DNA of 64,000 bases from Methanosphaerula palustris E1-9c (lineage in GTDB: Archaea > Halobacteriota > Methanomicrobia > Methanomicrobiales > Methanospirillaceae), in contig NC_011832.1 of the NCBI RefSeq assembly GCF_000021965.1, forward strand, positions 2,583,242-2,647,241, in the 5' to 3' direction. The translations under genes were made by a program, and so were the position numbers. Shown here piece by piece: positions 1-64,000 of this stretch (positions are counted from its first letter, which is position 1; every line of letters starts with the position of its first letter). The notes beneath the pieces are model-generated. The model had not been told where the DNA came from. It saw only the letters and a list, made by a program, of their open reading frames with translations, and did no database searches.

Positions 1-19
1 CTCTGCTATTCTCCGCATA

Positions 20-676
20 ATGACATTCAACTTCAGACAAGGGATGACTGCCGGAACTGGCTTCCTCCTGCTGGGATTGGCCTGGCTGGGGTTCTGGCTG
101 GGGCCTGCTCTCCCGCTGTACCAGACCGACCCACGATGGGCACATAACTTTGCATTCGCACTGATATTTATTACGGTCGGCATCGCCTACCTGCGTCCAT
201 CGGTCCTGACCGGCATCGGGGCGGTGGTCGCCTCGTTCATCACCATTCCGACGGAACTTGCGTTCTGGTCGGGATTGACCGCGACAGAAATAGAAGCAAT
301 CCTCCTCGTTCTGGTCGCCGGGGCTGCAGCGATCGAATGGTGGACGAAGGGACCGTTGGTCGCTCCGAGCCCACGGGCTGGATTATGGGCGAAGATCCAC
401 CTGCCGATCTTTTCCGCCCTCGGCATCGCCCATATGCCTTTCATCTTCTTTCTGTCCAGGTGGGCGAACGACGTCCCCTACCTCCAATATCTCCCGATCG
501 AACACGAGTACTCGACCACGATCTTCAATGGAATGTTGCTGGTGCTGGTGCTCCTGGCGATCGTTGGGCAGTACGCGAAGAACATCGGACGATTCAGCAT
601 TCCAGAGGCAGGGTTCGTCTGGTCTGTACTGATGCTCCTCATCCCGCTCGCCTCGATCGGGATCCTCGGGTCGTGA
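20..676 (+). CDS. Polytopic membrane protein of unknown function
   Basis: The 218-residue product is strongly hydrophobic, with about six likely membrane helices (near residues 12-32, 42-60, 62-80, 88-105, 128-145 and 170-215) and short charged loops. I recognise no catalytic motif or family. It ends six bases before the radical SAM gene, so it may be the first gene of that transcription unit; a membrane partner or exporter role for the downstream set is conceivable but unproven. The ATG lies close to the window edge, so its promoter and any upstream partner cannot be judged. Confidence 0.75.
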   Translation: MTFNFRQGMTAGTGFLLLGLAWLGFWLGPALPLYQTDPRWAHNFAFALIFITVGIAYLRPSVLTGIGAVVASFITIPTELAFWSGLTATEIEAILLVLVAGAAAIEWWTKGPLVAPSPRAGLWAKIHLPIFSALGIAHMPFIFFLSRWANDVPYLQYLPIEHEYSTTIFNGMLLVLVLLAIVGQYAKNIGRFSIPEAGFVWSVLMLLIPLASIGILGS

Positions 677-681
677 CAGCC

Positions 682-1776
682 ATGATCCAACAGCATGTGT
701 CTCACCATCATCCCACCGGCGCCTGCCCACAGACCGTCGCTGCCGGCGGGTGTCTGCATCCCGATCATCGGGAGGTGGTTCGGTACTTCGAGATGAACCG
801 GGTCTACACAGTACAGATCGAGTCGTGCCTGCTCTGCACGCAGGGATGCCGGTACTGCTACGCGGCCGGGGCGGACGCCCCATCGACCGAACTCTCGGCC
901 GAGTGTATCGGCAGGGTGATCACCGAGGCGGCCGAGATCGGGGTCCGGGCGATCGACTGGCTCGGCGGCGACCCGCTGCTCAGAGGGGACTGGGCTGCAC
1001 TGGCAGGGGTGGCAGAGGAGAACGGGCTCTTCAACAATATCTGGACGAGCGGAATCCCGCTGGCCGATCCGAAGGTGGCTGAAGATGTGGCAGCGATGAC
1101 TGGCAGCGGATTCGTCAGTGTCCATCTCGACAGTCTGAATGAAGCGATCTATGGGACACTCCACAACGGGGAGCCAGGACCAAAGATCCAGGCAATCCTC
1201 GACGGGGTGGAGAACCTCTTCGCAGCCGGCAAGAGAGCGGATCAGGTGATCAACTGCATCACCTTCACCCGCCCGCTCGCCGGGGATGATCTGGAAGAGA
1301 CAATCCGGTTCTTCTCGGCGAAGGGAATACGGACCTGCCTGACGCAGATCTGCATGGCCGGCCTCGGCAGGGAGCATCCCGAATGGGTCCCATCCAGAGA
1401 GGAGGTGGGAGAGGCCGTCAGGCTGCGGGACCGGATCGACTACCCCGGCTCAGACTTCTCGATGGGCACGATGGATGTGAACAGATACTACTGCGGGGGA
1501 ATGGTCTGTGTCACGGTGGAGGGTGAGGTAACCCCGTGCTCGGTGATCCGACAGGGGTTTGGAAATGTGAACGACCGACCGCTCGGAGAGATCATTACCG
1601 ATCACCAGAGCGACCTCCTCTTCCTCCCCCTCCGAAACGAGAGCACTATCCGGCGCTGTGGCGCCTGCAAAAACCGGCAGGTCTGCTGGGGATGCCGGGC
1701 GACGGCCTTCTACACCTCCGGCGACCTGATGGCCGACGACCCGAACTGCCCCGGGATGGAGGAACTGGTCCAATGA
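682..1776 (+). CDS. Radical SAM protein with SPASM-type C-terminal cysteine region
   Basis: A CxxxCxxC motif (CTQGCRYC, about residues 52-59) identifies a radical SAM enzyme that binds a 4Fe-4S cluster and cleaves S-adenosylmethionine. A following WLGGDPLL segment fits the SAM-contacting GGEP-like strand. The C-terminal third carries YYCGG, TPCSV and a CGACKNRQVCWGC cluster, typical of SPASM auxiliary cluster domains found in peptide- and small-molecule-modifying enzymes. The reading frame is open further upstream, but ATG 682 is chosen because it follows the preceding gene directly and gives about 364 residues, normal for the family. The stop overlaps the next start (ATGA). The substrate is unknown; the coupled methyltransferase and transferase suggest a shared modification pathway. 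Confidence 0.85.
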   Translation: MIQQHVSHHHPTGACPQTVAAGGCLHPDHREVVRYFEMNRVYTVQIESCLLCTQGCRYCYAAGADAPSTELSAECIGRVITEAAEIGVRAIDWLGGDPLLRGDWAALAGVAEENGLFNNIWTSGIPLADPKVAEDVAAMTGSGFVSVHLDSLNEAIYGTLHNGEPGPKIQAILDGVENLFAAGKRADQVINCITFTRPLAGDDLEETIRFFSAKGIRTCLTQICMAGLGREHPEWVPSREEVGEAVRLRDRIDYPGSDFSMGTMDVNRYYCGGMVCVTVEGEVTPCSVIRQGFGNVNDRPLGEIITDHQSDLLFLPLRNESTIRRCGACKNRQVCWGCRATAFYTSGDLMADDPNCPGMEELVQ

Positions 1777-2576
1777 CACAGAGAGGGATAGATCTGAGCA
1801 TCGCCGATGTCTGCGAAGCGTACGCCGGGCCAGTCGGATCACTCTGGGAACTGCTGATGGGGGAGGAGATCCATGTCGGCGGTGTTCAGGAGACCGATAC
1901 CCTGGCAACCCTGGCCGGCGTTCGGGTCGGGGATCACCTCCTCGACATCTGCAGCGCCCTCGGTGGGCCGGCCCGCCACCTTGCGGCCAGATATGGGTGC
2001 CGGGTCACCGGGGTGGATGCGACAGCTGCCATGATCTTGGAGGCGGAGACGAGGACTGATAAGGCCGGCCTTGGGGACCTGGTCTCTTTCCGACTCGGAA
2101 ATGCCCTGGACCTGCCGTTCCGGGGATCGACATTCGACACGGTTTGGGGACAGGACGCCTGGTGTTATGTGACCGATCGGGACAGGCTGATCGGCGAGGC
2201 CGCCCGGGTAACAAAGCCCGGCGGGACGCTGGCCTTCACTGACTGGGTCGAGGCCGGGCGGATGACGGACGGGGAGCGGGAGGATCTGCTCTCGTTCATG
2301 CTCTTCCCGGCCCTTGAGACCCCCGGGGGGTACGATGCCCTTCTCGCCCAGCATGGATGGAAGGTAACCAAGTATGAGAATCTGGACAAGAACTTCGCCC
2401 ACTCTCTGGGGCGGTACCGGGAACTGGTGACAGGTGAGATGAAGCCGACGATCCTCGAACGTTTCGGGGAGGAGCTGTACACGGCAGTCGAACAGGGAAT
2501 CAGAGGATGGGAGCAGGCGGCCCGTAAAGGAAAAGTCGGACGGGGGCGATGGATCGCACAGAAGCCCGGACTCTGA
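1773..2576 (+). CDS. Class I SAM-dependent methyltransferase
   Basis: The 267-residue protein has a Rossmann-type SAM site: motif I LDICSALGGPARHLA (about residues 51-65), then an acidic strand end VTGVDAT, a DLPF loop and FDTVWGQDAW as motif IV. The order and spacing resemble the small-molecule N-methyltransferases of the glycine/sarcosine type, although the acceptor cannot be read from sequence. Its ATG overlaps the radical SAM stop by four bases, implying translational coupling, and its own 3' end overlaps the next gene. The frame is open further upstream inside the rSAM gene, but those codons are antiparallel noise rather than conserved protein. Confidence 0.85.
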   Translation: MTQRGIDLSIADVCEAYAGPVGSLWELLMGEEIHVGGVQETDTLATLAGVRVGDHLLDICSALGGPARHLAARYGCRVTGVDATAAMILEAETRTDKAGLGDLVSFRLGNALDLPFRGSTFDTVWGQDAWCYVTDRDRLIGEAARVTKPGGTLAFTDWVEAGRMTDGEREDLLSFMLFPALETPGGYDALLAQHGWKVTKYENLDKNFAHSLGRYRELVTGEMKPTILERFGEELYTAVEQGIRGWEQAARKGKVGRGRWIAQKPGL

Positions 2577-3406
2577 TCTCAGCCCGGCAGGGTATCGCCG
2601 TCATGGCGAAAGAGCCGGTGCCGGGCAGGGTGAAGACCCGGCTCTGCCCCCCGCTCTCCCACCAAGAGGCCGCAGATCTCTATGGGGCGTTCCTCGCCGA
2701 CACCCTCTCCCTGGTGGCAAAAATGTCAGCGACGGGGTTCATCGCCTACGATCCCGACAGAGCCGGACCGTTCTTCAGGGACCTGGCACCCGGCGGAATG
2801 ATGTGCATCTCCCAGGGGACCGGGGACCTCGGTACACGCCTCGCCCGGGTCTCAAAAAAGCTCTTCTCGTCGGGTCTTCAAAGGGTACTGATCGTCGCCA
2901 GCGACGCCCCCGGAATGAACCCAGAGCATCTCTCGCTCGCCTTCAACTACCTCGAACACGCCGACCTGGTGCTTGGCCCTGGTGACGATGGGGGATACTA
3001 CCTGATCGGCACTCGCTTCCATGCTCCGGCCCTCTTCTCCGGCATCCCCTGGAGCACCACAGAAGTGCTCGCAACAACCCTGAAAATGGCTGATAGAGAG
3101 GGGATGACCACAGCCCTCCTCCCATCCTGCCCCGACATCGACACCATGCAGGACCTCTATCGCTTTGCCCGGGAACTGGAGATCGGGGGCAGACCCTCTG
3201 CCTGTCCAGGGACCAGACAGGCCCTCGCCGGTATCGGACTGATCACCCCAAAGGATCCCGCCTCATCGGGCAGACGTTCGCCCCCTCCATCTGCCCCTGG
3301 GCCCATGCATACCGTTCGCGGATTGTGGGTGGGAGTTGATGTTCATCGATCGGGACAAACCCATACCGGCCGTAGAACCCGACGAGGTCCCGGACCGCGT
3401 ACATAA
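2549..3406 (+). CDS. CofC-like nucleotidyl/glycosyltransferase, TIGR04282 (DUF2064) type
   Basis: The N-terminal AVMAKEPVPGRVKTRLCPPL (about residues 17-36) is the hallmark nucleotide-binding loop of the TIGR04282/DUF2064 family, a GT-A-fold group described as radical-SAM/selenodomain-associated. A later ASDAPGM and LGPGDDGGYYLIG supply the expected acidic and glycine-rich sites. The family domain is finished by about residue 230. The last 55 residues (rich in Arg, Pro, Gly) run antisense through the 3' end of the converging kinase gene and look like read-through rather than conserved protein. The start overlaps the methyltransferase by 28 bases; a later Met at residue 19 would cut into the first strand, so ATG 2549 is preferred. 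Confidence 0.8.
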   Translation: MDRTEARTLISARQGIAVMAKEPVPGRVKTRLCPPLSHQEAADLYGAFLADTLSLVAKMSATGFIAYDPDRAGPFFRDLAPGGMMCISQGTGDLGTRLARVSKKLFSSGLQRVLIVASDAPGMNPEHLSLAFNYLEHADLVLGPGDDGGYYLIGTRFHAPALFSGIPWSTTEVLATTLKMADREGMTTALLPSCPDIDTMQDLYRFARELEIGGRPSACPGTRQALAGIGLITPKDPASSGRRSPPPSAPGPMHTVRGLWVGVDVHRSGQTHTGRRTRRGPGPRT

Positions 3407-5054
3407 AGAGAAGTTCACGCCCGCAGGCCTCGACAAGGGCCGACACCACGGCATGTGCATACCCATGACTCCGGTGAACGATCAGCGTGAAGACCCCATC
3501 CACCTCGAGCCCGTCCGGATGACGACGACACCGGGCCAGAGAGACCACCTGACCATCCTGGAACGCCGCAAAGACCCGGTCCGTCCGGGGATCACCAGTC
3601 ATCTGATGGTACTCGACCCAGACCGCCTCAGCGATCGGGAACTCTGCAGAGGAGAGTTCCCGCACCGAAAGACCGGGGGCGTCCAGAACTCCGTGGAGCC
3701 GGGTCGCAGGGGCGTCATCACCGCTCCCTTCGATCCGATACCCGCCGGGCAGAACATGGATTACGAACTGTGCCCCCTGCCCCTCGATCCCGGTCTCCTC
3801 GATGGTCATCCCGGTCACCTCGAGGATCTGCCGGCAGATGAAGAGTCCAATCCCGGCGTGCTCCCCCGCATCGTACTCGAAGATCTGTTTCTTCTCGGCG
3901 GTCGGGATGCCTTGACCGTCATCCTCCACCAGGAGTGCAAGTCCGTCACCGGTCTCCTGATAGCGGACAAGGATCTCTGTCACCGAGCCGGCGAACCGGA
4001 ACGGGTTCCTGACGAGGTGGGCGAGAACGTCGACGAGGAGGGGGTCGGCATAGATTTCAAGCCGTTTGGCCCAGAACCGGACCCTGACGGTACCGGCATC
4101 CACCGGCAGATGCACAGACTCAAGTGCCCTCTGGACGTTCTGCCAGACTGGCGGGGAGGTTCCGAGATCCTTATAGGACTCAGTGAGAACGAGTTGCCTG
4201 GAGATGGTCCCTGCAAGAACCCGGATACGCCCGAAGTACGCCTGGAACCCAGCGCCGCCGTCGTGTGCAGCCGCCTCATCGACCGTCGCCCTGATCTCGT
4301 CGACGGTCCGCTGCAGGTGATCGGCCGAGATGCGTGCGAGGAAGTTGAGCTTGTCGTTAGCGGTCTTCAGGGCCTGTTCGGCGTGAACACGGGCCGTAAT
4401 GTCAAAGAAGGTGAGGATCACCCTCCCCCCACGGAGCGAGGCGGCGGAAACCTGGACGATCAGAGGGGCGCCATCGGGCAGGGAGAAGATTGTCTCGGTC
4501 TCGTACACCGCCCCCCCCCGGGAGAGGCGGGAGAAGAAGGCAGACTCTTCCCCGGGATCCCAGAACGCGGTGAGGGGGCCGCCCCGAAGTGCCGAGCGCT
4601 TCCTGCCAACGAGGGAGGCGGCCTTCCAGTTGACCTCCCCAACAACCCGCCTGGCCCCGGTGACGACGATCAGGAGACTCCCCCCCTCCGAATGATCGAA
4701 GAGACCCCGGTAGAGGTCCTCCTGTTCACCAAGCCGGCGGGTGAGCAGGGCGACCAACCACCCGATGACGATCAGCAGACCGACGCGGACCAGCGCCTCA
4801 TTCAGGAGAGGAGGCGAACCGCCGGTGATCAGGAGGACCATCACCAGATAGACTCCCCCGATACACCCGGCGGCGGCAGTCCCCCATCGAGGGAACCGAT
4901 ATGCGCCGATCACCACCGGGATATATAGAAAGTGAGGGAGGACGATCGTGATCCCATAGATGAGACCAACACCGTTCAGCAGGAGGAGTGCGATGGTGGT
5001 GGCGAGAAATACAGCGTTCCAGAACCCTTCGCGCCCCAGAACAGAACGGTTCAT
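3243..5054 (-). CDS. Membrane histidine-kinase-like protein fused to a C-terminal GNAT acetyltransferase domain
   Basis: The open frame begins at GTG 5075, but ATG 5054 is chosen because GGAGGT lies four bases before it. Residues 1-100 hold three or four membrane helices. A PAS-like region spans about 110-225. A kinase core spans about 235-420 with DDGQGI and GIGLF in the ATP lid. In the H-box the position normally held by the phospho-acceptor His (ITRHD in other kinases of this window) reads ISADH, so Asp245 replaces it and His246 is displaced by one. Residues about 460-600 form a GNAT-like domain with VHRSHGYAHAVVSALVE and FYGRYGF. The combination suggests a sensor whose output may be acetyltransfer; the kinase may be inactive. 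The 3' end overlaps the converging transferase gene. Confidence 0.8.
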   Translation of the reverse strand: MNRSVLGREGFWNAVFLATTIALLLLNGVGLIYGITIVLPHFLYIPVVIGAYRFPRWGTAAAGCIGGVYLVMVLLITGGSPPLLNEALVRVGLLIVIGWLVALLTRRLGEQEDLYRGLFDHSEGGSLLIVVTGARRVVGEVNWKAASLVGRKRSALRGGPLTAFWDPGEESAFFSRLSRGGAVYETETIFSLPDGAPLIVQVSAASLRGGRVILTFFDITARVHAEQALKTANDKLNFLARISADHLQRTVDEIRATVDEAAAHDGGAGFQAYFGRIRVLAGTISRQLVLTESYKDLGTSPPVWQNVQRALESVHLPVDAGTVRVRFWAKRLEIYADPLLVDVLAHLVRNPFRFAGSVTEILVRYQETGDGLALLVEDDGQGIPTAEKKQIFEYDAGEHAGIGLFICRQILEVTGMTIEETGIEGQGAQFVIHVLPGGYRIEGSGDDAPATRLHGVLDAPGLSVRELSSAEFPIAEAVWVEYHQMTGDPRTDRVFAAFQDGQVVSLARCRRHPDGLEVDGVFTLIVHRSHGYAHAVVSALVEACGRELLFMYAVRDLVGFYGRYGFVPIDEHQLPPTIRERYAWAQGQMEGANVCPMRRDPLG

Positions 5055-5224
5055 GGATACCTCCACCACATCCACCCAGCACCTACCGACAGCCGGTCCC
5101 CTCTTGACAACCTGTCAATCCCGGACCCGCTCGCTCTGGTCATGATACCGTCCCCGGGGATCACCCAGTTTACATTAGTATTTGTTCATATCTCTCGATC
5201 GGTCAGGCCATCACACAGGAGGAA

Positions 5225-5737
5225 TCAGATCTCCTTCTGCATCCAGACGGTGTCGAAGAACGCCCCCCACTTCTTGCCGGCGTCCTTAAACCGTCCCACC
5301 TCGGTGAACCCGGCACGAATATGGAACCTGATACTCCCCTCATTCTTCGAGGAGATGCAGGCGAGGAGGTTCCGAATCCCAGCCTTCTTCCCCTCGGTCT
5401 CGAGGTGTTCGAGCATCCGGCTGCCGATCCCCTGGCCGGTCCGGTCAGGGCTGATGAAGCAGGTGACCTCGGCAGTGTGCCGGAAGGCCGGCATCTGGTT
5501 GTGGGGTCGGAGCATCCCGAACCCCACCAGGGTCCTCTGGTCGTCCCGGGCGGCAACCGACGGGTAGATCTTCAGATAGGGGAGTAACCGTTCGAAGAAT
5601 GCCGAGGAGACGGGGTCTTCAAGAAAGGCCGCGTCGCTCTGCTCGATGTAGTGGTTGAAGATCCCGATCAGGGCCGGCCCGTCGGTGGCCGTGATCAGGG
5701 TGAACTGGTAGGCTGGTTCTGCTGTCATAGGTTCCAT
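5225..5737 (-). CDS. GNAT-family N-acetyltransferase, phosphinothricin acetyltransferase-like
   Basis: The 170-residue protein has the classic GNAT order: an N-terminal IFNHYIE helix-loop as in phosphinothricin/bialaphos acetyltransferases, VTCFISPDRTGQGIGSRML as the acetyl-CoA pyrophosphate-binding strand and Q/RxxGxG loop (about residues 90-108), and FHIRAGFTEVGRF near the C terminus. Length is normal for the family. The likely reaction is acetyl transfer from acetyl-CoA to a small amine; the substrate is unknown. ATG 5737 is followed by a second Met at residue 4, so the exact start is not fixed. It is transcribed in the same direction as the kinase-GNAT gene, about 170 bases upstream of that gene. 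Confidence 0.85.
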   Translation of the reverse strand: MEPMTAEPAYQFTLITATDGPALIGIFNHYIEQSDAAFLEDPVSSAFFERLLPYLKIYPSVAARDDQRTLVGFGMLRPHNQMPAFRHTAEVTCFISPDRTGQGIGSRMLEHLETEGKKAGIRNLLACISSKNEGSIRFHIRAGFTEVGRFKDAGKKWGAFFDTVWMQKEI

Positions 5738-5804
5738 TCCTCATAGTAACCGGGAAGACCCCGGTTGGTTCTATTTTTGGGGATATGCTCATATGCTGCT
5801 TTCG

Positions 5805-6437
5805 TCATGCCGGATGCGACTGCCCGAACAGGTACCCCCCGAAGACGAGCAACCAGAGCAGGACCGGGTAGACCACCCACCGTTCCATCCCCCCGGGACC
5901 GAGGAAGGCGAGCGGCCCTGACATCCCGAGGACCAGGAAGGAGACGAGGTTGATCAGGGAGACCGCACCCAGGATCACCGAGATGTAGCAGAGCGGCGAC
6001 CGTTCAACCCGGGCCGCAGCGATCGCCGACAGCCCGCCGGCGATGAAGATGAGCAGGGCAAAGAGGGCATGGATGGTACCGAAACTCCCGTTAAAGATGC
6101 CGACGCCAGTCAGACCGATCCCGAGGAGGGAGAGCGGGATGGTGACCACCAGGTCCTCAAAGGTCCGATGCAGGCAGACGGACGCCCCGAGGGTCATCAA
6201 CCCGACGAGCACCATGGCACCATCGAAGATCAGAGCTGAGGGTGGGGGGATGGTGTCATCCAGGGATTCAGCAGAAGTTCCGAGGTCACTGATCTGGTTC
6301 TCCGAGGTGCTGTAGCCGGGGAACAGGACCTCGGCGGTGATGATACCGAGGAAAGCGATCATCCCGCCGATCAGCAGCAGGGAGCCGGCGATGGCAAGGT
6401 ACTGGTGGAGCGAGGGGGATCCATCGAGATCGACCAT
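5805..6437 (-). CDS. DUF998-type membrane protein
   Basis: The 210-residue product has six predicted membrane helices. The N-terminal helix is followed by FPGYSTSENQISDLGTS, the extracytoplasmic sequence typical of DUF998 proteins, and GIFNGSFGTIHALFALL matches the conserved helix 4 region with a His. Its function is not known. Start ATG 6437 has a TATA-like AATAAATA centred 26 bases upstream, which would give a leaderless transcript as is common in archaea. Confidence 0.8.
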   Translation of the reverse strand: MVDLDGSPSLHQYLAIAGSLLLIGGMIAFLGIITAEVLFPGYSTSENQISDLGTSAESLDDTIPPPSALIFDGAMVLVGLMTLGASVCLHRTFEDLVVTIPLSLLGIGLTGVGIFNGSFGTIHALFALLIFIAGGLSAIAAARVERSPLCYISVILGAVSLINLVSFLVLGMSGPLAFLGPGGMERWVVYPVLLWLLVFGGYLFGQSHPA

Positions 6438-6457
6438 AGCAATCTGAAGGTGCAGGG

Positions 6458-6469
6458 CGTATTTATTCG
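6458..6469 (-). promoter_or_regulatory. TATA box for the DUF998 gene, leaderless spacing
   Basis: On the minus strand the sequence reads CGAATAAATACG, a good archaeal TATA element. Its centre is about 26 bases from the ATG at 6437, so transcription would start at or next to the start codon. Confidence 0.5.
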
Positions 6470-6793
6470 TTCTTCATGGAGGGGAAGGTCGTGCCGGGGT
6501 GATGGAACGGAGAGAAGGGGTCGGGTAGTTTTGCGAGGAGGCCGTAGGAATAATTTAAGAAGTCGTACAGAAGACTCCTGCACGTAGTGATCTGTGATAA
6601 CCAAAGGAGATAATCCGCAGGTTTTTCTCGATGCCGGCAGGAACATTCTCCCGGGCTTCCCCTCCAAAAGAAAGAGGGCGCTCTGGATAGATCACGTTAT
6701 TCTCTCACCAATTGCTCATTTCACATGATTACCCCTGAATCTCGTGCGGGATCAAATAAGATCCTTTATTGGTTTTTACATTAACTACCTGGT
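6470..6793. other. Intergenic region between divergent genes
   Basis: About 320 bases without a supported gene between the DUF998 gene (minus) and the binding-protein gene (plus). It becomes AT-richer toward position 6790 (TCCTTTATTGG, TTTTACATTAAC), which probably carries the promoter of the downstream gene. Nothing else was recognised. Confidence 0.5.
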
Positions 6794-8023
6794 ATGAAGT
6801 TCGTATGGCCCATAATCATAGCAGTTTTATTATTACTCTTGGGCGGATTTGTTGTGGCTGAAGATCAGATGCAGACCAATCAGACGCAGACCATTGTCAT
6901 TGGAGGGCTTCTCCCCCTTTCAGGAAATGCTTCAGCACAGGGCCCCTCGTATAAAGCGGCAATGGAACTGGCTGCTGAAGACCTGAATGCAAAGTACGCA
7001 ACGCTTGGACTTCCCTATCAGGTACGTCTTCGTATCGCTGACACAGGATCTGATCCTGATGTTGCTAAAAAACTTGGTACTGAGATGATCAGGGATGGTA
7101 TCCATTTCATTATCGGTCCCTTGAGTTCGGCAGAGATGACCGCTCTTGAAGAGACAGCGACGCAATCCCATACCATACTCATCGGATTTGGAAGCACGGC
7201 ACCGGGTCTTACCAGCCAGAACAATACTATTGTCCGCCTCTGCCCGGACGATACGATTCAGGCTCAGGCACTTCAGGGTCTCTTTAAGAAAGAGAACTAT
7301 TCCACCATCATTCCTGTCGTCAGAAATGACATATATGGTCAGAAATTCTATGAAATCCTGGATAATTTATCAGAAAACGGGACGTTCACCCTGACTGATC
7401 CGATCTACTACGAACCAGGGACAGCCTCCTTCAACACAACTATTGAGGAGATTACTCGGGATGTTCATGATGTACCCTCACACTCACGATCGGCAGTACT
7501 GGTTCTTGGATTTGACGAAACTGCAGATATTCTGAATGCAGCATCACAGAGCAGTGAACTGGGATCTCTCTCCTGGGTTGGGACAGATGGTATTGCATTA
7601 TCCGATTCGGTACTGAAGAACAGAAATGTTGCGGCATTTGCTGCAAAAACAAATTTCACCGCCACCATTTATGGTGAAATGGAGAACGAGCCGAAGTTTA
7701 TGGATTTCTCCAAGAGAATTCAGAATATCTCCGGTCTCAAGCCGACCCCGTATGCAGTCGTCATTGATGATGCAGTTCAGCTCGCTGCATTGACAGAAAT
7801 GACAGGGAAGGGGATCACCGATAAACGGCCGCTATTCCTCGACAATGCAGATCATTTCTATGGTGTATCAGGATACACGTTTCTGACTGAATCCGGTGAC
7901 AGGAGATATACCAATATCGATTTCTGGAGGGTGAAAGATAAAGGAGGAGATTACTCCTGGACGAAGATAGGTCGGTTTGTCGATCAGATGGCCGGTCCCA
8001 TGATGGATATGAAGACCACATAA
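6794..8023 (+). CDS. Branched-chain amino acid/amide-type substrate-binding protein (Peripla_BP_6)
   Basis: The N terminus is a signal peptide or anchor (residues 1-23, hydrophobic, ending VVAED). After it comes IVIGGLLPLSGNASAQG, the canonical first strand of type I periplasmic-binding proteins of the LivJ/ANF-receptor class; HFIIGPLSSAEMTALEE and VRNDIYGQKFYE are further family landmarks. At 409 residues it is a normal length. It would bind a small ligand outside the cytoplasmic membrane. No ABC permease or ATPase genes are adjacent, so it either feeds a transporter encoded elsewhere or acts as a sensor component. The preceding intergenic DNA is AT-rich. Confidence 0.85.
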   Translation: MKFVWPIIIAVLLLLLGGFVVAEDQMQTNQTQTIVIGGLLPLSGNASAQGPSYKAAMELAAEDLNAKYATLGLPYQVRLRIADTGSDPDVAKKLGTEMIRDGIHFIIGPLSSAEMTALEETATQSHTILIGFGSTAPGLTSQNNTIVRLCPDDTIQAQALQGLFKKENYSTIIPVVRNDIYGQKFYEILDNLSENGTFTLTDPIYYEPGTASFNTTIEEITRDVHDVPSHSRSAVLVLGFDETADILNAASQSSELGSLSWVGTDGIALSDSVLKNRNVAAFAAKTNFTATIYGEMENEPKFMDFSKRIQNISGLKPTPYAVVIDDAVQLAALTEMTGKGITDKRPLFLDNADHFYGVSGYTFLTESGDRRYTNIDFWRVKDKGGDYSWTKIGRFVDQMAGPMMDMKTT

Positions 8024-8029
8024 GTATAT

Positions 8030-8040
8030 CTTTTTTTGGT
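8030..8040 (+). terminator. T-rich terminator after the binding-protein gene
   Basis: A run of seven T residues (TCTTTTTTTGG) follows the stop codon by a few bases, as expected for an archaeal intrinsic termination site. No hairpin is evident. Confidence 0.4.
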
Positions 8041-8118
8041 GATGTGTTGCAGAATTTCTCCCTGACATACATTCAATGCTGACCCCACCGGCGAAGCAGA
8101 GTATTTGTGAGACCGGTA

Positions 8119-8526
8119 TCAGAACTGCATCGGTTCGGGTGAGTACTGGTCGGCAACGATCAGCCATTGTTGCCCGTCATGCACGAGAAAGAACATGTCC
8201 CTGCCCTGCATGGTCTGCTGCTGTCCTCCCATCACGAACGTGATGGAGAAGAGATACGTGACCACGGCACTCTTCCCGCCGGAATAGATCTGTACCCGAT
8301 GATCGGCCTCCCTCTATACGAGGATCTCCGCCGCCTCACAGAATCCCCGCCAGCCGGCAACATAGGCATCCTGCCCTTCGAGCCTGCCGGGAGTTGTCGG
8401 GACGATAGCCACCACGTCGGAATGGAGGTACTGCCTGAATTCATCCTCATGCCACCCCTCGGTCCAGCACCGGTTCATCGCCCGGATGGTGGCGATCACG
8501 TCTTCACTGCGCTGTTGGATCTCCAT
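8119..8526 (-). pseudogene. SnoaL/NTF2-like small protein interrupted by an in-frame TAG
   Basis: The first 70 codons give a typical SnoaL-like (NTF2 fold) N terminus with WTEGW, LEGQDAYVAGWRGFCEAAEI, then a TAG at 8316-8314. The same frame continues without shift for 64 more codons: READHRVQIYSGGKSAVVTY, a MGGQQ segment, GRDMFFLVHDG, WLIVADQYSPEP, then TGA at 8121-8119. These are the expected second half of the fold, so the TAG interrupts one gene of about 135 codons. It is either a recent nonsense mutation or a recoded amber codon. No pyrrolysine genes are visible here, so a pseudogene is the simpler reading. Such proteins are usually of unknown enzymatic role. Confidence 0.7.
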
Positions 8527-8659
8527 GATTGTCCTCCACCATCGATTAGGAGACGAAGAGGGAAAAGGATGACGAAAACACCGTGCAAGTGACCACGCGC
8601 AGTCGACACCAGACCCGGATCGAAACCCCTTTCATCTCTACCAGATAATCTCCCAGACC

Positions 8660-10099
8660 ATGGTTGATCCCCTGAGGTATCTGCTCCCTATCCTCCTTCT
8701 CGTTCTGTTGATCATCCCGGCCGCTGCCCACGACCCCGGCACCCTCACCGTCTCCTTCCTCGATGTCGGCCAGGGGGACGCGATCCTCGTCCAGGCCCCG
8801 AACGACCGGGCGATGCTCGTCGATGCCGGCGAAGCCTGGGCCGGCCCAACCGTCTCGGCCGACCTCACCGCCGAAGGAATAGCCCGGCTCGACTACCTCA
8901 TCGCCTCACATGACGATGACGATCACATCGGCGGGATCTCCGAGGTCCTCCGGCACGTGACCATCGGCGAATTCGTGAACAATGGGCTGCCAGCCGACAC
9001 CGAGACGGCTGCCCACCTCTGGAGCCTGCTGGCCGACCAGGGAATCCCAAGCCTGGCCGCGACCGCCGGGGATACCATCCCCCTCGACCCCGCAAATATC
9101 ACCGTCTCGGTGCTGAACCCGCCGGCAGACCGCGGAACCGACCAGAACGAGGATTCGGTCGTCCTCAGGCTCATCTTCGGCAACCAGTCATTCCTGCTGA
9201 CCGGCGACGCCGGGACCGAGGCAGAGGATCGAATCCTCGCCGTCGGCCAGCCGATCGCGTCTACCTACCTCAAGGTCGGGCACCATGGGAGCAGCACGTC
9301 GACAGGAACCGGATTTGTTAACGCTGTTAACCCAACGGTCGCCATCATCGAAGCCGGCCGGTTCAACCTCTTCCACCATCCAAACCAGGCCGTTGTGAAG
9401 CGGCTGCAGGAGAGTGGAGCCACTGTCTACACCACCGCCGAGAGTGGGACAGTCCGGGTCACGGCCACCCGCACGAATTCCCGCCTGGAGACCACCCAGG
9501 GACCCGAACTCCCGATCACCCTCCCCGGCTTCTCGCTGCCGCCCACCGATCCAGACTTCGACGGCACCTTCGAGGACGTGGACGGCAACCAGCAGCGCGA
9601 CTTTGCCGACGTGGTCGCCTACTTCAACCAGATGGACTGGATCGAAGCGAACGAACCGGTGGACCGGTTCGACATCGACCGAAACGGCCAGGTGGACTTC
9701 GGCGACGTGATCCGCCTCTTCACCATCATCGACGAACCGATCGTCACCCCCACTCCAACGCCGTCGCCAACCCCGACCATGACACAGGAACCGGACTACA
9801 CGCTCGTGATCACCGGCCTCGATCTGGCGAACGAATGGGTCTCGGTCCAAAACACCGGCGAAGCCCCGGTCGATCTCACGGGCTGCACCCTCTCGGATGC
9901 CGGCTCGACCCATGTATACACCTTTCCGTCATTCACCCTCGCTGCCGGGTCGACCGTGACCATCCATACCGGCAGCGGCCAGACCACCGGAACGGACCTC
10001 TTCTGGGGGCTCGGGTCGTCGGTCTGGAACAATGACGGGGATACCGCCGCCCTGAAGAGACCGAGCGGCACAGTGATCTCAACACTGACCCGACCGTGA
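8660..10099 (+). CDS. Secreted metallo-beta-lactamase-fold (ComEC-type) protein with dockerin-like and lamin-tail domains
   Basis: A signal peptide (residues 1-25) is followed by a metallo-beta-lactamase domain resembling the soluble part of ComEC/Rec2: FLDVGQGDAILVQ, LVDAGEA, ASHDDDDHIGG as the metal-binding motif, LLTGDAG and LKVGHHGSSTST. Residues about 296-358 contain two EF-hand-like loops (DVDGNQQRDFADV and DIDRNGQVDFGDV), as in dockerin type I repeats. A Thr-Pro linker (about 362-376) leads to a lamin-tail-like beta domain (about 379-479) with WVSVQNTGEAPVDLTG. The layout indicates an extracellular hydrolase, possibly a nuclease or phosphodiesterase, displayed or assembled through the C-terminal modules. 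It is not part of a competence gene cluster here. Confidence 0.85.
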   Translation: MVDPLRYLLPILLLVLLIIPAAAHDPGTLTVSFLDVGQGDAILVQAPNDRAMLVDAGEAWAGPTVSADLTAEGIARLDYLIASHDDDDHIGGISEVLRHVTIGEFVNNGLPADTETAAHLWSLLADQGIPSLAATAGDTIPLDPANITVSVLNPPADRGTDQNEDSVVLRLIFGNQSFLLTGDAGTEAEDRILAVGQPIASTYLKVGHHGSSTSTGTGFVNAVNPTVAIIEAGRFNLFHHPNQAVVKRLQESGATVYTTAESGTVRVTATRTNSRLETTQGPELPITLPGFSLPPTDPDFDGTFEDVDGNQQRDFADVVAYFNQMDWIEANEPVDRFDIDRNGQVDFGDVIRLFTIIDEPIVTPTPTPSPTPTMTQEPDYTLVITGLDLANEWVSVQNTGEAPVDLTGCTLSDAGSTHVYTFPSFTLAAGSTVTIHTGSGQTTGTDLFWGLGSSVWNNDGDTAALKRPSGTVISTLTRP

Positions 10100-10181
10100 G
10101 GGTTCAGATCTCCGTTCTCGTTTCGATCCGTCGAGCGGCATAATCGACAGCGCCCAGTACGGGCAGCACGATTCCAAGTTA

Positions 10182-10189
10182 TTTATATA
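10182..10189 (+). promoter_or_regulatory. TATA box upstream of the CheB-CheR gene
   Basis: TTTATATA lies about 45 bases before ATG 10234 in an otherwise GC-rich stretch, a good archaeal TATA element for the cheB/cheR-kinase pair. Confidence 0.55.
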
Positions 10190-10233
10190 GATGAGGGGTA
10201 GAAAAGAACGTATCATAGTGATGGCGGACCTGC

Positions 10234-13149
10234 ATGAACGAGAACACTGATTCAGTCCCGGTCGACGATGCCTTCCCCATCGTCGGTGTAGGTGCGTCTG
10301 CCGGCGGGCTTGAGGCCCTTGAGCAGTTCCTGAATGGTGTACCCCCAAAGAGCGGCATGGCCTTTGTGGTCGTCCAGCACCTCGACCCGACCCAGCCGGG
10401 TATGCTGCCCGAACTGCTGCAGCGTACCACCCCGATGCAGGTCATCCAGATCACGGACTCCCTGGTCATTCAACCCAACTGTGTCTACGTCATCCCGCCA
10501 GGCCATGACCTCTCCCTGCTCCACCGAACCCTCTTCCTGCTCGAACCGCACGCCCCACGGGGATTGCGCCTCCCGATCGACTTCTTCTTCCGTTCCCTGG
10601 CCGACGACCTGCACGAGAAGAGTATCGGCGTCGTTCTGTCTGGCATGGGCTCCGACGGCACGATCGGCCTGCGAGCGATCAAGGAAAAGGGAGGGCTTGT
10701 GATCGTCCAGGACCCCGCCTCCGCAAAATTCGACGGCATGCCCCGGAGTGCCATCGACGCGAGGCTGGCCGACATCGTCGCACCTGCCGAAGACCTGCCG
10801 GAGAAGATCCTCGCATTCGCCCGGCACCTGCCAGTCACCACCGAACCGGAGCCTCAGATCGAGTCAGGGGCAGAAAATGCCTTTGACAAGATCGTCATCC
10901 TGCTTCGGGCCCGCACCGGGCACGACTTCTCCCTGTACAAAAAGAACACTGTGAACCGGCGTATCGAGCGACGGATGGCGATCCACCAGATCGAGCGGAT
11001 CGCCACCTATGTACGGTTTCTCCAGGAGAACCCCCCGGAACTCGACCTGCTCTTCAGGGAACTCCTGATCGGGGTAACCAATTTCTTCCGTGATCCGGCC
11101 GTCTGGGAAACGCTCGGAGACCGGGTGATCCCGGACCTCATCACAGCCTCGCCGGACGGCACTACGCTCAGAGCTTGGGTGGCCGGCTGCTCAACCGGCG
11201 AGGAGGCCTTCTCCCTCGCGATCGTCTTCCGGGAGGCCCTCGGGAACCAGTCGCCGGCGAAGCAGTGTACCCTGCAGATCTACGCCACCGACCTCGACAC
11301 GGATGCCATCGACCAGGCGCGGATGGGATACTATCCCGAGACGATCGCGACCGATATTACGGAGGAGCGTCTGGACCGGTTCTTTGTCAAAGAGGAGAAG
11401 GGATACCGGGTCAGAAAGGAGATCCGGGAGATGGTGGTCTTTGCCCCACAGAACATTATCATGGACCCGCCGTTCACCAGGCTCGATCTTCTCAGCTGCC
11501 GGAACCTGCTGATCTACCTGGAACCGGAGATCCAGCGAAAACTGATCCCTCTCTTCCACTATGCCCTGAACCCGGGAGGCGTGCTGATCCTCGGCACGGC
11601 CGAATCCATCGGAACCTTCACCGATCTCTTCTCGTCGCTCGATGCCAAACTCAGGCTGTACCGTAAGGTCCAGCCTCCCCTGCCAGCACCATCGGTCGAA
11701 TTCCCCACTGTCTTCTTCCCGCCCACCAACGGTACAGTCGATCCGCGACCGACACAAAAACCGGTGGTTAACCTGCAATCGCTGGCCGACCAGGTGATCC
11801 TGCAGCAGTATGCACCTGCGGCCGTGTTGACCAGTGATACCGGCGACATTCTCTATATCAACGGGCGAACAGGGCGGTTTCTCGAGCCGGCGGCCGGAAA
11901 GGCCAACTGGAATATCTTCGCCATGGCCCGCGACGGGCTGCGTTCCGAACTGGGAGGTGCGTTCCGACATGCACTCCTACAGGAGAAGCCGGTCGCCCTC
12001 AGAGGAGTCAGGATCGTGAGTGAGGGGGTGACCGTTCACACAGACGTCACGATTCAGAAACTCACCGAGCCCTCTCCCCTGAAGGGGCTGGTGCTGATCG
12101 TTCTCGCCGATGTGCCACCCACTCCGGAAGCGCCGGTGCGAGTCCGCCACACCGGCCGGCGCGAGGAGATGCTGGACCTGAAGGAAAGGCTCCGCCAGAG
12201 CGAAGAGGATCTCAGGATAACCCGGGAGGAGATGCAGTCCTCGCAGGAGGAGTTGAAGTCGACCAACGAGGAACTCCAGTCGACCAATGAAGAACTCCAG
12301 TCGACCAACGAGGAACTGACCACCTCCAAAGAGGAGATGCAGTCGCTCAACGAAGAACTCCAGACCGTCAACACAGAACTGGAGAGCCGGGTCGCCGATC
12401 TCTCGCATGTGAATGACGACATGAAGAACCTGTTGAATAGCACCAACATCGCGACGGTCTTCCTCGACAACCAGCTCAACCTGCGGTGGTACACAGCCGG
12501 GATGACAAAACTGGTCAACCTGCTCCCGGGTGATGTGGGCCGGCCAGTCACAGACATTGCGTCCGACCTCTTCTACCCGGACCTGATCAGGGATGCCGGG
12601 GAGGTGCTGCGAACCCTCATTCCCGTGGAAACAGAGGTCACAGTCAGGGACGGCCACCGATTCTCGGTCCATATCACACCCTACCGGACCCTCGAAAACA
12701 GGATCGATGGCGTGGTGATCACGTTCGCGGATATCACGGCCTTCCGGAGACTGGAACAGGAACTCTCCAGGGCCCGCACCTATGCCGAGGCGATCGTGGC
12801 GACGATACGGGAGCCGCTGCTCGTCCTCGACAGTGAAATGCACGTCGTGTCGGCGAACCGCTCGTTCTTCGAGACGTTTCAGGTCTCACAGAAGGAGGTC
12901 GAGGGCCGCGAACTCTCCACGCTCGGCGACGGGGAATGGGACATTCCTGAACTTCAGCGGCTGCTGGGGACGATCCTGCCGGAGAACGCAGTCTTCAGTG
13001 ACTTACGGGTCGACCATATCTTCCCGACGATCGGACGACGCCTGATGCTGCTCAATGCCCGCCGGATCATCACCGAGGGAGGGAATACGGAACTGATTCT
13101 GCTCGCCTTTGAGGATGTGACCGATAGAGTGGGAGCGGACAGTCCATGA
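10234..13149 (+). CDS. CheB-CheR fusion with coiled coil and PAS domains
   Basis: Residues about 15-200 form a CheB methylesterase domain: VGVGASAGGLEAL with the catalytic Ser, VVQHLDP with the His, and SGMGSDGTIGL with the Asp. Residues about 215-480 are CheR-type methyltransferase: NTVNRRIERRM, WVAGCSTGEEAF as the SAM site, and SCRNLLIYL. A PAS-like stretch follows (about 510-610), then a long heptad-rich coiled coil (about 645-730, repeated STNEELQ), then two PAS units to the end. Such proteins put methylation, demethylation and sensing in one chain and are usually found away from classical chemotaxis operons. No receiver domain is present. The stop overlaps the next start (ATGA), so it is co-translated with the following kinase. 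Confidence 0.9.
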   Translation: MNENTDSVPVDDAFPIVGVGASAGGLEALEQFLNGVPPKSGMAFVVVQHLDPTQPGMLPELLQRTTPMQVIQITDSLVIQPNCVYVIPPGHDLSLLHRTLFLLEPHAPRGLRLPIDFFFRSLADDLHEKSIGVVLSGMGSDGTIGLRAIKEKGGLVIVQDPASAKFDGMPRSAIDARLADIVAPAEDLPEKILAFARHLPVTTEPEPQIESGAENAFDKIVILLRARTGHDFSLYKKNTVNRRIERRMAIHQIERIATYVRFLQENPPELDLLFRELLIGVTNFFRDPAVWETLGDRVIPDLITASPDGTTLRAWVAGCSTGEEAFSLAIVFREALGNQSPAKQCTLQIYATDLDTDAIDQARMGYYPETIATDITEERLDRFFVKEEKGYRVRKEIREMVVFAPQNIIMDPPFTRLDLLSCRNLLIYLEPEIQRKLIPLFHYALNPGGVLILGTAESIGTFTDLFSSLDAKLRLYRKVQPPLPAPSVEFPTVFFPPTNGTVDPRPTQKPVVNLQSLADQVILQQYAPAAVLTSDTGDILYINGRTGRFLEPAAGKANWNIFAMARDGLRSELGGAFRHALLQEKPVALRGVRIVSEGVTVHTDVTIQKLTEPSPLKGLVLIVLADVPPTPEAPVRVRHTGRREEMLDLKERLRQSEEDLRITREEMQSSQEELKSTNEELQSTNEELQSTNEELTTSKEEMQSLNEELQTVNTELESRVADLSHVNDDMKNLLNSTNIATVFLDNQLNLRWYTAGMTKLVNLLPGDVGRPVTDIASDLFYPDLIRDAGEVLRTLIPVETEVTVRDGHRFSVHITPYRTLENRIDGVVITFADITAFRRLEQELSRARTYAEAIVATIREPLLVLDSEMHVVSANRSFFETFQVSQKEVEGRELSTLGDGEWDIPELQRLLGTILPENAVFSDLRVDHIFPTIGRRLMLLNARRIITEGGNTELILLAFEDVTDRVGADSP

Positions 13150-14873
13150 AACCAGACCGTGAGAAGTCACTGAATCCAACACCCTCTGACACAAACCGCC
13201 TCAGACAGCATGCCGAGGAGGCGTTAAAGACACAACCGACCCTATCGGACGCAGTACTTTCGCATGAGAAAGCGATCGCCCTGGTCCACGAACTGCAGGT
13301 CCATCAGATCGAACTGGAGATGCAGAACGAAGAACTGGCCCAGACCCGGGAAGAGGCTGAAACTCTGCGGGACCAGTACATCGATCTCTATGACTTTGCG
13401 CCGGTTGGCTATGTCACGCTCGATCCGGCCGGGATCATCCAGGAGGTGAACCTGACCGGATCGCTGCTACTGTCAATGAACCGGGGGGCCCTCATCGGCG
13501 CACGGTTCGGGGCGTTCCTCCACCTGGACTCCCGGCTCCCCTTCACGGCGTTCTGCGAGCGGGTGCGTCGCACCGGCATCACAGAGACCTGCGACCTGAA
13601 AATGCAGGGGCCGGCCGGAGACCGGGTCTGGTATGCCCATCTGGATGGGAGGGTCAAGCAAGCGGGGCCGAACAGCGACGGTCGGATCCGGCTGGCCTTC
13701 AGCGATGTCACCGAGAACAGAAGGGCGAACGAAGCAGCAGCCGAGAGCGAACTGCGCTTCCGGCGACTCTTCGAGACAATGCTTCAGGGCGTGGTCTACC
13801 AGAACGCTGACGGCCGAATCATCTCCATGAACCCCGCAGCCGAGCGAATCCTCGGGAAGAGTCCGGCCGAATTCATCAACCAGACCTCGGAGGATACCGA
13901 GCATCACACGATCCGCGAGGACGGCACGAAGTTCCTGGGCCTGGAACATCCGGCGATGGTGGCCCTCAGAACCGGAGAGGATATCAAGGATGTGGTGATG
14001 GGCGTGTTCAATCCCAGGGAGCAGGGCTACCGCTGGATCAGCATCGACGCCGTCCCTCTCTTCCATCCGAGCGAGAAGAGGCCCTACCAGGTCTACACAA
14101 TCTTCGACGACATCACTGAGCGCAGAAAAGCCGAAGAGGTGCTCAGGGAGTATGGAGAGAAGGTGCAGGCGAGCAACGAGGAGCTCCAGCAATTCGCCTA
14201 TGTCACCTCGCACGATCTGCAGGAGCCACTCAGAAACATCGTCAGTTTCAGCCAACTCCTCAACCGACGATATCAGGGCCGGCTCGACGCAGATGCGGAT
14301 GAGTATCTCGGGTTCATCATCGAAGGCGGGCAGCGGATGCAGTTGTTGATCAAGGATCTGCTCCAGTTCTCTCAGGTCCAGACCACGGCCAGACCCCTGG
14401 AACAGGTGGACATGCACGGGGTCGTTGCCGACGTTCTTCGGATGATGGAGAGGCAGATCCGCGAAGCGAACGCGACCGTGACCATGGGCGACCTCCCGGC
14501 GATCATGGCTGACGCATCCCAGCTCGAGCAGGTCTTTACGAACCTCATAGGAAACGCCCTGAAGTACCGCCGGCACGACCTGCCCCCTGCGATCCAGATC
14601 TCAGCCGAGCGGATGAGGAAGTGCTGGCGTTTCGCTGTCGCGGATAATGGGATCGGGATCGCACCCGAGTTCTTCGATCGTATCTTTGTGGTCTTCCAGC
14701 GGCTCCATACGATAGAGGAGTTCGAGGGCACGGGGATCGGGCTCGCGATCGTCAAGAAGATCGTCGAACGACACGGCGGACGTGTCAGCGTCACGTCGGT
14801 GCCTGGCGAGGGGAGCACGTTCTTCTTCACCCTGCCGGCGGTGGAGATCCGCGCACGGTCACGGAATGTCTGA
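13146..14873 (+). CDS. PAS-domain sensor histidine kinase
   Basis: An N-terminal coiled-coil-like helix (residues 20-80) precedes two PAS domains (about 80-200 and 205-335). A HisKA domain follows, with VTSHDLQEPLRNIVSF, where His356 is the predicted phospho-acceptor. The HATPase domain has LIGNALKYR as the N-box, VADNGIGI and GTGIGLAIVKKI, all intact. The phytochrome-like HDLQEPLR kinase type differs from the HD-[IL]-x-NQ type of the large hybrids further on. There is no membrane segment, so it is cytoplasmic. Overlap with the CheB-CheR gene suggests the two proteins act in one pathway, with the methyltransferase/esterase possibly tuning this kinase. Confidence 0.9.
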   Translation: MKPDREKSLNPTPSDTNRLRQHAEEALKTQPTLSDAVLSHEKAIALVHELQVHQIELEMQNEELAQTREEAETLRDQYIDLYDFAPVGYVTLDPAGIIQEVNLTGSLLLSMNRGALIGARFGAFLHLDSRLPFTAFCERVRRTGITETCDLKMQGPAGDRVWYAHLDGRVKQAGPNSDGRIRLAFSDVTENRRANEAAAESELRFRRLFETMLQGVVYQNADGRIISMNPAAERILGKSPAEFINQTSEDTEHHTIREDGTKFLGLEHPAMVALRTGEDIKDVVMGVFNPREQGYRWISIDAVPLFHPSEKRPYQVYTIFDDITERRKAEEVLREYGEKVQASNEELQQFAYVTSHDLQEPLRNIVSFSQLLNRRYQGRLDADADEYLGFIIEGGQRMQLLIKDLLQFSQVQTTARPLEQVDMHGVVADVLRMMERQIREANATVTMGDLPAIMADASQLEQVFTNLIGNALKYRRHDLPPAIQISAERMRKCWRFAVADNGIGIAPEFFDRIFVVFQRLHTIEEFEGTGIGLAIVKKIVERHGGRVSVTSVPGEGSTFFFTLPAVEIRARSRNV

Positions 14874-14899
14874 TACCCAGTCATATCGGAATGGTCCAT

Positions 14900-15031
14900 C
14901 TGGTACCGTGCGATCGTCCACAACTCCCCAGGATACTGCTCTCGCATATGGAGATGCAGGATCTCCCGGGAGAGAAAGAAGCCAAGCCCGGAATTTTTTT
15001 CAGAGCCGCGTTCGAAGAGATGCGGTCTGTA
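14900..15031 (-). pseudogene. Remnant of a histidine kinase ATPase domain
   Basis: The minus strand encodes, without a start codon, FERGSEKNSGLGFFLSREIL followed by a decayed tail. This corresponds to the G2/ATP-lid end of the kinase just downstream (FERGFGKNTGLGLAISREIL). N-terminal parts are missing. It lies immediately beyond the 3' end of the intact receiver-GAF-PAS kinase on the same strand, so it is probably left over from a former tandem copy. Confidence 0.6.
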
Positions 15032-15088
15032 ATCGGAGGATTCCGGGCCCCCGGAATCCACCGCTCTGCGTCCCTGATAATATGGACG

Positions 15089-18000
15089 TCAGGTGTTCTT
15101 CCCCGTGATACGCCACATACCTTTTGGCACCAGGATCTCAAACCGTGCCCCCGTGCCCGGCTCACCAATCTCATGAATGGCGATACCGGTAATATCAAGG
15201 ATCTCCCGAGAGATGGCTAAGCCAAGCCCCGTATTCTTCCCAAATCCACGTTCAAAGATCTTCTCCTTATGCTCTGCAGGGACACCATCGCCATCGTCCT
15301 CACATACGATCAGAAGGTCATCGCCAGATTCCTGCACAAAGAACCGGATGGTCGTGATCGTTCCGCCGTATCGAACTGCATTATCCATCAGGTTGTAACA
15401 GACCTTGACTATCAGCAGGTCGGCGAATATCTCGGTACCAGCAGGGAGATCGTTCTTCATCATGACCTGTCCGAACGGGACTGTCCTGGCCGCAGTATTC
15501 ACAAGTATTCGGATATCCTGCCAGACCGGGGCATTGACACCAATCGCTTCGTATTCTTTGGTGAACTGGATCATGGCGGAGATCCATTTCGTTGCAGTTG
15601 ATATTTTCTCAAAATTCTCGCTGAATGCGAGATCCAACTGTGAATCTGCGATTATATTGAGATATCCCTGCAGCGCGGTGAGCTGGTTGTTGATATCATG
15701 ACGGGTGATACTGAAAAGGAGGTTGAGTTTCCGGTTCGCCAGTTTTAATGCATCCTCCACCCGCTTCAGTTCAGTGATATCACGGACTGCAGCGAAGACA
15801 CCCACAATTTTTCCCGATTCATCGCGGTACACCGTCGCATTGTACTGAACAGGAGTCACCCGACCATCCCGGTGCCGGATCTCCAGGGCATAATCCACGA
15901 CAGTCCCGTCACGGAAGACCATCTTGTACCCGGCCTCTGCCCGGTCTGGTTCTGTAAAGTAATCTGAAAAATCGGTGCCGATCAGGTCAGCCCTTGGCAT
16001 ACCGGTTGCTTCTTCCGTGGCAGTATTCACATCCTGGATCTTCCCGTCACGGTTGATCGTTACGAGAGGATCGATGCTCGCTTCGATCAGGCTACGGTTA
16101 TAGGCGCCAAGTTCGTGCAGTGCTTCTTCCACCCGCCTGCGATCGGAGATGTCCCGAACGATGGCTTGCAGGCAGTAATCTCCTCTGAGCACAATGCGGT
16201 TGAGGGTCATTTCGACATCGAAGGGGGTGCGATCATGACGGGCAAGAACCCCCTCGAAAAATTGGGGTTCTCCAGAGAAGGCGGCATCAATCTTCTCTTT
16301 TGCTTTTTCTGCTGAAAGACTTCCGTCAGGCTGTCGTTCAGGTAGAAATTCCACAGGGGAGTGTCCGATGATCTGGTCCCGGGGACAGGCATACATCACC
16401 TCGGTGCTGTGATTGCACTCCAGAAAGACCGTACGGTTCATGATGAAGATGGCATCGCTTGCACTTTCAAAGAGCGTCCGGAACTTCGCTTCGCTCTCCA
16501 AGAGTGCCTCTTCGGCATGTTTTCGTTCGCTGATGTCCCTGATGTTGCACTGGATAATTCTCCTGTCATCAACAAGGTAGACATTGCTGATGAACTCCAC
16601 ATTCATCGTCCTGCCCTGAATTGTCTCCAGGGGCAGATCTTCATATCGGATATACCCCTCTGTCTTCAGTTCAGTGAACGCTTTTTTTGCCAGGGATTTA
16701 TCTTGGATAAATCCAAGTTCCCAGAGATGCTTCCCGAGGAAGTAATCCAGCGGGTATCCGAGCATATCCAGAATGAATTTGTTCGCATCGATGATCTCCC
16801 CGGTGTCCCCATTAAGGATCAGGATCGCATCCTGGGCTGTTTGAAACAGCCGACGGTACTTGAGTTCCGATCTCTTCAGGTCATCTTCGGCATGTTTTCG
16901 CTCGCTGATATCCCGGATGTTGCACTGAATAATTCTCTTGTCATCAACAAAGTAGATATTGCTGATGAACTCCACATTCATCGTCCTGCCCTGAATTGTC
17001 TCCAGGGGCAGATCTTCATATCGGATATACCCCTCTGTCTTCAGTTCAGTGAACGCTTTTTTTGCCAGGGATTTATCCTGGATAAATCCAAGTTCCCAGA
17101 GATGCTTCCCGATGAAGTAATCCAGTGGGTATCCAAGCATATCCAGAATAAATTTATTCGCATCGATGATCTCCCCGGTGTCCCCGTCAAGGATCAGGAT
17201 CGCATCCTGGGCCGTTTGAAACAGACGCCGATACCGAAGTTCAGATCTCCTCAGTTCACCTTCAGCAGTTCTTCGTTTCTCTTCATGATCAAGCGTCGCG
17301 AGGGCAAACGAGATATCCCCGGACTGTTCATGAAGAAGCCGGATGATCCGGTCGGTAAAAAATCCCGGTTCGGCAGCAAAGAAGGTGAGAACACCGGCAT
17401 TTTCCGTACCAAGTGCGAAGGGGAAGGCGGCAAGGGAACGATATCCCCGCTCGAGCGCTCCTTTGCGCCATGCCACCATGGCTGAATTATTTTCGATATC
17501 ATTGCAGACATTGGATCTTCCTTCCCGGAATGCAGTTCCGGTCGGGCCCTGCCCGTGGGGCACGTCATCAGTCGATATCGAGATCGAATCCAGATAGCCT
17601 TCAACATGACCGGCCTGTGCAATGGGTTCAATGAGGTGTTTTTCATCATCGACGATTCCTGCCCAGGCCATCATAAAACCGCCATCGTCGACAACGATCC
17701 GGCAGATCTCCTTCAGCAGTTCCGTTCTGTCATGAATATGAACGATTGCCTTGTTTGTCGTGCTCAGCACCGAATAGAGCCGGTTGACGATGGTGACCTG
17801 CTGATCGGCCCGGCGATGTTCGACTGCCGCCTTAATCTTGTGCGTGAGCTCGGCAAACTGTGGTTTGGGTGCTCCTCCTTTCTGAAGATAAAAGTCTGCA
17901 CCGTTTTCAAAGGCGTCGATTGCAACCTCCTCCCTGCCTCTGCCGGTGAAGAGGATGAACGGGATGGTCTTATTCGTCGTCCGGATCTTCTTTAAGAGTT

Positions 18001-18187
18001 CTATGCCATCCATTCCCGGCATCTGGTAATCGGAGACAACAGCCTGGATCTCATTGGATTTCATCAGATCGAGGGCGGCCGGAGCAGAAAGTGCAGTGGT
18101 GACCGAAAATTCGGTCGTCCGCTCGAGGTACAGTTTACCAATCTCGAGGAGTGCGGACTCATCATCTACATAGAGAACTGATATCAT
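15089..18187 (-). CDS. Hybrid sensor: receiver-GAF-PAS(x4)-histidine kinase
   Basis: The 1032-residue protein begins with a receiver domain (residues 1-120; VDDE acidic pair, phospho-acceptor Asp53 in VVSDYQMPGMDG, and Lys in the QKGG segment). A GAF-like domain follows (about 135-310). Then come two almost identical PAS units with a 125-residue period, two further PAS domains (about 575-700 and 705-815), and a kinase core with SITRHDINNQL (His830), YNLMDNAVRYGG, CEDDGDGVP and NTGLGLAISREIL. All catalytic boxes are intact. No membrane helices are seen. Receiver-first architecture implies it receives phosphate from, or is allosterically set by, another kinase. Its ATG is preceded by a hairpin at 18196-18233. 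A decaying paralogue lies just upstream. Confidence 0.9.
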   Translation of the reverse strand: MISVLYVDDESALLEIGKLYLERTTEFSVTTALSAPAALDLMKSNEIQAVVSDYQMPGMDGIELLKKIRTTNKTIPFILFTGRGREEVAIDAFENGADFYLQKGGAPKPQFAELTHKIKAAVEHRRADQQVTIVNRLYSVLSTTNKAIVHIHDRTELLKEICRIVVDDGGFMMAWAGIVDDEKHLIEPIAQAGHVEGYLDSISISTDDVPHGQGPTGTAFREGRSNVCNDIENNSAMVAWRKGALERGYRSLAAFPFALGTENAGVLTFFAAEPGFFTDRIIRLLHEQSGDISFALATLDHEEKRRTAEGELRRSELRYRRLFQTAQDAILILDGDTGEIIDANKFILDMLGYPLDYFIGKHLWELGFIQDKSLAKKAFTELKTEGYIRYEDLPLETIQGRTMNVEFISNIYFVDDKRIIQCNIRDISERKHAEDDLKRSELKYRRLFQTAQDAILILNGDTGEIIDANKFILDMLGYPLDYFLGKHLWELGFIQDKSLAKKAFTELKTEGYIRYEDLPLETIQGRTMNVEFISNVYLVDDRRIIQCNIRDISERKHAEEALLESEAKFRTLFESASDAIFIMNRTVFLECNHSTEVMYACPRDQIIGHSPVEFLPERQPDGSLSAEKAKEKIDAAFSGEPQFFEGVLARHDRTPFDVEMTLNRIVLRGDYCLQAIVRDISDRRRVEEALHELGAYNRSLIEASIDPLVTINRDGKIQDVNTATEEATGMPRADLIGTDFSDYFTEPDRAEAGYKMVFRDGTVVDYALEIRHRDGRVTPVQYNATVYRDESGKIVGVFAAVRDITELKRVEDALKLANRKLNLLFSITRHDINNQLTALQGYLNIIADSQLDLAFSENFEKISTATKWISAMIQFTKEYEAIGVNAPVWQDIRILVNTAARTVPFGQVMMKNDLPAGTEIFADLLIVKVCYNLMDNAVRYGGTITTIRFFVQESGDDLLIVCEDDGDGVPAEHKEKIFERGFGKNTGLGLAISREILDITGIAIHEIGEPGTGARFEILVPKGMWRITGKNT
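16544..17293 (-). repeat. Tandem 375-bp PAS-encoding repeat, two units
   Basis: Two nearly identical units with a 375-base (125-codon) offset; for example the landmark GTTGCACT occurs at 16544 and 16919. Each encodes a PAS fold plus the NIRDISERKHAE linker. The very high nucleotide identity indicates recent duplication or gene conversion. End points are approximate. Confidence 0.75.
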
Positions 18188-18195
18188 GAAAACAA

Positions 18196-18233
18196 AACCG
18201 GATGAAACTGATATTCATAGTAAACATCCGGTT
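18196..18233. promoter_or_regulatory. Inverted repeat just upstream of the hybrid kinase start codon
   Basis: AACCGGATG (18196-18204) and CATCCGGTT (18225-18233) form a perfect 9-bp inverted repeat around a 20-base loop. It ends eight bases before the ATG at 18187 on the minus strand and is followed by a T-rich stretch. It may be a 5' UTR hairpin or an operator. Confidence 0.45.
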
Positions 18234-18592
18234 ATCGATAATAAATACTTCGCCTCTACGAAGGAGGAAACTATCAAAGAGATGCTCCATTATTTTTTCA
18301 AATCAGGAATATGGTTGGAATTTAGTTTTTTTAAGGTATTCAATAAGAGAAGAGAGGTATAAAATTAGGTGCAAATCAGCCGGAAAAATATCCTGCAGAC
18401 CGGGGAAAAGAACCCATCCCCAGGCCCCACAGACCATCCATTGGAAGTGTGTATCACCTCGCCCGGAAAAACCCGCACCATATTCCTGAGATAACAAAAG
18501 ACCGGGGTGTGGAGTTCTGAAAATCGACAGAGAGATAAAAATGAGACAGTGAAGCCTACTCCGTTCTCAACAGACAAAACTTTCGTCCGCTT
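18234..18592. other. AT-rich intergenic region
   Basis: About 360 bases between the hybrid kinase start and the degenerate tail of its paralogue. It is AT-rich near 18280-18370. A 58-codon frame (18186-18362, plus strand) begins in the kinase start codon but has no recognisable similarity and is probably chance. The kinase promoter should lie here; I cannot assign its TATA box. Confidence 0.4.
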
Positions 18593-18953
18593 TCAGTCGG
18601 AAAAGTCGCACACTGCTGCAAAGTCCCCCTGTGATCTCTCCGTCGCTGCCGCGATACACCGTTGCATTGCACCGAATATATATGGTATGCCGGTTGGGAT
18701 GCCGGATCTCAAGCGGATGATCGATGCTTTTTCCCTGGAGATGATCTGACGATATCCCTCGCGTACCTTCTCCGGATCCGTACCGTGCTCAGAGAGATCG
18801 GTGCCAATCTGTTCATCCCCAGATATGCCAGTCACGTTCCCAGTGACGGTATTCACCTCCTGGATCGTTCTGTCAGGGCTGATCGTTACGAACGGATCGA
18901 TGCTCACTTCGAAAAGGCTGCAGTTGTACGTGCCAAGCCAGTGGAGTACCCCC
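18593..18953 (-). pseudogene. Degenerate PAS tail of the truncated hybrid sensor
   Basis: In a different frame from the upstream gene, this stretch encodes SLFEVSIDPFVTISPDRTIQ and further PAS-like sequence matching the fourth PAS domain of the intact paralogue (IDPLVTINRDGKIQDVNTAT). The match ends in a decayed MQRCIAAATERSQGDFAAVC and a stop, with no kinase core after it. It shows that the neighbouring 812-residue frame once continued. Confidence 0.6.
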
Positions 18954-21392
18954 CTACCTGCGATCGGGAACCTCCCGAACGATGGCTTGCAGGCAGTAAT
19001 CACCCTTGAGCACGATGCGGTTGAGAATCACATCGACATTGAAGGTGGTGTGATCATAACGGGTCTGGACCCACTCAAAAAACTGGGGCTCTCCAGAGAA
19101 GGCGGAATCAATCTTCTCTTTTGCTTTCTCAGTTGAAAGCCTTCCATCTGGCTGGCATTTCGGGGACAATGCCACAGGAGAACTGCCGAGGATCTGATCT
19201 CGGGAACAGCCAGATATCACCTCTGTATTGTGGTTGCAGTCCAGAATGACGGTGCTGTTCATGATGAAGACGGCATCGCTTGTATATTCAAAGAGCGTCC
19301 GGTACTGTGCTTCACTCTCCACAAGTGCATCTCTCACATGTCTTCGTGCGGTAATATCCCGGATGTTGCACTGGAAGATCTTCTTGTCACCCGCAAGGTA
19401 GACATGACTGATGAAATCAACGTCAATACTCCGACCGTCCTTTGTCTCCAGGGGCAGATCCTCGTACCGAATATAACCCTTCGTTTTCAGTTCAGCGAAT
19501 GCATGCTGAGCGATGAATTTGTCCTTGATGAACCCGAGTTCCCAGAGATGTTTACCGATACAGTACTCAAGCGGGTACCCGAGCATATCGAGAATGAATC
19601 CATTTGCATCAATAATTTCACCAGTATCACCGTCAAGGATCAGGATCGCATCCTGTGCTGTTTCGAAGAGACGGCGGTACCGGATTTCAGATATCTTCAA
19701 TGCATCCTGAAACACTTTCCTGCTGGTGATATCCCGGATGTTGCACTGGAAGATCTTCTTATCACCAACATAGTAGACATGACCAATGAAATCGACATCA
19801 ATACTCCGCCCGTCCTTTGTCTCCAGAGGGAGGTCTTCATATCGGATGCGACCGTTTGTTTTCAGTTCAGCGAATGCGTGCTGAGCGATGGATTTGTCCT
19901 TGATGAACCCGAGTTCCCAGAGATGTTTGCCGATACAGTACTCAAGCGGGTACCCCAGCATATCGAGAATGAATGCATTTGCATCGATAATTTCACCGGC
20001 ATCACCGTCAAGGATCAGGATCGCGTCCTGTGCCGTTTCGAAGAGGCGACGGTACCGGGTCTCTGATGTCTTCAATGCATCCTGAAACACTTTCCTGCTG
20101 GTGATATCCCGGATGTTGCACTGAAAGATCTTCTTATCGCCTACATTGTAGACATGGCTGATGAAATCGACAGTAATACTTCGCCCGTCCTTGGTCTCCA
20201 GAGGAAGATCCTCGTACCGGATATAACCGTTCGTCTTCAGTTCAGTGAATGCATGCTGAGCGATGGATTTGTCCCTGATGAACCCGAGTTCCCAGAGATT
20301 TTTGCCGATACAGTACTCAAGCGGGTATCCGAGCATATCGAGAATGAATGCATTTGCATCGATAATTTTACCAGTATCACCTTCAAGGATCAGGATCGCA
20401 TCCTGTGCCGTCTCAAAGAGACGGCGGTACTGGATCTCTGATTTTTTAAGATTGTTTATGGCCGCTATTCGTTGCTCTTCATGATCCAGAATTCCAAGAG
20501 CAAACGAGATATCTCCGGATTGTTCATGAAGAAGCTCGATGATCTGATCGGTAAAAAAACCAGATTCCGAAGCGTAAAATGAGATTACACCGGCATTTCT
20601 GGTATCTAGAGCGAAGGGGAAGGCAGCGAGCGAACGATAACCCCGCTCAAGCGCTCCTTTGCGCCACAGAGCCATCTTCGGATCGCTTTCGATATCATTA
20701 CAGACCGTGAACATTCCCTTGCGGAATGCAGTTCCGGTCGGACCTTGACCAAGGGGTATATCATCGGTCGATATCAACATCTGATCGAGAAAACCTTCGA
20801 CATATCCAGCCTGTGCAATGGGTTCGATGAGGTGCTTTTCACCATCGAAAAATCCTGCCCAGGCCATCGTAAAACCGCCGTCATCGACAACGATCCGGCA
20901 GATCTCGTTCAACAGTTCCTTTTTATCATGGATACGAACGATTGCGTGGTTTGTCGCACTGAGCACCGTATAGAGCCGCTGGAGGGCGATGACCTGGAGA
21001 TCAGCCCGGCGATGATTGACTGCTGCCTTAATCTTATGTGAAAGTTCGGCAAACTGTGGTTTGGGCGCCCCACCTTTCTGGAGATAAAAATCCGCACCGT
21101 TTTCAAAAGCCTGAATAGCGATCTCTTCCCTGCCCCTGCCGGTGAAGAGGATGAACGGGATGGATTTATTCATCGCCCTGACCGCTTTTAATAACTCAAT
21201 ACCATCCATCCCCGGCATCTGATAATCAGAGACAATGGCCTGGATATCATTAGATTTCATCAGGTCGAGGGCAGCCCGAGCAGATGATGTCGTGATCACG
21301 GAAAAATCAGTCGTCCGCTCGAGGTACAGTTTTCCAATGTCGAGGAGGACGGACTCATCGTCTACATAAAGAACCGATATCGTAGAAACCAA
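18954..21392 (-). CDS. Truncated hybrid sensor: receiver-GAF-PAS(x4), kinase lost
   Basis: This is a close paralogue of the intact hybrid kinase 15089-18187. It has a receiver (acceptor Asp56 in VSDYQMPGMDG), a GAF-like region, three near-identical PAS units of 125 residues and a fourth PAS, then stops at REVPDRR where the paralogue continues to more PAS and a kinase. The paralogue starts ATG-ATA-TCA; here the same place reads ACG-ATA-TCG, so the ancestral start is lost and the only initiator in frame is a TTG three codons earlier with no obvious ribosome-binding site. Both facts suggest a decaying gene, although the 812-codon frame is otherwise clean and a sensor without kinase could still be made. 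Confidence 0.75.
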   Translation of the reverse strand: MVSTISVLYVDDESVLLDIGKLYLERTTDFSVITTSSARAALDLMKSNDIQAIVSDYQMPGMDGIELLKAVRAMNKSIPFILFTGRGREEIAIQAFENGADFYLQKGGAPKPQFAELSHKIKAAVNHRRADLQVIALQRLYTVLSATNHAIVRIHDKKELLNEICRIVVDDGGFTMAWAGFFDGEKHLIEPIAQAGYVEGFLDQMLISTDDIPLGQGPTGTAFRKGMFTVCNDIESDPKMALWRKGALERGYRSLAAFPFALDTRNAGVISFYASESGFFTDQIIELLHEQSGDISFALGILDHEEQRIAAINNLKKSEIQYRRLFETAQDAILILEGDTGKIIDANAFILDMLGYPLEYCIGKNLWELGFIRDKSIAQHAFTELKTNGYIRYEDLPLETKDGRSITVDFISHVYNVGDKKIFQCNIRDITSRKVFQDALKTSETRYRRLFETAQDAILILDGDAGEIIDANAFILDMLGYPLEYCIGKHLWELGFIKDKSIAQHAFAELKTNGRIRYEDLPLETKDGRSIDVDFIGHVYYVGDKKIFQCNIRDITSRKVFQDALKISEIRYRRLFETAQDAILILDGDTGEIIDANGFILDMLGYPLEYCIGKHLWELGFIKDKFIAQHAFAELKTKGYIRYEDLPLETKDGRSIDVDFISHVYLAGDKKIFQCNIRDITARRHVRDALVESEAQYRTLFEYTSDAVFIMNSTVILDCNHNTEVISGCSRDQILGSSPVALSPKCQPDGRLSTEKAKEKIDSAFSGEPQFFEWVQTRYDHTTFNVDVILNRIVLKGDYCLQAIVREVPDRR
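19365..20489 (-). repeat. Tandem 375-bp PAS-encoding repeat, three units
   Basis: The landmark GTTGCACT occurs at 19365, 19740 and 20115, exactly 375 bases apart. The units are related to the two in 15089-18187 and are nearly identical to one another in DNA. End points are approximate. Confidence 0.75.
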
Positions 21393-21644
21393 CTCGAGGG
21401 AATCACTATTTCAAAAGGAATATCCATGAGCAGCCATCCTGGCATCACTAACAACGTCATATGTCCCGACACAAAGACTATTCTCTTATGCAATAGACGC
21501 CTGATCTCACGGCTGATTATTTATAATTTCCGTATAACCCTCTGTATCCGGAATGGAGATGATCGGGTGCCTGTTGACAGGTCATCGCGAAGAGAGCAGT
21601 ACCCTGCCGGCCCTTCTGGAAGAACACCCATCTTCCCAAAAGAG

Positions 21645-21652
21645 TATTTAAG
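21645..21652 (+). promoter_or_regulatory. TATA box for the AI-2E family gene
   Basis: TATTTAAG lies about 26 bases before ATG 21675, the spacing expected for a leaderless archaeal transcript. The rest of the 280-base divergent gap (21393-21674) has no supported gene. Confidence 0.55.
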
Positions 21653-21674
21653 GATCCAGCTGTATTGAACGCAT

Positions 21675-22712
21675 ATGGAGATTTCAGGGATCAGTGAAGA
21701 TCAGAAACTGTCGCTCCTCATCGGTGCGATCTTCATCGCTGTTATCATCGCATTCTGGCCCCTTATGACCGTGTTCGTCTGGGCGGTCGCGCTGGCAGTC
21801 GCGCTCATGCCGCTCCACAAAAGATTTTCACGCAGAGTAAAGCCATCACTCTCGGCCATGCTGATCACCTTTGGGGTGATCCTCGTGACAGGTCTGGTGG
21901 TGTCGTCTGCAACGATCGTGATCTATGCCGATATCGAGTATATCGGCGTTATGGCAGCCACACTGGTCAAGGGCTTCAGCCGGACTGTCTTTGCCACCTT
22001 CCTGCCCACGTTCACTGCGGATCAACTCTCCAATATGCCCCACACGCTCATCGAGATGGTGCTCAATACCCTGCTCTCCCTCACAGCGAACCCGGGCCTC
22101 CTCCTTCTCCAGGTGATCATCCTCTTCCTCACGCTTTCGATGCTCATCTATTACGGGGAACAGATCTGGACCTCGGTGACACGGAACCTCTCCCCAAAAC
22201 TGTCGACTGTTCTGGGAAGGATATCAGAGATCACCGGAAACACGATCTATTCCCTCATCGTCATCCAGATATCTGCAGCTCTCCTCTCATTTCTCCTCGC
22301 CATCCCGTTCTTCACCCTGCTCGGCTACGGTCACGAACTCCTCTTCGCCACCATGATCGGATTTGCCATGCTGATCCCGCTCGTCGGCGCCCAGCTCTGT
22401 CTGCTCTTCTTCATCCTCTATATGATCGCCCTGGGGGACATCAGAAGTGCGGTCATCACCATGTTCATCGGATACCCTCTGTTGAGCGGCTGGATCGATT
22501 TCTATTACCGCCCGGTGATGATGAGACGACGGGTGGCGGTCCATCCCGTGTTCATGATCATCGGTATCTTCGCCGGCGTTCCGTTCATGGGCATTGTCGG
22601 TTTTATTCTCGGACCGGTGCTCATGTCACTCGCGGTCACGGGGTATTCGATCTATATCGAACAGACAAGAGTGCCGGCAGAAGAACAGGAATCCCTGGAT
22701 AAATATCTGTGA
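21675..22712 (+). CDS. AI-2E family transporter (PerM/YdiK-like)
   Basis: The 345-residue protein has about eight membrane helices in the arrangement of the AI-2E exporter/permease family: two N-terminal helices, a long amphipathic segment (about 75-140), then a helix-rich C-terminal half with LLGYGHELLFATMIGFAMLI and VPFMGIVGFILGPVL, the family's glycine/proline-rich signature. It is located in the cytoplasmic membrane. The transported solute cannot be inferred; family members export autoinducer-2 or act as ion antiporters. It is monocistronic. Confidence 0.85.
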   Translation: MEISGISEDQKLSLLIGAIFIAVIIAFWPLMTVFVWAVALAVALMPLHKRFSRRVKPSLSAMLITFGVILVTGLVVSSATIVIYADIEYIGVMAATLVKGFSRTVFATFLPTFTADQLSNMPHTLIEMVLNTLLSLTANPGLLLLQVIILFLTLSMLIYYGEQIWTSVTRNLSPKLSTVLGRISEITGNTIYSLIVIQISAALLSFLLAIPFFTLLGYGHELLFATMIGFAMLIPLVGAQLCLLFFILYMIALGDIRSAVITMFIGYPLLSGWIDFYYRPVMMRRRVAVHPVFMIIGIFAGVPFMGIVGFILGPVLMSLAVTGYSIYIEQTRVPAEEQESLDKYL

Positions 22713-22884
22713 TCGACATCCTGATACCGGTACCCCGGGAACGATCAGTCGCTCCGCTTCGGTGCCGATCCCTGATGATGATCACACCCCGTGCACGGGA
22801 CCGGACAACCCGGCATATCCGTTCCGCCGCGTTGTGAGACCCGGATCAGCATCGGGACAAGGCACTCCCAGATAATCCTGGTCA

Positions 22885-24003
22885 TCAGGATCCCGGTTCG
22901 GTGACGGGCATCGGTGATCGCACCAGCAGTACCGGCCAGAGAAGGTAGCCAAAGACGACCACAATGATGAACCCGATCGCGGTGTCAACCAGCCGGTAGG
23001 CCAGCACCCCGGATGACAGAGTAGATCCGAACTCGAGCAGGATGATGATCAGCGGTGTCATCACGACGGTATAGAGCGTATAGTTGCGGACTCTCAGGAT
23101 CGGGCGTACCGCTGCCAGGATACCCACCATCAGAATCAGAAACCAAATCGGCGTGAATTTCGAGAGAAGAACACTCCCGATGATGACCCCGGCGCAGGTC
23201 CCGAGGGCACGCTGCGATGCCCTGGCGAGCGTGGTCTCGATGTTCCGCTGAAGAATGATCACCACCACCAGGGGGATCCAGTACGACCACGGCTGATCCC
23301 AGAGCACGGCGATGATCTCGGAGACCAGGATGCAGAGACTGATCCGCAGGGTATACTGCCATCCGGCCAGATGCTGGAGCGAACGAAACCACCGGCGAAA
23401 CCGTCGCCGCAGCGTGATCGGTGCAGGTTGCTGATCGATGACGGTGGTTCCGGCAGTGAGACCTTCCCTCCCGAGCGCCCGGAACAGCGACGACGCCAAC
23501 AACGACACGATCACGGTCCAGGCGGCACCAGCCGCGAAGACGAGGGTCACGTCGATAGGGGGAAGGGCTCCCGAAATCCCGAGGGAGGTGCCGATGATCA
23601 TGAAGATCGTGAAGACCGTGGTGGACCGGGCGAATGTTCTGCCGAGACTGCCGACCAGGGCTGCGATGGTTGTGATCAGGACGATCGCTGCGCCGGTCAT
23701 CCAGCCGTGACCGGCGATCGTGGAGCCGACGAGGACCGCCGCACACCCGGTCACCAACGCAGAACAGAGGAGGATCCCCTGCTCACGGAGGGTGCCGGCG
23801 GCACCACTCGCCGCAAGTCCGCCGAGCGATGCGAGCATGCCCAGGCCGATCTGATCGATCGCCACACCGACTGCGATGGGGACCGCCATGCCGAGCGCAA
23901 CCGCCACACTCTGGGATACCGGTACCGGGATCTCCCGGGACCAGCGGACCGCATCCACCAGAATCGATCGGACGGCCTCGGGTAGTGATGTGAGTGCGTT
24001 CAT
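22885..24003 (-). CDS. FUSC family membrane protein
   Basis: The 372-residue protein shows two sets of membrane helices (about residues 27-160 and 215-365) separated by a basic loop (LRRRFRRWFRS). The second set opens with WSYWIPLVVVIILQ and TLARASQRALGTCAGVIIGS, the conserved FUSC/aromatic-acid exporter sequence. This is the short, single-polypeptide form without the long cytoplasmic domain seen in bacterial AaeB. The likely role is efflux of organic acids or related compounds; the substrate is unknown. It converges on the AI-2E gene and diverges from the ABC genes. Confidence 0.85.
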   Translation of the reverse strand: MNALTSLPEAVRSILVDAVRWSREIPVPVSQSVAVALGMAVPIAVGVAIDQIGLGMLASLGGLAASGAAGTLREQGILLCSALVTGCAAVLVGSTIAGHGWMTGAAIVLITTIAALVGSLGRTFARSTTVFTIFMIIGTSLGISGALPPIDVTLVFAAGAAWTVIVSLLASSLFRALGREGLTAGTTVIDQQPAPITLRRRFRRWFRSLQHLAGWQYTLRISLCILVSEIIAVLWDQPWSYWIPLVVVIILQRNIETTLARASQRALGTCAGVIIGSVLLSKFTPIWFLILMVGILAAVRPILRVRNYTLYTVVMTPLIIILLEFGSTLSSGVLAYRLVDTAIGFIIVVVFGYLLWPVLLVRSPMPVTEPGS

Positions 24004-24361
24004 CCCTGCCTCATAATCGCAGTGAACTCTTCCCTTCCCGGCATTTCAAGATGTTGATCTCATGCAGACCACGGTATCCCACCCGAGTACCTTACCGAAA
24101 ATACCACAAAAAAAGAACGCTCCCATCAGTATTTGCCGATTTCAGGGGATTTATACCGGGAATTGTCAAATAATGTACTGCTCTACTGATGAGGGCACAG
24201 AACTCCCGGGAATCAACAGATAGTCACGGATTCTTTTCTGATCATCCTCTCCAATCAATCCAGAATACCCTGAACGGATCTTCTGCACGCATTCCGACTG
24301 GAAAGGTCATGGATACCCTCATATGGTTCTGCCCTGCAACAGTGATTCTGGAAGACCACGC
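24004..24361. other. Intergenic region between FUSC and ABC transporter genes
   Basis: A 358-base divergent gap. GGGATTTATACCGGG near 24146-24160 is a plausible TATA element for the plus strand, but it is far from the ABC start, so a long leader or a second promoter is possible. The AAAAAAAGAACG run near 24110 may belong to the FUSC promoter. No coding sequence is supported. Confidence 0.45.
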
Positions 24362-25279
24362 ATGGATGCAATCGAAGCGAACAATCTACACAAATCATTC
24401 GGGACCTTCACCGCCGTCGACGATGTCAGTATCATCATCCCACAGGGCGAGGTCTTCGGGTTTCTCGGCCCGAACGGTGCGGGAAAGACCACCACGATAC
24501 GGATGCTGACCGGTGTTTTGACACCGGATTCCGGATCGGTCCGGATATTCGGGACGGATGTTCACAAGGACCCGCTCACGGCGAAATTGAAGATGGGCGT
24601 CATCCCTGAGAACGGCACAGTCTACAGCGACCTCACCGCAGAACAGAACATCCTCATCACGGCGAAGTTCTACGGTCTGGACCGGGCGAGCCGTAAGAAG
24701 AAGGCAAAGGAGATCCTCACCCGGCTTGGGCTTATCGAACGAAGAGATGATCTCGTCCGGACGTTCTCGAAGGGGATGCGCCAGCGGATCAGCATCGCCT
24801 GCGCTATCGTCCACTCGCCGCAGGTCCTGATCCTCGACGAACCGACCACGGGACTGGACGTATACAGCCGCCGGCTTGTGATCGATACAGTCCGGCACAT
24901 GAACCAGGAAGGGAGCACGATCCTCATCACCACGCACAACATCGAGGAGGCCAATGAACTCTGCTCGACGATCAGCATTATCAATAAGGGGAATATTGTA
25001 GCCACCGGCAGCCCGGAGAAGCTCAAGAAGACCTTCGACACCTCACGACATGTCGAGATCTCCTTCGACCAGCCGGTGAACGAGGCGTTCTTTTCGACCC
25101 CGGGGATCACCCGGGCAGAGTCCTGGGGTGACAAGTGGCGGGTCTATACAGACGATCCGGACCGGGCCGTGAAATACCTCGCTTCCGCCGCAGAGCGGGA
25201 CCGCCTGACGATCGTCTCCATCGCGACCTCGAACCCGACGCTCGAAGAGGCGTTCGTGCAGCTCACCGCGGGGGTCTGA
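24362..25279 (+). CDS. ABC transporter ATP-binding protein, ABC-2 exporter type
   Basis: The 305-residue ATPase has Walker A GPNGAGKTTT (about residues 39-48), signature FSKGMRQRIS, Walker B VLILDEPTTGLD and the switch His in TTHNIEEA. The C-terminal 90 residues are the accessory domain usual in DrrA/CcmA-type exporters. The open frame begins at 24323, but ATG 24362 starts the conserved MDAIEANNLHKSFG sequence. It is followed after four bases by the permease gene, so both subunits are made from one transcript. The exported compound is unknown. Confidence 0.9.
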   Translation: MDAIEANNLHKSFGTFTAVDDVSIIIPQGEVFGFLGPNGAGKTTTIRMLTGVLTPDSGSVRIFGTDVHKDPLTAKLKMGVIPENGTVYSDLTAEQNILITAKFYGLDRASRKKKAKEILTRLGLIERRDDLVRTFSKGMRQRISIACAIVHSPQVLILDEPTTGLDVYSRRLVIDTVRHMNQEGSTILITTHNIEEANELCSTISIINKGNIVATGSPEKLKKTFDTSRHVEISFDQPVNEAFFSTPGITRAESWGDKWRVYTDDPDRAVKYLASAAERDRLTIVSIATSNPTLEEAFVQLTAGV

Positions 25280-25283
25280 TCGC

Positions 25284-26030
25284 ATGGACTGGAGAACCTT
25301 CGCCCGAAGCATCCTCGTCATCACCGAGAAGAACATGCGGATCTATTACTTCAAGGGTCCGGTGGTCGTCTTCGGCCTGCTCTTCCCCTTCATTATGTTC
25401 CTCACCTTCTTCATCGGCAGGAACCTCGACCTCGTCCTCTTCTTCCCGGGGTTTCTCGGCATGATGCTCTTCTTCACCGCCTCCTCGGTCGGCCCCCTGA
25501 TCACCCCCTGGGAGAAGCGGGAGAAGACCTACGAACGGCTCGTCTCCCTCCCGGTCGTCCTGGAGAGCATCATCATCGGGGACCTGCTGGCCGGCGCGAT
25601 CTTCGGGGTGGTCATCACGACGATCGTCTTCACGATCTGTACCGGCCTCCTCCACCTTCCCCTCGTCAATGCCGGGCTGCTCGCCTTCTCGTTCGTGCTC
25701 GGGTCGATCACGTTTGCAGCGCTCGGCACCCTCCTCGCCTCGCCGACCACGAACAACCCGTCGAACATCATGATGCTCTCAAGCCTGGTCCGGCTCCCGC
25801 TCATCTTCGTCTCGGGTATCTTCGTCCCGCTCGGCCAACTGAGCGGCTGGGAATGGACCCTCACCTCCCTCTCCCCGCTCACGTACCTCGTCGACCTCTT
25901 TCATGCAGCCCTGAACGGGGACGCAGTCTATCCGCCGGGGGTCGACACCCTGGTACTCGTGTTCGTGGTCCTGGTCTTCATCGGGTCAGCGAAGGTGATC
26001 CAGAAGAGGAACCTGGTGAAGGGGATTTAG
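25284..26030 (+). CDS. ABC-2 type transporter permease
   Basis: The 248-residue protein has six membrane helices with the DrrB/ABC-2 pattern: FKGPVVVFGLLFPFIMFL, a cytoplasmic KREKTYERL segment after helix 2, and FVSGIFVPLGQLSGWEWTL between helices 5 and 6. Its start is four bases after the ATPase stop. With the ATPase it should form a homodimeric exporter in the cytoplasmic membrane, perhaps for lipids, drugs or polysaccharide; the sequence does not say which. Confidence 0.88.
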   Translation: MDWRTFARSILVITEKNMRIYYFKGPVVVFGLLFPFIMFLTFFIGRNLDLVLFFPGFLGMMLFFTASSVGPLITPWEKREKTYERLVSLPVVLESIIIGDLLAGAIFGVVITTIVFTICTGLLHLPLVNAGLLAFSFVLGSITFAALGTLLASPTTNNPSNIMMLSSLVRLPLIFVSGIFVPLGQLSGWEWTLTSLSPLTYLVDLFHAALNGDAVYPPGVDTLVLVFVVLVFIGSAKVIQKRNLVKGI

Positions 26031-26116
26031 GGGTATCCCTAAAATCTAAGGTACGTACAGAGAGTACGGACTTGCGTTTCGTTCGGATATATCATGCAAG
26101 AAAACAGAGAGGGATC

Positions 26117-27010
26117 ATGGAAACTTTCCGTGTCAGGGATGCCGGCACGTGGCAATCAGCGTCGTTTTGTCTGCTGCTCTTCGCCGCAGCATTCACCCTC
26201 CTCTCGATCCTAACCCATAATTCAACCCAGATTGCACTATCTCCAAACGCACTCCTCCCCATTTTCGGGGGCGGTCTTCTCATCGGTCTGATTTTATGGT
26301 ATATCATGCCCCGGACGTCGCTGGTACGGGCGGATCTCTTCGTCCTCGTAACCGCAACCCTCTTCGTCATCCAGTCGTTGAGCAATATGATCGAAGCGTA
26401 CTTCTTCACCTCCTCCTTCTCATCGCCGGGAGTCTTCGCCTGGGGGATCGGGGTAAAACTGGTGCTGGCCTGCGGGGAGGCGGGGGCGGCGGTGCTCCTG
26501 TTCACACCACAGGAGAGCCGGCTCTCCCTTATTCCCGGCCTGAGGGAGTATCTCTCCCACCGGAGCACCAGGTCGTGGGCCTGGCGGATGATCGCCGGAT
26601 CGGTCCTCTATCTTCCCGTTTACTTCCTCTTTGGAGCACTCATCAGTTCCTTTGTGATCCCGTTCTATACCGATCCCACGCTGGGGCTCACGATCCCGTC
26701 CATCTCGCTCATCATCCCCCTCGAACTGATCAGAGGGTTCCTGTACATGTGCGTGCTGATGCCGTGGTTTGCCATGCTGAAGATCCCGCGACGATCGATG
26801 ATGGCCTTACTCGCGCTGATCCTCTATATCCCCGGAGCGCTGATCCCCCTGCTGACGGTCTCCAGCCTTCCCCCCCAGATCATTCCGTTTCATCTGGTGG
26901 AGATCCTCTGTGACACCATCGGGTATGGGATACTTCTCACGCTGGCACTGTACACACCCCAGTCTGTCACGATACCGGCACATTCCCCCGATGCCGGTAT
27001 CGACGGATAA
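26117..27010 (+). CDS. Polytopic membrane protein of unknown function
   Basis: About 297 residues with some eight membrane helices and no recognised motif. The frame is open from 25853, inside the permease gene, but the ATG at 26117 begins an N terminus of plausible composition and a TATA-like CCTAAAATC lies upstream near 26040, so it probably has its own promoter. A T-run (27026-27032) follows the stop. It may be an accessory to the exporter, but only position suggests this. Confidence 0.7.
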   Translation: METFRVRDAGTWQSASFCLLLFAAAFTLLSILTHNSTQIALSPNALLPIFGGGLLIGLILWYIMPRTSLVRADLFVLVTATLFVIQSLSNMIEAYFFTSSFSSPGVFAWGIGVKLVLACGEAGAAVLLFTPQESRLSLIPGLREYLSHRSTRSWAWRMIAGSVLYLPVYFLFGALISSFVIPFYTDPTLGLTIPSISLIIPLELIRGFLYMCVLMPWFAMLKIPRRSMMALLALILYIPGALIPLLTVSSLPPQIIPFHLVEILCDTIGYGILLTLALYTPQSVTIPAHSPDAGIDG

Positions 27011-27112
27011 CTGCTCCACACCCCCATTTTTTCAGGTCCAGCCGGTGTGACGTGTCCCGGAACCACACTGGGTAGAGAAAAACGATACAAATATGCGAGG
27101 AACCCGGACCTT

Positions 27113-27649
27113 CTATTCCCCTGCCATATCGGCGAGTGCGATCACCGTCTTCCAGTTCCTCGTGGTGGCGGCGATACCCAGGGTCTTCTCGAAGAAGGTG
27201 GTGGTGAACGTCGTCCTCCCATACCCGTCAGGGCAGAAGAGATAGACCTCGCGCCCGACGATCACGTACCGGTCCGGGCCGGCCTCCCCGCTCATGCTCT
27301 CCCGCACCGCTTCTGGAGGAAGGTCCGAAAGAAACGTCACATGGAGTCTGTCGACGCTCATCCCCTCCCTGACAAGCGGGTTATCGACGACGATGCGCAG
27401 GAGTTCCCCAGAGGACCGCAGGATCACCTGCACTGGAAAACCTAATTTCTCAAAGATAATCTCCTCGATCAGAAGTGACAGATGGGCCGGATTCTCATCC
27501 AGGGATTCGAAGATCACATTCCCGCTCTGGAGATGGGTCCTCACGGCACCGAAGCCGAGGGACCGGCAGAGTTCCACCAGGTCTCCCATCCTGACCTGCT
27601 TATGCCCTCCGACATTGATCCCCCGGAGGAGGGCGATGAAGACCGTCAT
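27113..27649 (-). CDS. DUF1697 family protein
   Basis: The sequence MTVFIALLRGINVGGHKQVRM, AVRTHLQSGNVIFES and a C-terminal RNWKTV are the diagnostic segments of the DUF1697 family, about 178 residues, of unknown biochemical role. The frame is open further upstream, but ATG 27649 is where family similarity begins, and it overlaps the HxlR stop by four bases. It is therefore co-translated with the HxlR regulator. A role in the same response is an inference from this coupling. Confidence 0.85.
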   Translation of the reverse strand: MTVFIALLRGINVGGHKQVRMGDLVELCRSLGFGAVRTHLQSGNVIFESLDENPAHLSLLIEEIIFEKLGFPVQVILRSSGELLRIVVDNPLVREGMSVDRLHVTFLSDLPPEAVRESMSGEAGPDRYVIVGREVYLFCPDGYGRTTFTTTFFEKTLGIAATTRNWKTVIALADMAGE

Positions 27650-28023
27650 GGGTCCATCTCGCAGACCGTCTCCTTCGCCGGCTCCACGTCGTGGCTCTCC
27701 CCCGGTTTGGCGTTCAGATACTGCCCACCCCATTCCAGCATGGCCTCGATGATCGGCAGGAGTGCCGTCCCCCGTTCAGTCAACGAGTACTCGACCCGCG
27801 GCGGCACCTCGGGATAGACCCGTCGATCGATGATCATGAACCCTTCGAGGTCGCGGAGGTGCCTGGTGATGGTCTTGGAGTTGATCCCGCACATCCGGTT
27901 CTGGAGCTCGGTGAACCTCAGTTTTTTTGTCCGCAGGTGCCAGATGATGAAGAGGTTCCACTTGCTCCCGATGATATCCACAATGTTTTCAAGGTTGCAT
28001 TTCTGGGCTTTTTCACATTTCAT
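27646..28023 (-). CDS. HxlR family winged-helix transcriptional regulator
   Basis: The 125-residue protein has the HxlR layout: an N-terminal Cys (CEKAQKC), IIGSKWNLFIIWHL, FTELQNRMCGINSKTITRHL as the recognition helix, and VPPRVEYSLTERG as the wing. HxlR proteins often respond to redox or aldehyde stress through N-terminal cysteines. It is divergent from the ferredoxin-nitroreductase gene across a 99-base promoter region that holds a symmetric inverted repeat, so autoregulation and control of the redox genes are likely. It is coupled to the DUF1697 gene. Confidence 0.9.
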   Translation of the reverse strand: MKCEKAQKCNLENIVDIIGSKWNLFIIWHLRTKKLRFTELQNRMCGINSKTITRHLRDLEGFMIIDRRVYPEVPPRVEYSLTERGTALLPIIEAMLEWGGQYLNAKPGESHDVEPAKETVCEMDP

Positions 28024-28036
28024 GCTAATTTATCCA

Positions 28037-28094
28037 ATACTTTATTTTTGGAAATAATGTTACAAAAACACTTCTGGTGCATATAATAAAGTAT
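28037..28094. promoter_or_regulatory. Symmetric inverted repeat in the HxlR/nitroreductase divergent promoter
   Basis: ATACTTTATT (28037-28046) and AATAAAGTAT (28085-28094) are perfect 10-bp inverted copies with 38 bases between. Each arm coincides with the likely TATA region of one of the two divergent genes (minus start 28023, plus start 28123), so a factor bound at both arms would control both promoters. Confidence 0.55.
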
Positions 28095-28122
28095 ACGCGA
28101 ATAAGAATCTGGTTGAATCTCC

Positions 28123-28941
28123 ATGAACACAATAACCATCGATCCTGAATCCTGCACCAGGTGCGGGATCTGCTCCGAGATCTGCCCGATGGGGATCATC
28201 GACCCGGCAGACGAGAAGACCTTTCCCATGGTTCAGGATGCAAAATCCGGCCTGTGTGTTCAGTGCGGCCACTGTGAGATAGGCTGCCCGTCGCAGGCTC
28301 TCCTGGTGAATACCCCTCCAGGTGAAAAGATCCCCCTGCCCGTCGGTGCCGGTACCATCTCCCCCGAAGAGATAGAGTTCTACCTCAAAAAGCGCCGGTC
28401 CGTACGGCGCTTCACCAGCGATCTCGTTCCAAAAGAGAAGATCCTCGAAATCCTCGATATCGCCCGGTACGCCGCATCAGGAGGCAACGGGCAGCCGGTG
28501 CAGTGGATCGTCGTGCACGACCCAACGAAGGTGAAGAAGATCGCCGAGCTGACCATCGAGTGGATGAAGATCCTCGTGAATTCCAGCCATCCGATGGCTG
28601 GCTACATTCCCCATCTCATCGCAACGTGGGAGAACGGTTCGGACCCGATCTGCCAGGGGGCCCCGCACCTGCTCTTCGCCCATATTCCGGATGGTAACCC
28701 GGTCGCATCCGTCGATGCCATCATCGCCCTCACCCATGTCGATGTCGCTGCGCCGGCATTCGGGATCGGAACCTGCTGGGCCGGCTTTGTTTCGATGGCG
28801 ACAGCTTCCTACGAACCCCTCCAGCAGGAACTCGGCATCCCCGCTGGACGGAAGAGCGCCTATGCAATGATGTTCGGCTACCCGCTGAACAGGGTCTACG
28901 GGATCCCCCGCCGAAAACCCCTTGAGGTTTCATGGCGCTAA
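28123..28941 (+). CDS. Nitroreductase family protein with N-terminal 2x[4Fe-4S] ferredoxin domain
   Basis: Residues 8-65 carry two ferredoxin motifs (CTRCGICSEICP and CVQCGHCEIGCP). The nitroreductase domain (about 80-272) starts KKRRSVRRF, with ISPEEI before it, and includes AASGGNGQPVQW for FMN binding and GTCWAGF in the second half. Such proteins pass electrons from low-potential donors to FMN and on to organic acceptors in the cytoplasm. At 272 residues it is a standard length for the ferredoxin-fused form. It heads a co-directional run of redox genes to 32080 and is divergent from an HxlR regulator. Confidence 0.9.
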   Translation: MNTITIDPESCTRCGICSEICPMGIIDPADEKTFPMVQDAKSGLCVQCGHCEIGCPSQALLVNTPPGEKIPLPVGAGTISPEEIEFYLKKRRSVRRFTSDLVPKEKILEILDIARYAASGGNGQPVQWIVVHDPTKVKKIAELTIEWMKILVNSSHPMAGYIPHLIATWENGSDPICQGAPHLLFAHIPDGNPVASVDAIIALTHVDVAAPAFGIGTCWAGFVSMATASYEPLQQELGIPAGRKSAYAMMFGYPLNRVYGIPRRKPLEVSWR

Positions 28942-28984
28942 TCCCCCTGAAAGGATTTATGGATACAGATGATTGGTTGAACGC

Positions 28985-29767
28985 ATGACAGATTATGCAC
29001 TGATCGGACGAGAGAAACTGCGTGAGATCGACGGGGAGGCCGGTGTCAGGGTCGAAGAGACCATGAAGAAGATCTGCCCGGACCTTGCACGCTACATTGT
29101 CGAGTACTCGTTCGGGGAGATCTATGCCCGGGAGATCCTCGACAACAGGACGAAAGAACAGGCGGTCGTGGCCGCCCTGACCGCCATGGGGACGGCTGCC
29201 CCCCAGTTGAAGGTCCACATCCACGCTGCACTCCATGTCGGCTGCACCCCTGAAGAGATCCGCGAGGTCATCATCCAGATGAACGGATACGCGGGTTTCC
29301 CGGCGACGTTGAACGCCGTGGGGACGCTCATGGAGGTTCTCAAAGAGACCAGGCAGACCCTCTCGAAGGAGTCGGTGCATGCCGGCACCGAAGGAAGGTA
29401 CGAGCGGGGGAAGGAGATGCTCGCACAGATCGCACCCGCCCAGGAGCAGGTGCTTCGGGAGACCTTCGACCCGATAAACCCGGATATCACCAAATATGTC
29501 ATCGAGTTCGCGTACGGGGACATCTACGCCCGGGGGATCCTCCCGATCCGGAACCGGCAGGCCGCGACGATCGCCGCCCTCGCTGCAATGGGGACGGCCC
29601 CCTCCCAGCTCAAATTCCACATCAGCGGCGGACTCCGGGCCGGCCTCTCCGAGGCGGAGATCGTCGAGATCATGCTGCTCGTCTCCATCTACGCGGGTTT
29701 CCCGGCAGCCCTGAACGGCATCCTCGCCACTCACGAGGTCGCAAAGATGCTCCAGGAGGATCTATGA
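28985..29767 (+). CDS. Carboxymuconolactone decarboxylase-like protein, two tandem domains
   Basis: The 260-residue protein contains two related CMD/AhpD-like domains (about 5-120 and 135-258). Each has the order EY/EFxxGxIYARxIL, AAxAAMGTA and GxxxxEIxExxxxxxxYAGFPAALN. The AhpD CxxC redox pair is absent, so this is the gamma-carboxymuconolactone-decarboxylase type rather than a peroxidase reductant. ATG 28985 is used because the four codons before it are poor and a TATA-like GATTTATGG lies just upstream. The function in a methanogen is unknown; the flavin-enzyme neighbours suggest small-molecule redox metabolism. Confidence 0.88.
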   Translation: MTDYALIGREKLREIDGEAGVRVEETMKKICPDLARYIVEYSFGEIYAREILDNRTKEQAVVAALTAMGTAAPQLKVHIHAALHVGCTPEEIREVIIQMNGYAGFPATLNAVGTLMEVLKETRQTLSKESVHAGTEGRYERGKEMLAQIAPAQEQVLRETFDPINPDITKYVIEFAYGDIYARGILPIRNRQAATIAALAAMGTAPSQLKFHISGGLRAGLSEAEIVEIMLLVSIYAGFPAALNGILATHEVAKMLQEDL

Positions 29768-29783
29768 TCGCGAGGAGAGGTGC

Positions 29784-30791
29784 ATGAAAACCCTGTTCGA
29801 CAGAACCCGGATCGGGCCCCTCACGCTCCAGAACCGGTTCATCCGTTCGGCCACCTGGGAAGGGATGGCCGACGGTTCCGGACACCTGACCGATCGGCTG
29901 GTGGAGGTCTACCGGAACCTCGCCAGGGGCGGGGTGGGGCTGATCATCACGAGCGCCACCCTCATGACCGGGGACGCGACCGGGCTGCCCGGGATGCTTG
30001 CAATCTCTGACGATTCGTTCATCCCGGAATACCAGGACCTGACCGCCAAGATCCATGGCGAGGGGGGCCAGGTCGTCATGCAGCTCTCCTTTACCGGCAG
30101 GAACGGAGAGAGGTGGTCCCCGGCCGTTCCCTCGCAGGAAGAGATTCATCGGATCGTACAGACCTATGGAGAGTGCGCCGTTCGGGCCCGGAAGGCCGGG
30201 TTCGACGGGGTCCAGGTGCACGCCGGCCACGGGTTCTTCCTCAGCCAGTTTCTCGATAAAAGGAAGAACACCCGCGCGGACAACTACGCCGGCACGCCGG
30301 AGAACCGTGCCCGGATCATCCTTGAGGTCTACGATGAGATCCGTTCCCGGGTCGGGAAGGACTTTGCGATCCTCATCAAGATCAACTGCTCCGATTTTCT
30401 GGAGGATGACGGAGTCTTTGCAGCATGCCGGTACGCCTGCACCCACCTGGCCAAACAGGGGATCGATGCGATCGAGGTCACCGGCGGAACCGGCGGAGCG
30501 GTTCCCGGTCTCGAAGAGACCGGGTTTGAAGAGTCGGTCTTTCGGACCTATGCCGAAACGATCGCAGCCGAGACCACCGCCCCGGTCATCCTGGTCGGGG
30601 TGAACCGGACGCCGGCGGTGATGGACCGTCTGCTGAATACGACAGAGATTCAGTATTTCTCCCTCTCTCGCCCCCTGCTCAGGCAGCCCGACCTCGTGAA
30701 CCTCTGGAAGAGCACACCCGAATCAGCATCGGCATGCACGTCCTGCAACCAGTGCCGGCAGCCCGGGGGAAATATCTGTCCCTTCGCCTGA
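29784..30791 (+). CDS. NADH:flavin oxidoreductase, old yellow enzyme family
   Basis: The 335-residue TIM-barrel enzyme starts LFDRTRIGPLTLQNRFIRSA, typical of the family. Further features are the AGFDGVQVHAGHGFFLSQFL segment with the catalytic His pair region, a substrate loop with RADNYAG, and ITGGT-like phosphate-binding VTGGTGG. The C terminus has CTSCNQCRQPGG, as in members that carry a cysteine-rich tail, but the second FAD/NAD domain of 2,4-dienoyl-CoA reductase is lacking. It would use FMN to reduce activated C=C bonds. A GGAGAGG ribosome-binding site precedes ATG 29784, 16 bases after the CMD gene. Confidence 0.9.
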   Translation: MKTLFDRTRIGPLTLQNRFIRSATWEGMADGSGHLTDRLVEVYRNLARGGVGLIITSATLMTGDATGLPGMLAISDDSFIPEYQDLTAKIHGEGGQVVMQLSFTGRNGERWSPAVPSQEEIHRIVQTYGECAVRARKAGFDGVQVHAGHGFFLSQFLDKRKNTRADNYAGTPENRARIILEVYDEIRSRVGKDFAILIKINCSDFLEDDGVFAACRYACTHLAKQGIDAIEVTGGTGGAVPGLEETGFEESVFRTYAETIAAETTAPVILVGVNRTPAVMDRLLNTTEIQYFSLSRPLLRQPDLVNLWKSTPESASACTSCNQCRQPGGNICPFA

Positions 30792-30839
30792 TCAGAGAAC
30801 TGATCGATTGAAAAAAGATTGAAAGATGAGTGTGTTATC

Positions 30840-31493
30840 ATGAAAGTACTTGCCATCAATGGAAGCCCGAGAAAGAAGTGGAATACCGCGACCCTCCTTC
30901 AGAACGCCCTCGACGGGGCGGTGTCAGTGGGAGCGGAGACAGAACTGGTCCATCTCTATGACCTGGATTTCAAGGGATGCACCAGTTGTTTCGCCTGCAA
31001 ACTAAAGGGCGGGAAGAGTTATGGAAAGTGTGCAATTCAGGACGAGTTGACGTCGATCCTTGAACAGATCCAGAACGTGGACGCCCTGATCCTCGGCTCC
31101 CCCATCTACTTCGGCACGGTCACCGGGGAGATGCGGAGTTTTATGGAGCGGCTGTTCTTCCCGTACCTCACGTACACCATACCTCAGGCGTCCCTCTTTC
31201 CGAGGAAGATCTCGACCGCGTTCATCTACACGATGAATGTCTCCGAAGAGGGGATGAAGGAATATCACTACACCGTGCATACCGGCCTGAACGAGAGCGT
31301 CATGAACCGGATGTTCGGTCACGCCGAATCCCTCTTCTCCTTCGAGACGCTCCAGTTCGAGGACTACTCCAAGGTGGTCTTCAACTACTTCGACCCGGAG
31401 GAGCGGAAGGAACGGCGGAGGACCGTCTTCCCACTGGACTGCAAACGGGCATTCGACCTCGGAGTACGGTTCGGCAAGGCAGGAGGGAGATGA
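30840..31493 (+). CDS. Iron-sulfur flavoprotein / NADPH-dependent FMN reductase family
   Basis: MKVLAINGSPRKKWNTATLL is the flavodoxin-like FMN phosphate loop of this family. A cysteine cluster CTSCFACKLKGGKSYGKC (about residues 47-64) and LGSPIYFGTVTGEM follow. The 217-residue length fits. The upstream in-frame Met at 30819 is ignored because the conserved strand begins at ATG 30840. The stop overlaps the next nitroreductase start, suggesting coupled synthesis. It acts in the cytoplasm as an electron carrier or reductase. Confidence 0.88.
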   Translation: MKVLAINGSPRKKWNTATLLQNALDGAVSVGAETELVHLYDLDFKGCTSCFACKLKGGKSYGKCAIQDELTSILEQIQNVDALILGSPIYFGTVTGEMRSFMERLFFPYLTYTIPQASLFPRKISTAFIYTMNVSEEGMKEYHYTVHTGLNESVMNRMFGHAESLFSFETLQFEDYSKVVFNYFDPEERKERRRTVFPLDCKRAFDLGVRFGKAGGR

Positions 31494-32080
31494 TGGACGT
31501 CTTCGAAGCGATACACCGGCGGAGGGCCGTCCGCCGATACTCCCCCGACCGGGTCGGTAGAGAGGATATCCACACCATCCTCGATGCCGCCAACTGGGCT
31601 CCCTCGGCCATGAACCGTCAGCAGTGGGAGTTCCTGGTAGTGACCGGAACAAAGATACGCGAGATGGGAGCGTCGTACCGGGCCATTATTGAAGAGTACA
31701 CAAAGAACTGGGACCCTTCGCCGCTGCGGGGGTCTCTCTCCCGCGAGGAGTTCATCCGTTTCGCCGGATCGTACGGTGGTGCGCCGGCGGTGATCGTCGT
31801 CCTCACCGATGCATCTGATAACCCGGATCTCTATAAGGCGAACCTTGAGAGTGCGAGTGCCGCGATGGAGAACCTGCTTCTCGCCGCAACAGCGCTCGGG
31901 CTCGGTACCTGCTGGATGACCGGACCCCTCCGGGATGAAAAGGCGCTCCGGGAAATCCTCACAATCCCCGACGACAGGGAGATCGTGGCTGTCACACCGC
32001 TGGGGTATCCAGAGGGGACGCCCAACGACCAGCCGCGCCTCGACCAGGGCATGGAACGGAAGATACGGTGGGTGGAGTGA
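31490..32080 (+). CDS. Nitroreductase family protein
   Basis: The 196-residue FMN enzyme starts MMDVFEAIHRRRAVRRYSPD with the Arg-rich FMN-binding segment. It has AANWAPSAMNRQQWEF and a C-terminal ALGLGTCWMTGP that completes the flavin site. It has no ferredoxin domain, unlike the nitroreductase at 28123. ATG 31490 overlaps the stop of the FMN reductase and is preceded by GGAGGGAG. It is the last gene of the 28.1-32.1 kb redox run. Confidence 0.9.
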   Translation: MMDVFEAIHRRRAVRRYSPDRVGREDIHTILDAANWAPSAMNRQQWEFLVVTGTKIREMGASYRAIIEEYTKNWDPSPLRGSLSREEFIRFAGSYGGAPAVIVVLTDASDNPDLYKANLESASAAMENLLLAATALGLGTCWMTGPLRDEKALREILTIPDDREIVAVTPLGYPEGTPNDQPRLDQGMERKIRWVE

Positions 32081-32512
32081 AAGGTACCCTAATCCAGAAG
32101 CCGGCGTGCATGAGGTAGCCGGCCCGGAGAAGATCCGGCAGTCTGTGCAGTTCAGGACGATCTGCAGTAGATTCACCGGTTGGTATTGATACAGGTGTCC
32201 GATGGGCTGATCGTTGCTCTGCCCATCACATAGCCGAAGATCGTACCGGACATCTATCACCGGTCAGGTTTTCAGTTCCATCCAGATCTTTTGATTTGCC
32301 AGTATTTTAAGATCGAAGATACTTCTAACGACTTTACAAAATTGGCGAACTGCTGATTTTGAAGAAGCGGCCGTGAATGGAAGCAGTCGTGTTTAAATCG
32401 ATACCTATTACAGGATTCAGATCCTATACCGCAACTATTCCACTCAAATCATAACATATCAGGAATCTTCAATTAACGATATTGTTGTGATCTATTAGAG
32501 TGAGGAGATGCC
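32081..32512. other. Intergenic region upstream of the eight-PAS hybrid kinase
   Basis: About 430 bases without a supported gene. GC-rich to about 32270, then AT-rich with CAGTATTTTAAGATCG near 32300 and TAACATATC near 32450, either of which could be a promoter element. No hairpin terminator or repeat of note was seen. Confidence 0.5.
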
Positions 32513-35500
32513 ATGCCATTTCAGGATTTGAATATGACAGATTCAGGATCCGAGTCCACCAAAAACAAGATCTCCATCCTCTATGTTGATGACGAGCAGG
32601 ATCTCCTCACGGTAACCAAGTTCTTCCTAGAGCGTGCAGGTGAGTTCAGGGTCGACACCATGACATCGGCCCAGGAAGCACTGAACTCCCCTCTTATTCA
32701 ATCATACGACGTCATCATCTCTGATTATCAGATGCCGGGGATGGATGGGATCGCTTTTTTAAAAGCCGTCAGGGAACGGTTCGGCACCATTGCCTTCATT
32801 CTTTTCACCGGGCGAGGTCGTGAAGAGGTTGTCATCGATGCGATCAACAACGGAGCCGATTTCTATCTCCAGAAAGGCGGAGAGCCAAAGAGTCAGTTTG
32901 CCGAGCTCACCCATCAAATCCGCCGAGCTGTCCAGCAGAGAAGGGCTGAAATCAGTATCCGGGATCTTGAACGCAGAGAAGCCGATATCATCGACTTCCT
33001 GCCGGATGCAACCTTTGCAATCGACCGATTTGGGACAATTATCGCATGGAACCGTGCCATGGAAGAGATGACCGGTGTACCGACCAGGGATATACTGGGA
33101 AAGGGAGATTATGAGTACTCAATCCCGTTCTACGGGCAACGGCAGCCGAGCCTGATCGATCTGATCAATGAAGCGAATGATGTCATTACTAAAAAATATG
33201 CACAGATCACCCAACAGAAGGATACCCTGATCGCCGATTCAACAATAACCATGCCGACCGGAAAGACAATCTCATTCATTGGAAAAGCCAGCCCGCTCTA
33301 CAATCAGCAGGGAGAGGTCGTTGGTGCAATCGAAACCATCCGGGACATCACCGAGTTAAAATCGGCGGAAGAGAGTCTGCGTGAAAGTGAAGGACGGTTC
33401 TCCGCATTCATGGAGCACCTGCCAGTAACGGCGTTCATCAAAGATGATCAATCCACCAACCTCTTTGTCAACAGACGTATGGTGGAGGTCTTTGGCGAGC
33501 AGGAATGGATTGGAACCTCCGTCTATAACCAGTTTCCAAAGGAAGCGGCAGAAAAGATGGTCGAAGACGATCATCAGACACTCAGGGATGGCTATCGAAG
33601 AACCATTGAAACCCTTCAGGGAAGAGATGGCACCAAAAAAATTTATGAGACCTATAAATTCCGGATCGATCGTGAGAAAAAACCACCGCTGATCGGTGGT
33701 TTCGCAGTGGATATCACCGACCAGAAACAAGTTGAAGATGCTCTCCGCGAGAGCGAAGAACGATATCGAAATGTTGTCGAAGACCAGACCGAATTTATCT
33801 CGCGGTTTTTACCTGACGGGACGCATGTCTTTGTGAACGAGGCATATTGCGGGTATTTCGGAATGAAACGTGACGAGATCCTCGGGCACCGATTCCGGCC
33901 AAATATCCCCATCGAAGACCAGGAGCCCGTGAAACAGTTCTTTGAATCCTTAACACCAGACCACCCCGCCGATTCCATTGAACATCGGATCATCATGCCG
34001 GATGGCACCATACGATGGCACCGATGGAACGACCATGCGATCTTCGATCCTTCTGGAACGATCGTCGAATATCAGTCAGTGGGCCAGGACATTACCGAAC
34101 AGAGACAAAAGGAGCAAGTACTGTATGAAAACGAACAACACCTGAATTCCATCTATAATACTGTCGAAGACGTCATCTATCAACTGACCGTCGAACCTGG
34201 TGGGCAGTACCGTTTTACTTCCGTTAACGCGGCTTTTAGCAGAATAACCGGAATTCCCACTGAGGAAATTTTCGGCAAGACAGTGAACGAGATCATCCCC
34301 GAACCGTCTCTCTCCATGGTTCTGGAAAAATACAGACAGGCCATCGATGAAAAGACCCTCGTTCACTGGGAGGAGATCTCAGTCTACCCCAATGGACAGC
34401 TGACCGGAGAAGTCAGCATCGCTCCCATCTTTGATACGGAAGGAAACTGTACACACCTCATCGGATCGGTGCATGACATCACCGAGCGCAAACGGATAGA
34501 ACACACACTGCGAGAGAGCGAGGAAAAGTTCCGCTCTCTTGCTGAGAGCAGCCCGGATTATATCATGCGGTATGACCAGAAGTGTCGCCATACCTACATG
34601 AACCCCGCGGCACTCCTCGCATCAGGACTTACAAAAGAACAGATTATTGGCAAAACACACCGCGAAAGCGGATATGACGATGACCTGAGCAAGTTCTGGG
34701 AAGAGAGAATAACCGGGGTCTTTGAGACCAGGAAACCGTTCCAGACCCAGTTCGCATGGGACAGTGTCGACGGACGAGTAGTTCTTGACTGGATGCTGAC
34801 CCCGGAATTCTCTGATGACGGAACGGTTCGATCGGTACTGGGCGTATCACGGGATATTACGCAATTAAAACTGATAGAAGAGGAACTTTTAAGGAAAAAC
34901 GAAGAACTTTACGCTTCCTATGAGCAGATCGCCGCATCAGAAGAGGAACTACGGTCCAATTTAGAGGAACTGAGACGACAGGAGATGGCGCTGCGGGAGA
35001 GCGAAGAGCGCTACCGGAAGATCTTCGAGAACAGCCCGCTTGGCATGGTCCTTGCCACGCCGGATTTTCGATTTATTTCTGTCAACCCCACTTGGGTAAC
35101 CATGACCGGCTATAGTGAAGAGGAATTGATTCACCTCTCATTTACGGATATCACGCATCCGGATAATCTCGCCGGCGACCTGGAACATATGAAGGACCTT
35201 GCTGCGGGAACAATTCCGGTATATGGTACGGAAAAACGGTATATCAGAAAAGACGGCAGCATCCTCTGGGGATTACTCAGGGTGACGGCGATCCGTGATC
35301 ACCAGGGTTCGCTCAGTTATTTCGCAGGTCAGATAGAGGATATCACCGAGCGCAAACTGGCTGATGATGCACTGCTGGAGAGCGAGGAGAAGTATCACAA
35401 TCTCTATCGTAATTCCACCCTCGGTATCTTCCATTCCACCATGGAAGGAAAATTTATCGATGTCAACCCTGCTATGGCAAGGATGCTGGGGTATACCGAT

Positions 35501-36832
35501 CCGGAAGAGGTGGTAACTGCTATCACCAGTATTGCCGATCAGGTCTATGTTGAACGACCAATGTACGACAGTGTCGTACAGGGCATGCTGGAGGGAGGAG
35601 GAATCATCAACAGAGAGAACCACTATCGTCGGAGAGACGGTACCCAGTGGTATGGAAATCTGAATCTGCGTATTGTTCCTGATCAACAGGGCAAACCACA
35701 CCATTACGAAGGGTTCGTAGAGGATATCACTGAACGCAAACTGGCTGAAGAAACGCTTCGTACTAGCAAAGATCAGTATGATACTATGGTCTCACATATA
35801 CCCGTGGGCATCTACATCCTGCGTGGTACACCAGAGGGATCCTGCTCGTTCGACTTTGTCAGCCCTAAACTGGCAGAGATGTTCAACGTGAGTGCCGAAA
35901 ATTTTCTGGCAGATCAGAAGATGGGGTTCGAACCGATACACCTCGATGATTTAAGATCTCTCCTCAAATTAAGTTATGAAAAATATTATCAGAAGCGATT
36001 TCAACAACCGCAACTCTTCGAATGGGATGGACGGACTCTCGTCGGGGGGGAGGTAAAGTGGATTCATATTGAATCATCACCCGTGCTGCAGGAAAATGGA
36101 GATGTCTTATGGAATGGCATCGTGACCGACATCACCGAGCGCAGGCGGGCAGAGGAAGGTCTTCGCCGGGCAAACAGAAAACTCACCCTTCTGTCAGGTA
36201 TCACGCGTCATGACCTGAAAAATCAGATCCTCTCTTTAAATGGATATCTTGAAATTTCAAAAGAATATATCGATGACGCCGCAAAGATGTCGGAATACCT
36301 CACGAAGGAAGAGGAGATTACAAAAAAAATTGAAGGCCAGATCGCCTTCACCGAAGAATACGAGGCGATTGGCGTCAATGCTCCCACATGGCAGGACTGT
36401 CGCACTCTTGTCGAGATCGCGTCACAACAAGCTTCGCTTGGAAATATCACAGTCAAAAATGATATTCCCTCAAAAATAGACGTCTTTGCCGATCCGTTAA
36501 TTATCAAGGTCTTTTACAACTTGATGGATAATGCAGTCAGGCATGGTGGGACAATTACGACCATACGGTTCTCTGCGCAGGAATCTGGTGCTGATCTTCG
36601 TGTCATCTGCGAGGATGACGGCATTGGCATCCTAGCAGGGGTAAAGGAGAAGATCTTCGATCACGGGGTGGGGAAGAACACAGGACTCGGACTCTTTCTC
36701 ACCCGCGAGATCCTGTCCATCACCGATATCATCATCCAGGAGAACGGAGAGCCGGGGAAAGGAGCACGCTTCGAGATCACAGTGCCGAAAAAGGGATGGA
36801 CCGGCTTCCTATCCCACAATGGGGTGGAGTGA
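32513..36832 (+). CDS. Giant hybrid sensor: receiver-PAS(x8)-histidine kinase
   Basis: The 1439-residue cytoplasmic protein starts with a receiver domain (acceptor Asp71 in IISDYQMPGMDG). Eight PAS domains begin near residues 155, 294, 417, 541, 672, 832, 959 and 1087. A coiled coil (about 790-825, KNEELYASYEQIAASEEEL) splits the fifth and sixth. The kinase core has GITRHDLKNQI (His1233), YNLMDNAVRHGG, CEDDGIGI and NTGLGLFLTREIL, all intact. GAGGAGATG just before ATG 32513 supports this start. It is related to the hybrids at 15-21 kb but has no GAF domain. No response-regulator gene with an output domain is nearby, so the target is unknown. Confidence 0.9.
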   Translation: MPFQDLNMTDSGSESTKNKISILYVDDEQDLLTVTKFFLERAGEFRVDTMTSAQEALNSPLIQSYDVIISDYQMPGMDGIAFLKAVRERFGTIAFILFTGRGREEVVIDAINNGADFYLQKGGEPKSQFAELTHQIRRAVQQRRAEISIRDLERREADIIDFLPDATFAIDRFGTIIAWNRAMEEMTGVPTRDILGKGDYEYSIPFYGQRQPSLIDLINEANDVITKKYAQITQQKDTLIADSTITMPTGKTISFIGKASPLYNQQGEVVGAIETIRDITELKSAEESLRESEGRFSAFMEHLPVTAFIKDDQSTNLFVNRRMVEVFGEQEWIGTSVYNQFPKEAAEKMVEDDHQTLRDGYRRTIETLQGRDGTKKIYETYKFRIDREKKPPLIGGFAVDITDQKQVEDALRESEERYRNVVEDQTEFISRFLPDGTHVFVNEAYCGYFGMKRDEILGHRFRPNIPIEDQEPVKQFFESLTPDHPADSIEHRIIMPDGTIRWHRWNDHAIFDPSGTIVEYQSVGQDITEQRQKEQVLYENEQHLNSIYNTVEDVIYQLTVEPGGQYRFTSVNAAFSRITGIPTEEIFGKTVNEIIPEPSLSMVLEKYRQAIDEKTLVHWEEISVYPNGQLTGEVSIAPIFDTEGNCTHLIGSVHDITERKRIEHTLRESEEKFRSLAESSPDYIMRYDQKCRHTYMNPAALLASGLTKEQIIGKTHRESGYDDDLSKFWEERITGVFETRKPFQTQFAWDSVDGRVVLDWMLTPEFSDDGTVRSVLGVSRDITQLKLIEEELLRKNEELYASYEQIAASEEELRSNLEELRRQEMALRESEERYRKIFENSPLGMVLATPDFRFISVNPTWVTMTGYSEEELIHLSFTDITHPDNLAGDLEHMKDLAAGTIPVYGTEKRYIRKDGSILWGLLRVTAIRDHQGSLSYFAGQIEDITERKLADDALLESEEKYHNLYRNSTLGIFHSTMEGKFIDVNPAMARMLGYTDPEEVVTAITSIADQVYVERPMYDSVVQGMLEGGGIINRENHYRRRDGTQWYGNLNLRIVPDQQGKPHHYEGFVEDITERKLAEETLRTSKDQYDTMVSHIPVGIYILRGTPEGSCSFDFVSPKLAEMFNVSAENFLADQKMGFEPIHLDDLRSLLKLSYEKYYQKRFQQPQLFEWDGRTLVGGEVKWIHIESSPVLQENGDVLWNGIVTDITERRRAEEGLRRANRKLTLLSGITRHDLKNQILSLNGYLEISKEYIDDAAKMSEYLTKEEEITKKIEGQIAFTEEYEAIGVNAPTWQDCRTLVEIASQQASLGNITVKNDIPSKIDVFADPLIIKVFYNLMDNAVRHGGTITTIRFSAQESGADLRVICEDDGIGILAGVKEKIFDHGVGKNTGLGLFLTREILSITDIIIQENGEPGKGARFEITVPKKGWTGFLSHNGVE

Positions 36833-36836
36833 GGTA

Positions 36837-36956
36837 CAGAGAAAGGTCGCGATCGCCATGGGCGCATCTTCAAGGATGGATCGTGCGATTGCAGAACTCC
36901 TTACAGAGAACAGTGTCAGGGTGGGACTGGTTCGGGGAGAGACAGGAAGGAGGTAG
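36837..36956 (+). pseudogene. N-terminal fragment of a short-chain dehydrogenase
   Basis: Directly after the kinase gene the frame reads KVAIAMGASSRMDRAIAELL and then TENSVRVGLVRGE before a stop. This matches the NAD(P)-binding start of short-chain dehydrogenases (KVAIVTGASSGIGRAIAELL...), with the Gly-rich loop mutated (SRMD for SGIG). No further domain follows, so it is a remnant. Confidence 0.6.
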
Positions 36957-37091
36957 CCGCGTCATTGCTAGGTTCCAGGGTCAATTCCCACCGGTTTTAG
37001 AGAGATCCGAAAGAGGAAGGGATACCAGCAGCAGCATGCTGGTCTCAATCCGTCCTCCCCAACAGTCCGGGTTGGTCTGGTACCGGAAAAA

Positions 37092-37117
37092 ATACTTAGG
37101 TATATAATGTTGTGAGG
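37092..37117 (+). promoter_or_regulatory. Promoter and ribosome-binding site of the small membrane protein
   Basis: AT-rich ATACTTAGG and TATATAAT (37092-37108) are TATA candidates. GTGAGGGG (37110-37117) is a good ribosome-binding site six bases before ATG 37123. Confidence 0.45.
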
Positions 37118-37122
37118 GGTAT

Positions 37123-37434
37123 ATGCTGTCAATGGCAACTACTGCGTACATGATCAGACATTTCGGCGTGATCAGTGTTGGAAAATTCAGTGCAGTCTTC
37201 GGACTGATATGGGGCTTTCTCATGGGCATCCCTCTGGCCGCCGGGCTGGGAGGGATGGGATCCGTGATGAACGCTCAGGCACTCGGGATCGGAACAGGTA
37301 TTGTTGGGCTGGTCCTCATGATCATCATAGGAGGGGTTGGCGGATTCATCGGTGGTGCGATCATGGCGATCGTGTACAACCTCGTGCTCGGGGCGACCGG
37401 TGGCATCGAGATGGACATTGAAGTGAAGCCATAA
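37123..37434 (+). CDS. Small glycine-rich membrane protein
   Basis: A 103-residue protein with two membrane helices (about 22-45 and 55-88) rich in Gly and a short charged C terminus (EMDIEVKP). The layout resembles DUF3566-like small membrane proteins, but I cannot name a function. A T-run CCTTTTTTAG (37446-37455) follows the stop and may terminate transcription. Confidence 0.65.
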   Translation: MLSMATTAYMIRHFGVISVGKFSAVFGLIWGFLMGIPLAAGLGGMGSVMNAQALGIGTGIVGLVLMIIIGGVGGFIGGAIMAIVYNLVLGATGGIEMDIEVKP

Positions 37435-37577
37435 AAATCAGTCACCTTTTTTAGAAGAGCAGCATGATTGAGAGCACCGACACATACGAGAAACGCTGGC
37501 TGGTTCGTTGATATTTCATCACCTCACCATGACGGCCCGGTCAATGATGTCGTAAAAATGAGATTGATTCTCTAGGA

Positions 37578-38138
37578 TCACTCCTTTCTATACTTCAATC
37601 CGGCCGAGAAGGCCCGCTCGACCTGACTTCCCACACCGAAGTAGGTGCCCGGACCATATACAATCGGGTTGACCTTCGTGATATCCGGTTTTCCGTCCGT
37701 CAGACAGGCTTTGTCGGCATGGATCTCCACAACCTCGCCGATGTACAGCCGGTGGCTCCCCAAGTCGACCGACTGAAAGACCCGGCATTCGATGTTGACC
37801 GGGCACTCCCCAGCCAGGGGCGCGGTCTCCAGTTTCCCGTAGAACGATGTGAAGACCCCTGACTTATCCTCCTTCGCACCGGAGACGAGACCGCAGTGAT
37901 CGGTCTCGACCGCCTGGTGTACCGACGGTATGTTCAGGCTGAAAGTTCCGTTCTCCTCGATCCCCTGTGCGGTATACCGTTCCTTATTGATAGCAACGCA
38001 GACCATCGGCGGCGCCATGCAGGCAACGGTGGCCCATGCAGCGGCCATGTAGTTCGGTGTACCCTTGACGTTAGCACCCACAAGCAGAGTGGGCATGACA
38101 CCCATGTACGGCATCGGGCCGAGTGTGATCTTTTCCAT
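37578..38138 (-). CDS. Flavin reductase family protein (FMN-binding split barrel)
   Basis: The 186-residue protein has the order of flavin reductase-like/DUF447-related split-barrel proteins: PTLLVGANVKGTPNYMAAAW, MVCVAINKERYTAQGIEENG and FSLNIPS, VNIECRVFQSVDLGSHRLYIGEV. These contact FMN. Members act as flavin or ferric reductases or bind FMN for electron transfer. Start ATG 38138 has a TATA element flanked by direct repeats upstream. It lies 3' of the DUF169 genes in the same direction but with its own promoter. Confidence 0.88.
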   Translation of the reverse strand: MEKITLGPMPYMGVMPTLLVGANVKGTPNYMAAAWATVACMAPPMVCVAINKERYTAQGIEENGTFSLNIPSVHQAVETDHCGLVSGAKEDKSGVFTSFYGKLETAPLAGECPVNIECRVFQSVDLGSHRLYIGEVVEIHADKACLTDGKPDITKVNPIVYGPGTYFGVGSQVERAFSAGLKYRKE

Positions 38139-38160
38139 GGTTTCTCTCCGGGATCAGATA

Positions 38161-38197
38161 TGCAGGGAGAGATTTAAGGATTTCTCTGCAGGGAGAG
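38161..38197 (-). promoter_or_regulatory. TATA box flanked by an 11-bp direct repeat
   Basis: TGCAGGGAGAG occurs at 38161-38171 and 38187-38197 (plus strand), 26 bases apart, on both sides of CCTTAAATC (minus strand), the likely TATA element of the flavin reductase gene. The repeat may be an operator. Confidence 0.5.
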
Positions 38198-38210
38198 GGG
38201 CTCCGGCAGC

Positions 38211-39001
38211 CTATCGATCCGATCGCCGCTCATGGTTGGGAAATGTCACCGTCGGTCTGCGGGTGACGAACGAGGCGTCCAAGTTCTTCACCATCCGCAT
38301 AGCCATCTCTGCAGGAATTCCCAGAGCCATCATCTCAGGGGGAAGGGATCTGTTCAGGGTCGGTTCCTGCGGACCCATGAACGCGGTATCGGGCGGCGTA
38401 TTCTCTGCAAGGCCGGCCGGAAACGTGATATAGGTCGAACAGGCGGATCCCCAGGGGGCGATGACCGGTGAGAACGGGTCGTCCCGGTCGAAGTGCACGA
38501 GCGCCCCCATGTTTCGGATCTGCTCGCCGATGCCAAAGCAGCAGAGGGACCTGACAACAGGTTCGTCGTCCGGAAGGGCTTCGCATGCCTGCACGACAAG
38601 TACGTGCCCGGCGGATGGATCGGCCCCACGGCTGCCGTGCAGCGCTCGACCAGTTCTGGGCCGGCCTTCAGGTACTCGGCTGCCCCGCCGCGAACGTCGC
38701 TTCTGCCGGTCGACACAAAATACCGGATCTCATCAGGCTCAGGAATGTATCCCACATGGGAGAGACCGCTGGGACAGCAGCCCTCACCGGTGTCGGCACT
38801 GACATAGATCGCCGAGACCCCGTTGCCCATCGCCATCCGATGGAGGGAGACGGCAAGACACCGGTTCACCTCGGCCAGCCGGGGGATGCCCGCCGGCAGG
38901 AATTCCGACCCGTACACTGCGAGGGGGCGTGTCGAGAGCCTGAATGCTGCCTTCAACCTCGCCCCAACCTCTTTGAAATTGATCTCCGTCGTGATCACCA
39001 C
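38211..39001 (-). pseudogene. DUF169 family gene with a single-base frameshift
   Basis: The N-terminal two-thirds (from GTG 39001) shows DUF169/COG2043 features: RPLAVYGSEFLPAGIPRL, CCPSGLSHVGYIP, and reads to PPGTYL. There the frame must change: the alternative frame continues VVQACEALPDDEPVVRSLCC, ALVHFDRDDPF and PDTAFMGPQEP, the rest of the family domain, ending at 38211. The break is near 38600 (TACTTGTCGTG, one base short of TAC-TTG-GTC-GTG). A sequencing error is possible; otherwise it is a recent inactivation. An intact DUF169 gene lies four bases upstream in the operon. Confidence 0.75.
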
Positions 39002-39004
39002 ACC

Positions 39005-39829
39005 TCATACCTCTCCAACGAGCCCCCTCCAGATCGGGCCGTCGAAGACGCCGTCCTCTGCCTCTTCCTCCATCTCCATAAAGAGAGAGAAGGGGACGGC
39101 AAACGTGAACATATGCTCAGGCAGGGCTGCTCCCACATTCGCCCGTGCCGCAAGATCCGTATACCCGAGGACTGCCCGCGGGTGCTCCATCTTCGCCTCA
39201 TCGTACACAAACGCCCCGATCTGCTGGCAGGCGGCCATGGGCGGAACCCTAACGGGATCGGTGCCCTCACGGATCGCGCCGACCAGCGTGACGAGCCCGG
39301 CGATCTGCAACGGGTTGGCGACAAAGATCACGACGACCGGGCGCTCACCGGGTTTCACCTGACTTAAGGGGGTGACGATCACGTATCGCTCGGCGATATC
39401 CGTGATCGGCAGGTCCCTGGTCATGAACCGCTCCGCCTTCTCTGTACTCGAATGCAGGCGTTCACCCCGAATGAATTTAGCCTGCTCCTTTTTGGGGACA
39501 TGCTGTACGATCGCACAGTAAGCATCCGGATCTCTGCTGCTCTCTGCACCTTTCACAAAGAAGGCGGCCATGAACGCGGTGCCGGCGCCACTGAAGGCGT
39601 CGTAGTATCCGTTGCCAAAACCGAGGCCGGCACGGGCACCGGGGCATCCACAGGTGTCCCGGTCAAAGACGGCGGTCTTCCCCTTCGTCACGACCTGTGC
39701 AAAGAAAGGCATGATGCAGGTCTGGGCATGCGGTTTTATCTGCAATGCACCGTCCGGTTTTGTATCGCTCCAGAGAAGTGCGACGGGTTCGAAGTCAGGC
39801 CGGAGTCTCTCGGCAGTGATGCTCTTCAT
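39005..39829 (-). CDS. DUF169 family protein
   Basis: The 274-residue protein has the DUF169 hallmarks: an N-terminal PVALLWSDTKPDGALQIKP, FDRDTCGCPGARAGLGFG with conserved cysteines, a central PLSQVKPGERPVVVIFVANP, and MAACQQIGAFVYDEAK with another Cys. The cysteines could bind a metal or cluster, but the family's role is unknown. It sits between an iron-sulfur flavoprotein gene (15 bases upstream) and a second, frameshifted DUF169 gene (4 bases downstream), so it belongs to a redox operon. Confidence 0.85.
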   Translation of the reverse strand: MKSITAERLRPDFEPVALLWSDTKPDGALQIKPHAQTCIMPFFAQVVTKGKTAVFDRDTCGCPGARAGLGFGNGYYDAFSGAGTAFMAAFFVKGAESSRDPDAYCAIVQHVPKKEQAKFIRGERLHSSTEKAERFMTRDLPITDIAERYVIVTPLSQVKPGERPVVVIFVANPLQIAGLVTLVGAIREGTDPVRVPPMAACQQIGAFVYDEAKMEHPRAVLGYTDLAARANVGAALPEHMFTFAVPFSLFMEMEEEAEDGVFDGPIWRGLVGEV

Positions 39830-39843
39830 GTCGGGCCACCTGC

Positions 39844-40512
39844 TCAGGTCATCCAGCCCATCTGGACATACCAGTCGTATTCGTGGATGAACCGGTCCTT
39901 GTTGTATTTCACCAGCTGGCAGAAGTACTCCCTCCTCTGCAGGTGAATCTCATCCTGTTCGGGGTAGACGTGTTCACCCCGGATCGACTGGGCCAGTCGC
40001 TTTCCTAGTGCACGGGCTTCCTCTTCGCCCCTACCAAGAGCTGCCGGATCCCTGCCGATCGCAACGCCCACTCCTCCGACCGCCGTCGTGCCGAGCGTTG
40101 TGAGGACTCTGTTCATATACCCCACAACCTCCTGCTCGCCACTCCCCCCGGCCGTGCAGACCGAACACCCGAACTTTCCGGTCAGCATCTGGCAGTGGAT
40201 GGCATCCGCCATCCGATCGAAGAGGGCTTTCATCGGTGCGGGCACGGAATCGATATAATTGGGAGCACCGAGCACAATCCCGTCGGCGTTCATCATCCGG
40301 TCGAAGATATCCGGGAAATCGTCGAGCAGGGGGCACTCCCCGGTCGCATAGCAGGTGCCGCAGGCCGTGCAGTATTCGATCCGCACCGTGTAAATGTCGA
40401 CAAGTTCGGTCTTTGCCCCTTCGTCCTCTGCACCCGCCAGAACGGCTTTCACCAGTTTAAGCGTATTGCTATCCTTTCCCCTGGGACTTGCGATCAATCC
40501 GATTACTTTCAT
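39844..40512 (-). CDS. Iron-sulfur flavoprotein (NADPH-dependent FMN reductase fold)
   Basis: MKVIGLIASPRGKDSNTLKL is the FMN loop. CTACGTCYATGECPLLDDF is the compact Cys motif of Methanosarcina-type iron-sulfur flavoproteins and binds a 4Fe-4S cluster. LGAPNYIDSVPAPMKALFDR follows. The 222-residue length fits, and the upstream open frame to 40659 is rejected because the conserved strand starts at ATG 40512. It would carry electrons between ferredoxin and acceptors such as O2 or peroxide. It is the first gene of the DUF169 operon. Confidence 0.88.
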   Translation of the reverse strand: MKVIGLIASPRGKDSNTLKLVKAVLAGAEDEGAKTELVDIYTVRIEYCTACGTCYATGECPLLDDFPDIFDRMMNADGIVLGAPNYIDSVPAPMKALFDRMADAIHCQMLTGKFGCSVCTAGGSGEQEVVGYMNRVLTTLGTTAVGGVGVAIGRDPAALGRGEEEARALGKRLAQSIRGEHVYPEQDEIHLQRREYFCQLVKYNKDRFIHEYDWYVQMGWMT

Positions 40513-40588
40513 GTGAAGTCTCCTAATGTATGGAAATCGGAGAAGCACCATGATAAGAGTATTGATCCGGAGTCGGGGCCGGAAAGGA

Positions 40589-41116
40589 TCACGCCTCCCA
40601 GGAGTCTTCATCACCCAGAGGCCCGGCATCGGCAAACCGACAATCCGACCGGACTTCATGGATCTCCTGCCTGGTCCGACCGAACCATCCGGTCTTCTCG
40701 TCGGGGAAGGCGTCGAATGATGACACGTAGGGCTTGATGTCGAGGAGAGGCGTCCCGTCGAGGATATCGACGTCCTCGATCAGCAGCCGGCAGTCGTCGA
40801 CCCCGACGAGTCTGACGACGGAGAGGCCGATCGGATTCGGCCGGCGCGGTGCCCGGGTGGCGAAGACCCCGTGCTCGCAGGTGTCGAGGAACGGGACCAC
40901 CCGCAGCCGGTATCCCTCGGAGCGGTGGAAAGCGTAGAGCAGGATGATCCGCGAGAACTCGTGAAGATCGACGAGCCCGCCGGCGAAGGCAGGGTCGACC
41001 TCGACCTCCCCGCGCACTCCCCGGGCCCCGCCGGGTTGGATCGGCATCCCGACCGGGTCGTTGAAGGGGGACCAGATCACGCCGATCGGGCGGAAAATGA
41101 TTGGATCAAGATTCAT
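40589..41116 (-). CDS. trmO: TrmO-family (TsaA/YaeB) tRNA m6t6A methyltransferase homologue
   Basis: The sequence IGVIWSPFNDPVGMPIQPGG, ILLYAFHRS, FATRAPRRPNPIGLSVVRLV and LDIKPYVSSFD covers the signature of the TrmO/TsaA beta-barrel family, whose studied members methylate t6A37 of tRNA with SAM. Length (175) is near the usual size of the archaeal forms. It lies in the redox block but has no obvious functional link. Start ATG 41116. Confidence 0.88.
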   Translation of the reverse strand: MNLDPIIFRPIGVIWSPFNDPVGMPIQPGGARGVRGEVEVDPAFAGGLVDLHEFSRIILLYAFHRSEGYRLRVVPFLDTCEHGVFATRAPRRPNPIGLSVVRLVGVDDCRLLIEDVDILDGTPLLDIKPYVSSFDAFPDEKTGWFGRTRQEIHEVRSDCRFADAGPLGDEDSWEA

Positions 41117-41173
41117 AATCCTCTCCCTCCAGATTGGGGGAAATATCTTTCGACGAGGTCGGAAAAAAGGATA

Positions 41174-41593
41174 TCAGATCGATTTCTCCCATCCCTGTCC
41201 CATGTCCACGATAGGCCGGACCTCGACGACCTCGAAGGTCGCGAGCGTATGGATCATATCCGCCGCATCCTTCCCGACCGCTGCGGCGATATTCTGCTTG
41301 TAGGTGTCGAGCACCGGGCCCGATGTCGCCAGGTCCTTCGCCTTCAGGTAGACCCGGACCCCCTTCCAGTCCATGAGAGCCTTCCCGGGTTCCAGGATCA
41401 TATAGACCGCGTTCGGGTTCTCATGGAGATTTGCGAGCGTGCGATTCGAGCCGGTTCCGAGGACCACGGTCTTCTCATCGGTCATCTGCGGAGAGCCCAT
41501 CACCGCGACATCGACCTTTCCGTCCTTTCCAGACGTGCTGATCGTTCCGATCCTCGGCTGCTTGTTGAAATAGTCCACCAGTTTTGACGACAT
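41174..41593 (-). CDS. Pyridoxamine 5'-phosphate oxidase-like flavoprotein
   Basis: The 139-residue protein is a small split-barrel PNPOx-like member: KLVDYFNKQPRIGTISTSGKDGKVDVAVM and NLHENPNAVYMILEPG, WKGVRVYLKAKDL. It probably binds FMN or F420 and reduces a small molecule. ATG 41593 is preferred over the in-frame Met eight codons earlier because the conserved part starts there. A TATA-like CTTTAAAGG lies near 41627-41636 on the minus strand. Confidence 0.85.
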   Translation of the reverse strand: MSSKLVDYFNKQPRIGTISTSGKDGKVDVAVMGSPQMTDEKTVVLGTGSNRTLANLHENPNAVYMILEPGKALMDWKGVRVYLKAKDLATSGPVLDTYKQNIAAAVGKDAADMIHTLATFEVVEVRPIVDMGQGWEKSI

Positions 41594-41683
41594 GAAATTA
41601 CCTCTTTTGTGTAGCATCAGGCGCTTGTTTCCTTTAAAGGTTATGGATTCCCGGGCCTGCTCGCCGGTCGAACCGGATATACC

Positions 41684-43597
41684 TCACGCCAGCCGGTCGA
41701 GCACCAGCGAACCGAGCCGGACCATCCCCTCGAGCACCTCGTCGGCCGGCCCACCATGCTCCTCAGGCATCACCCCGACGACCCCCAGGGCACGGCCCGA
41801 TACGACCAGCGGGAGGTACCGACCATGACCGGCGGGGAGGGTCTCCATCCCCTGCCCGGCCGGCCTCCGGTTCTCGTATACCCAGGCCGCGATCGCCTCC
41901 TCCTTCTCGTCGAGCGGATACGTCGGGTCCCCAGCCGTCCGGGCCAGTTCCCCGCCCTTCGGGATCAGCACGGTCACCGGCCCCCCGGTGACCTGGTGGA
42001 GATGGTCGACGAGCCGTTCGAAGACCTCCTGCCGGGTCGTCGCCACGTCGAGGTCCTTCGAGAGGCCGGACATAGCCGCGACCGTCGCCTCGCTCTCGCG
42101 GATCTGCGGGAGCAGGTACCGGAGCCGGCTGGCGAGGTTGCTGATCACCAGGGCGACGACCAGGTAACCGATGAACGAGATGAAGTACTGCCAGTCCGAG
42201 ATGGCGATCGTGTAGTACGGCGGGACGAAGAGGATATCGAAGAGCAGGATGCTGACGGCGACCGCGAAGACCGACGCTGCTCTCCCCAGGAAGAGCGCAG
42301 CGATCACGACCGGGATCAACTGGATGATCAACAGGTTCGACGGACTGAGCGTGTCCCGGAGCGTGACGTTCACCGCCGCCACCCCCCCGATCAGAACCAG
42401 GGCGATACCGGCATCGGGGATCGAAGGGATGGGGAGCTGTCGACGGATCGGAATCCGTGTACGCTCGATGGGATCGACCAGATGCAGCGCAATCCCCTGG
42501 GTATGCCGCATCACCCGGTAGACCGGCGAGAGGAAGAGTCCGAGCCCCCGGGGCTTGCCGAGCAGGATGGTGGTCACGTTGTTCCGCTTCGCATGCCGGA
42601 TGATCTCGCCGGCCACGTCCTCGGCCCGGTACCGGACGACCCGGCCGCCGAGCCGCCGGGCCGTCTCCAGGGCCTCGCGGAGGTGTGCCTGATCCTTCAC
42701 CGGGGCCCCGAGGTCGTCCTCGGTCTCGACCGAGAGGACGATCCATTCAGCCTGGAGCCGGCTGGCCACCCGGTACCCGGCCCTGACCATCTGGTCGGCG
42801 TACGGCCCGGTCCTGACCCCGACCAGCACCCGCTCTGCAGCCGGCCAGGGTCCGGCGATCGCCTGCGAGTGCATCAGCCCGACCAGTTCCCGATCCGTGG
42901 ACCCGGCGACGAACCGGAGGGCCAGCTGCCGGAGCGCGATCAGGTTAGCCGGCGTGAAGAAACGGGCGACCGCCAGGGCGGCCATGTCCTGAATATAGAC
43001 CTTGCCGGCGTGCAGCCGCTCGACGAGCTGGTCAGGCGGCAGATCGATCAGCCGGAGATCGCCGGCCAGTTCAAGGAACGTATCGGGAACCGTCTCGTGG
43101 ACCTGGATGCCGGTGATCCGGGCGACCGCGTCGTGTTCGCTCTCGATGTGCTGGATATTCACGGTCGTGCAGACCGAGATCCCGGCCCGGAGGAGTTCTT
43201 CGATCTCCTGATACCGCTTCGTATGCCGCTGGCCGGGCGCCATGGTGTGGGCCAGCTCGTCGACGAGGACCACGGCCGGGTTCCGGGCGAGCACCGCATC
43301 GAGGTCCATCTCATTGAGGTGTATGCCCAAATAGTCCACGACCTTCGGCTGGACCGCCTCCAGCCTCGCGGCGAGCGCATCGGTCTCGGGCCGGCCGTGG
43401 GTCTCCACGTAGCCGATCACAACGTCGGTCCCTGCGGTGCGCCAGCCGAGGGCGTCGGCGAGCATCGTATAGGTCTTGCCGACGCCGGACGCGTACCCGA
43501 GGTAGACGGTCAGTTTCCCTTCGGTCCTGCGCCGGTCGTCCTCCCGGGCCAGGGAGAGCAGGTCGTCCGGCAACGGACGACCGTCATCCCCGGTCAT
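41684..43597 (-). CDS. kdpD: KdpD-type osmosensor without the histidine kinase core
   Basis: Residues about 25-235 are the KdpD N-terminal domain: Walker A YASGVGKTYTML, GYVETHGRPET, VLVDELAHT and CTTVNIQHIES. A universal-stress-like domain follows (about 245-385), then four membrane helices (DUF4118-like, about 395-505) and a GAF-like domain to residue 637. The HisKA/HATPase domains of Escherichia coli KdpD are missing and no kinase gene follows. Loss of the kinase means it cannot autophosphorylate; it may regulate the pump by binding, or pair with a separate kinase. It overlaps kdpC by four bases, so it belongs to the kdp operon. Confidence 0.88.
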   Translation of the reverse strand: MTGDDGRPLPDDLLSLAREDDRRRTEGKLTVYLGYASGVGKTYTMLADALGWRTAGTDVVIGYVETHGRPETDALAARLEAVQPKVVDYLGIHLNEMDLDAVLARNPAVVLVDELAHTMAPGQRHTKRYQEIEELLRAGISVCTTVNIQHIESEHDAVARITGIQVHETVPDTFLELAGDLRLIDLPPDQLVERLHAGKVYIQDMAALAVARFFTPANLIALRQLALRFVAGSTDRELVGLMHSQAIAGPWPAAERVLVGVRTGPYADQMVRAGYRVASRLQAEWIVLSVETEDDLGAPVKDQAHLREALETARRLGGRVVRYRAEDVAGEIIRHAKRNNVTTILLGKPRGLGLFLSPVYRVMRHTQGIALHLVDPIERTRIPIRRQLPIPSIPDAGIALVLIGGVAAVNVTLRDTLSPSNLLIIQLIPVVIAALFLGRAASVFAVAVSILLFDILFVPPYYTIAISDWQYFISFIGYLVVALVISNLASRLRYLLPQIRESEATVAAMSGLSKDLDVATTRQEVFERLVDHLHQVTGGPVTVLIPKGGELARTAGDPTYPLDEKEEAIAAWVYENRRPAGQGMETLPAGHGRYLPLVVSGRALGVVGVMPEEHGGPADEVLEGMVRLGSLVLDRLA

Positions 43598-44154
43598 CGC
43601 CCATCGAGCGCCTGATTGAGGGTGTTCACATTCACATACTCCGGATGGAACGGCATCAGGTCGGTGACCCTGTGAGCGATGACGAGGGCCCGGATCTCAT
43701 CGACAGAACTGTTCCGGGCCGCTGCAACGGCCGGGGCCTGGACCAGGGCAGCCTCGACCGAGAGGTCGGGGTCCAGCCCGCTCGCCGAGGCCATCACGAG
43801 CTCGGCCGGGATCGGGCCGGTCACCCCGGCGTCACGAAGACTCGCGATCGAGGTGTTCACCTGGTCGAGGAAGACGGGGTTCGTCGGCCCGAGATTCGAT
43901 CCCCCCGACGCCGACGCGTTGTAGGAGACGGCCGAGGGGCGAGGCTGGAAGTAGCGCGGGTCGGTCACCGGCCGTGCGATCAGTTCAGAGCCCGAGACCG
44001 AACCGTTTACGTCGTACATCAACGAGCCGTGCGCCTGCACAGGGAAGACGACACCCGCAATGCCGGTCATGGCGAGCGGGTAGAGGAGACCGAGCACGAG
44101 CAGGCAACCGCCGAAGAGGACGACGGCAGCCCGGAGCGAAGCACGGAGGGTCAT
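43594..44154 (-). CDS. kdpC: Potassium-transporting ATPase subunit C
   Basis: The 186-residue protein has one N-terminal membrane helix, then [15 protein letters not shown], a region with [20 protein letters not shown] and [22 protein letters not shown], and a C-terminal [11 protein letters not shown]. These are the conserved KdpC blocks. It stabilises the KdpA-KdpB complex in the membrane. Overlaps of four bases with kdpB and kdpD indicate one translationally coupled operon. Confidence 0.95.
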
Positions 44155-46220
44155 AGGTGAAGCCCTCCTGCGATGAGCAGATCGATCAGTTTGATCCCGA
44201 TGAACGGTGCGATCACGCCGCCGCCTCCATAGATGATCAGGTTCGACAGAAAGAGCCGGTCAGCCGGGATCGGCCTGAACCGAACCCCTTTCAGGGCGAG
44301 CGGGATCAGCATTGGAATGATGAGCGCGTTGAAGATCACCGCAGAGAGGACGGCCGAGTAGGGCGTCGAGAGGTGCATGATATTCAGGGCTGCGAGCGCA
44401 GGATAGATCCCGACCAGGGCGGCCGGGATGATCGCGAAGTACTTGGCGATATCGTTCGCAATCGAGAAGGTCGTGAGGGCCCCACGGGTCATCAGGATCT
44501 GCTTCCCGATCTCCACGATCTCCAGCAGTTTTGTCGGGTCCGAGTCGAGGTCGATGATGTTCGCGGCCTCGCGGGCCGGCTGAGTTCCGTTGTTCATGGC
44601 GACCGCTACATCGGCCTGCGCCAGAGCCGGGGCGTCGTTCGTCCCGTCCCCGGTCATCGCGACCATGTATCCCTCGGCCTGCCGGTCGCGGATCAACCGG
44701 AGTTTGTCCTCTGGCTTCGCCTCGGCGAGGAAATCGTCGACACCGGCCTCGGCCGCGATCGCGGCAGCGGTGAGATGGTTGTCACCGGTGATCATCATGG
44801 TCTGGATTCCGATCCGCCGGAGATCCTCAAACCGTTCGCGGATGCCGGGCTTCAGAATATCCTTCAGGTGGACTACACCTAGAATCGTCAGGTCGCGGGA
44901 GACGACGAGCGGGGTTCCACCCGAGGAAGCGATGCCGGCGACCTTGGCGTCGAGGTCGGCGGGGACGGTTCCCCGGGCCGCCGCGACCTCGCGGACGATC
45001 GTATCGGGAGCCCCTTTCCGGTATTTGACTCCCCTGCAGTCGACACCGCTCTGCCGGGTCTGTGCCGAGAACGGGATGAAGACCGCGTCGGCAGGGCAGG
45101 TGAGGTCACCGGCTCCGCTCTCACGGGCGAGGTCGATGATCGAACGCCCTTCCGGGGTCTCGTCTGCGAACGAGGCGAGCAGCGACGCCTCGACGAGGGC
45201 CGCGTGTGTCTGACCGTTCACCGGGACGAACGCGACCGCCTGTCGGTTGCCGAGCGTGATCGTGCCGGTCTTGTCGAGCAGGAGGACGTTCACATCCCCG
45301 GCTGCCTCGATGGCCCGGCCAGATAAGGCGATCACGTTCCGCTGGAAGAGTCGGTCCATCCCTGCAATCCCAATCGCCGGGAGGAGGGCCGCTATCGTGG
45401 TCGGAGCCAGACAGACGAAGAGGGCGATGAGCACGGTCAGACTGACCGCTGCACCCTGGCCGCTCACGGAGGCACTGTAGGCCGAGACCGGGTAGAGGTT
45501 CGCAACCACGGCCAGGAAGACCCCGGTCAGGGCGAAGAGGAGGACGTCGAGCGCGATTTCGTTCGGAGTCTTGCGCCGTTCCGCCCCTTCGATCATCGCG
45601 ATCATCCGGTCGAGGAAGGTCTGGCCTGGAGCGGCCGTGATCCGGACCACAGCCTCGTTCGCGAGGACGGTCGTCCCGCCGGTCACTGCCGACCGGTCAC
45701 CGCCCGATTCACGGACGACCGGAGCCGATTCGCCGGTGATGGCAGCCTCGTTGACGAGCACCGCACCGGTGACGACCTCACCGTCAGACGGGATCTGGTC
45801 GCCCTGTCGGACCAGCACATGATCGCCCAGCGCCAGGGAGGTCGAGGGGACCTCGTCGAACGGCGCAGTGAGCGAGGGGCTGGAGAGCCGGCGGGCGGTG
45901 ACGTCGGTCCGCGATTCGCGGAGTGAAGCGGCACGTGCCTTGCCCCGTCCCTCGGAGAGCGACTCGGCGATGTTCGAGAAGAAGACCGTCAGCCAGAGCC
46001 AGAGGGAGACGAGCCCCGAGAAGAGCGGGGGCTCGCTGCTGGATGAGGCCAGGGAGGCGAAGAAGGCAAGGGTGGTGAGGATGCCGCCGATCTCGACGGC
46101 GAACATTACCGGGTTCTCCTTCTGTTGCCTGGGGTCGAGTTTCTTCATCGCGTCGACGAGGGCCTCGCGGATCATGGCTTTGTCAAAGGCCTGAACGGTC
46201 TCGACGTGTTTGCGGGTCAT
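44151..46220 (-). CDS. kdpB: Potassium-transporting P-type ATPase subunit B
   Basis: The 689-residue catalytic subunit has the KdpB/P-type ATPase motifs: [26 protein letters not shown] with the phosphorylated Asp, [20 protein letters not shown] and [22 protein letters not shown]. Membrane helices flank the cytoplasmic domains in the usual places. It hydrolyses ATP to power K+ uptake through KdpA. Length is standard. Confidence 0.97.
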
Positions 46221-47911
46221 AAGACCATCCCTCCCACCATCTGGAGATGTTCGGCGATCGGGCCCATGGCAAAGATCGGGAAGAAGGTGAGTGCACCAAC
46301 GATCAGGACCACAAGGACGAGCCAGATGGCAAATGGTACAGTATGCGTCGGCAGGGTGCCAAAGGATGGAGGAACCGTCTTTTTGGCCGCGAGGGCGCCG
46401 GCGAGGGCAAGGATCGCGATGATCGGCACGAACCGGCCGAGCGCCATGGCCAGGCTTCCAGTGAGGGTGTAGAAGAGCGTCGTTGCATTCAGTCCGGCAA
46501 AGGCCGAACCGTTGTTGTTCGCCATCGAGGCGAAAGCGTAGACGATCTCAGAGAGACCATGGGCGCCCGGGTTCAGGATCGAACTCGTGCCAGCCGGAAG
46601 GGAGAGCGCGATGCCGGAGAGGATCAGGGTGAGGATGCCGGCCGTGAGCACGGTCGCGACCGCCATCTTCATCTCAAAGGCTCCGATCTTCTTGCCGAGG
46701 TACTCGGGGGTCCGTCCGATCATCAGTCCTGCGACGAAGACGGCGATGACGACGAACGCGATCATCGTATAGAACCCGGAACCGACCCCGCCGAAGATGA
46801 CCTCACTGAGAAGGATCAGCGCGAGGGGCACAAGACCACCGAGCGGAGTCAGGGAGTCGAACATCGTGTTGACCGCCCCTGTCGAGGTGGCCGTGGTCGC
46901 GGTCGAGAAGAGCGCGGTGCCACCGAGTCCAAACCTGACCTCCTTCCCCTCCATCGGGAAGCCCGAGGTTCCCGAAATGAGGGGGTTCCCGGAGAGCTCG
47001 GCCGTGTACAGGACCGCAAAGGCCCCGAGGAAGAGGGCGAGCATCACGGCGTAGAGGATGTACCCCTGCCGCCGGTCGCCGACTGCCTCACCGAACATGA
47101 ACGGTAGCGCAGCCGGGATCAGAAGGATCAAAAAGATCTCGGCGAGGTTGGTGAACGGGTTCGGGTTCTCGAAGGGATGGGCGGAGTTCGCATTGAAGAA
47201 TCCGCCGCCGTTGGTCCCGACCTCCTTGATCGCCTCCTGGGAGGCGACCGGACCCATCGCGATCGTCTGCAGACCATCGCTGGTCTGGACATAGGGATCG
47301 AGATTCTGGATCACACCCTGCGAAGCAAGGACGAGAGCGCCGATGATCGCGAGAGGCAGCAGAACGCCGAGGACACCGCGGGTGAGATCGACCCAGAAAC
47401 AGCCGACCCGGTCGGTCTCACGCCGGGTGAGTCCCCGGATGAGCACGACGGTCACGGCGAGGCCGGTGGCGGCCGAGAGGAAGTTCTGGACTGCGAATCC
47501 GACCATCTGCGAGAGGTAACTCGCAGCGACTTCACCTGAATACGCCTGCCAGTTGGTGTTGGTCACGAACGAGATGGCGGTGTTCAGCGCAAGGTCCGGG
47601 GAGAAGCCCGAAACTCCGGCCGGGTTGAGCGGCAGGAAGCCCTGCAGAAGAAGCAGGACGAAGAGGAACGCCACCCCGATACCGTTGAAGATGAGGAGGT
47701 CGCGGGCATAGCCTCGCCAGGTCTCCTCGGCTGTCGGGTCAACCCCGAGGAGGCGGTAGACCGGAGCCTCAAGGGTTCGAATGATAGCCGGCGGCCTGTC
47801 TTGGAAGAAGAGCCGGGACATGTACTTTCCGAGAGGGAAAGCGACGGCGGTCAGGAGAAGCACGAAAACGATAATTCCCACCGCATCAAGGAGTGGATCA
47901 GGGTATGTCAC
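46217..47911 (-). CDS. kdpA: Potassium-transporting ATPase subunit A
   Basis: The 564-residue channel subunit has the expected four pore repeats: [46 protein letters not shown] and other KdpA segments, with ten membrane helices. It selects K+ and hands it to KdpB. The start is GTG 47911. A small KdpF frame was searched for upstream and not recognised. It is the promoter-proximal gene of kdpABC-kdpD. Confidence 0.96.
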
Positions 47912-48271
47912 CGAAGATCACCTGATTGCAGATGGGCCAGTTGTTGCTGACGAGAAATTCTCACCATAGACATTTTCACCTCGACGCCACGGGGGCGACG
48001 AACCGAACTAATCTAATACATATTCTGGAATGAGATGCTTGAATATCAACTTTTTCTATTTTAGATAGAATGTTTAATATGTAAGAACTTTTTTTATCAT
48101 CCAGATACCCCCTTTCAACCCTCCAGAAGGGAGGTGAAAAATAAGAAATTTCCGACCTGCGCAGGCCCGGATCGATGGCTGCAGTGATGGTCATCTCGCC
48201 CTGTTAACGGTGTGAACCACGGTTGCAATCATACGATCAGGTTTATCACATCAGGGCTTCATCAGAACACC
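47912..48271. other. Intergenic region upstream of kdpA and a lipoprotein gene
   Basis: About 360 bases between divergent genes. AT-rich DNA near 48040-48100 (minus strand ACATATTAAACATTC) probably contains the kdp promoter, leaving a leader of about 130-150 bases. GGTTTATCAC (48240-48249) is a candidate TATA for the lipoprotein gene. A 19-codon frame overlapping the kdpA start is not hydrophobic and does not look like KdpF. Confidence 0.5.
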
Positions 48272-48721
48272 ATGAACATAAACAATAAAATGAAAGCCAT
48301 ACTCTGTGTGAGTATTCTCCTCTTCGCGGTACTGATCAGTGGATGCACAACCACATCTCAGCAGAGCACTGCAGCGGTTGCCACTCCACCCAGCCTCCTT
48401 GGGAACTGGACCGGCACGATGAATGGGTACTCCAATGGGGAAGGGTACAATAACTGGACCGATTACACCATGACCATGAAGGTCACTGAACAGAGAGGCC
48501 GGATCTTTTCGGGAGAGTTCCTCTTCACGAATCAGAGCGGAATTTCGTCGACCAACAAATGTGCCGGAGTGATCGGCCGCGATGGAAAGACTCTTTCCAT
48601 GGTCGAGGACGGGGGAGGAACTTCTTCCGGCTCCCTTGTCGCTCCGGATGAGATAGAACTCACCTACACGAATGGGGCAGAACCCTTCACCATCTCGATC
48701 GATTCGCTGAAGAAGGTCTGA
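48272..48721 (+). CDS. Small lipoprotein, paralogue family member 1
   Basis: The N terminus KAILCVSILLFAVLISGCTT is a lipoprotein signal peptide with a lipobox ending in Cys. After it a Thr/Ser-rich linker leads to LLGNWTGTMNGYSNGEGYN and GRIFSGEFLF, VIGRDGKTLSMVEDGGG, and PFTISIDSLKKV, a compact beta domain of about 110 residues. I do not recognise a function. Two relatives occur in this window (49956-50414 and 56328-56753). The sequence GCTTCATCAGAAC just before the start is shared with member 2, indicating duplication of promoter plus gene. Confidence 0.75.
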   Translation: MNINNKMKAILCVSILLFAVLISGCTTTSQQSTAAVATPPSLLGNWTGTMNGYSNGEGYNNWTDYTMTMKVTEQRGRIFSGEFLFTNQSGISSTNKCAGVIGRDGKTLSMVEDGGGTSSGSLVAPDEIELTYTNGAEPFTISIDSLKKV

Positions 48722-48841
48722 GATTACCATTCCCCCCATCTTTTCGGAGGTGCGAACAATATTTTTGGCCGGAAGACCTGTGAAGGAGAGGCTGATGTGA
48801 ATGCAATCATAAAGTAGTGAAACAAAAGATCATCCATTGTA

Positions 48842-49801
48842 ATGGAAGAACGACCTGTGGTTACCATGACGATATCACCTCTCGAACGCTATCACGGATC
48901 ACTCCTCGGTCTGGCAGTCGGCGATGCTCTGGGTGTCCCCCTTGAATTCATGTCCCCGGGAACGTTCAACCCGGTCCACGCCATGATCGGCGGAGGAATG
49001 TTCGGATTGAAACCCGGGGAATGGACCGACGACACCTCGATGGCCCTCTGCCTGGCCGAGAGCCTCATCCAGTGCAGTGGGTTCGACCTGAACGACCAGC
49101 TCGAACGGTACTGTGACTGGTACCGGAACGGACACCTGAGCAGCAATGGAAAAAATTTTGATATCGGGACGACGACCCTCTCCGCACTCCTCCATTTCGA
49201 GAAGACGGGGGAACCCAAATCCGGTCCCACCGATCCTCGTTCGGCGGGAAACGGGTCCCTGATGCGCCTGGCCCCGATCCCGCTGGCATATGCCGGCACG
49301 CCCTCCTGTGCGATCGAACTCTCCGGGGAGAACTCGAAGGCGACCCATCCCCTCGACCTGTGCGTCGACGCATGCCGCTATATGGGGGGGCTCATCGTCG
49401 GTGCCGTCCGGGGCACTTCAAAGGAGGAGTTACTCTCCTCGCAATTCTCACCTGTTGAAGGCTACTGGGACCTCCATCCGCTTGCACCGGAGATCTGCAC
49501 CGTAGCCGACGGCTCTTTTTGGGAGAAGGAGCCGCCGGAGATTCGGGGGCGGGGTCATGTCGTCGACTCGCTCGAAGCGGCGTTGTGGGCCTTTGCCCGG
49601 ACGGAATCCTTTGAAGAGGGGTGCCTCGCGGCGGTGAACCTCGGCGACGATGCGGATACGACCGGGGCGATATACGGGCAGCTCGCCGGCGCCTATTACG
49701 GAGTCACTGCGATTCCGGATGGTTGGAAGGAGACGATCGTGCAGCGGGAGACGATCGAGCAGTTTGCGAACGATCTCTTCCGGATCGCCGGACGTTTATA
49801 G
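48842..49801 (+). CDS. ADP-ribosylglycohydrolase family protein
   Basis: The 319-residue protein has the ADP-ribosylglycohydrolase/DraG signatures: [34 protein letters not shown] with the metal-binding [17 protein letters not shown], and [22 protein letters not shown] with the DxDTT-type metal site. It hydrolyses ADP-ribose bonds on proteins or small molecules using two metal ions, in the cytoplasm. Starts at ATG 48842 or ATG 48866 are both possible; the conserved part begins just after the latter. No toxin-like ADP-ribosyltransferase gene is adjacent. Confidence 0.92.
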
Positions 49802-49955
49802 GAGAGGTCGACCCTGGCGGGTTCCTGCAGAGAGGGGGTTTCTCTCTCCGGATACTCATGGTTGAGATCGACGACCGACCGGTCGATCGATCGCCCCCCA
49901 CCCTTCCCGATCAAAAGATCTGGTTTTATCCCTCTCCGTGCTTCATCAGAACGAT

Positions 49956-50414
49956 ATGAACATGAAGATAACGATGAAAGCCCTGCTCTGTGTGAGTCTC
50001 CTGCTCCTCGGAGTGCTGATCGGCGGCTGTACAACCGTCCCTCAGGAGAGTAAGAACACGAGCACGACTGTAGTCACCGCTCCCAACCTGCTCGGGAACT
50101 GGACCGGTACGATCGATGGGTACATCGAAGGGGAGGGATACAATGCTTATTCCGGTGATACCATGACCATGAGGATCACTGAACAGAAAGGGCGGATCTT
50201 TTCGGGAGATTTTGTCTTCGCGAACCAGAGCGGAGTCTGGAAGACCACCACGGGTGCCGGGGAGATCGGCCGCGATGGAAAGACACTAACCCTGGTCCAG
50301 ACCGGGGGAGGATATTCTTCCGGGACACTGGTCGCTCCGGATGAGATTGAATTCATCTACACGAACAGGAACGACCCCTTCGCCATCTCGATCGATTCGC
50401 TGAAGAAGATCTGA
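49956..50414 (+). CDS. Small lipoprotein, paralogue family member 2
   Basis: ITMKALLCVSLLLLGVLIGGC is a lipoprotein signal with a GGC lipobox. The mature part repeats the pattern of member 1: PNLLGNWTGTIDGYIEGEGYN, KGRIFSGDFVF, GEIGRDGKTLTLVQTGGG, FAISIDSLKKI. The frame opens at 49938, but ATG 49956 aligns with the start of member 1. A TATA-like TTTTATCC and CTTCATCAGAAC leader are shared. A T-run (50427-50433) follows the stop. The function is unknown. Confidence 0.75.
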   Translation: MNMKITMKALLCVSLLLLGVLIGGCTTVPQESKNTSTTVVTAPNLLGNWTGTIDGYIEGEGYNAYSGDTMTMRITEQKGRIFSGDFVFANQSGVWKTTTGAGEIGRDGKTLTLVQTGGGYSSGTLVAPDEIEFIYTNRNDPFAISIDSLKKI

Positions 50415-50592
50415 GAACATCTCCTTTTTTATCAGGAGACGGTAGCCACCCGGATAGGAGACCATCGCACCCGGATCGAACGGCACCGGCCGGATCGGTA
50501 CTGACCGAACCATTATCAGCCCCGTCGAGAACGGATCGTATGATCTGTTCTTCACGTTTGAATCCCAACGATCTGATACTCAGGAGATAACG

Positions 50593-51621
50593 GTGGAGAA
50601 CATGGAGAATATTCAAAAATTACCCCCCTCCGATGACACAATCGAGGATACTGAAGCACAGTGTCCGGAGTGTCACCGGGAAACGGATCGCCTCCCTTCA
50701 GATCATGACGTCGATCTTTTTGAAGACGCCTGCCAGGAGCATTACCCCCTGGATCATCACTTCTCCCTTGTCTGGGCCTCCCTCTCCTGGTCCGAGTGGG
50801 TCCCTTTCACCGCGGAGAAACACGAATTCCGGGAGATCCCAAAAGAGCCCGGCCTCTACCGGATACGGCCGGTCGGCAGTGATTTCCTCATGTACATCGG
50901 CGAGACCCGGAGAAGCGTGTACCAGCAGCTCAACGAACTCCGGTACACCCTCAAACGAACAGACCTGATGCCGTGGAGCGATCCCTATACGGTCGCCCCC
51001 TCCCTCTGGGCCTGGCGGGATGCGGAAGGATTCGAGTTCGAATGTTCCGGCGCCCCGCTCGATGCCTCCACGAACGGGAGGCGGGGGATGGAGCATCTCC
51101 TCCTGTACCGGTACCGGCAACAGCAGGGTGAATCCCCACTCTGCAACTTCGGCCGGTTCCACCCGCGGTACCGGAGGTCCACGAACCGGAAAGAGCATCT
51201 TCGCGGTGGGAGGCTGGAAGCCGGCCAGAAGGACAACCCGGCCGGCGGGAAAAGTTCTCCGCCGCTCTCTGCAGCAGGGAAACCCGGGGATGCTGACTGG
51301 ATGGACCTCTCATGGAGTGACCGCGAGATGCTCGTGCCGGAGAAGATCCTGACCGTTCCTGCAGGCCCCGGGCTGTATCTCCTCTCCGATCCCGGTTCGC
51401 AGGAGATCGTCTCCATCGGCCAGTCCGGGAACTGTGCGAAGCGGTTGCTCGATCTCAGCGGAAAGTCGTGGGATGGAAAGGACCTGCAATTCTCGGTTCA
51501 CGGCGTCGAGGAGTCGGTGCTTCCGCATCAACTCTGGGAACTGGAGAACGATCTCATCGGGAATTTTTTCGAGCAGAACCGGAGAGTGCCGGAGTACCAG
51601 TTCCAGGGCAGAACGGATTGA
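50593..51621 (+). CDS. Protein with two GIY-YIG-like domains and an N-terminal zinc-binding-like motif
   Basis: The 342-residue protein contains EPGLYRIRPVGSDFLMYIGE (about residues 93-112) and later PGLYLLSDPGSQEIVSIGQ (about 257-275). Both have the GxY...YIG/SIG layout followed by a helix with Arg and a Leu (QQLNELR, KRLLDLS), as in GIY-YIG nucleases. The first also keeps a downstream Glu-rich helix; the second is more divergent. Residues 24-30 form CPECHRE. GTG 50593 is chosen over a later ATG because AGGAG lies seven bases upstream. A DNA-cleaving role is possible but catalysis is unproven. Confidence 0.6.
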   Translation: MENMENIQKLPPSDDTIEDTEAQCPECHRETDRLPSDHDVDLFEDACQEHYPLDHHFSLVWASLSWSEWVPFTAEKHEFREIPKEPGLYRIRPVGSDFLMYIGETRRSVYQQLNELRYTLKRTDLMPWSDPYTVAPSLWAWRDAEGFEFECSGAPLDASTNGRRGMEHLLLYRYRQQQGESPLCNFGRFHPRYRRSTNRKEHLRGGRLEAGQKDNPAGGKSSPPLSAAGKPGDADWMDLSWSDREMLVPEKILTVPAGPGLYLLSDPGSQEIVSIGQSGNCAKRLLDLSGKSWDGKDLQFSVHGVEESVLPHQLWELENDLIGNFFEQNRRVPEYQFQGRTD

Positions 51622-51786
51622 AGTTCGTATTCACGGAATTTTTATAAAAACGGGCAGGGAGGTCCTCAGCCAGGCAGTCGACAATGCACCGGACTCTCCC
51701 TTTGAATCCAGGCCGTTATGATCTCAATCCCATTACGCTTTTCTGCTGAAAATCTCCAGATGGTCTGAGGAGAACCTGTCTTCTTT

Positions 51787-52797
51787 GGGCTCTGTTGAAA
51801 CCCTCTGGTACTATGATCCCACGATAAGACAAATATCTAATAAGAATCGTTGCTCCTTGAGTCAATGACAAATTCAACAACAAGGAGCAGAAATAATGTC
51901 AACGAACCGGTATATCAAACTTGTCAGATACATCTGTTCAGTACTTCGATCCTCCCATTTCCCTCTTTATTCCTGTAAATATTCTCGGAGAACGTATACT
52001 CAGCATCAGCTCATGGCGATCCTTCTCTTTCGTGAAGCCCTTGGTACTGACTATCGTGATGTAGTCGAACTCATCAATCTGATGGGCAGGATCAAAGACA
52101 TCCTCAATTTTGACCAGGTTCCCCACTACTCGACCATCCATAAGTTCATGGCTCGAACTCCTTCTGCAGTACTCTCGATATTCCTGAATAAAACCCTCAA
52201 ACTGTTTTATTCCTGGGGTGAAATTGTTCCAACAACTGCCATCGATTCTACGGGATTCACAAGTCCGTACGCCAGTCATTATTACTCCTGGCGTACAGGA
52301 AAGACCCGAAAAAACTTCCTGAAAACGTCGATTGCAGTAGATACATGTAAGCAGGTGATCCTCTTTTCCAAGATCTCGCTAAAACCAGTTCACGACACTA
52401 AACATGCTGAACCACTCCTCAGGCAGTGCCAGAGGACCAGAAAAACCGGGTGTTATGTGATGGATAAAGGGTACGATTCCGAGAAACTTCATCGACAGAT
52501 CAGGGAAGAAATGGGTGCTGATTCGGTGATACCTGTCAGAACCTGGAAAGGAAAGATCTATTCGGGGAAATATAGACAAGAGATGTATAACAACTTCGAT
52601 TCGAAACGCTATTACGAGAGAAACAAAGTTGAAACCGCATTTTCAGTCATTAAAAGAAGATTCGGAGAGGACCTCAAGGCACGAAAATATTGGTACCAGG
52701 TCAAGGAGATCAAGGTCAAAATGATCCTCCATAACCTCACGAAGGTGGTTCAATCAGTCGTGATTGTTATCATAGTTGAAGCATTTCAACAGAGCCC
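51787..52797 (+). mobile_element. Complete insertion sequence, IS5-like, about 1.01 kb
   Basis: GGGCTCTGTTGAAA (51787-51800) and TTTCAACAGAGCCC (52784-52797) are perfect 14-bp terminal inverted repeats. They are flanked on both sides by TTCTTT (51781-51786 and 52798-52803), a probable 6-bp target duplication. One transposase gene fills the element. Perfect ends and flanks suggest a recent insertion. Confidence 0.85.
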
Positions 52798-52849
52798 TTC
52801 TTTGATAAGGATCAGTCAGGTACCGAAAGGGAGATTTTTCTGTGTTTGA
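51896..52849 (+). CDS. DDE transposase of the IS element
   Basis: The 317-residue protein has a DDE catalytic core: TAIDSTGF for the first Asp, [12 protein letters not shown] for the second, and [17 protein letters not shown] for the Glu with the Y-(2)-R-(3)-E-(6)-K-like spacing of IS4/IS5 transposases. An N-terminal segment with [18 protein letters not shown] matches the IS5-type DNA-binding part. About 296 codons lie inside the element; the frame runs through the right inverted repeat and ends 52 bases outside, so the last 17 or so residues come from the flank. ATG 51896 follows CAAGGAGCAG, a good ribosome-binding site. Confidence 0.9.
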
Positions 52850-53016
52850 CTCTTCCCGGAAAGATTGCCCGTCTCGCCCATGAACCCATTCATGCAAAAC
52901 CCGATGACCAAGTACTGCGGAACAGTGGTCTCCAGAGTGGTGAATTGTTTGAAATTCTTAAAAAGTTCATTCATGCTGTTGAACAGACACCTGAATTGCT
53001 TCTCAAAAATGAATAA
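52798..53016 (+). pseudogene. Orphan 3' gene fragment cut by the IS
   Basis: Immediately right of the IS an open frame without start reads [20 protein letters not shown] then GKIARLAHEPIHAKPDDQVL and ends EQTPELLLKNE-stop. Composition is protein-like, but I do not recognise the family. Joining the left flank adds only GEPV before a stop, so the gene was already broken or is shifted in frame. Confidence 0.4.
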
Positions 53017-53155
53017 TAACCATCAAATTTTCCATATGTGCCTATCCCGTAACCAAGCAGATGTCGCAACAAAACCCCGCTCTCCATGACCAGTGCGACG
53101 ACAGGATATGATGCGTTCCGGTCGTCGACAGACCACGTCGGCCTCCACATGATCG

Positions 53156-53872
53156 GTGCTCCCCAACGGCACCATCGGACCGGTGCCCATAGATCCCGAC
53201 TGGCAGTTCAATCACTTCACCGACGAGATTGGACCCGCCGTCGGGATCAACGCGGACGTGAAGGACATGGCTGCGTGGCTGATCCTCCTGTTCGGGAACG
53301 GAACCTTCGCGGAGAAGCAGGTTGTCAGGCACTGAAAACCTGACCATCATGCACAATCCCCAGACTCCCATCGCCAGGGAGATGACCGCCGACTCCAGGA
53401 CCTACTTCTGCCAGGGCTGGACCTATGTGGAGAAGAACGGGACGCCTCCGGTTCTTCAGCATACCGGCGAGACCCCCGGCAACCATGCCTACATCATGTT
53501 AGTACCGGGTGAGAAACTCGGGATTGTCATCCTCGCCAACGAGGTCTGCCAGAGCCTTCCCGAGGAGATCACGGACTGGTTTTACTGGCCCTATTTCAGC
53601 ACTTCCGGGCAGAAAGCGGGGCCTGGCACCGATCCGAACCTGGCAATGAAGGCATTTGTCTTCTCCGAGAAGACCCCAAGGCCCGAACACCTGGCATCGC
53701 CGCTCTCACTCAAGTCCTATCCGGAACCTTTGCGTGTCCCGTCTATGGTGACGCGACCGTCGCCCTGACCGACGGCAACTTGGTGCTCACGCTCGGGAAG
53801 GTGCCCGTGACCCTCTCGCTCTCGCCATGGGATGGGAACATCTGCCAGGCTGCCTGCCCTGCATTGCAGTGA
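53156..53872 (+). pseudogene. Beta-lactamase/serine hydrolase family gene remnant in three frames
   Basis: Frame one gives GPVPIDPDWQFNHFTDEIGP and AVGINADVKDMAAWLILLFG up to a stop at 53333. Frame two gives NLTIMHNPQTPIAREMT, YFCQGWTYVE, LQHTGETPGNHAYIMLVPGE, LGIVILAN. Frame three gives SGTFACPVYGDATVALTDGN. In order these match the C-terminal half of class C beta-lactamase-related proteins and their beta-barrel tail. At least two frameshifts and the loss of the N-terminal SxxK half show a dead gene. Confidence 0.7.
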
Positions 53873-53879
53873 GGGCAGC

Positions 53880-54087
53880 CTACGACAGCCGGGTCGTCAC
53901 CGAGGACTTGGAGTACTGGATGGAAGGGCCACTCTGGGTCCGGGGCGGTATCCCGGTGATCGCTGTCGATGGTGAGACCTACGAGGTCCGGAACGGGGTC
54001 ACGCTCTCCCAGTGTGGGAGGTCGAAGAACATGCTGTTCTGCGACAGGAGCCACCTTGAGGAGTGCCGGCCGGCGATGGTGGCATGA
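53880..54087 (+). pseudogene. Degenerate CDGSH iron-sulfur domain fragment
   Basis: GPLWVRGGIPVIAVDGETYE and VRNGVTLSQCGRSKNMLFCD are the start and centre of the archaeal/bacterial CDGSH-type domain. The expected cluster motif C-x-C-x2-S-x3-P-x-C-D-G-x-H is damaged (SQC, LFCDRSH), with the first Cys ligand lost. The N-terminal region of the host protein is absent. Confidence 0.6.
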
Positions 54088-54188
54088 AGAAGAGGGTCGA
54101 TGGGGAGGGGGAGATCCTTGCGATCACGATCGAGCAGGATGGACCGACGACCCGTGAGGCTGAAGGCCGGTCCGCTGATCGTATCGAG

Positions 54189-54335
54189 GACCGTGCAGGG
54201 ATGAACTTTTTTCCCGCCAAACTGGACGAGTTCCGTTTTGATCCCGGCCTTCTCAATCTCGTCCAGCGTGTGTCGGATCAATCAGTTCGTGTTTCCATCC
54301 TTGTTGGGATTTCCATTGAATGCGATTACTTTCAT
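54189..54335 (-). pseudogene. Remnant of a flavodoxin-like NADPH-FMN reductase gene with in-frame TGA
   Basis: From ATG 54335 the frame reads MKVIAFNGNPNKDGNTN, then TGA at 54284-54282, then LIRHTLDEIEKAGIKTELVQ and FGGKKVHPCTV, the start of an iron-sulfur flavoprotein family member. Similarity stops there. It is broken by a nonsense codon and lacks most of its length. It is divergent from the HxlR gene at 54410. Confidence 0.65.
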
Positions 54336-54409
54336 ATGATTCCTCGTTCGGATTTGTTCCGTGCAGTTTAGTTTAAGTAGTCAGTATATTATAGTAACCA
54401 ATTACAAGA

Positions 54410-54769
54410 TTGGTATTGAGTAATGTGAAGAGAACTAAGGAAAAATGTCCCTATCACTGTGAAATTGAGGCAGCTTTCGCTGTTATCGGGGGGAAACGGA
54501 AAGCCCGTATTATCTCCCATATAGGGGATGGAAAACCACGGTTTAACCAGCTGCGAGATATACTTGAGAATGTGAGCCCTCGGATGCTCGCAAAGCAGTT
54601 GAGGGAACTGGAAGAGGACGGCCTTGTGATTCGGAAGATGCATCGTGAGATCCCACCCCGGGTAGAATATGAACTGACGAAAACCGGAAGGGCGTTCATT
54701 CCGATCCTTGATAATATCAGTGACTGGGTTATCGAGTACTGTCCTGATGCGGCTCAGAAGATCGAATAA
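54410..54769 (+). CDS. HxlR family transcriptional regulator
   Basis: The protein has CPYHCEIEAAFAVIGGKRKARII, VSPRMLAKQLRELEEDGLV as recognition helix and EIPPRVEYELTKTG as wing. The N-terminal CPYxC pair is suited to redox sensing. Possible starts are TTG 54410, TTG 54416 or GTG 54425; the last leaves MKRTKEKCPY and is attractive, but no clear ribosome-binding site decides. It lies next to a broken flavoprotein gene, which may have been its target, and 24 bases before a second HxlR gene. Confidence 0.85.
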   Translation: MVLSNVKRTKEKCPYHCEIEAAFAVIGGKRKARIISHIGDGKPRFNQLRDILENVSPRMLAKQLRELEEDGLVIRKMHREIPPRVEYELTKTGRAFIPILDNISDWVIEYCPDAAQKIE

Positions 54770-54793
54770 TTTTAAAAATTTTGGAGAAAGATT

Positions 54794-55153
54794 ATGGCAC
54801 AACAATCCTGTCCCTACCAGTGCCCGGTTGAAGCGGCATTTGATTTTATCGGGGGAAAATGGAAAGCCCTCATCATATGGCATATCGGAAAGAGCAGCCG
54901 GCGGTATTCCGAGATTAAACAAAAACTGCCGAAAATCAGTCCGCACATCCTCTCCCGGCAGTTGAAGATGCTTGAGGACAACGGGCTCATTCTACGGAAA
55001 CAACATGAAGGCATCCCCCCTCGGGTTGAATATACTCTGACAGCAGCCGGCCTCGGGCTCCTGCCAATTCTTGATCTAACCTGCGACTGGGCAATAGCGC
55101 ATTATCCCGAACATATACCGAAAGGTTTTTTCAAACAACCACCCGGGTCATAA
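54794..55153 (+). CDS. HxlR family transcriptional regulator, second of a tandem pair
   Basis: The 119-residue protein begins MAQQSCPYQCPVEAAFDFIG and continues GKWKALIIWHI, ISPHILSRQLKMLEDNGLI and GIPPRVEYTLTAAG, all HxlR hallmarks. It shares the CPYxC motif and layout with the preceding gene, so the two arose by duplication, yet they differ enough to have separate targets. The 24-base gap suggests one transcript. A hairpin and T-run follow. Confidence 0.9.
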   Translation: MAQQSCPYQCPVEAAFDFIGGKWKALIIWHIGKSSRRYSEIKQKLPKISPHILSRQLKMLEDNGLILRKQHEGIPPRVEYTLTAAGLGLLPILDLTCDWAIAHYPEHIPKGFFKQPPGS

Positions 55154-55159
55154 AAAAAT

Positions 55160-55185
55160 GGGGAAGATCTCCCGCTTCTGTTTTT
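55160..55185 (+). terminator. Hairpin and T-run after the HxlR pair
   Basis: GGGGAAGATCTCCC can fold into a short stem and is followed by CTTCTGTTTTTAATTC. It lies between converging genes, consistent with a terminator. Confidence 0.45.
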
Positions 55186-55197
55186 AATTCTTTCACA

Positions 55198-55755
55198 TCA
55201 GTGCTCGATTGCGGTGGTAAAATAGATGTTCTGCCCCGATGCCTTGAGCGGGATCCCGTATACAATGCTACAACCTTTGATAATCCCGAGTTTCATTGCA
55301 GCAACACCGGCGCTGTACATGATACGATTATCCGCATTGTGGATGCTGGCAGTTTTTGCTGCTGAACCGACTGCAATACCGAGATCGGTTACCTTGAAGA
55401 CGCAGTTCGGGCCGGCATAGTCGGTCTTTTGGGGCTTTGTTTTTTCACATGCCTGTGCCATCTCATTGCAGGTCGCATAACCACATCCCCCGCAGTTCAG
55501 CCCAATCGGGTTCTGCCCGGCAATGCCGATCAGGACCAGCGCATCGCTGGCTAGAATCTGCTCGCCATTGGTCCGGAAAAAGTCCATGCCAGTTTCCTTA
55601 GCTATCCGGATCATCTCACCGGCTATTATTTCCTGTTCTTTCCTACCGACAACCTCGATGGCAAGAGAATCAAGCCCTACGGCTTTTGGTGCGGTACGTG
55701 CTGCCAGTGCCATAAGACCGGCAACGGTTTTTACTGCATCAGTTTCTGCAGACAT
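55198..55755 (-). CDS. DUF2148 ferredoxin-domain protein
   Basis: The 185-residue protein has MALAARTAPKAVGLDSL near the N terminus, a central LNCGGCGYATC cysteine cluster (about residues 87-97), CEKTK and GPNCVFKVTDLGIAVGSAAK, characteristic of the DUF2148 family common in methanogens. The cysteines likely bind an Fe-S cluster. The reaction is unknown. It has its own upstream region and converges on the HxlR pair. Confidence 0.9.
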   Translation of the reverse strand: MSAETDAVKTVAGLMALAARTAPKAVGLDSLAIEVVGRKEQEIIAGEMIRIAKETGMDFFRTNGEQILASDALVLIGIAGQNPIGLNCGGCGYATCNEMAQACEKTKPQKTDYAGPNCVFKVTDLGIAVGSAAKTASIHNADNRIMYSAGVAAMKLGIIKGCSIVYGIPLKASGQNIYFTTAIEH

Positions 55756-56327
55756 ACATGATTATTCATGACTGGTATGTGAAAAACCGGAGAGTAACCG
55801 AATTGTGATCAGATACCAGATCTGGTATCAATTCTGATGCCCGGGAATGTTCGTCACTGTTGATCGTAATCAAGCGGTACTCCCTGACTCGTCCGCGCGA
55901 CGCATCAGGGGTTCGGACTCCCCGCCGATGCAGCTCGTAACCTTCGCCTCTGATCGGGTCCTGGCACTGTCGGGGATCGATGGCGGACAGTCTGTCGTCT
56001 CCCCAATCGAAGGTCCCCTCGATCCCTGTTTCCCGAGGTCCTTATGGCACCACCACGCGATGATCGCCGGCAGGGCTTCACCTTCCACTCTGATCTCGAG
56101 GGACGAGCCGGCGCGACGTTCTGCTGATCGGTCGAGGTCTGTAAAAAATAACGGTAGGAGTTTCATATCAATCCCTATAGTCGTCGAACACTATGACGAT
56201 ATCATTGAAATCGACCTGGACGCCGCTACAGAGGAACAGGCCACAGAATCGATATCAGAAAATCGAAGATCTCATGTTGGAATCACCACTTTCACGATCC
56301 CTGAATGATCTGGTCTCACGATAATAT
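55756..56327. other. Gene-poor stretch with no supported coding sequence
   Basis: About 570 bases. Open frames exist on both strands (55847-56308 plus, 55870-56166 minus), but neither has recognisable similarity, a ribosome-binding site or normal composition. The DUF2148 promoter should lie at the left end; GATACCAGATCTGGTATC (55811-55828) is a perfect 18-base palindrome there and could be an operator. Confidence 0.45.
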
Positions 56328-56753
56328 TTGTTCTTAAAATTATCCCGGGCTTCTGTGGCTGTGGAAGTCCCCGGTCTTCAGGAGAGTAAGAACACGAGCA
56401 CGATTGTGGTTGCTGATACGCCCAACCTGCTCGGGAACTGGAGCGGGACGATCACCGGGTACACTAAAGGGGCAGGATACGACGCCTTCTCCGACGACAC
56501 CATGATCATGATGGTCACCGAACAGAAAGGCCGGATCTTCTCGGGAGATATCAGCCTCGCGAACCAGAGCGGAGTCTGGAAGGCGGTCACCTTCGCCGGG
56601 GTCATCGGCCGGGATGGCAGGACTCTCTCCATGGTCGAGGGGAAAGGAGGGCATTCTTCCGGCGACCTTATGCCTCCGGGTGAGATCGAGTTCATCTACT
56701 CGGATGAGGCCGAGCCCTTCACCATAGCGATCAACTCGCTGAAAAGGGATTGA
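56328..56753 (+). pseudogene. Beheaded third copy of the small lipoprotein family
   Basis: The frame lacks a proper start and signal peptide: it opens at a TTG in AT-rich DNA and joins the family at LQESKNTSTIV. From there it matches member 2 well (PNLLGNWSGTITGYTKGAGY, KGRIFSGDISLANQSGVW, VIGRDGRTLSMVE, FTIAINSLKRD). The sequence CTTCAGGAGAGTAAGAACACG keeps the linker of member 2, but the lipobox region is replaced. It is probably a 5'-truncated pseudogene, though a cytoplasmic form cannot be excluded. Confidence 0.6.
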
Positions 56754-56819
56754 GCTGCCCCCTCTCTTTCTTTCTCCTCAAACCACACTCATATTAAATC
56801 GTACGCGGTAACGAATAGT

Positions 56820-57716
56820 GTGGATTCACTCACCCATGCGCTGACGGCCGCCGTCCTTGCCTACGCCCTTGGTCTCCCGCAGCTCCTGCCGTTTATGGTG
56901 CTCGGTGCGGTCATCATCGACGCGGATGCGTTCTTCTCCCGGGTCTCGGACAGCGATCCCCGGCTCTACCTCTTCACCCATGGGGGGATCGCCCACAGCA
57001 TCGGAGGGGCGGTCGTCATGGCGGTGCTGGCATGGGCCGGCATCACGCTGGCGAGCCTCGCCGGGGCGATCCCAGCTGCCCTTTTGGCACCGGCTGGCAC
57101 CGTCGCATTCGCCGCCGTCCTCGGAGGGACATTCCTGCATATCGGGCTTGACTGGCTTGCCTGCCCGGGGATACCCCTCTGTGTGCCATTCTCGGATACG
57201 AAGTACACGGCCGGCATCCTCCCCGGGCCGAGCATTCTTCTCGCAGCGGTCAGCATCTTCATCCTGATCTGGATGGGGCTGGGGGTGATCGATCTTCCGA
57301 CCATGATCCTCCCCTACGTGGCGATCATCTGCGCATTTCTTGCGGTCCGTTTCGCGGCGTTCTGTGGTGTCCGGGTGGTCTTCCGGGCAGACCTGAGTGG
57401 GATCCGGCGGGCCGTGCCGATGGTCAGCCCCTTCCGGTGGCTGCTGATCGGTGAGACGCCGGAGACATGGACGGTGCGGGAGTACCGGGCCCTGCTGGGG
57501 ACGCCGGAGCCCACAGTATTTCTGAAGTACCGGAACACGACGGCAGCGGCGGTCGCACCCTACCTCGTCGACCCGGCGGTCAGGCGGGTCCGGTACCATT
57601 CGTACATCACGACGGTTACGCAGGAGGGGGCCGGCCTGGTCGTCGTCGACCCGCTGCGCAAGGCCGGGCTGATCTTCTATCCCCCGTACTTCACCGAGGT
57701 CCGGATTCCCCTGTAG
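56820..57716 (+). CDS. Metal-dependent hydrolase-type membrane protein (DUF457/YdjM-like)
   Basis: MDSLTHALTAAVLAYALGLP with the early His, AVIIDADAF and FTHGGIAHSIGGAVVMAVL supply the His/Asp set of the DUF457/LexA-regulated YdjM family. Four to five membrane helices follow, with a C-terminal soluble domain of about 90 residues. The start is GTG 56820. Family members are membrane metalloenzymes of poorly known substrate. It is monocistronic. Confidence 0.85.
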   Translation: MDSLTHALTAAVLAYALGLPQLLPFMVLGAVIIDADAFFSRVSDSDPRLYLFTHGGIAHSIGGAVVMAVLAWAGITLASLAGAIPAALLAPAGTVAFAAVLGGTFLHIGLDWLACPGIPLCVPFSDTKYTAGILPGPSILLAAVSIFILIWMGLGVIDLPTMILPYVAIICAFLAVRFAAFCGVRVVFRADLSGIRRAVPMVSPFRWLLIGETPETWTVREYRALLGTPEPTVFLKYRNTTAAAVAPYLVDPAVRRVRYHSYITTVTQEGAGLVVVDPLRKAGLIFYPPYFTEVRIPL

Positions 57717-57838
57717 GAAGTTAGGTCTCCTTCGCGGATAGTATGCGGCCTTAAAAGAACTGGCGAGAGAATATTGATATGAGAATACTGAGATTATGTC
57801 ATCGTCGATACTGATAATATCGACAGGATGTGAACGAA

Positions 57839-58054
57839 ATGCCTTTTGTTAAGATCGAGCATGTGGCGGGTGAGTTCTCTGCGGAACAGCGTGCTGACCT
57901 CGGCCGCGAGATCACTGACCTGGTCGCCAAAGCGGCGGGGGTACCACCAACACTGGTCTGGATCGTGTTCCACGAAATCCCGGCAGAGAACTGGATGATC
58001 GGCCGGAAGACCATCCCCGAACTCATGGGAGAAACGGGAGCGACGAAGAAGTAG
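57839..58054 (+). CDS. 4-oxalocrotonate tautomerase family protein
   Basis: The 71-residue protein starts MPFVKIEHVAGEFSAEQRAD, so removal of Met leaves the catalytic N-terminal Pro of the tautomerase superfamily. VWIVFHEIPAENWMIGRK supplies the conserved substrate region. It forms small hexamers in known members. An upstream in-frame GTG (57830) is rejected because it would bury the Pro. The substrate is unknown. Confidence 0.88.
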   Translation: MPFVKIEHVAGEFSAEQRADLGREITDLVAKAAGVPPTLVWIVFHEIPAENWMIGRKTIPELMGETGATKK

Positions 58055-58251
58055 GGAACCGGTTCTGCAGTATTTCAAGGGAGCGTCGCCTTACCCTCCG
58101 CCCTCGCCGTGAGTGTTGGCCGGCAGCGGCGGTGGTGTAAGGAAGAAGAGCCGGCTGGACATCGACCGAGGAAGGGGCGAAGCATTCGTACACGTTCACG
58201 GTGCCGGTGGCCGGCTCGATGACGGACCAGGTCAATCGGTTCAGTTCAGGT

Positions 58252-59106
58252 TCATGTCACCGACCATACCATCATCCCGATGTATTTTACAGAGTCAGAA
58301 ATGAACCTGCCACGAATGGAGGCAGATTTATAGAAGTCCCTGATTTTTTCTCTTATCTCATCGGAGAGATCCAGATTGATCTGCAAATAATCCATTGCCT
58401 TTTCAGCCGCTTCAGACCAATCCTGTTCCCGATGGTCCGATCTACAGTCGAACTTGATGATCGGATGATAACCCAGGGTATAAAGGTACATGAATGGATA
58501 TAACAACCCCGTCGTTAAGAGATTCTGCTCGGGTGCAACTCCCAGAATCCTGACATAGATATCACGGGGAATTTTATCCAGATTGTTCCTGATAAAATTA
58601 CTATAATAACAGTACTTCTTTGAACAAGCCGTCATCCGATCAAAAGTATCCACGTCTTTGATAGCGGGTGTCATCGATGCTATGACAAGATCAAACTTAT
58701 TTCGAAACCCCAGTTCATCGATATCTGCTGACCACCACGAGCATTCGACCGGGTTGATATGCAGTCCTTCACGCTCTGCCGTCTCCTTGAGGCGGTCGAG
58801 CATTCCGGATGAAATATCAAGTGACGTCACCTCTGCACCTGCACGGGCAAGGGGAATAGACAGGGATCCGTAACCACAACCGAGATCCAGAACCGTTGCC
58901 CCTGATGGTTGGAAACCAGCTTCATCCAGATGTCTAAAAAATTCAGCGTTCTTCTTCCGTTTACTCTCCTCATCTCCATCATTTCCAAACTGTCCCGCCC
59001 GTTTGTTCCACCGGACTGCCTGCAGTTCATCTGTGATCGAGTCGGATTCATCCATTGACGATCTCCAACACTCCACCCAGCATTTTACATTTTCATCCTG
59101 AATCAT
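58252..59106 (-). CDS. Class I SAM-dependent methyltransferase
   Basis: The 284-residue protein has a clear motif I VLDLGCGYGSLSIPLARAGA (about residues 72-91), VTSLDISSGMLDRLKE as motif II and FDLVIASMTPA as motif IV. The N-terminal extension (VRWNKRAGQFGN) is typical of small-molecule methyltransferases. A Met at residue 18 is an alternative start. It has no operon partner; the substrate cannot be inferred. It lies antiparallel to the tautomerase gene. Confidence 0.85.
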   Translation of the reverse strand: MIQDENVKCWVECWRSSMDESDSITDELQAVRWNKRAGQFGNDGDEESKRKKNAEFFRHLDEAGFQPSGATVLDLGCGYGSLSIPLARAGAEVTSLDISSGMLDRLKETAEREGLHINPVECSWWSADIDELGFRNKFDLVIASMTPAIKDVDTFDRMTACSKKYCYYSNFIRNNLDKIPRDIYVRILGVAPEQNLLTTGLLYPFMYLYTLGYHPIIKFDCRSDHREQDWSEAAEKAMDYLQINLDLSDEIREKIRDFYKSASIRGRFISDSVKYIGMMVWSVT

Positions 59107-59492
59107 ATGTACACCTGAATTTAGTTTCCACCATTATACCGATCATGGAAAAAATTTTCGATATTTGAATGATTGCGCCCCCCGGATCATATCATCTTGC
59201 CGAGGAATCCCATTCCTCGTCCGGGTCTACAAAAAATAGAGATTCTTCAGATAACGAGGAGAAGAACAAATAATCGCCCCCTTTGCCTGTCAGATTCATG
59301 CACGAACGTTGCGTTATTCAGGGTGATCAGAGTCGAAAACCCTACAGTTGATGCATATCCGGTTCTCCCATCTGGGAAAAGCAGATATGAGAAGAGTCCT
59401 AGGGACTCAGCACATAGAGTTACGCATCAAATCCTGGAATATACCAATCTTCGACACTTTTTATGTCTACGATCAAATCAGGGATGGTATGG
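59107..59492. other. Intergenic region upstream of the methyltransferase gene
   Basis: About 385 bases. AT-rich DNA close to 59110-59165 probably contains the methyltransferase promoter. A plus-strand frame (59173-59577) crosses the MoeA 3' end antisense and has no recognisable similarity. Nothing else stands out. Confidence 0.45.
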
Positions 59493-60680
59493 TCAACACG
59501 ATAGTTTCTCCGTCCTGAGCATCCGCACCTCAACCTCCTGTCCCCGAGCAAATGAATCAGATCCAGCCTTCTTATGAAGAACTGCATCTGCCCTGACCCC
59601 CATCATCTGTCCGAATTTTCTCTTGACGGGGGTGATCAGTGTCTTTCCATTCTTCTGATAGACCTTCATCATCAGGAACAGATCAAACCCCTTAAAAGAG
59701 ACAATCTCTTCAGTGAGTGTCCCTTTGACACAGGTATCCTGAGGAATCGGCACATCCCATTGCCTGAGCAGGGGGTATACCAATTCATGAAGAGCGGTCA
59801 GTGATGCGATTGAGGGACCAGGCATTCCAATCACAGGTCTTCCATTGACCTGAGCCAGGGTCACCGGTTTTCCAGGCCCCATCGCAACCCCATGGAAGAG
59901 GAGGGTCCCGCTTTGTTCCAATGCATCAACAGTATAATCCTTCGATCCGGCAGAAGAACCACCAAAGATCAGAACCATGTCACACTCTCTGCAGATCTTC
60001 GATACCTCCCGGGCAATAGAGGCAGGATCATCCGGAAGAATCGGATAGATCTCCGGGGTGATCCCGTATTGTTTCAGATACGTCGCAATCATGGACGAAT
60101 TACTATCTACGATCTGACCGGGGAGCGGGATCTTATCAGGAGAGATAATCTCATCACCGGTTGCGATCAGACCGATCCTCCAGGTCTTAATCCGGACATC
60201 AGGTATGCCATAGGTAAGCAGTGCCCCGATATCGAACGGGATGATAATGTGCCCCTTCTCCATGACCAGATCCCCTTTTACAATATCATCTCCGCACGGG
60301 ATAGTGTTCTGGAAAGGTGAAACCTGAGTATGAATCCGGTATCTCTTCTCGGCAACCAGCGTGATCTCTTCCATAGGGATGACTGCGTCATACCCCTCAG
60401 GTATTGGCATGCCGGTGTTTACCCGGGGAGCTTCCAGTTCAATACCGGTATCCTCTCCCGCCCCGATCGTCTCATCACTCTTCACGGCAATTCCATCGGG
60501 TCCGGAGAGGATCAGAGGAGGATTGGTCCGGTTCGAGTAGACCAGCTCAGCGAGGACACGACCTGACGCATCGGAAACCGGGATACATTCCGAATGATCC
60601 GGTGACTCAAATGACGTAACAATAATCTTTTTTGCTTCTGTCAGTGGCAAAAATTGTGAATTACTACATGTTCGCGGCAT
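59493..60680 (-). CDS. moeA: MoeA-like molybdopterin molybdotransferase
   Basis: The protein has the MoeA landmarks: PLTEAKKIIVTSF, ILSGPDGIAVKSDE, RVNTGMPIPEGYDAVIPMEE, VKGDLVMEKGHII, GLIATGDEIISP, LIFGGSSAGSKDYTVDAL, and MGPGKPVTLAQVNGRPVIGMPG for the molybdopterin site. It inserts molybdenum or tungsten into the pterin cofactor. The frame opens at GTG 60704, but ATG 60680 is chosen because AGGTGA lies six bases before it. About 395 residues is normal. No other cofactor gene adjoins it. Confidence 0.92.
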   Translation of the reverse strand: MPRTCSNSQFLPLTEAKKIIVTSFESPDHSECIPVSDASGRVLAELVYSNRTNPPLILSGPDGIAVKSDETIGAGEDTGIELEAPRVNTGMPIPEGYDAVIPMEEITLVAEKRYRIHTQVSPFQNTIPCGDDIVKGDLVMEKGHIIIPFDIGALLTYGIPDVRIKTWRIGLIATGDEIISPDKIPLPGQIVDSNSSMIATYLKQYGITPEIYPILPDDPASIAREVSKICRECDMVLIFGGSSAGSKDYTVDALEQSGTLLFHGVAMGPGKPVTLAQVNGRPVIGMPGPSIASLTALHELVYPLLRQWDVPIPQDTCVKGTLTEEIVSFKGFDLFLMMKVYQKNGKTLITPVKRKFGQMMGVRADAVLHKKAGSDSFARGQEVEVRMLRTEKLSC

Positions 60681-60704
60681 AGTGATCACCTGAAGATTGA
60701 TCAC

Positions 60705-61417
60705 AATAGGATTGGAAGAGTGATAAACTATTCTTTTGAACTTGTTATAATATCAACTGTTTATAATTATAAAAGTGCAGAGTAATTTCGGATGAAGGGC
60801 AATGACCGACCTCAATCGATTCAAACTATCTCGAAAAAACAGGCCTTAGTGTGATCGATATGAGAGTGCCCGATCAAGCGTTTCAAAGTGCACCGGGATT
60901 ACTGATATCTGGTGAGATCAGATCCAAACCCACACCATATATCACTCTTTGATTTGTTCCTCAATTTCCAGTTCACATTTTCGTATGACATGATCCAAGT
61001 AACGATGTCCTTGAGTTCAACCGCGAAAACCTATTCATTCCTGTTTTAAATGACTTTGGCAGGGAGTAACTTCTGCAGTCATCTCTAGGTTCCAGCAGCA
61101 GGGATACCTGGCGGTCAGGTCCCGACCCGACACCATGCCCCTCGATCTGCTTGCCCGGTCATCCGAAGAGTTGGTGCTGGTCCGAATCGGGTGAGTCCGG
61201 TGGTTGTCTCCATCGCTTCATGCGATCCCAGACCTTCACAGAGAGGAGATTCTGATCCTCCGCAGTCTCCCGAACTGGAGGGACCCGCAGTTCGACCGGA
61301 TCTGACTCTCGGTCTCCTGCCCTTGGCTGGAGGGTCTTCGAAATGATAGTAATTGAAGAGATACGGGATATTTGACCCATTCATCCCCTCTATGCTCTGC
61401 TCTTTTTAACTTCTTCT
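60705..61417. other. Gene-poor region of about 700 bases
   Basis: The first half is AT-rich (60720-61060) and includes the moeA promoter. The second half (61090-61380) is GC-rich and has coding-like texture. Its minus-strand frames (61115-61384) and a stop-broken plus frame (61136-61312) have no recognisable similarity. It may be decayed genes. No RNA gene was recognised. Confidence 0.45.
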
Positions 61418-61547
61418 TGCTGTGTTGCATAACTCAAATATGGGCAAAAAAATGGACTTTTTAACTCCATATCCCCACAGTTAATAGGCGATTTTCGCAT
61501 TATGCAACAAAGTAGATGAGGATATACCCTAGTTATGCAACACAGCA
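61418..61547. mobile_element. 130-bp MITE-like element with 17-bp inverted repeats
   Basis: TGCTGTGTTGCATAACT (61418-61434) and AGTTATGCAACACAGCA (61531-61547) are perfect inverted repeats. The interior is AT-rich, non-coding, and has a partial third copy (TTATGCAACA near 61500-61509). The ends resemble IS termini but differ from those of the IS at 51787. No target duplication is clear. Confidence 0.7.
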
Positions 61548-61561
61548 GTGTACTGAAAAAG

Positions 61562-61597
61562 TTTATATCTTATTACGCCCCCCACAGGGATGGTGAA
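61562..61597 (+). promoter_or_regulatory. TATA box and ribosome-binding site of the repeat-protein gene
   Basis: TTTATAT (61562-61568) and GGTGA (61591-61595) precede ATG 61603 at normal archaeal distances. The promoter begins 15 bases after the MITE-like element. Confidence 0.5.
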
Positions 61598-61602
61598 ATA
61601 GA

Positions 61603-61893
61603 ATGGTAGAGCATAAGAAGGGTCAGAATGAGGAAACTATGCGTTCCGAACCTGTGCCATCCCGGGAGGGACGCAAAGCCACGGGTAGTGTACGTGGTGG
61701 TACTCCTGAACAGCACAGTATGAGTGCCCGTGGAATCAAATCCTCAAAGAACCAGAAGAACTCAAAGGGTTCTGGTGGTGTGCGTGGCGGCACTCCTGAG
61801 CAGCACAGCCTGAGTGCCCGTGGAATCAAATCGAGTGGTATGAGCAGGTCGGCTGAGGATTCCTCGCATCATTCTTCCGGTCGAGGATCCTGA
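61603..61893 (+). CDS. Small basic protein with two 30-residue repeats (KGG-like)
   Basis: The 96-residue protein contains VRGGTPEQHSMSARGIKSS and VRGGTPEQHSLSARGIKSS, offset by exactly 30 residues (90 bases), joined by a Lys/Ser/Asn linker. It is hydrophilic, basic and likely disordered. The RGG-x-PEQ-x-x-x-x-A-x-G pattern recalls KGG/YciG stress-protein repeats (GGFASMDPEKQREIASKGG), but that link is an inference. A ribosome-binding site and TATA box support expression. The role is unknown; a stress or nucleic-acid-binding function is possible. Confidence 0.7.
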   Translation: MVEHKKGQNEETMRSEPVPSREGRKATGSVRGGTPEQHSMSARGIKSSKNQKNSKGSGGVRGGTPEQHSLSARGIKSSGMSRSAEDSSHHSSGRGS

Positions 61894-62238
61894 AGGTCTT
61901 GAAGAGATTTTGGGAAGAGTTCCACAGGTCTGGTGGTCTCTGACCGCGATCAGGTCTGCGGGTTACTTCCCCTGTTGATGCTCGGCCATATCAGTATAGG
62001 GCTTTAAGGGTATCTTTATGTCCTGTATGTTCCGCTATTGCTAATGTTTAATAGGTAAAAAGACCAATTCATTCTCATACGACTAGATGATTTTTTTGAT
62101 TGAGCCAGTTGACAGTACCGTGAATGCTGACACCGGAAAGATGCCATGCCACCCTGCAATGCAGAAAGGCCCGGGGCACCGGCAATTCACCACTGCACCG
62201 GTTTGCTTCTCATCTGGTGATCAGGGAGGGATCCCGTT
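61894..62238. other. Intergenic region
   Basis: About 345 bases. AT-rich DNA at 62000-62100 (GGGTATCTTTATGTCC, TTTAATAGG) may hold the promoter of the excisionase-like gene. A 60-codon frame at 62087 has poor composition and was not accepted. Confidence 0.45.
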
Positions 62239-62541
62239 ATGGAACACACCCGAGTCAGAGAATTTATAGCCCTCTCCCCAGACAGCAGAGTATGGGGGGA
62301 GATCATCACAGAACCACTGTTGACCGTCGCACAGGTGGCCGCGATCCTGCAGATCCGCGAAAAACTGGTCCGGAACCATATCAAGGAAAAACGGCTCAGA
62401 GCGGTTAAGATCGGTAAATACTGGCGGATCAAGTCGGAAGACCTTTCAGATTTTATTGAAGGAAGGACCGGGTCATCTGAAAGCACAATCCCGTCCCATG
62501 GGGTTGAGGATGATCCTGACCTCAACGCCGATAAAGAATAG
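62239..62541 (+). CDS. Excisionase-family helix-turn-helix DNA-binding protein
   Basis: The 100-residue protein contains PLLTVAQVAAILQIREKLVR, KRLRAVKIGKYWRIKSEDL and SDFIE, the MerR-like excisionase/HTH_17 fold: helix-turn-helix, wing, and closing helix (about residues 25-78). The C-terminal 20 residues are acidic. GGAGGGAT lies just upstream of the ATG. Stand-alone members are often regulators; no integrase or attachment site was found nearby. A T-run CGCTTTTTTATT follows the stop (62551-62562), between converging genes. Confidence 0.85.
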   Translation: MEHTRVREFIALSPDSRVWGEIITEPLLTVAQVAAILQIREKLVRNHIKEKRLRAVKIGKYWRIKSEDLSDFIEGRTGSSESTIPSHGVEDDPDLNADKE

Positions 62542-62635
62542 TCCCGCCGCTTTTTTATTATTTCCACAGGCTGATTGGAGGAGATCCAAACCAGTCGGAT
62601 CCTGCAAATATAAAGAAAAAAGATGTGGGGCAGTC

Positions 62636-63034
62636 CTATGACTGCTCGTCAGGGACGAACTTGGTCCCATAGTAGATCACTCCACTGTTCCCCTCGGTTG
62701 CGACCTTGCGGAAGACACTCTTGACCCGCATCCCGATCCTGATCTCTTCTGGAAGGCAGATAACCTGTGCGGTGAACTGAGGGCCCTCGTCCAGTTTTAT
62801 GATCGCAAGCACATAGGGGGTCTGCTGTGAGAACTGGTCCGAGGCTGACCTGATCACGGTGTGGGTGACGACGGTCCCCTTCCCCTCGAAGGTATGGTCC
62901 TCGATGACCCCAGTCCGCCTGCAGTCCGGGCAGAAAGTCCGGGGCGGGAAGAACCTTCTCCCGCAGGTGGTGCACTCAGTCCCGACCAGATTGTACCGCT
63001 GCGGGATCTTGCGCCAGAATCGTGCGACCGGCAT
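62636..63034 (-). CDS. DUF35 OB-fold/zinc-ribbon acyl-CoA-associated protein
   Basis: The N-terminal rubredoxin-like zinc ribbon has GTECTTCGRRFFPPRTFCPDC (two CxxC pairs, about residues 19-39). The OB-fold follows with GKGTVVTHTVI and PYVLAIIKLDEGP. At 132 residues it is standard for the archaeal DUF35 proteins. These bridge acetoacetyl-CoA thiolase and HMG-CoA synthase and channel acetoacetyl-CoA into the mevalonate (lipid) pathway. It starts two bases after the thiolase stop, in the same operon. Confidence 0.9.
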   Translation of the reverse strand: MPVARFWRKIPQRYNLVGTECTTCGRRFFPPRTFCPDCRRTGVIEDHTFEGKGTVVTHTVIRSASDQFSQQTPYVLAIIKLDEGPQFTAQVICLPEEIRIGMRVKSVFRKVATEGNSGVIYYGTKFVPDEQS

Positions 63035-63036
63035 GA

Positions 63037-64000
63037 TCAGGCCCTCCCGAGGATATGGACAGCCACCGAAGCCCCGGTTCCGCCGACATTCTGAGTCATT
63101 CCAATCTCTGCACCGTCGATCTGCCGCTTGCCGGCCTCCCCACGGAGTTGCTTCACGATCTCCCAGACCTGCTTGATCCCGGTCGCGCCGACCGGGTGGC
63201 CACAGGCCTTCAGCCCGCCGCTGGTATTGACCGGAAGCTTGCCGTTCAGTGCGGTCACGCCCTCCTCGGTCAGTTTGCCGGCCTCGCCCTTCTTACAGAA
63301 CCCGAGATCCTCGATCGCACAGATCTCTGCGATCGTGAAGCAATCGTGCACCTCGACCAGATCGATATCCTTCCGTTCGAGCTTCGCCATCTTGAAGGCC
63401 CGGTCTCCTGCAGCAACCGTCGCGTCCATCGTACTGATGTCCCGTCGATCATGAAGAGCGATCGTGTCCGATGCCTGTGCGGTAGCAAGCACCTTGATAG
63501 GGGTATCGGTGAACTCGTGCGCCCGCTCCAGTGGAGCCAGGATCACCGCGGCCGCCCCATCGGTGATCGGAGAACAGTCAAAGAGTCGCAACGGGTCAGC
63601 GACCAGCGAGGAGTTGATGACGGTGTCGATCGAGATCTCATGCTGAAACTGTGCGATCGGATTCCTGGCCCCATTATAGTGGTTCTTGACGGCGACCTGT
63701 GCCAGCTGCTCTCTGGTCAGCGGGTACCGGTTCATATAATCAGTGGCGATCATCGCGTACAGCCCAGGGAAGGTGGCTCCGACGAACCCTTCCCATTCCC
63801 GGTCTGCTGCCGCTGCCAGGGCGTCCACGCTGGTTGGGGTGTCGACATCGGTCATCTTCTCGACCCCGCCGGCGACCACGATATCCTCCATGCCGCTAGC
63901 CACCGCGATGACAGCCTGACGGAACGCAAGCCCGCCTGAACAGCAGGCCGACTCAACCCTCGTCGAGGGGGTGTGCTCTGAGGCGAGACCGGAATAGTCC
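63037..64000 (-). CDS. Thiolase (acetyl-CoA C-acetyltransferase), 5' part outside the window
   Basis: The frame stays open to the window edge, so the gene is incomplete at its 5' end. [20 protein letters not shown] holds the acyl-accepting active-site Cys. [32 protein letters not shown] with the catalytic His, and [15 protein letters not shown] follow in the usual thiolase order. An internal Met at 63903 is not the true start. In archaea this enzyme condenses two acetyl-CoA for the mevalonate pathway in complex with DUF35 and HMG-CoA synthase; an HMG-CoA synthase gene may lie just beyond the edge. Confidence 0.93.

Follow-up and report, generated by a model that had tools for sequence, protein, structure and literature searches.

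We found one in-frame TAG in a SnoaL-like gene of Methanosphaerula palustris E1-9c, within the window, the whole 64,000-nucleotide stretch of contig NC_011832.1 analyzed here. The gene lies on the minus strand, which the preliminary description had left unstated while placing the coordinates and the 70 and 64 codons on either side of the TAG correctly; in its own frame the plus strand of 8119-8526 encodes no such protein. The features are:

8119-8526, minus strand: SnoaL/NTF2-like (DUF4440-like) gene with an internal stop; 135 codons including the TAG, plus the terminal TGA at 8121-8119
8317-8526, minus strand: N-terminal 70 codons, open, with the ATG start at 8526
8314-8316, minus strand: the in-frame TAG (read 8316-8314), at codon 71, where 26 of 27 relatives have TGG (Trp)
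8122-8313, minus strand: 64 codons past the TAG, frame unchanged, conserved
8533-8537, minus strand: GGAGG, likely ribosome-binding site as read from the sequence, intact, 6 bases upstream of the ATG

The two halves match Pfam more strongly when joined than either does alone. The joined protein scores E 9.2e-9 with SnoaL_3 and 1.1e-8 with DUF4440 and exceeds the curated scores of three Pfam models (36.1 against 22, 35.9 against 25.2 and 31.9 against 27), whereas the best matches of the N half (SnoaL_2, E 1.4e-4) and of the C half (DUF4440, E 2.9e-4; SnoaL_3, E 3.2e-4) fall below cut-off. Identity of the read-through protein to relatives reaches 76%, over residues 1-133. As proposed earlier, the halves make up one NTF2/SnoaL-like domain, with conserved sequence flanking the TAG, and the continuity across it is far beyond chance. 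By profile the protein belongs to the SnoaL-like/DUF4440 group of the NTF2-like superfamily; its reading frame is interrupted at codon 71, and it is therefore classed as a pseudogene of the family rather than a working member. NCBIfam models gave no match to the read-through protein, a plasmid search with the SnoaL-like sequence found none, and a sequence search of solved structures returned only 3gwr, borderline at E 0.099.

Homologs were sought in 232 genomes of the order Methanomicrobiales. The 28 genomes that matched, the window's own included, all belong to one family of the order, to which this narrower SnoaL-like group was confined in the search, and 204 had no match. The codon alignment contains 27 full-length relatives, one from each of 26 genomes and, in one of these, a tandem second copy as well. 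Left out before this count were the row of the window itself; the fragment L032, which ends short of the site; L033, both copies of which are identical to those read from L021; L034 with six further weak rows (E 9.6e-5 to 8.6e-4); and L035-L041, with the same translations as L006, L007, L008, L010, L011, L015 and L020. At codon 71, where a check of orthologs had been suggested, all 27 relatives have a sense codon: TGG in 26 and CGC in the tandem second copy; none has TAG. TGG and TAG differ by one transition, G-to-A on the coding strand. The codons immediately upstream of the stop are also altered: the nearest relative reads CAC GAA TGG AGA against CTC GTA TAG AGG in M. palustris, and the residues before the stop are EILV where relatives have mostly VIHE. 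Twenty-two columns (11 before the stop, 11 after) do not vary among the other sequences, and the broken gene departs from none of them. The tandem duplicate, at G160:C27:162567-163442 (L021/L033), is a divergent second copy and the sole relative without Trp at site 71.

Third-position GC is equal across the halves (0.76 and 0.77), and whole-gene dN/dS is 0.14 to 0.29 against 12 relatives. In nine of the 12, one of which has saturated dS, dN/dS is greater after the stop than before it, because synonymous change is lower there; pN is greater after the stop in only two. The post/pre pN ratio over all partners is 0.91 for the broken gene, and other genes range from 0.71 to 1.15. A fixed tree of 27 protein sequences (divergent tandem copy L021_1 excluded) gives the broken gene a long branch in both halves, 0.301 before the TAG (rank 4 of 27) and 0.244 after it (rank 5 of 27); the tree totals are 6.76 for the post-TAG half and 6.82 for the pre-TAG half. 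Among pairs with pS between 0.3 and 0.62, again excluding L021_1, median dN/dS is 0.254 for the 20 with the broken gene and 0.220 for the 150 without, ranking it fourth of 27, with the other stop-bearing gene, L024, fifth. A small simulation was set aside as circular, since it uses the observed branch for its baseline. Selection has acted on the gene through most of its past. Since invariant columns, GC3 and dN/dS show no decay except the stop itself, either a recent mutation or continued expression is required; the selection data fit a recent stop and a full-length product still being made equally well.

The fold was modeled with AlphaFold2 on an intact relative, L006 (mean pLDDT 90). The model has helices at residues 2-22, 27-31 and 51-65, followed by four strands; residue 71 lies within the first long strand, 66-81, and three more strands come after it. 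In this prediction the helices pack on a curved sheet, giving L006 the cone fold of the NTF2-like superfamily, a membership that suggests small-molecule binding or a lyase/isomerase-type role. Foldseek matched the model to known NTF2-like proteins, the top solved matches having TM about 0.7; the best were CaMKII association-domain-like proteins, CaMKII hubs, SgcJ and a putative ketosteroid isomerase.

The gene is very probably a recent nonsense pseudogene, in which one G-to-A change would have turned the conserved Trp71 codon into TAG. Translation would start at the intact ribosome-binding site and ATG and end after 70 residues, leaving a product that keeps the helices and only the beginning of the first long strand; with most of the sheet missing, no stable NTF2 fold is expected. 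We infer that function has been lost and that the stop is recent. Of 41 long window ORFs that do not overlap, picked by length alone, five end in TAG, 3 in TAA and 33 in TGA, and TAG so appears to be a normal stop in use. The preliminary description had raised recoding while calling nonsense mutation simpler; of the two, nonsense mutation is supported and recoding is not.

The gene is also patchy in occurrence, and it decays in other genomes. In G171 (locus L024, 1474-1890) there is a TGA at codon 59 where relatives have TGG, with the frame open afterwards, an independent nonsense codon in the same gene; in G189 the gene is a fragment of about 40 codons only. With these two cases, both in multi-contig drafts, and the 204 of 232 genomes without a match, some of them incomplete, the gene looks dispensable and easily lost. 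Its surroundings were considered as a clue to function and rejected: among five relative loci with ORFs listed, Pfam identified a PQ-loop and an RDD-family gene downstream in those tested, yet when 18 relative loci were compared with the window by tblastx, the SnoaL-like gene was the sole shared item in 15, the remaining three (L010, L013 and L016) had scattered extra matches in the window, and the RDD protein has only a 36% match in the M. palustris genome, a long way off at 311 kb. By eye, the large neighboring ORFs at window positions 10234-14873 and 15089-21392 resemble CheB/CheR-type, PAS and response-regulator/histidine-kinase-like proteins, and their PAS-like segments are internally repeated.

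The first alternative to nonsense mutation is that an error in sequencing or assembly hides an intact gene with TGG at this codon. One wrong base would account for everything, including the conserved residues kept in both halves; however, the genome is a single contig of 2,922,917 bases, estimated 99% complete, and the altered flanking codons show that the site has undergone other changes as well. We consider such an error quite unlikely.

Partial readthrough of the TAG, by near-cognate or Trp insertion yielding some full-length protein, would fit the branch lengths, which give no excess of amino-acid change downstream; but a recent mutation accounts for the conservation equally well, and no relative shares the stop. 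No suppressor tRNA was seen: among 51 RF00005 matches in the genome ARAGORN called no CTA anticodon, one match first missed proving to be tRNA-Met when introns were allowed. Since tRNA-Tyr and tRNA-Trp are also absent from this list, the scan is incomplete and may have missed a suppressor tRNA. A pattern search for CTA gave nine matches, and its reversed control gave 12. By position, the nine are five inside RF00005 tRNAs but outside the anticodon, one a tRNA-Arg (anticodon TCT), and three elsewhere, at which ARAGORN called no tRNA. The corresponding tRNA-Trp control pattern gave 49 matches, none tied to tRNA-Trp, and ARAGORN found nothing at the one near 712,935. Partial readthrough is rated very unlikely, and it is highly improbable that the TAG is usefully translated, whether through a missed suppressor tRNA or leaky termination, with the full-length SnoaL-like protein still made without pyrrolysine genes.

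Apart from these questions, the tRNA scan placed tRNA-Thr(TGT) and tRNA-Cys(GCA) genes of equal scores about 3.1 kb apart at three places, in what is probably a repeated unit. In all, tRNA-Cys genes numbered eight, many for an archaeon.

G000:C1 755580-758868, 1212862-1216148 and 1727324-1730610: tRNA-Thr(TGT)/tRNA-Cys(GCA) pairs

The 70-residue N-terminal product might instead be the working protein, either by itself or together with a C-terminal piece that has its own start, and the intact ribosome-binding site and start codon would serve it. Against this, most of the four-strand sheet in the relative's model falls outside the N half, the ORF list has no ORF of at least 60 residues beginning past the TAG in frame, and conservation with relatives' full-length proteins extends over both halves; we regard a working truncated product as scarcely probable.

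Pyrrolysine was suggested by an amber codon in a methanogen with conserved flanks on both sides. Genome-wide profile searches, in agreement with the earlier remark that no pyrrolysine genes were visible, placed nothing over the curated cut-offs for PylS (best 26.7 of 178.15 bits), PylC (27.3 of 248.3) or PylB (36.6 of 348.2), and for PylD there was nothing at all, even weak. Of 14 control genomes, exactly one exceeded the cut-off each time; the controls included Methanosarcina acetivorans, the one expected to pass, and the output leaves the passing genome unnamed. A single match to a pylT anticodon-arm pattern was rejected, ARAGORN calling no tRNA there. PMC3037878 lists M. palustris E1-9c with aSelBL and without pylS, and gives pylS as encoded only by Methanosarcinales among the archaea surveyed there. 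With TAG at this site in no relative as well, insertion of pyrrolysine is close to refuted. According to the preliminary description, a lack of pyl genes together with a sense codon in all relatives would mean a plain pseudogene, and as far as this was testable that is the pattern found.

The result removes one candidate for amber recoding outside the archaea that use Pyl, and records another loss of a dispensable small gene, in itself of little importance; were readthrough shown, it would be an unexpected instance of a suppressed stop codon in a genome that has no Pyl machinery. The pyrrolysine-decoded genes of Methanosarcinales, which include methylamine methyltransferases, likewise combine a lone in-frame TAG, conserved flanks and a methanogen host, but the M. 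palustris genome has no Pyl machinery over cut-off, the relatives of the broken gene have TGG, and the protein is SnoaL-like, not a methyltransferase. The likeness to CaMKII hub domains, SgcJ and ketosteroid-isomerase-like structures belongs to the predicted fold of the intact relative L006. The read-through protein matches the SnoaL-like/DUF4440 families (Pfam PF13474, PF14534 and PF12680) in sequence over its whole length, and the M. palustris gene differs from them in being interrupted by the stop at codon 71.
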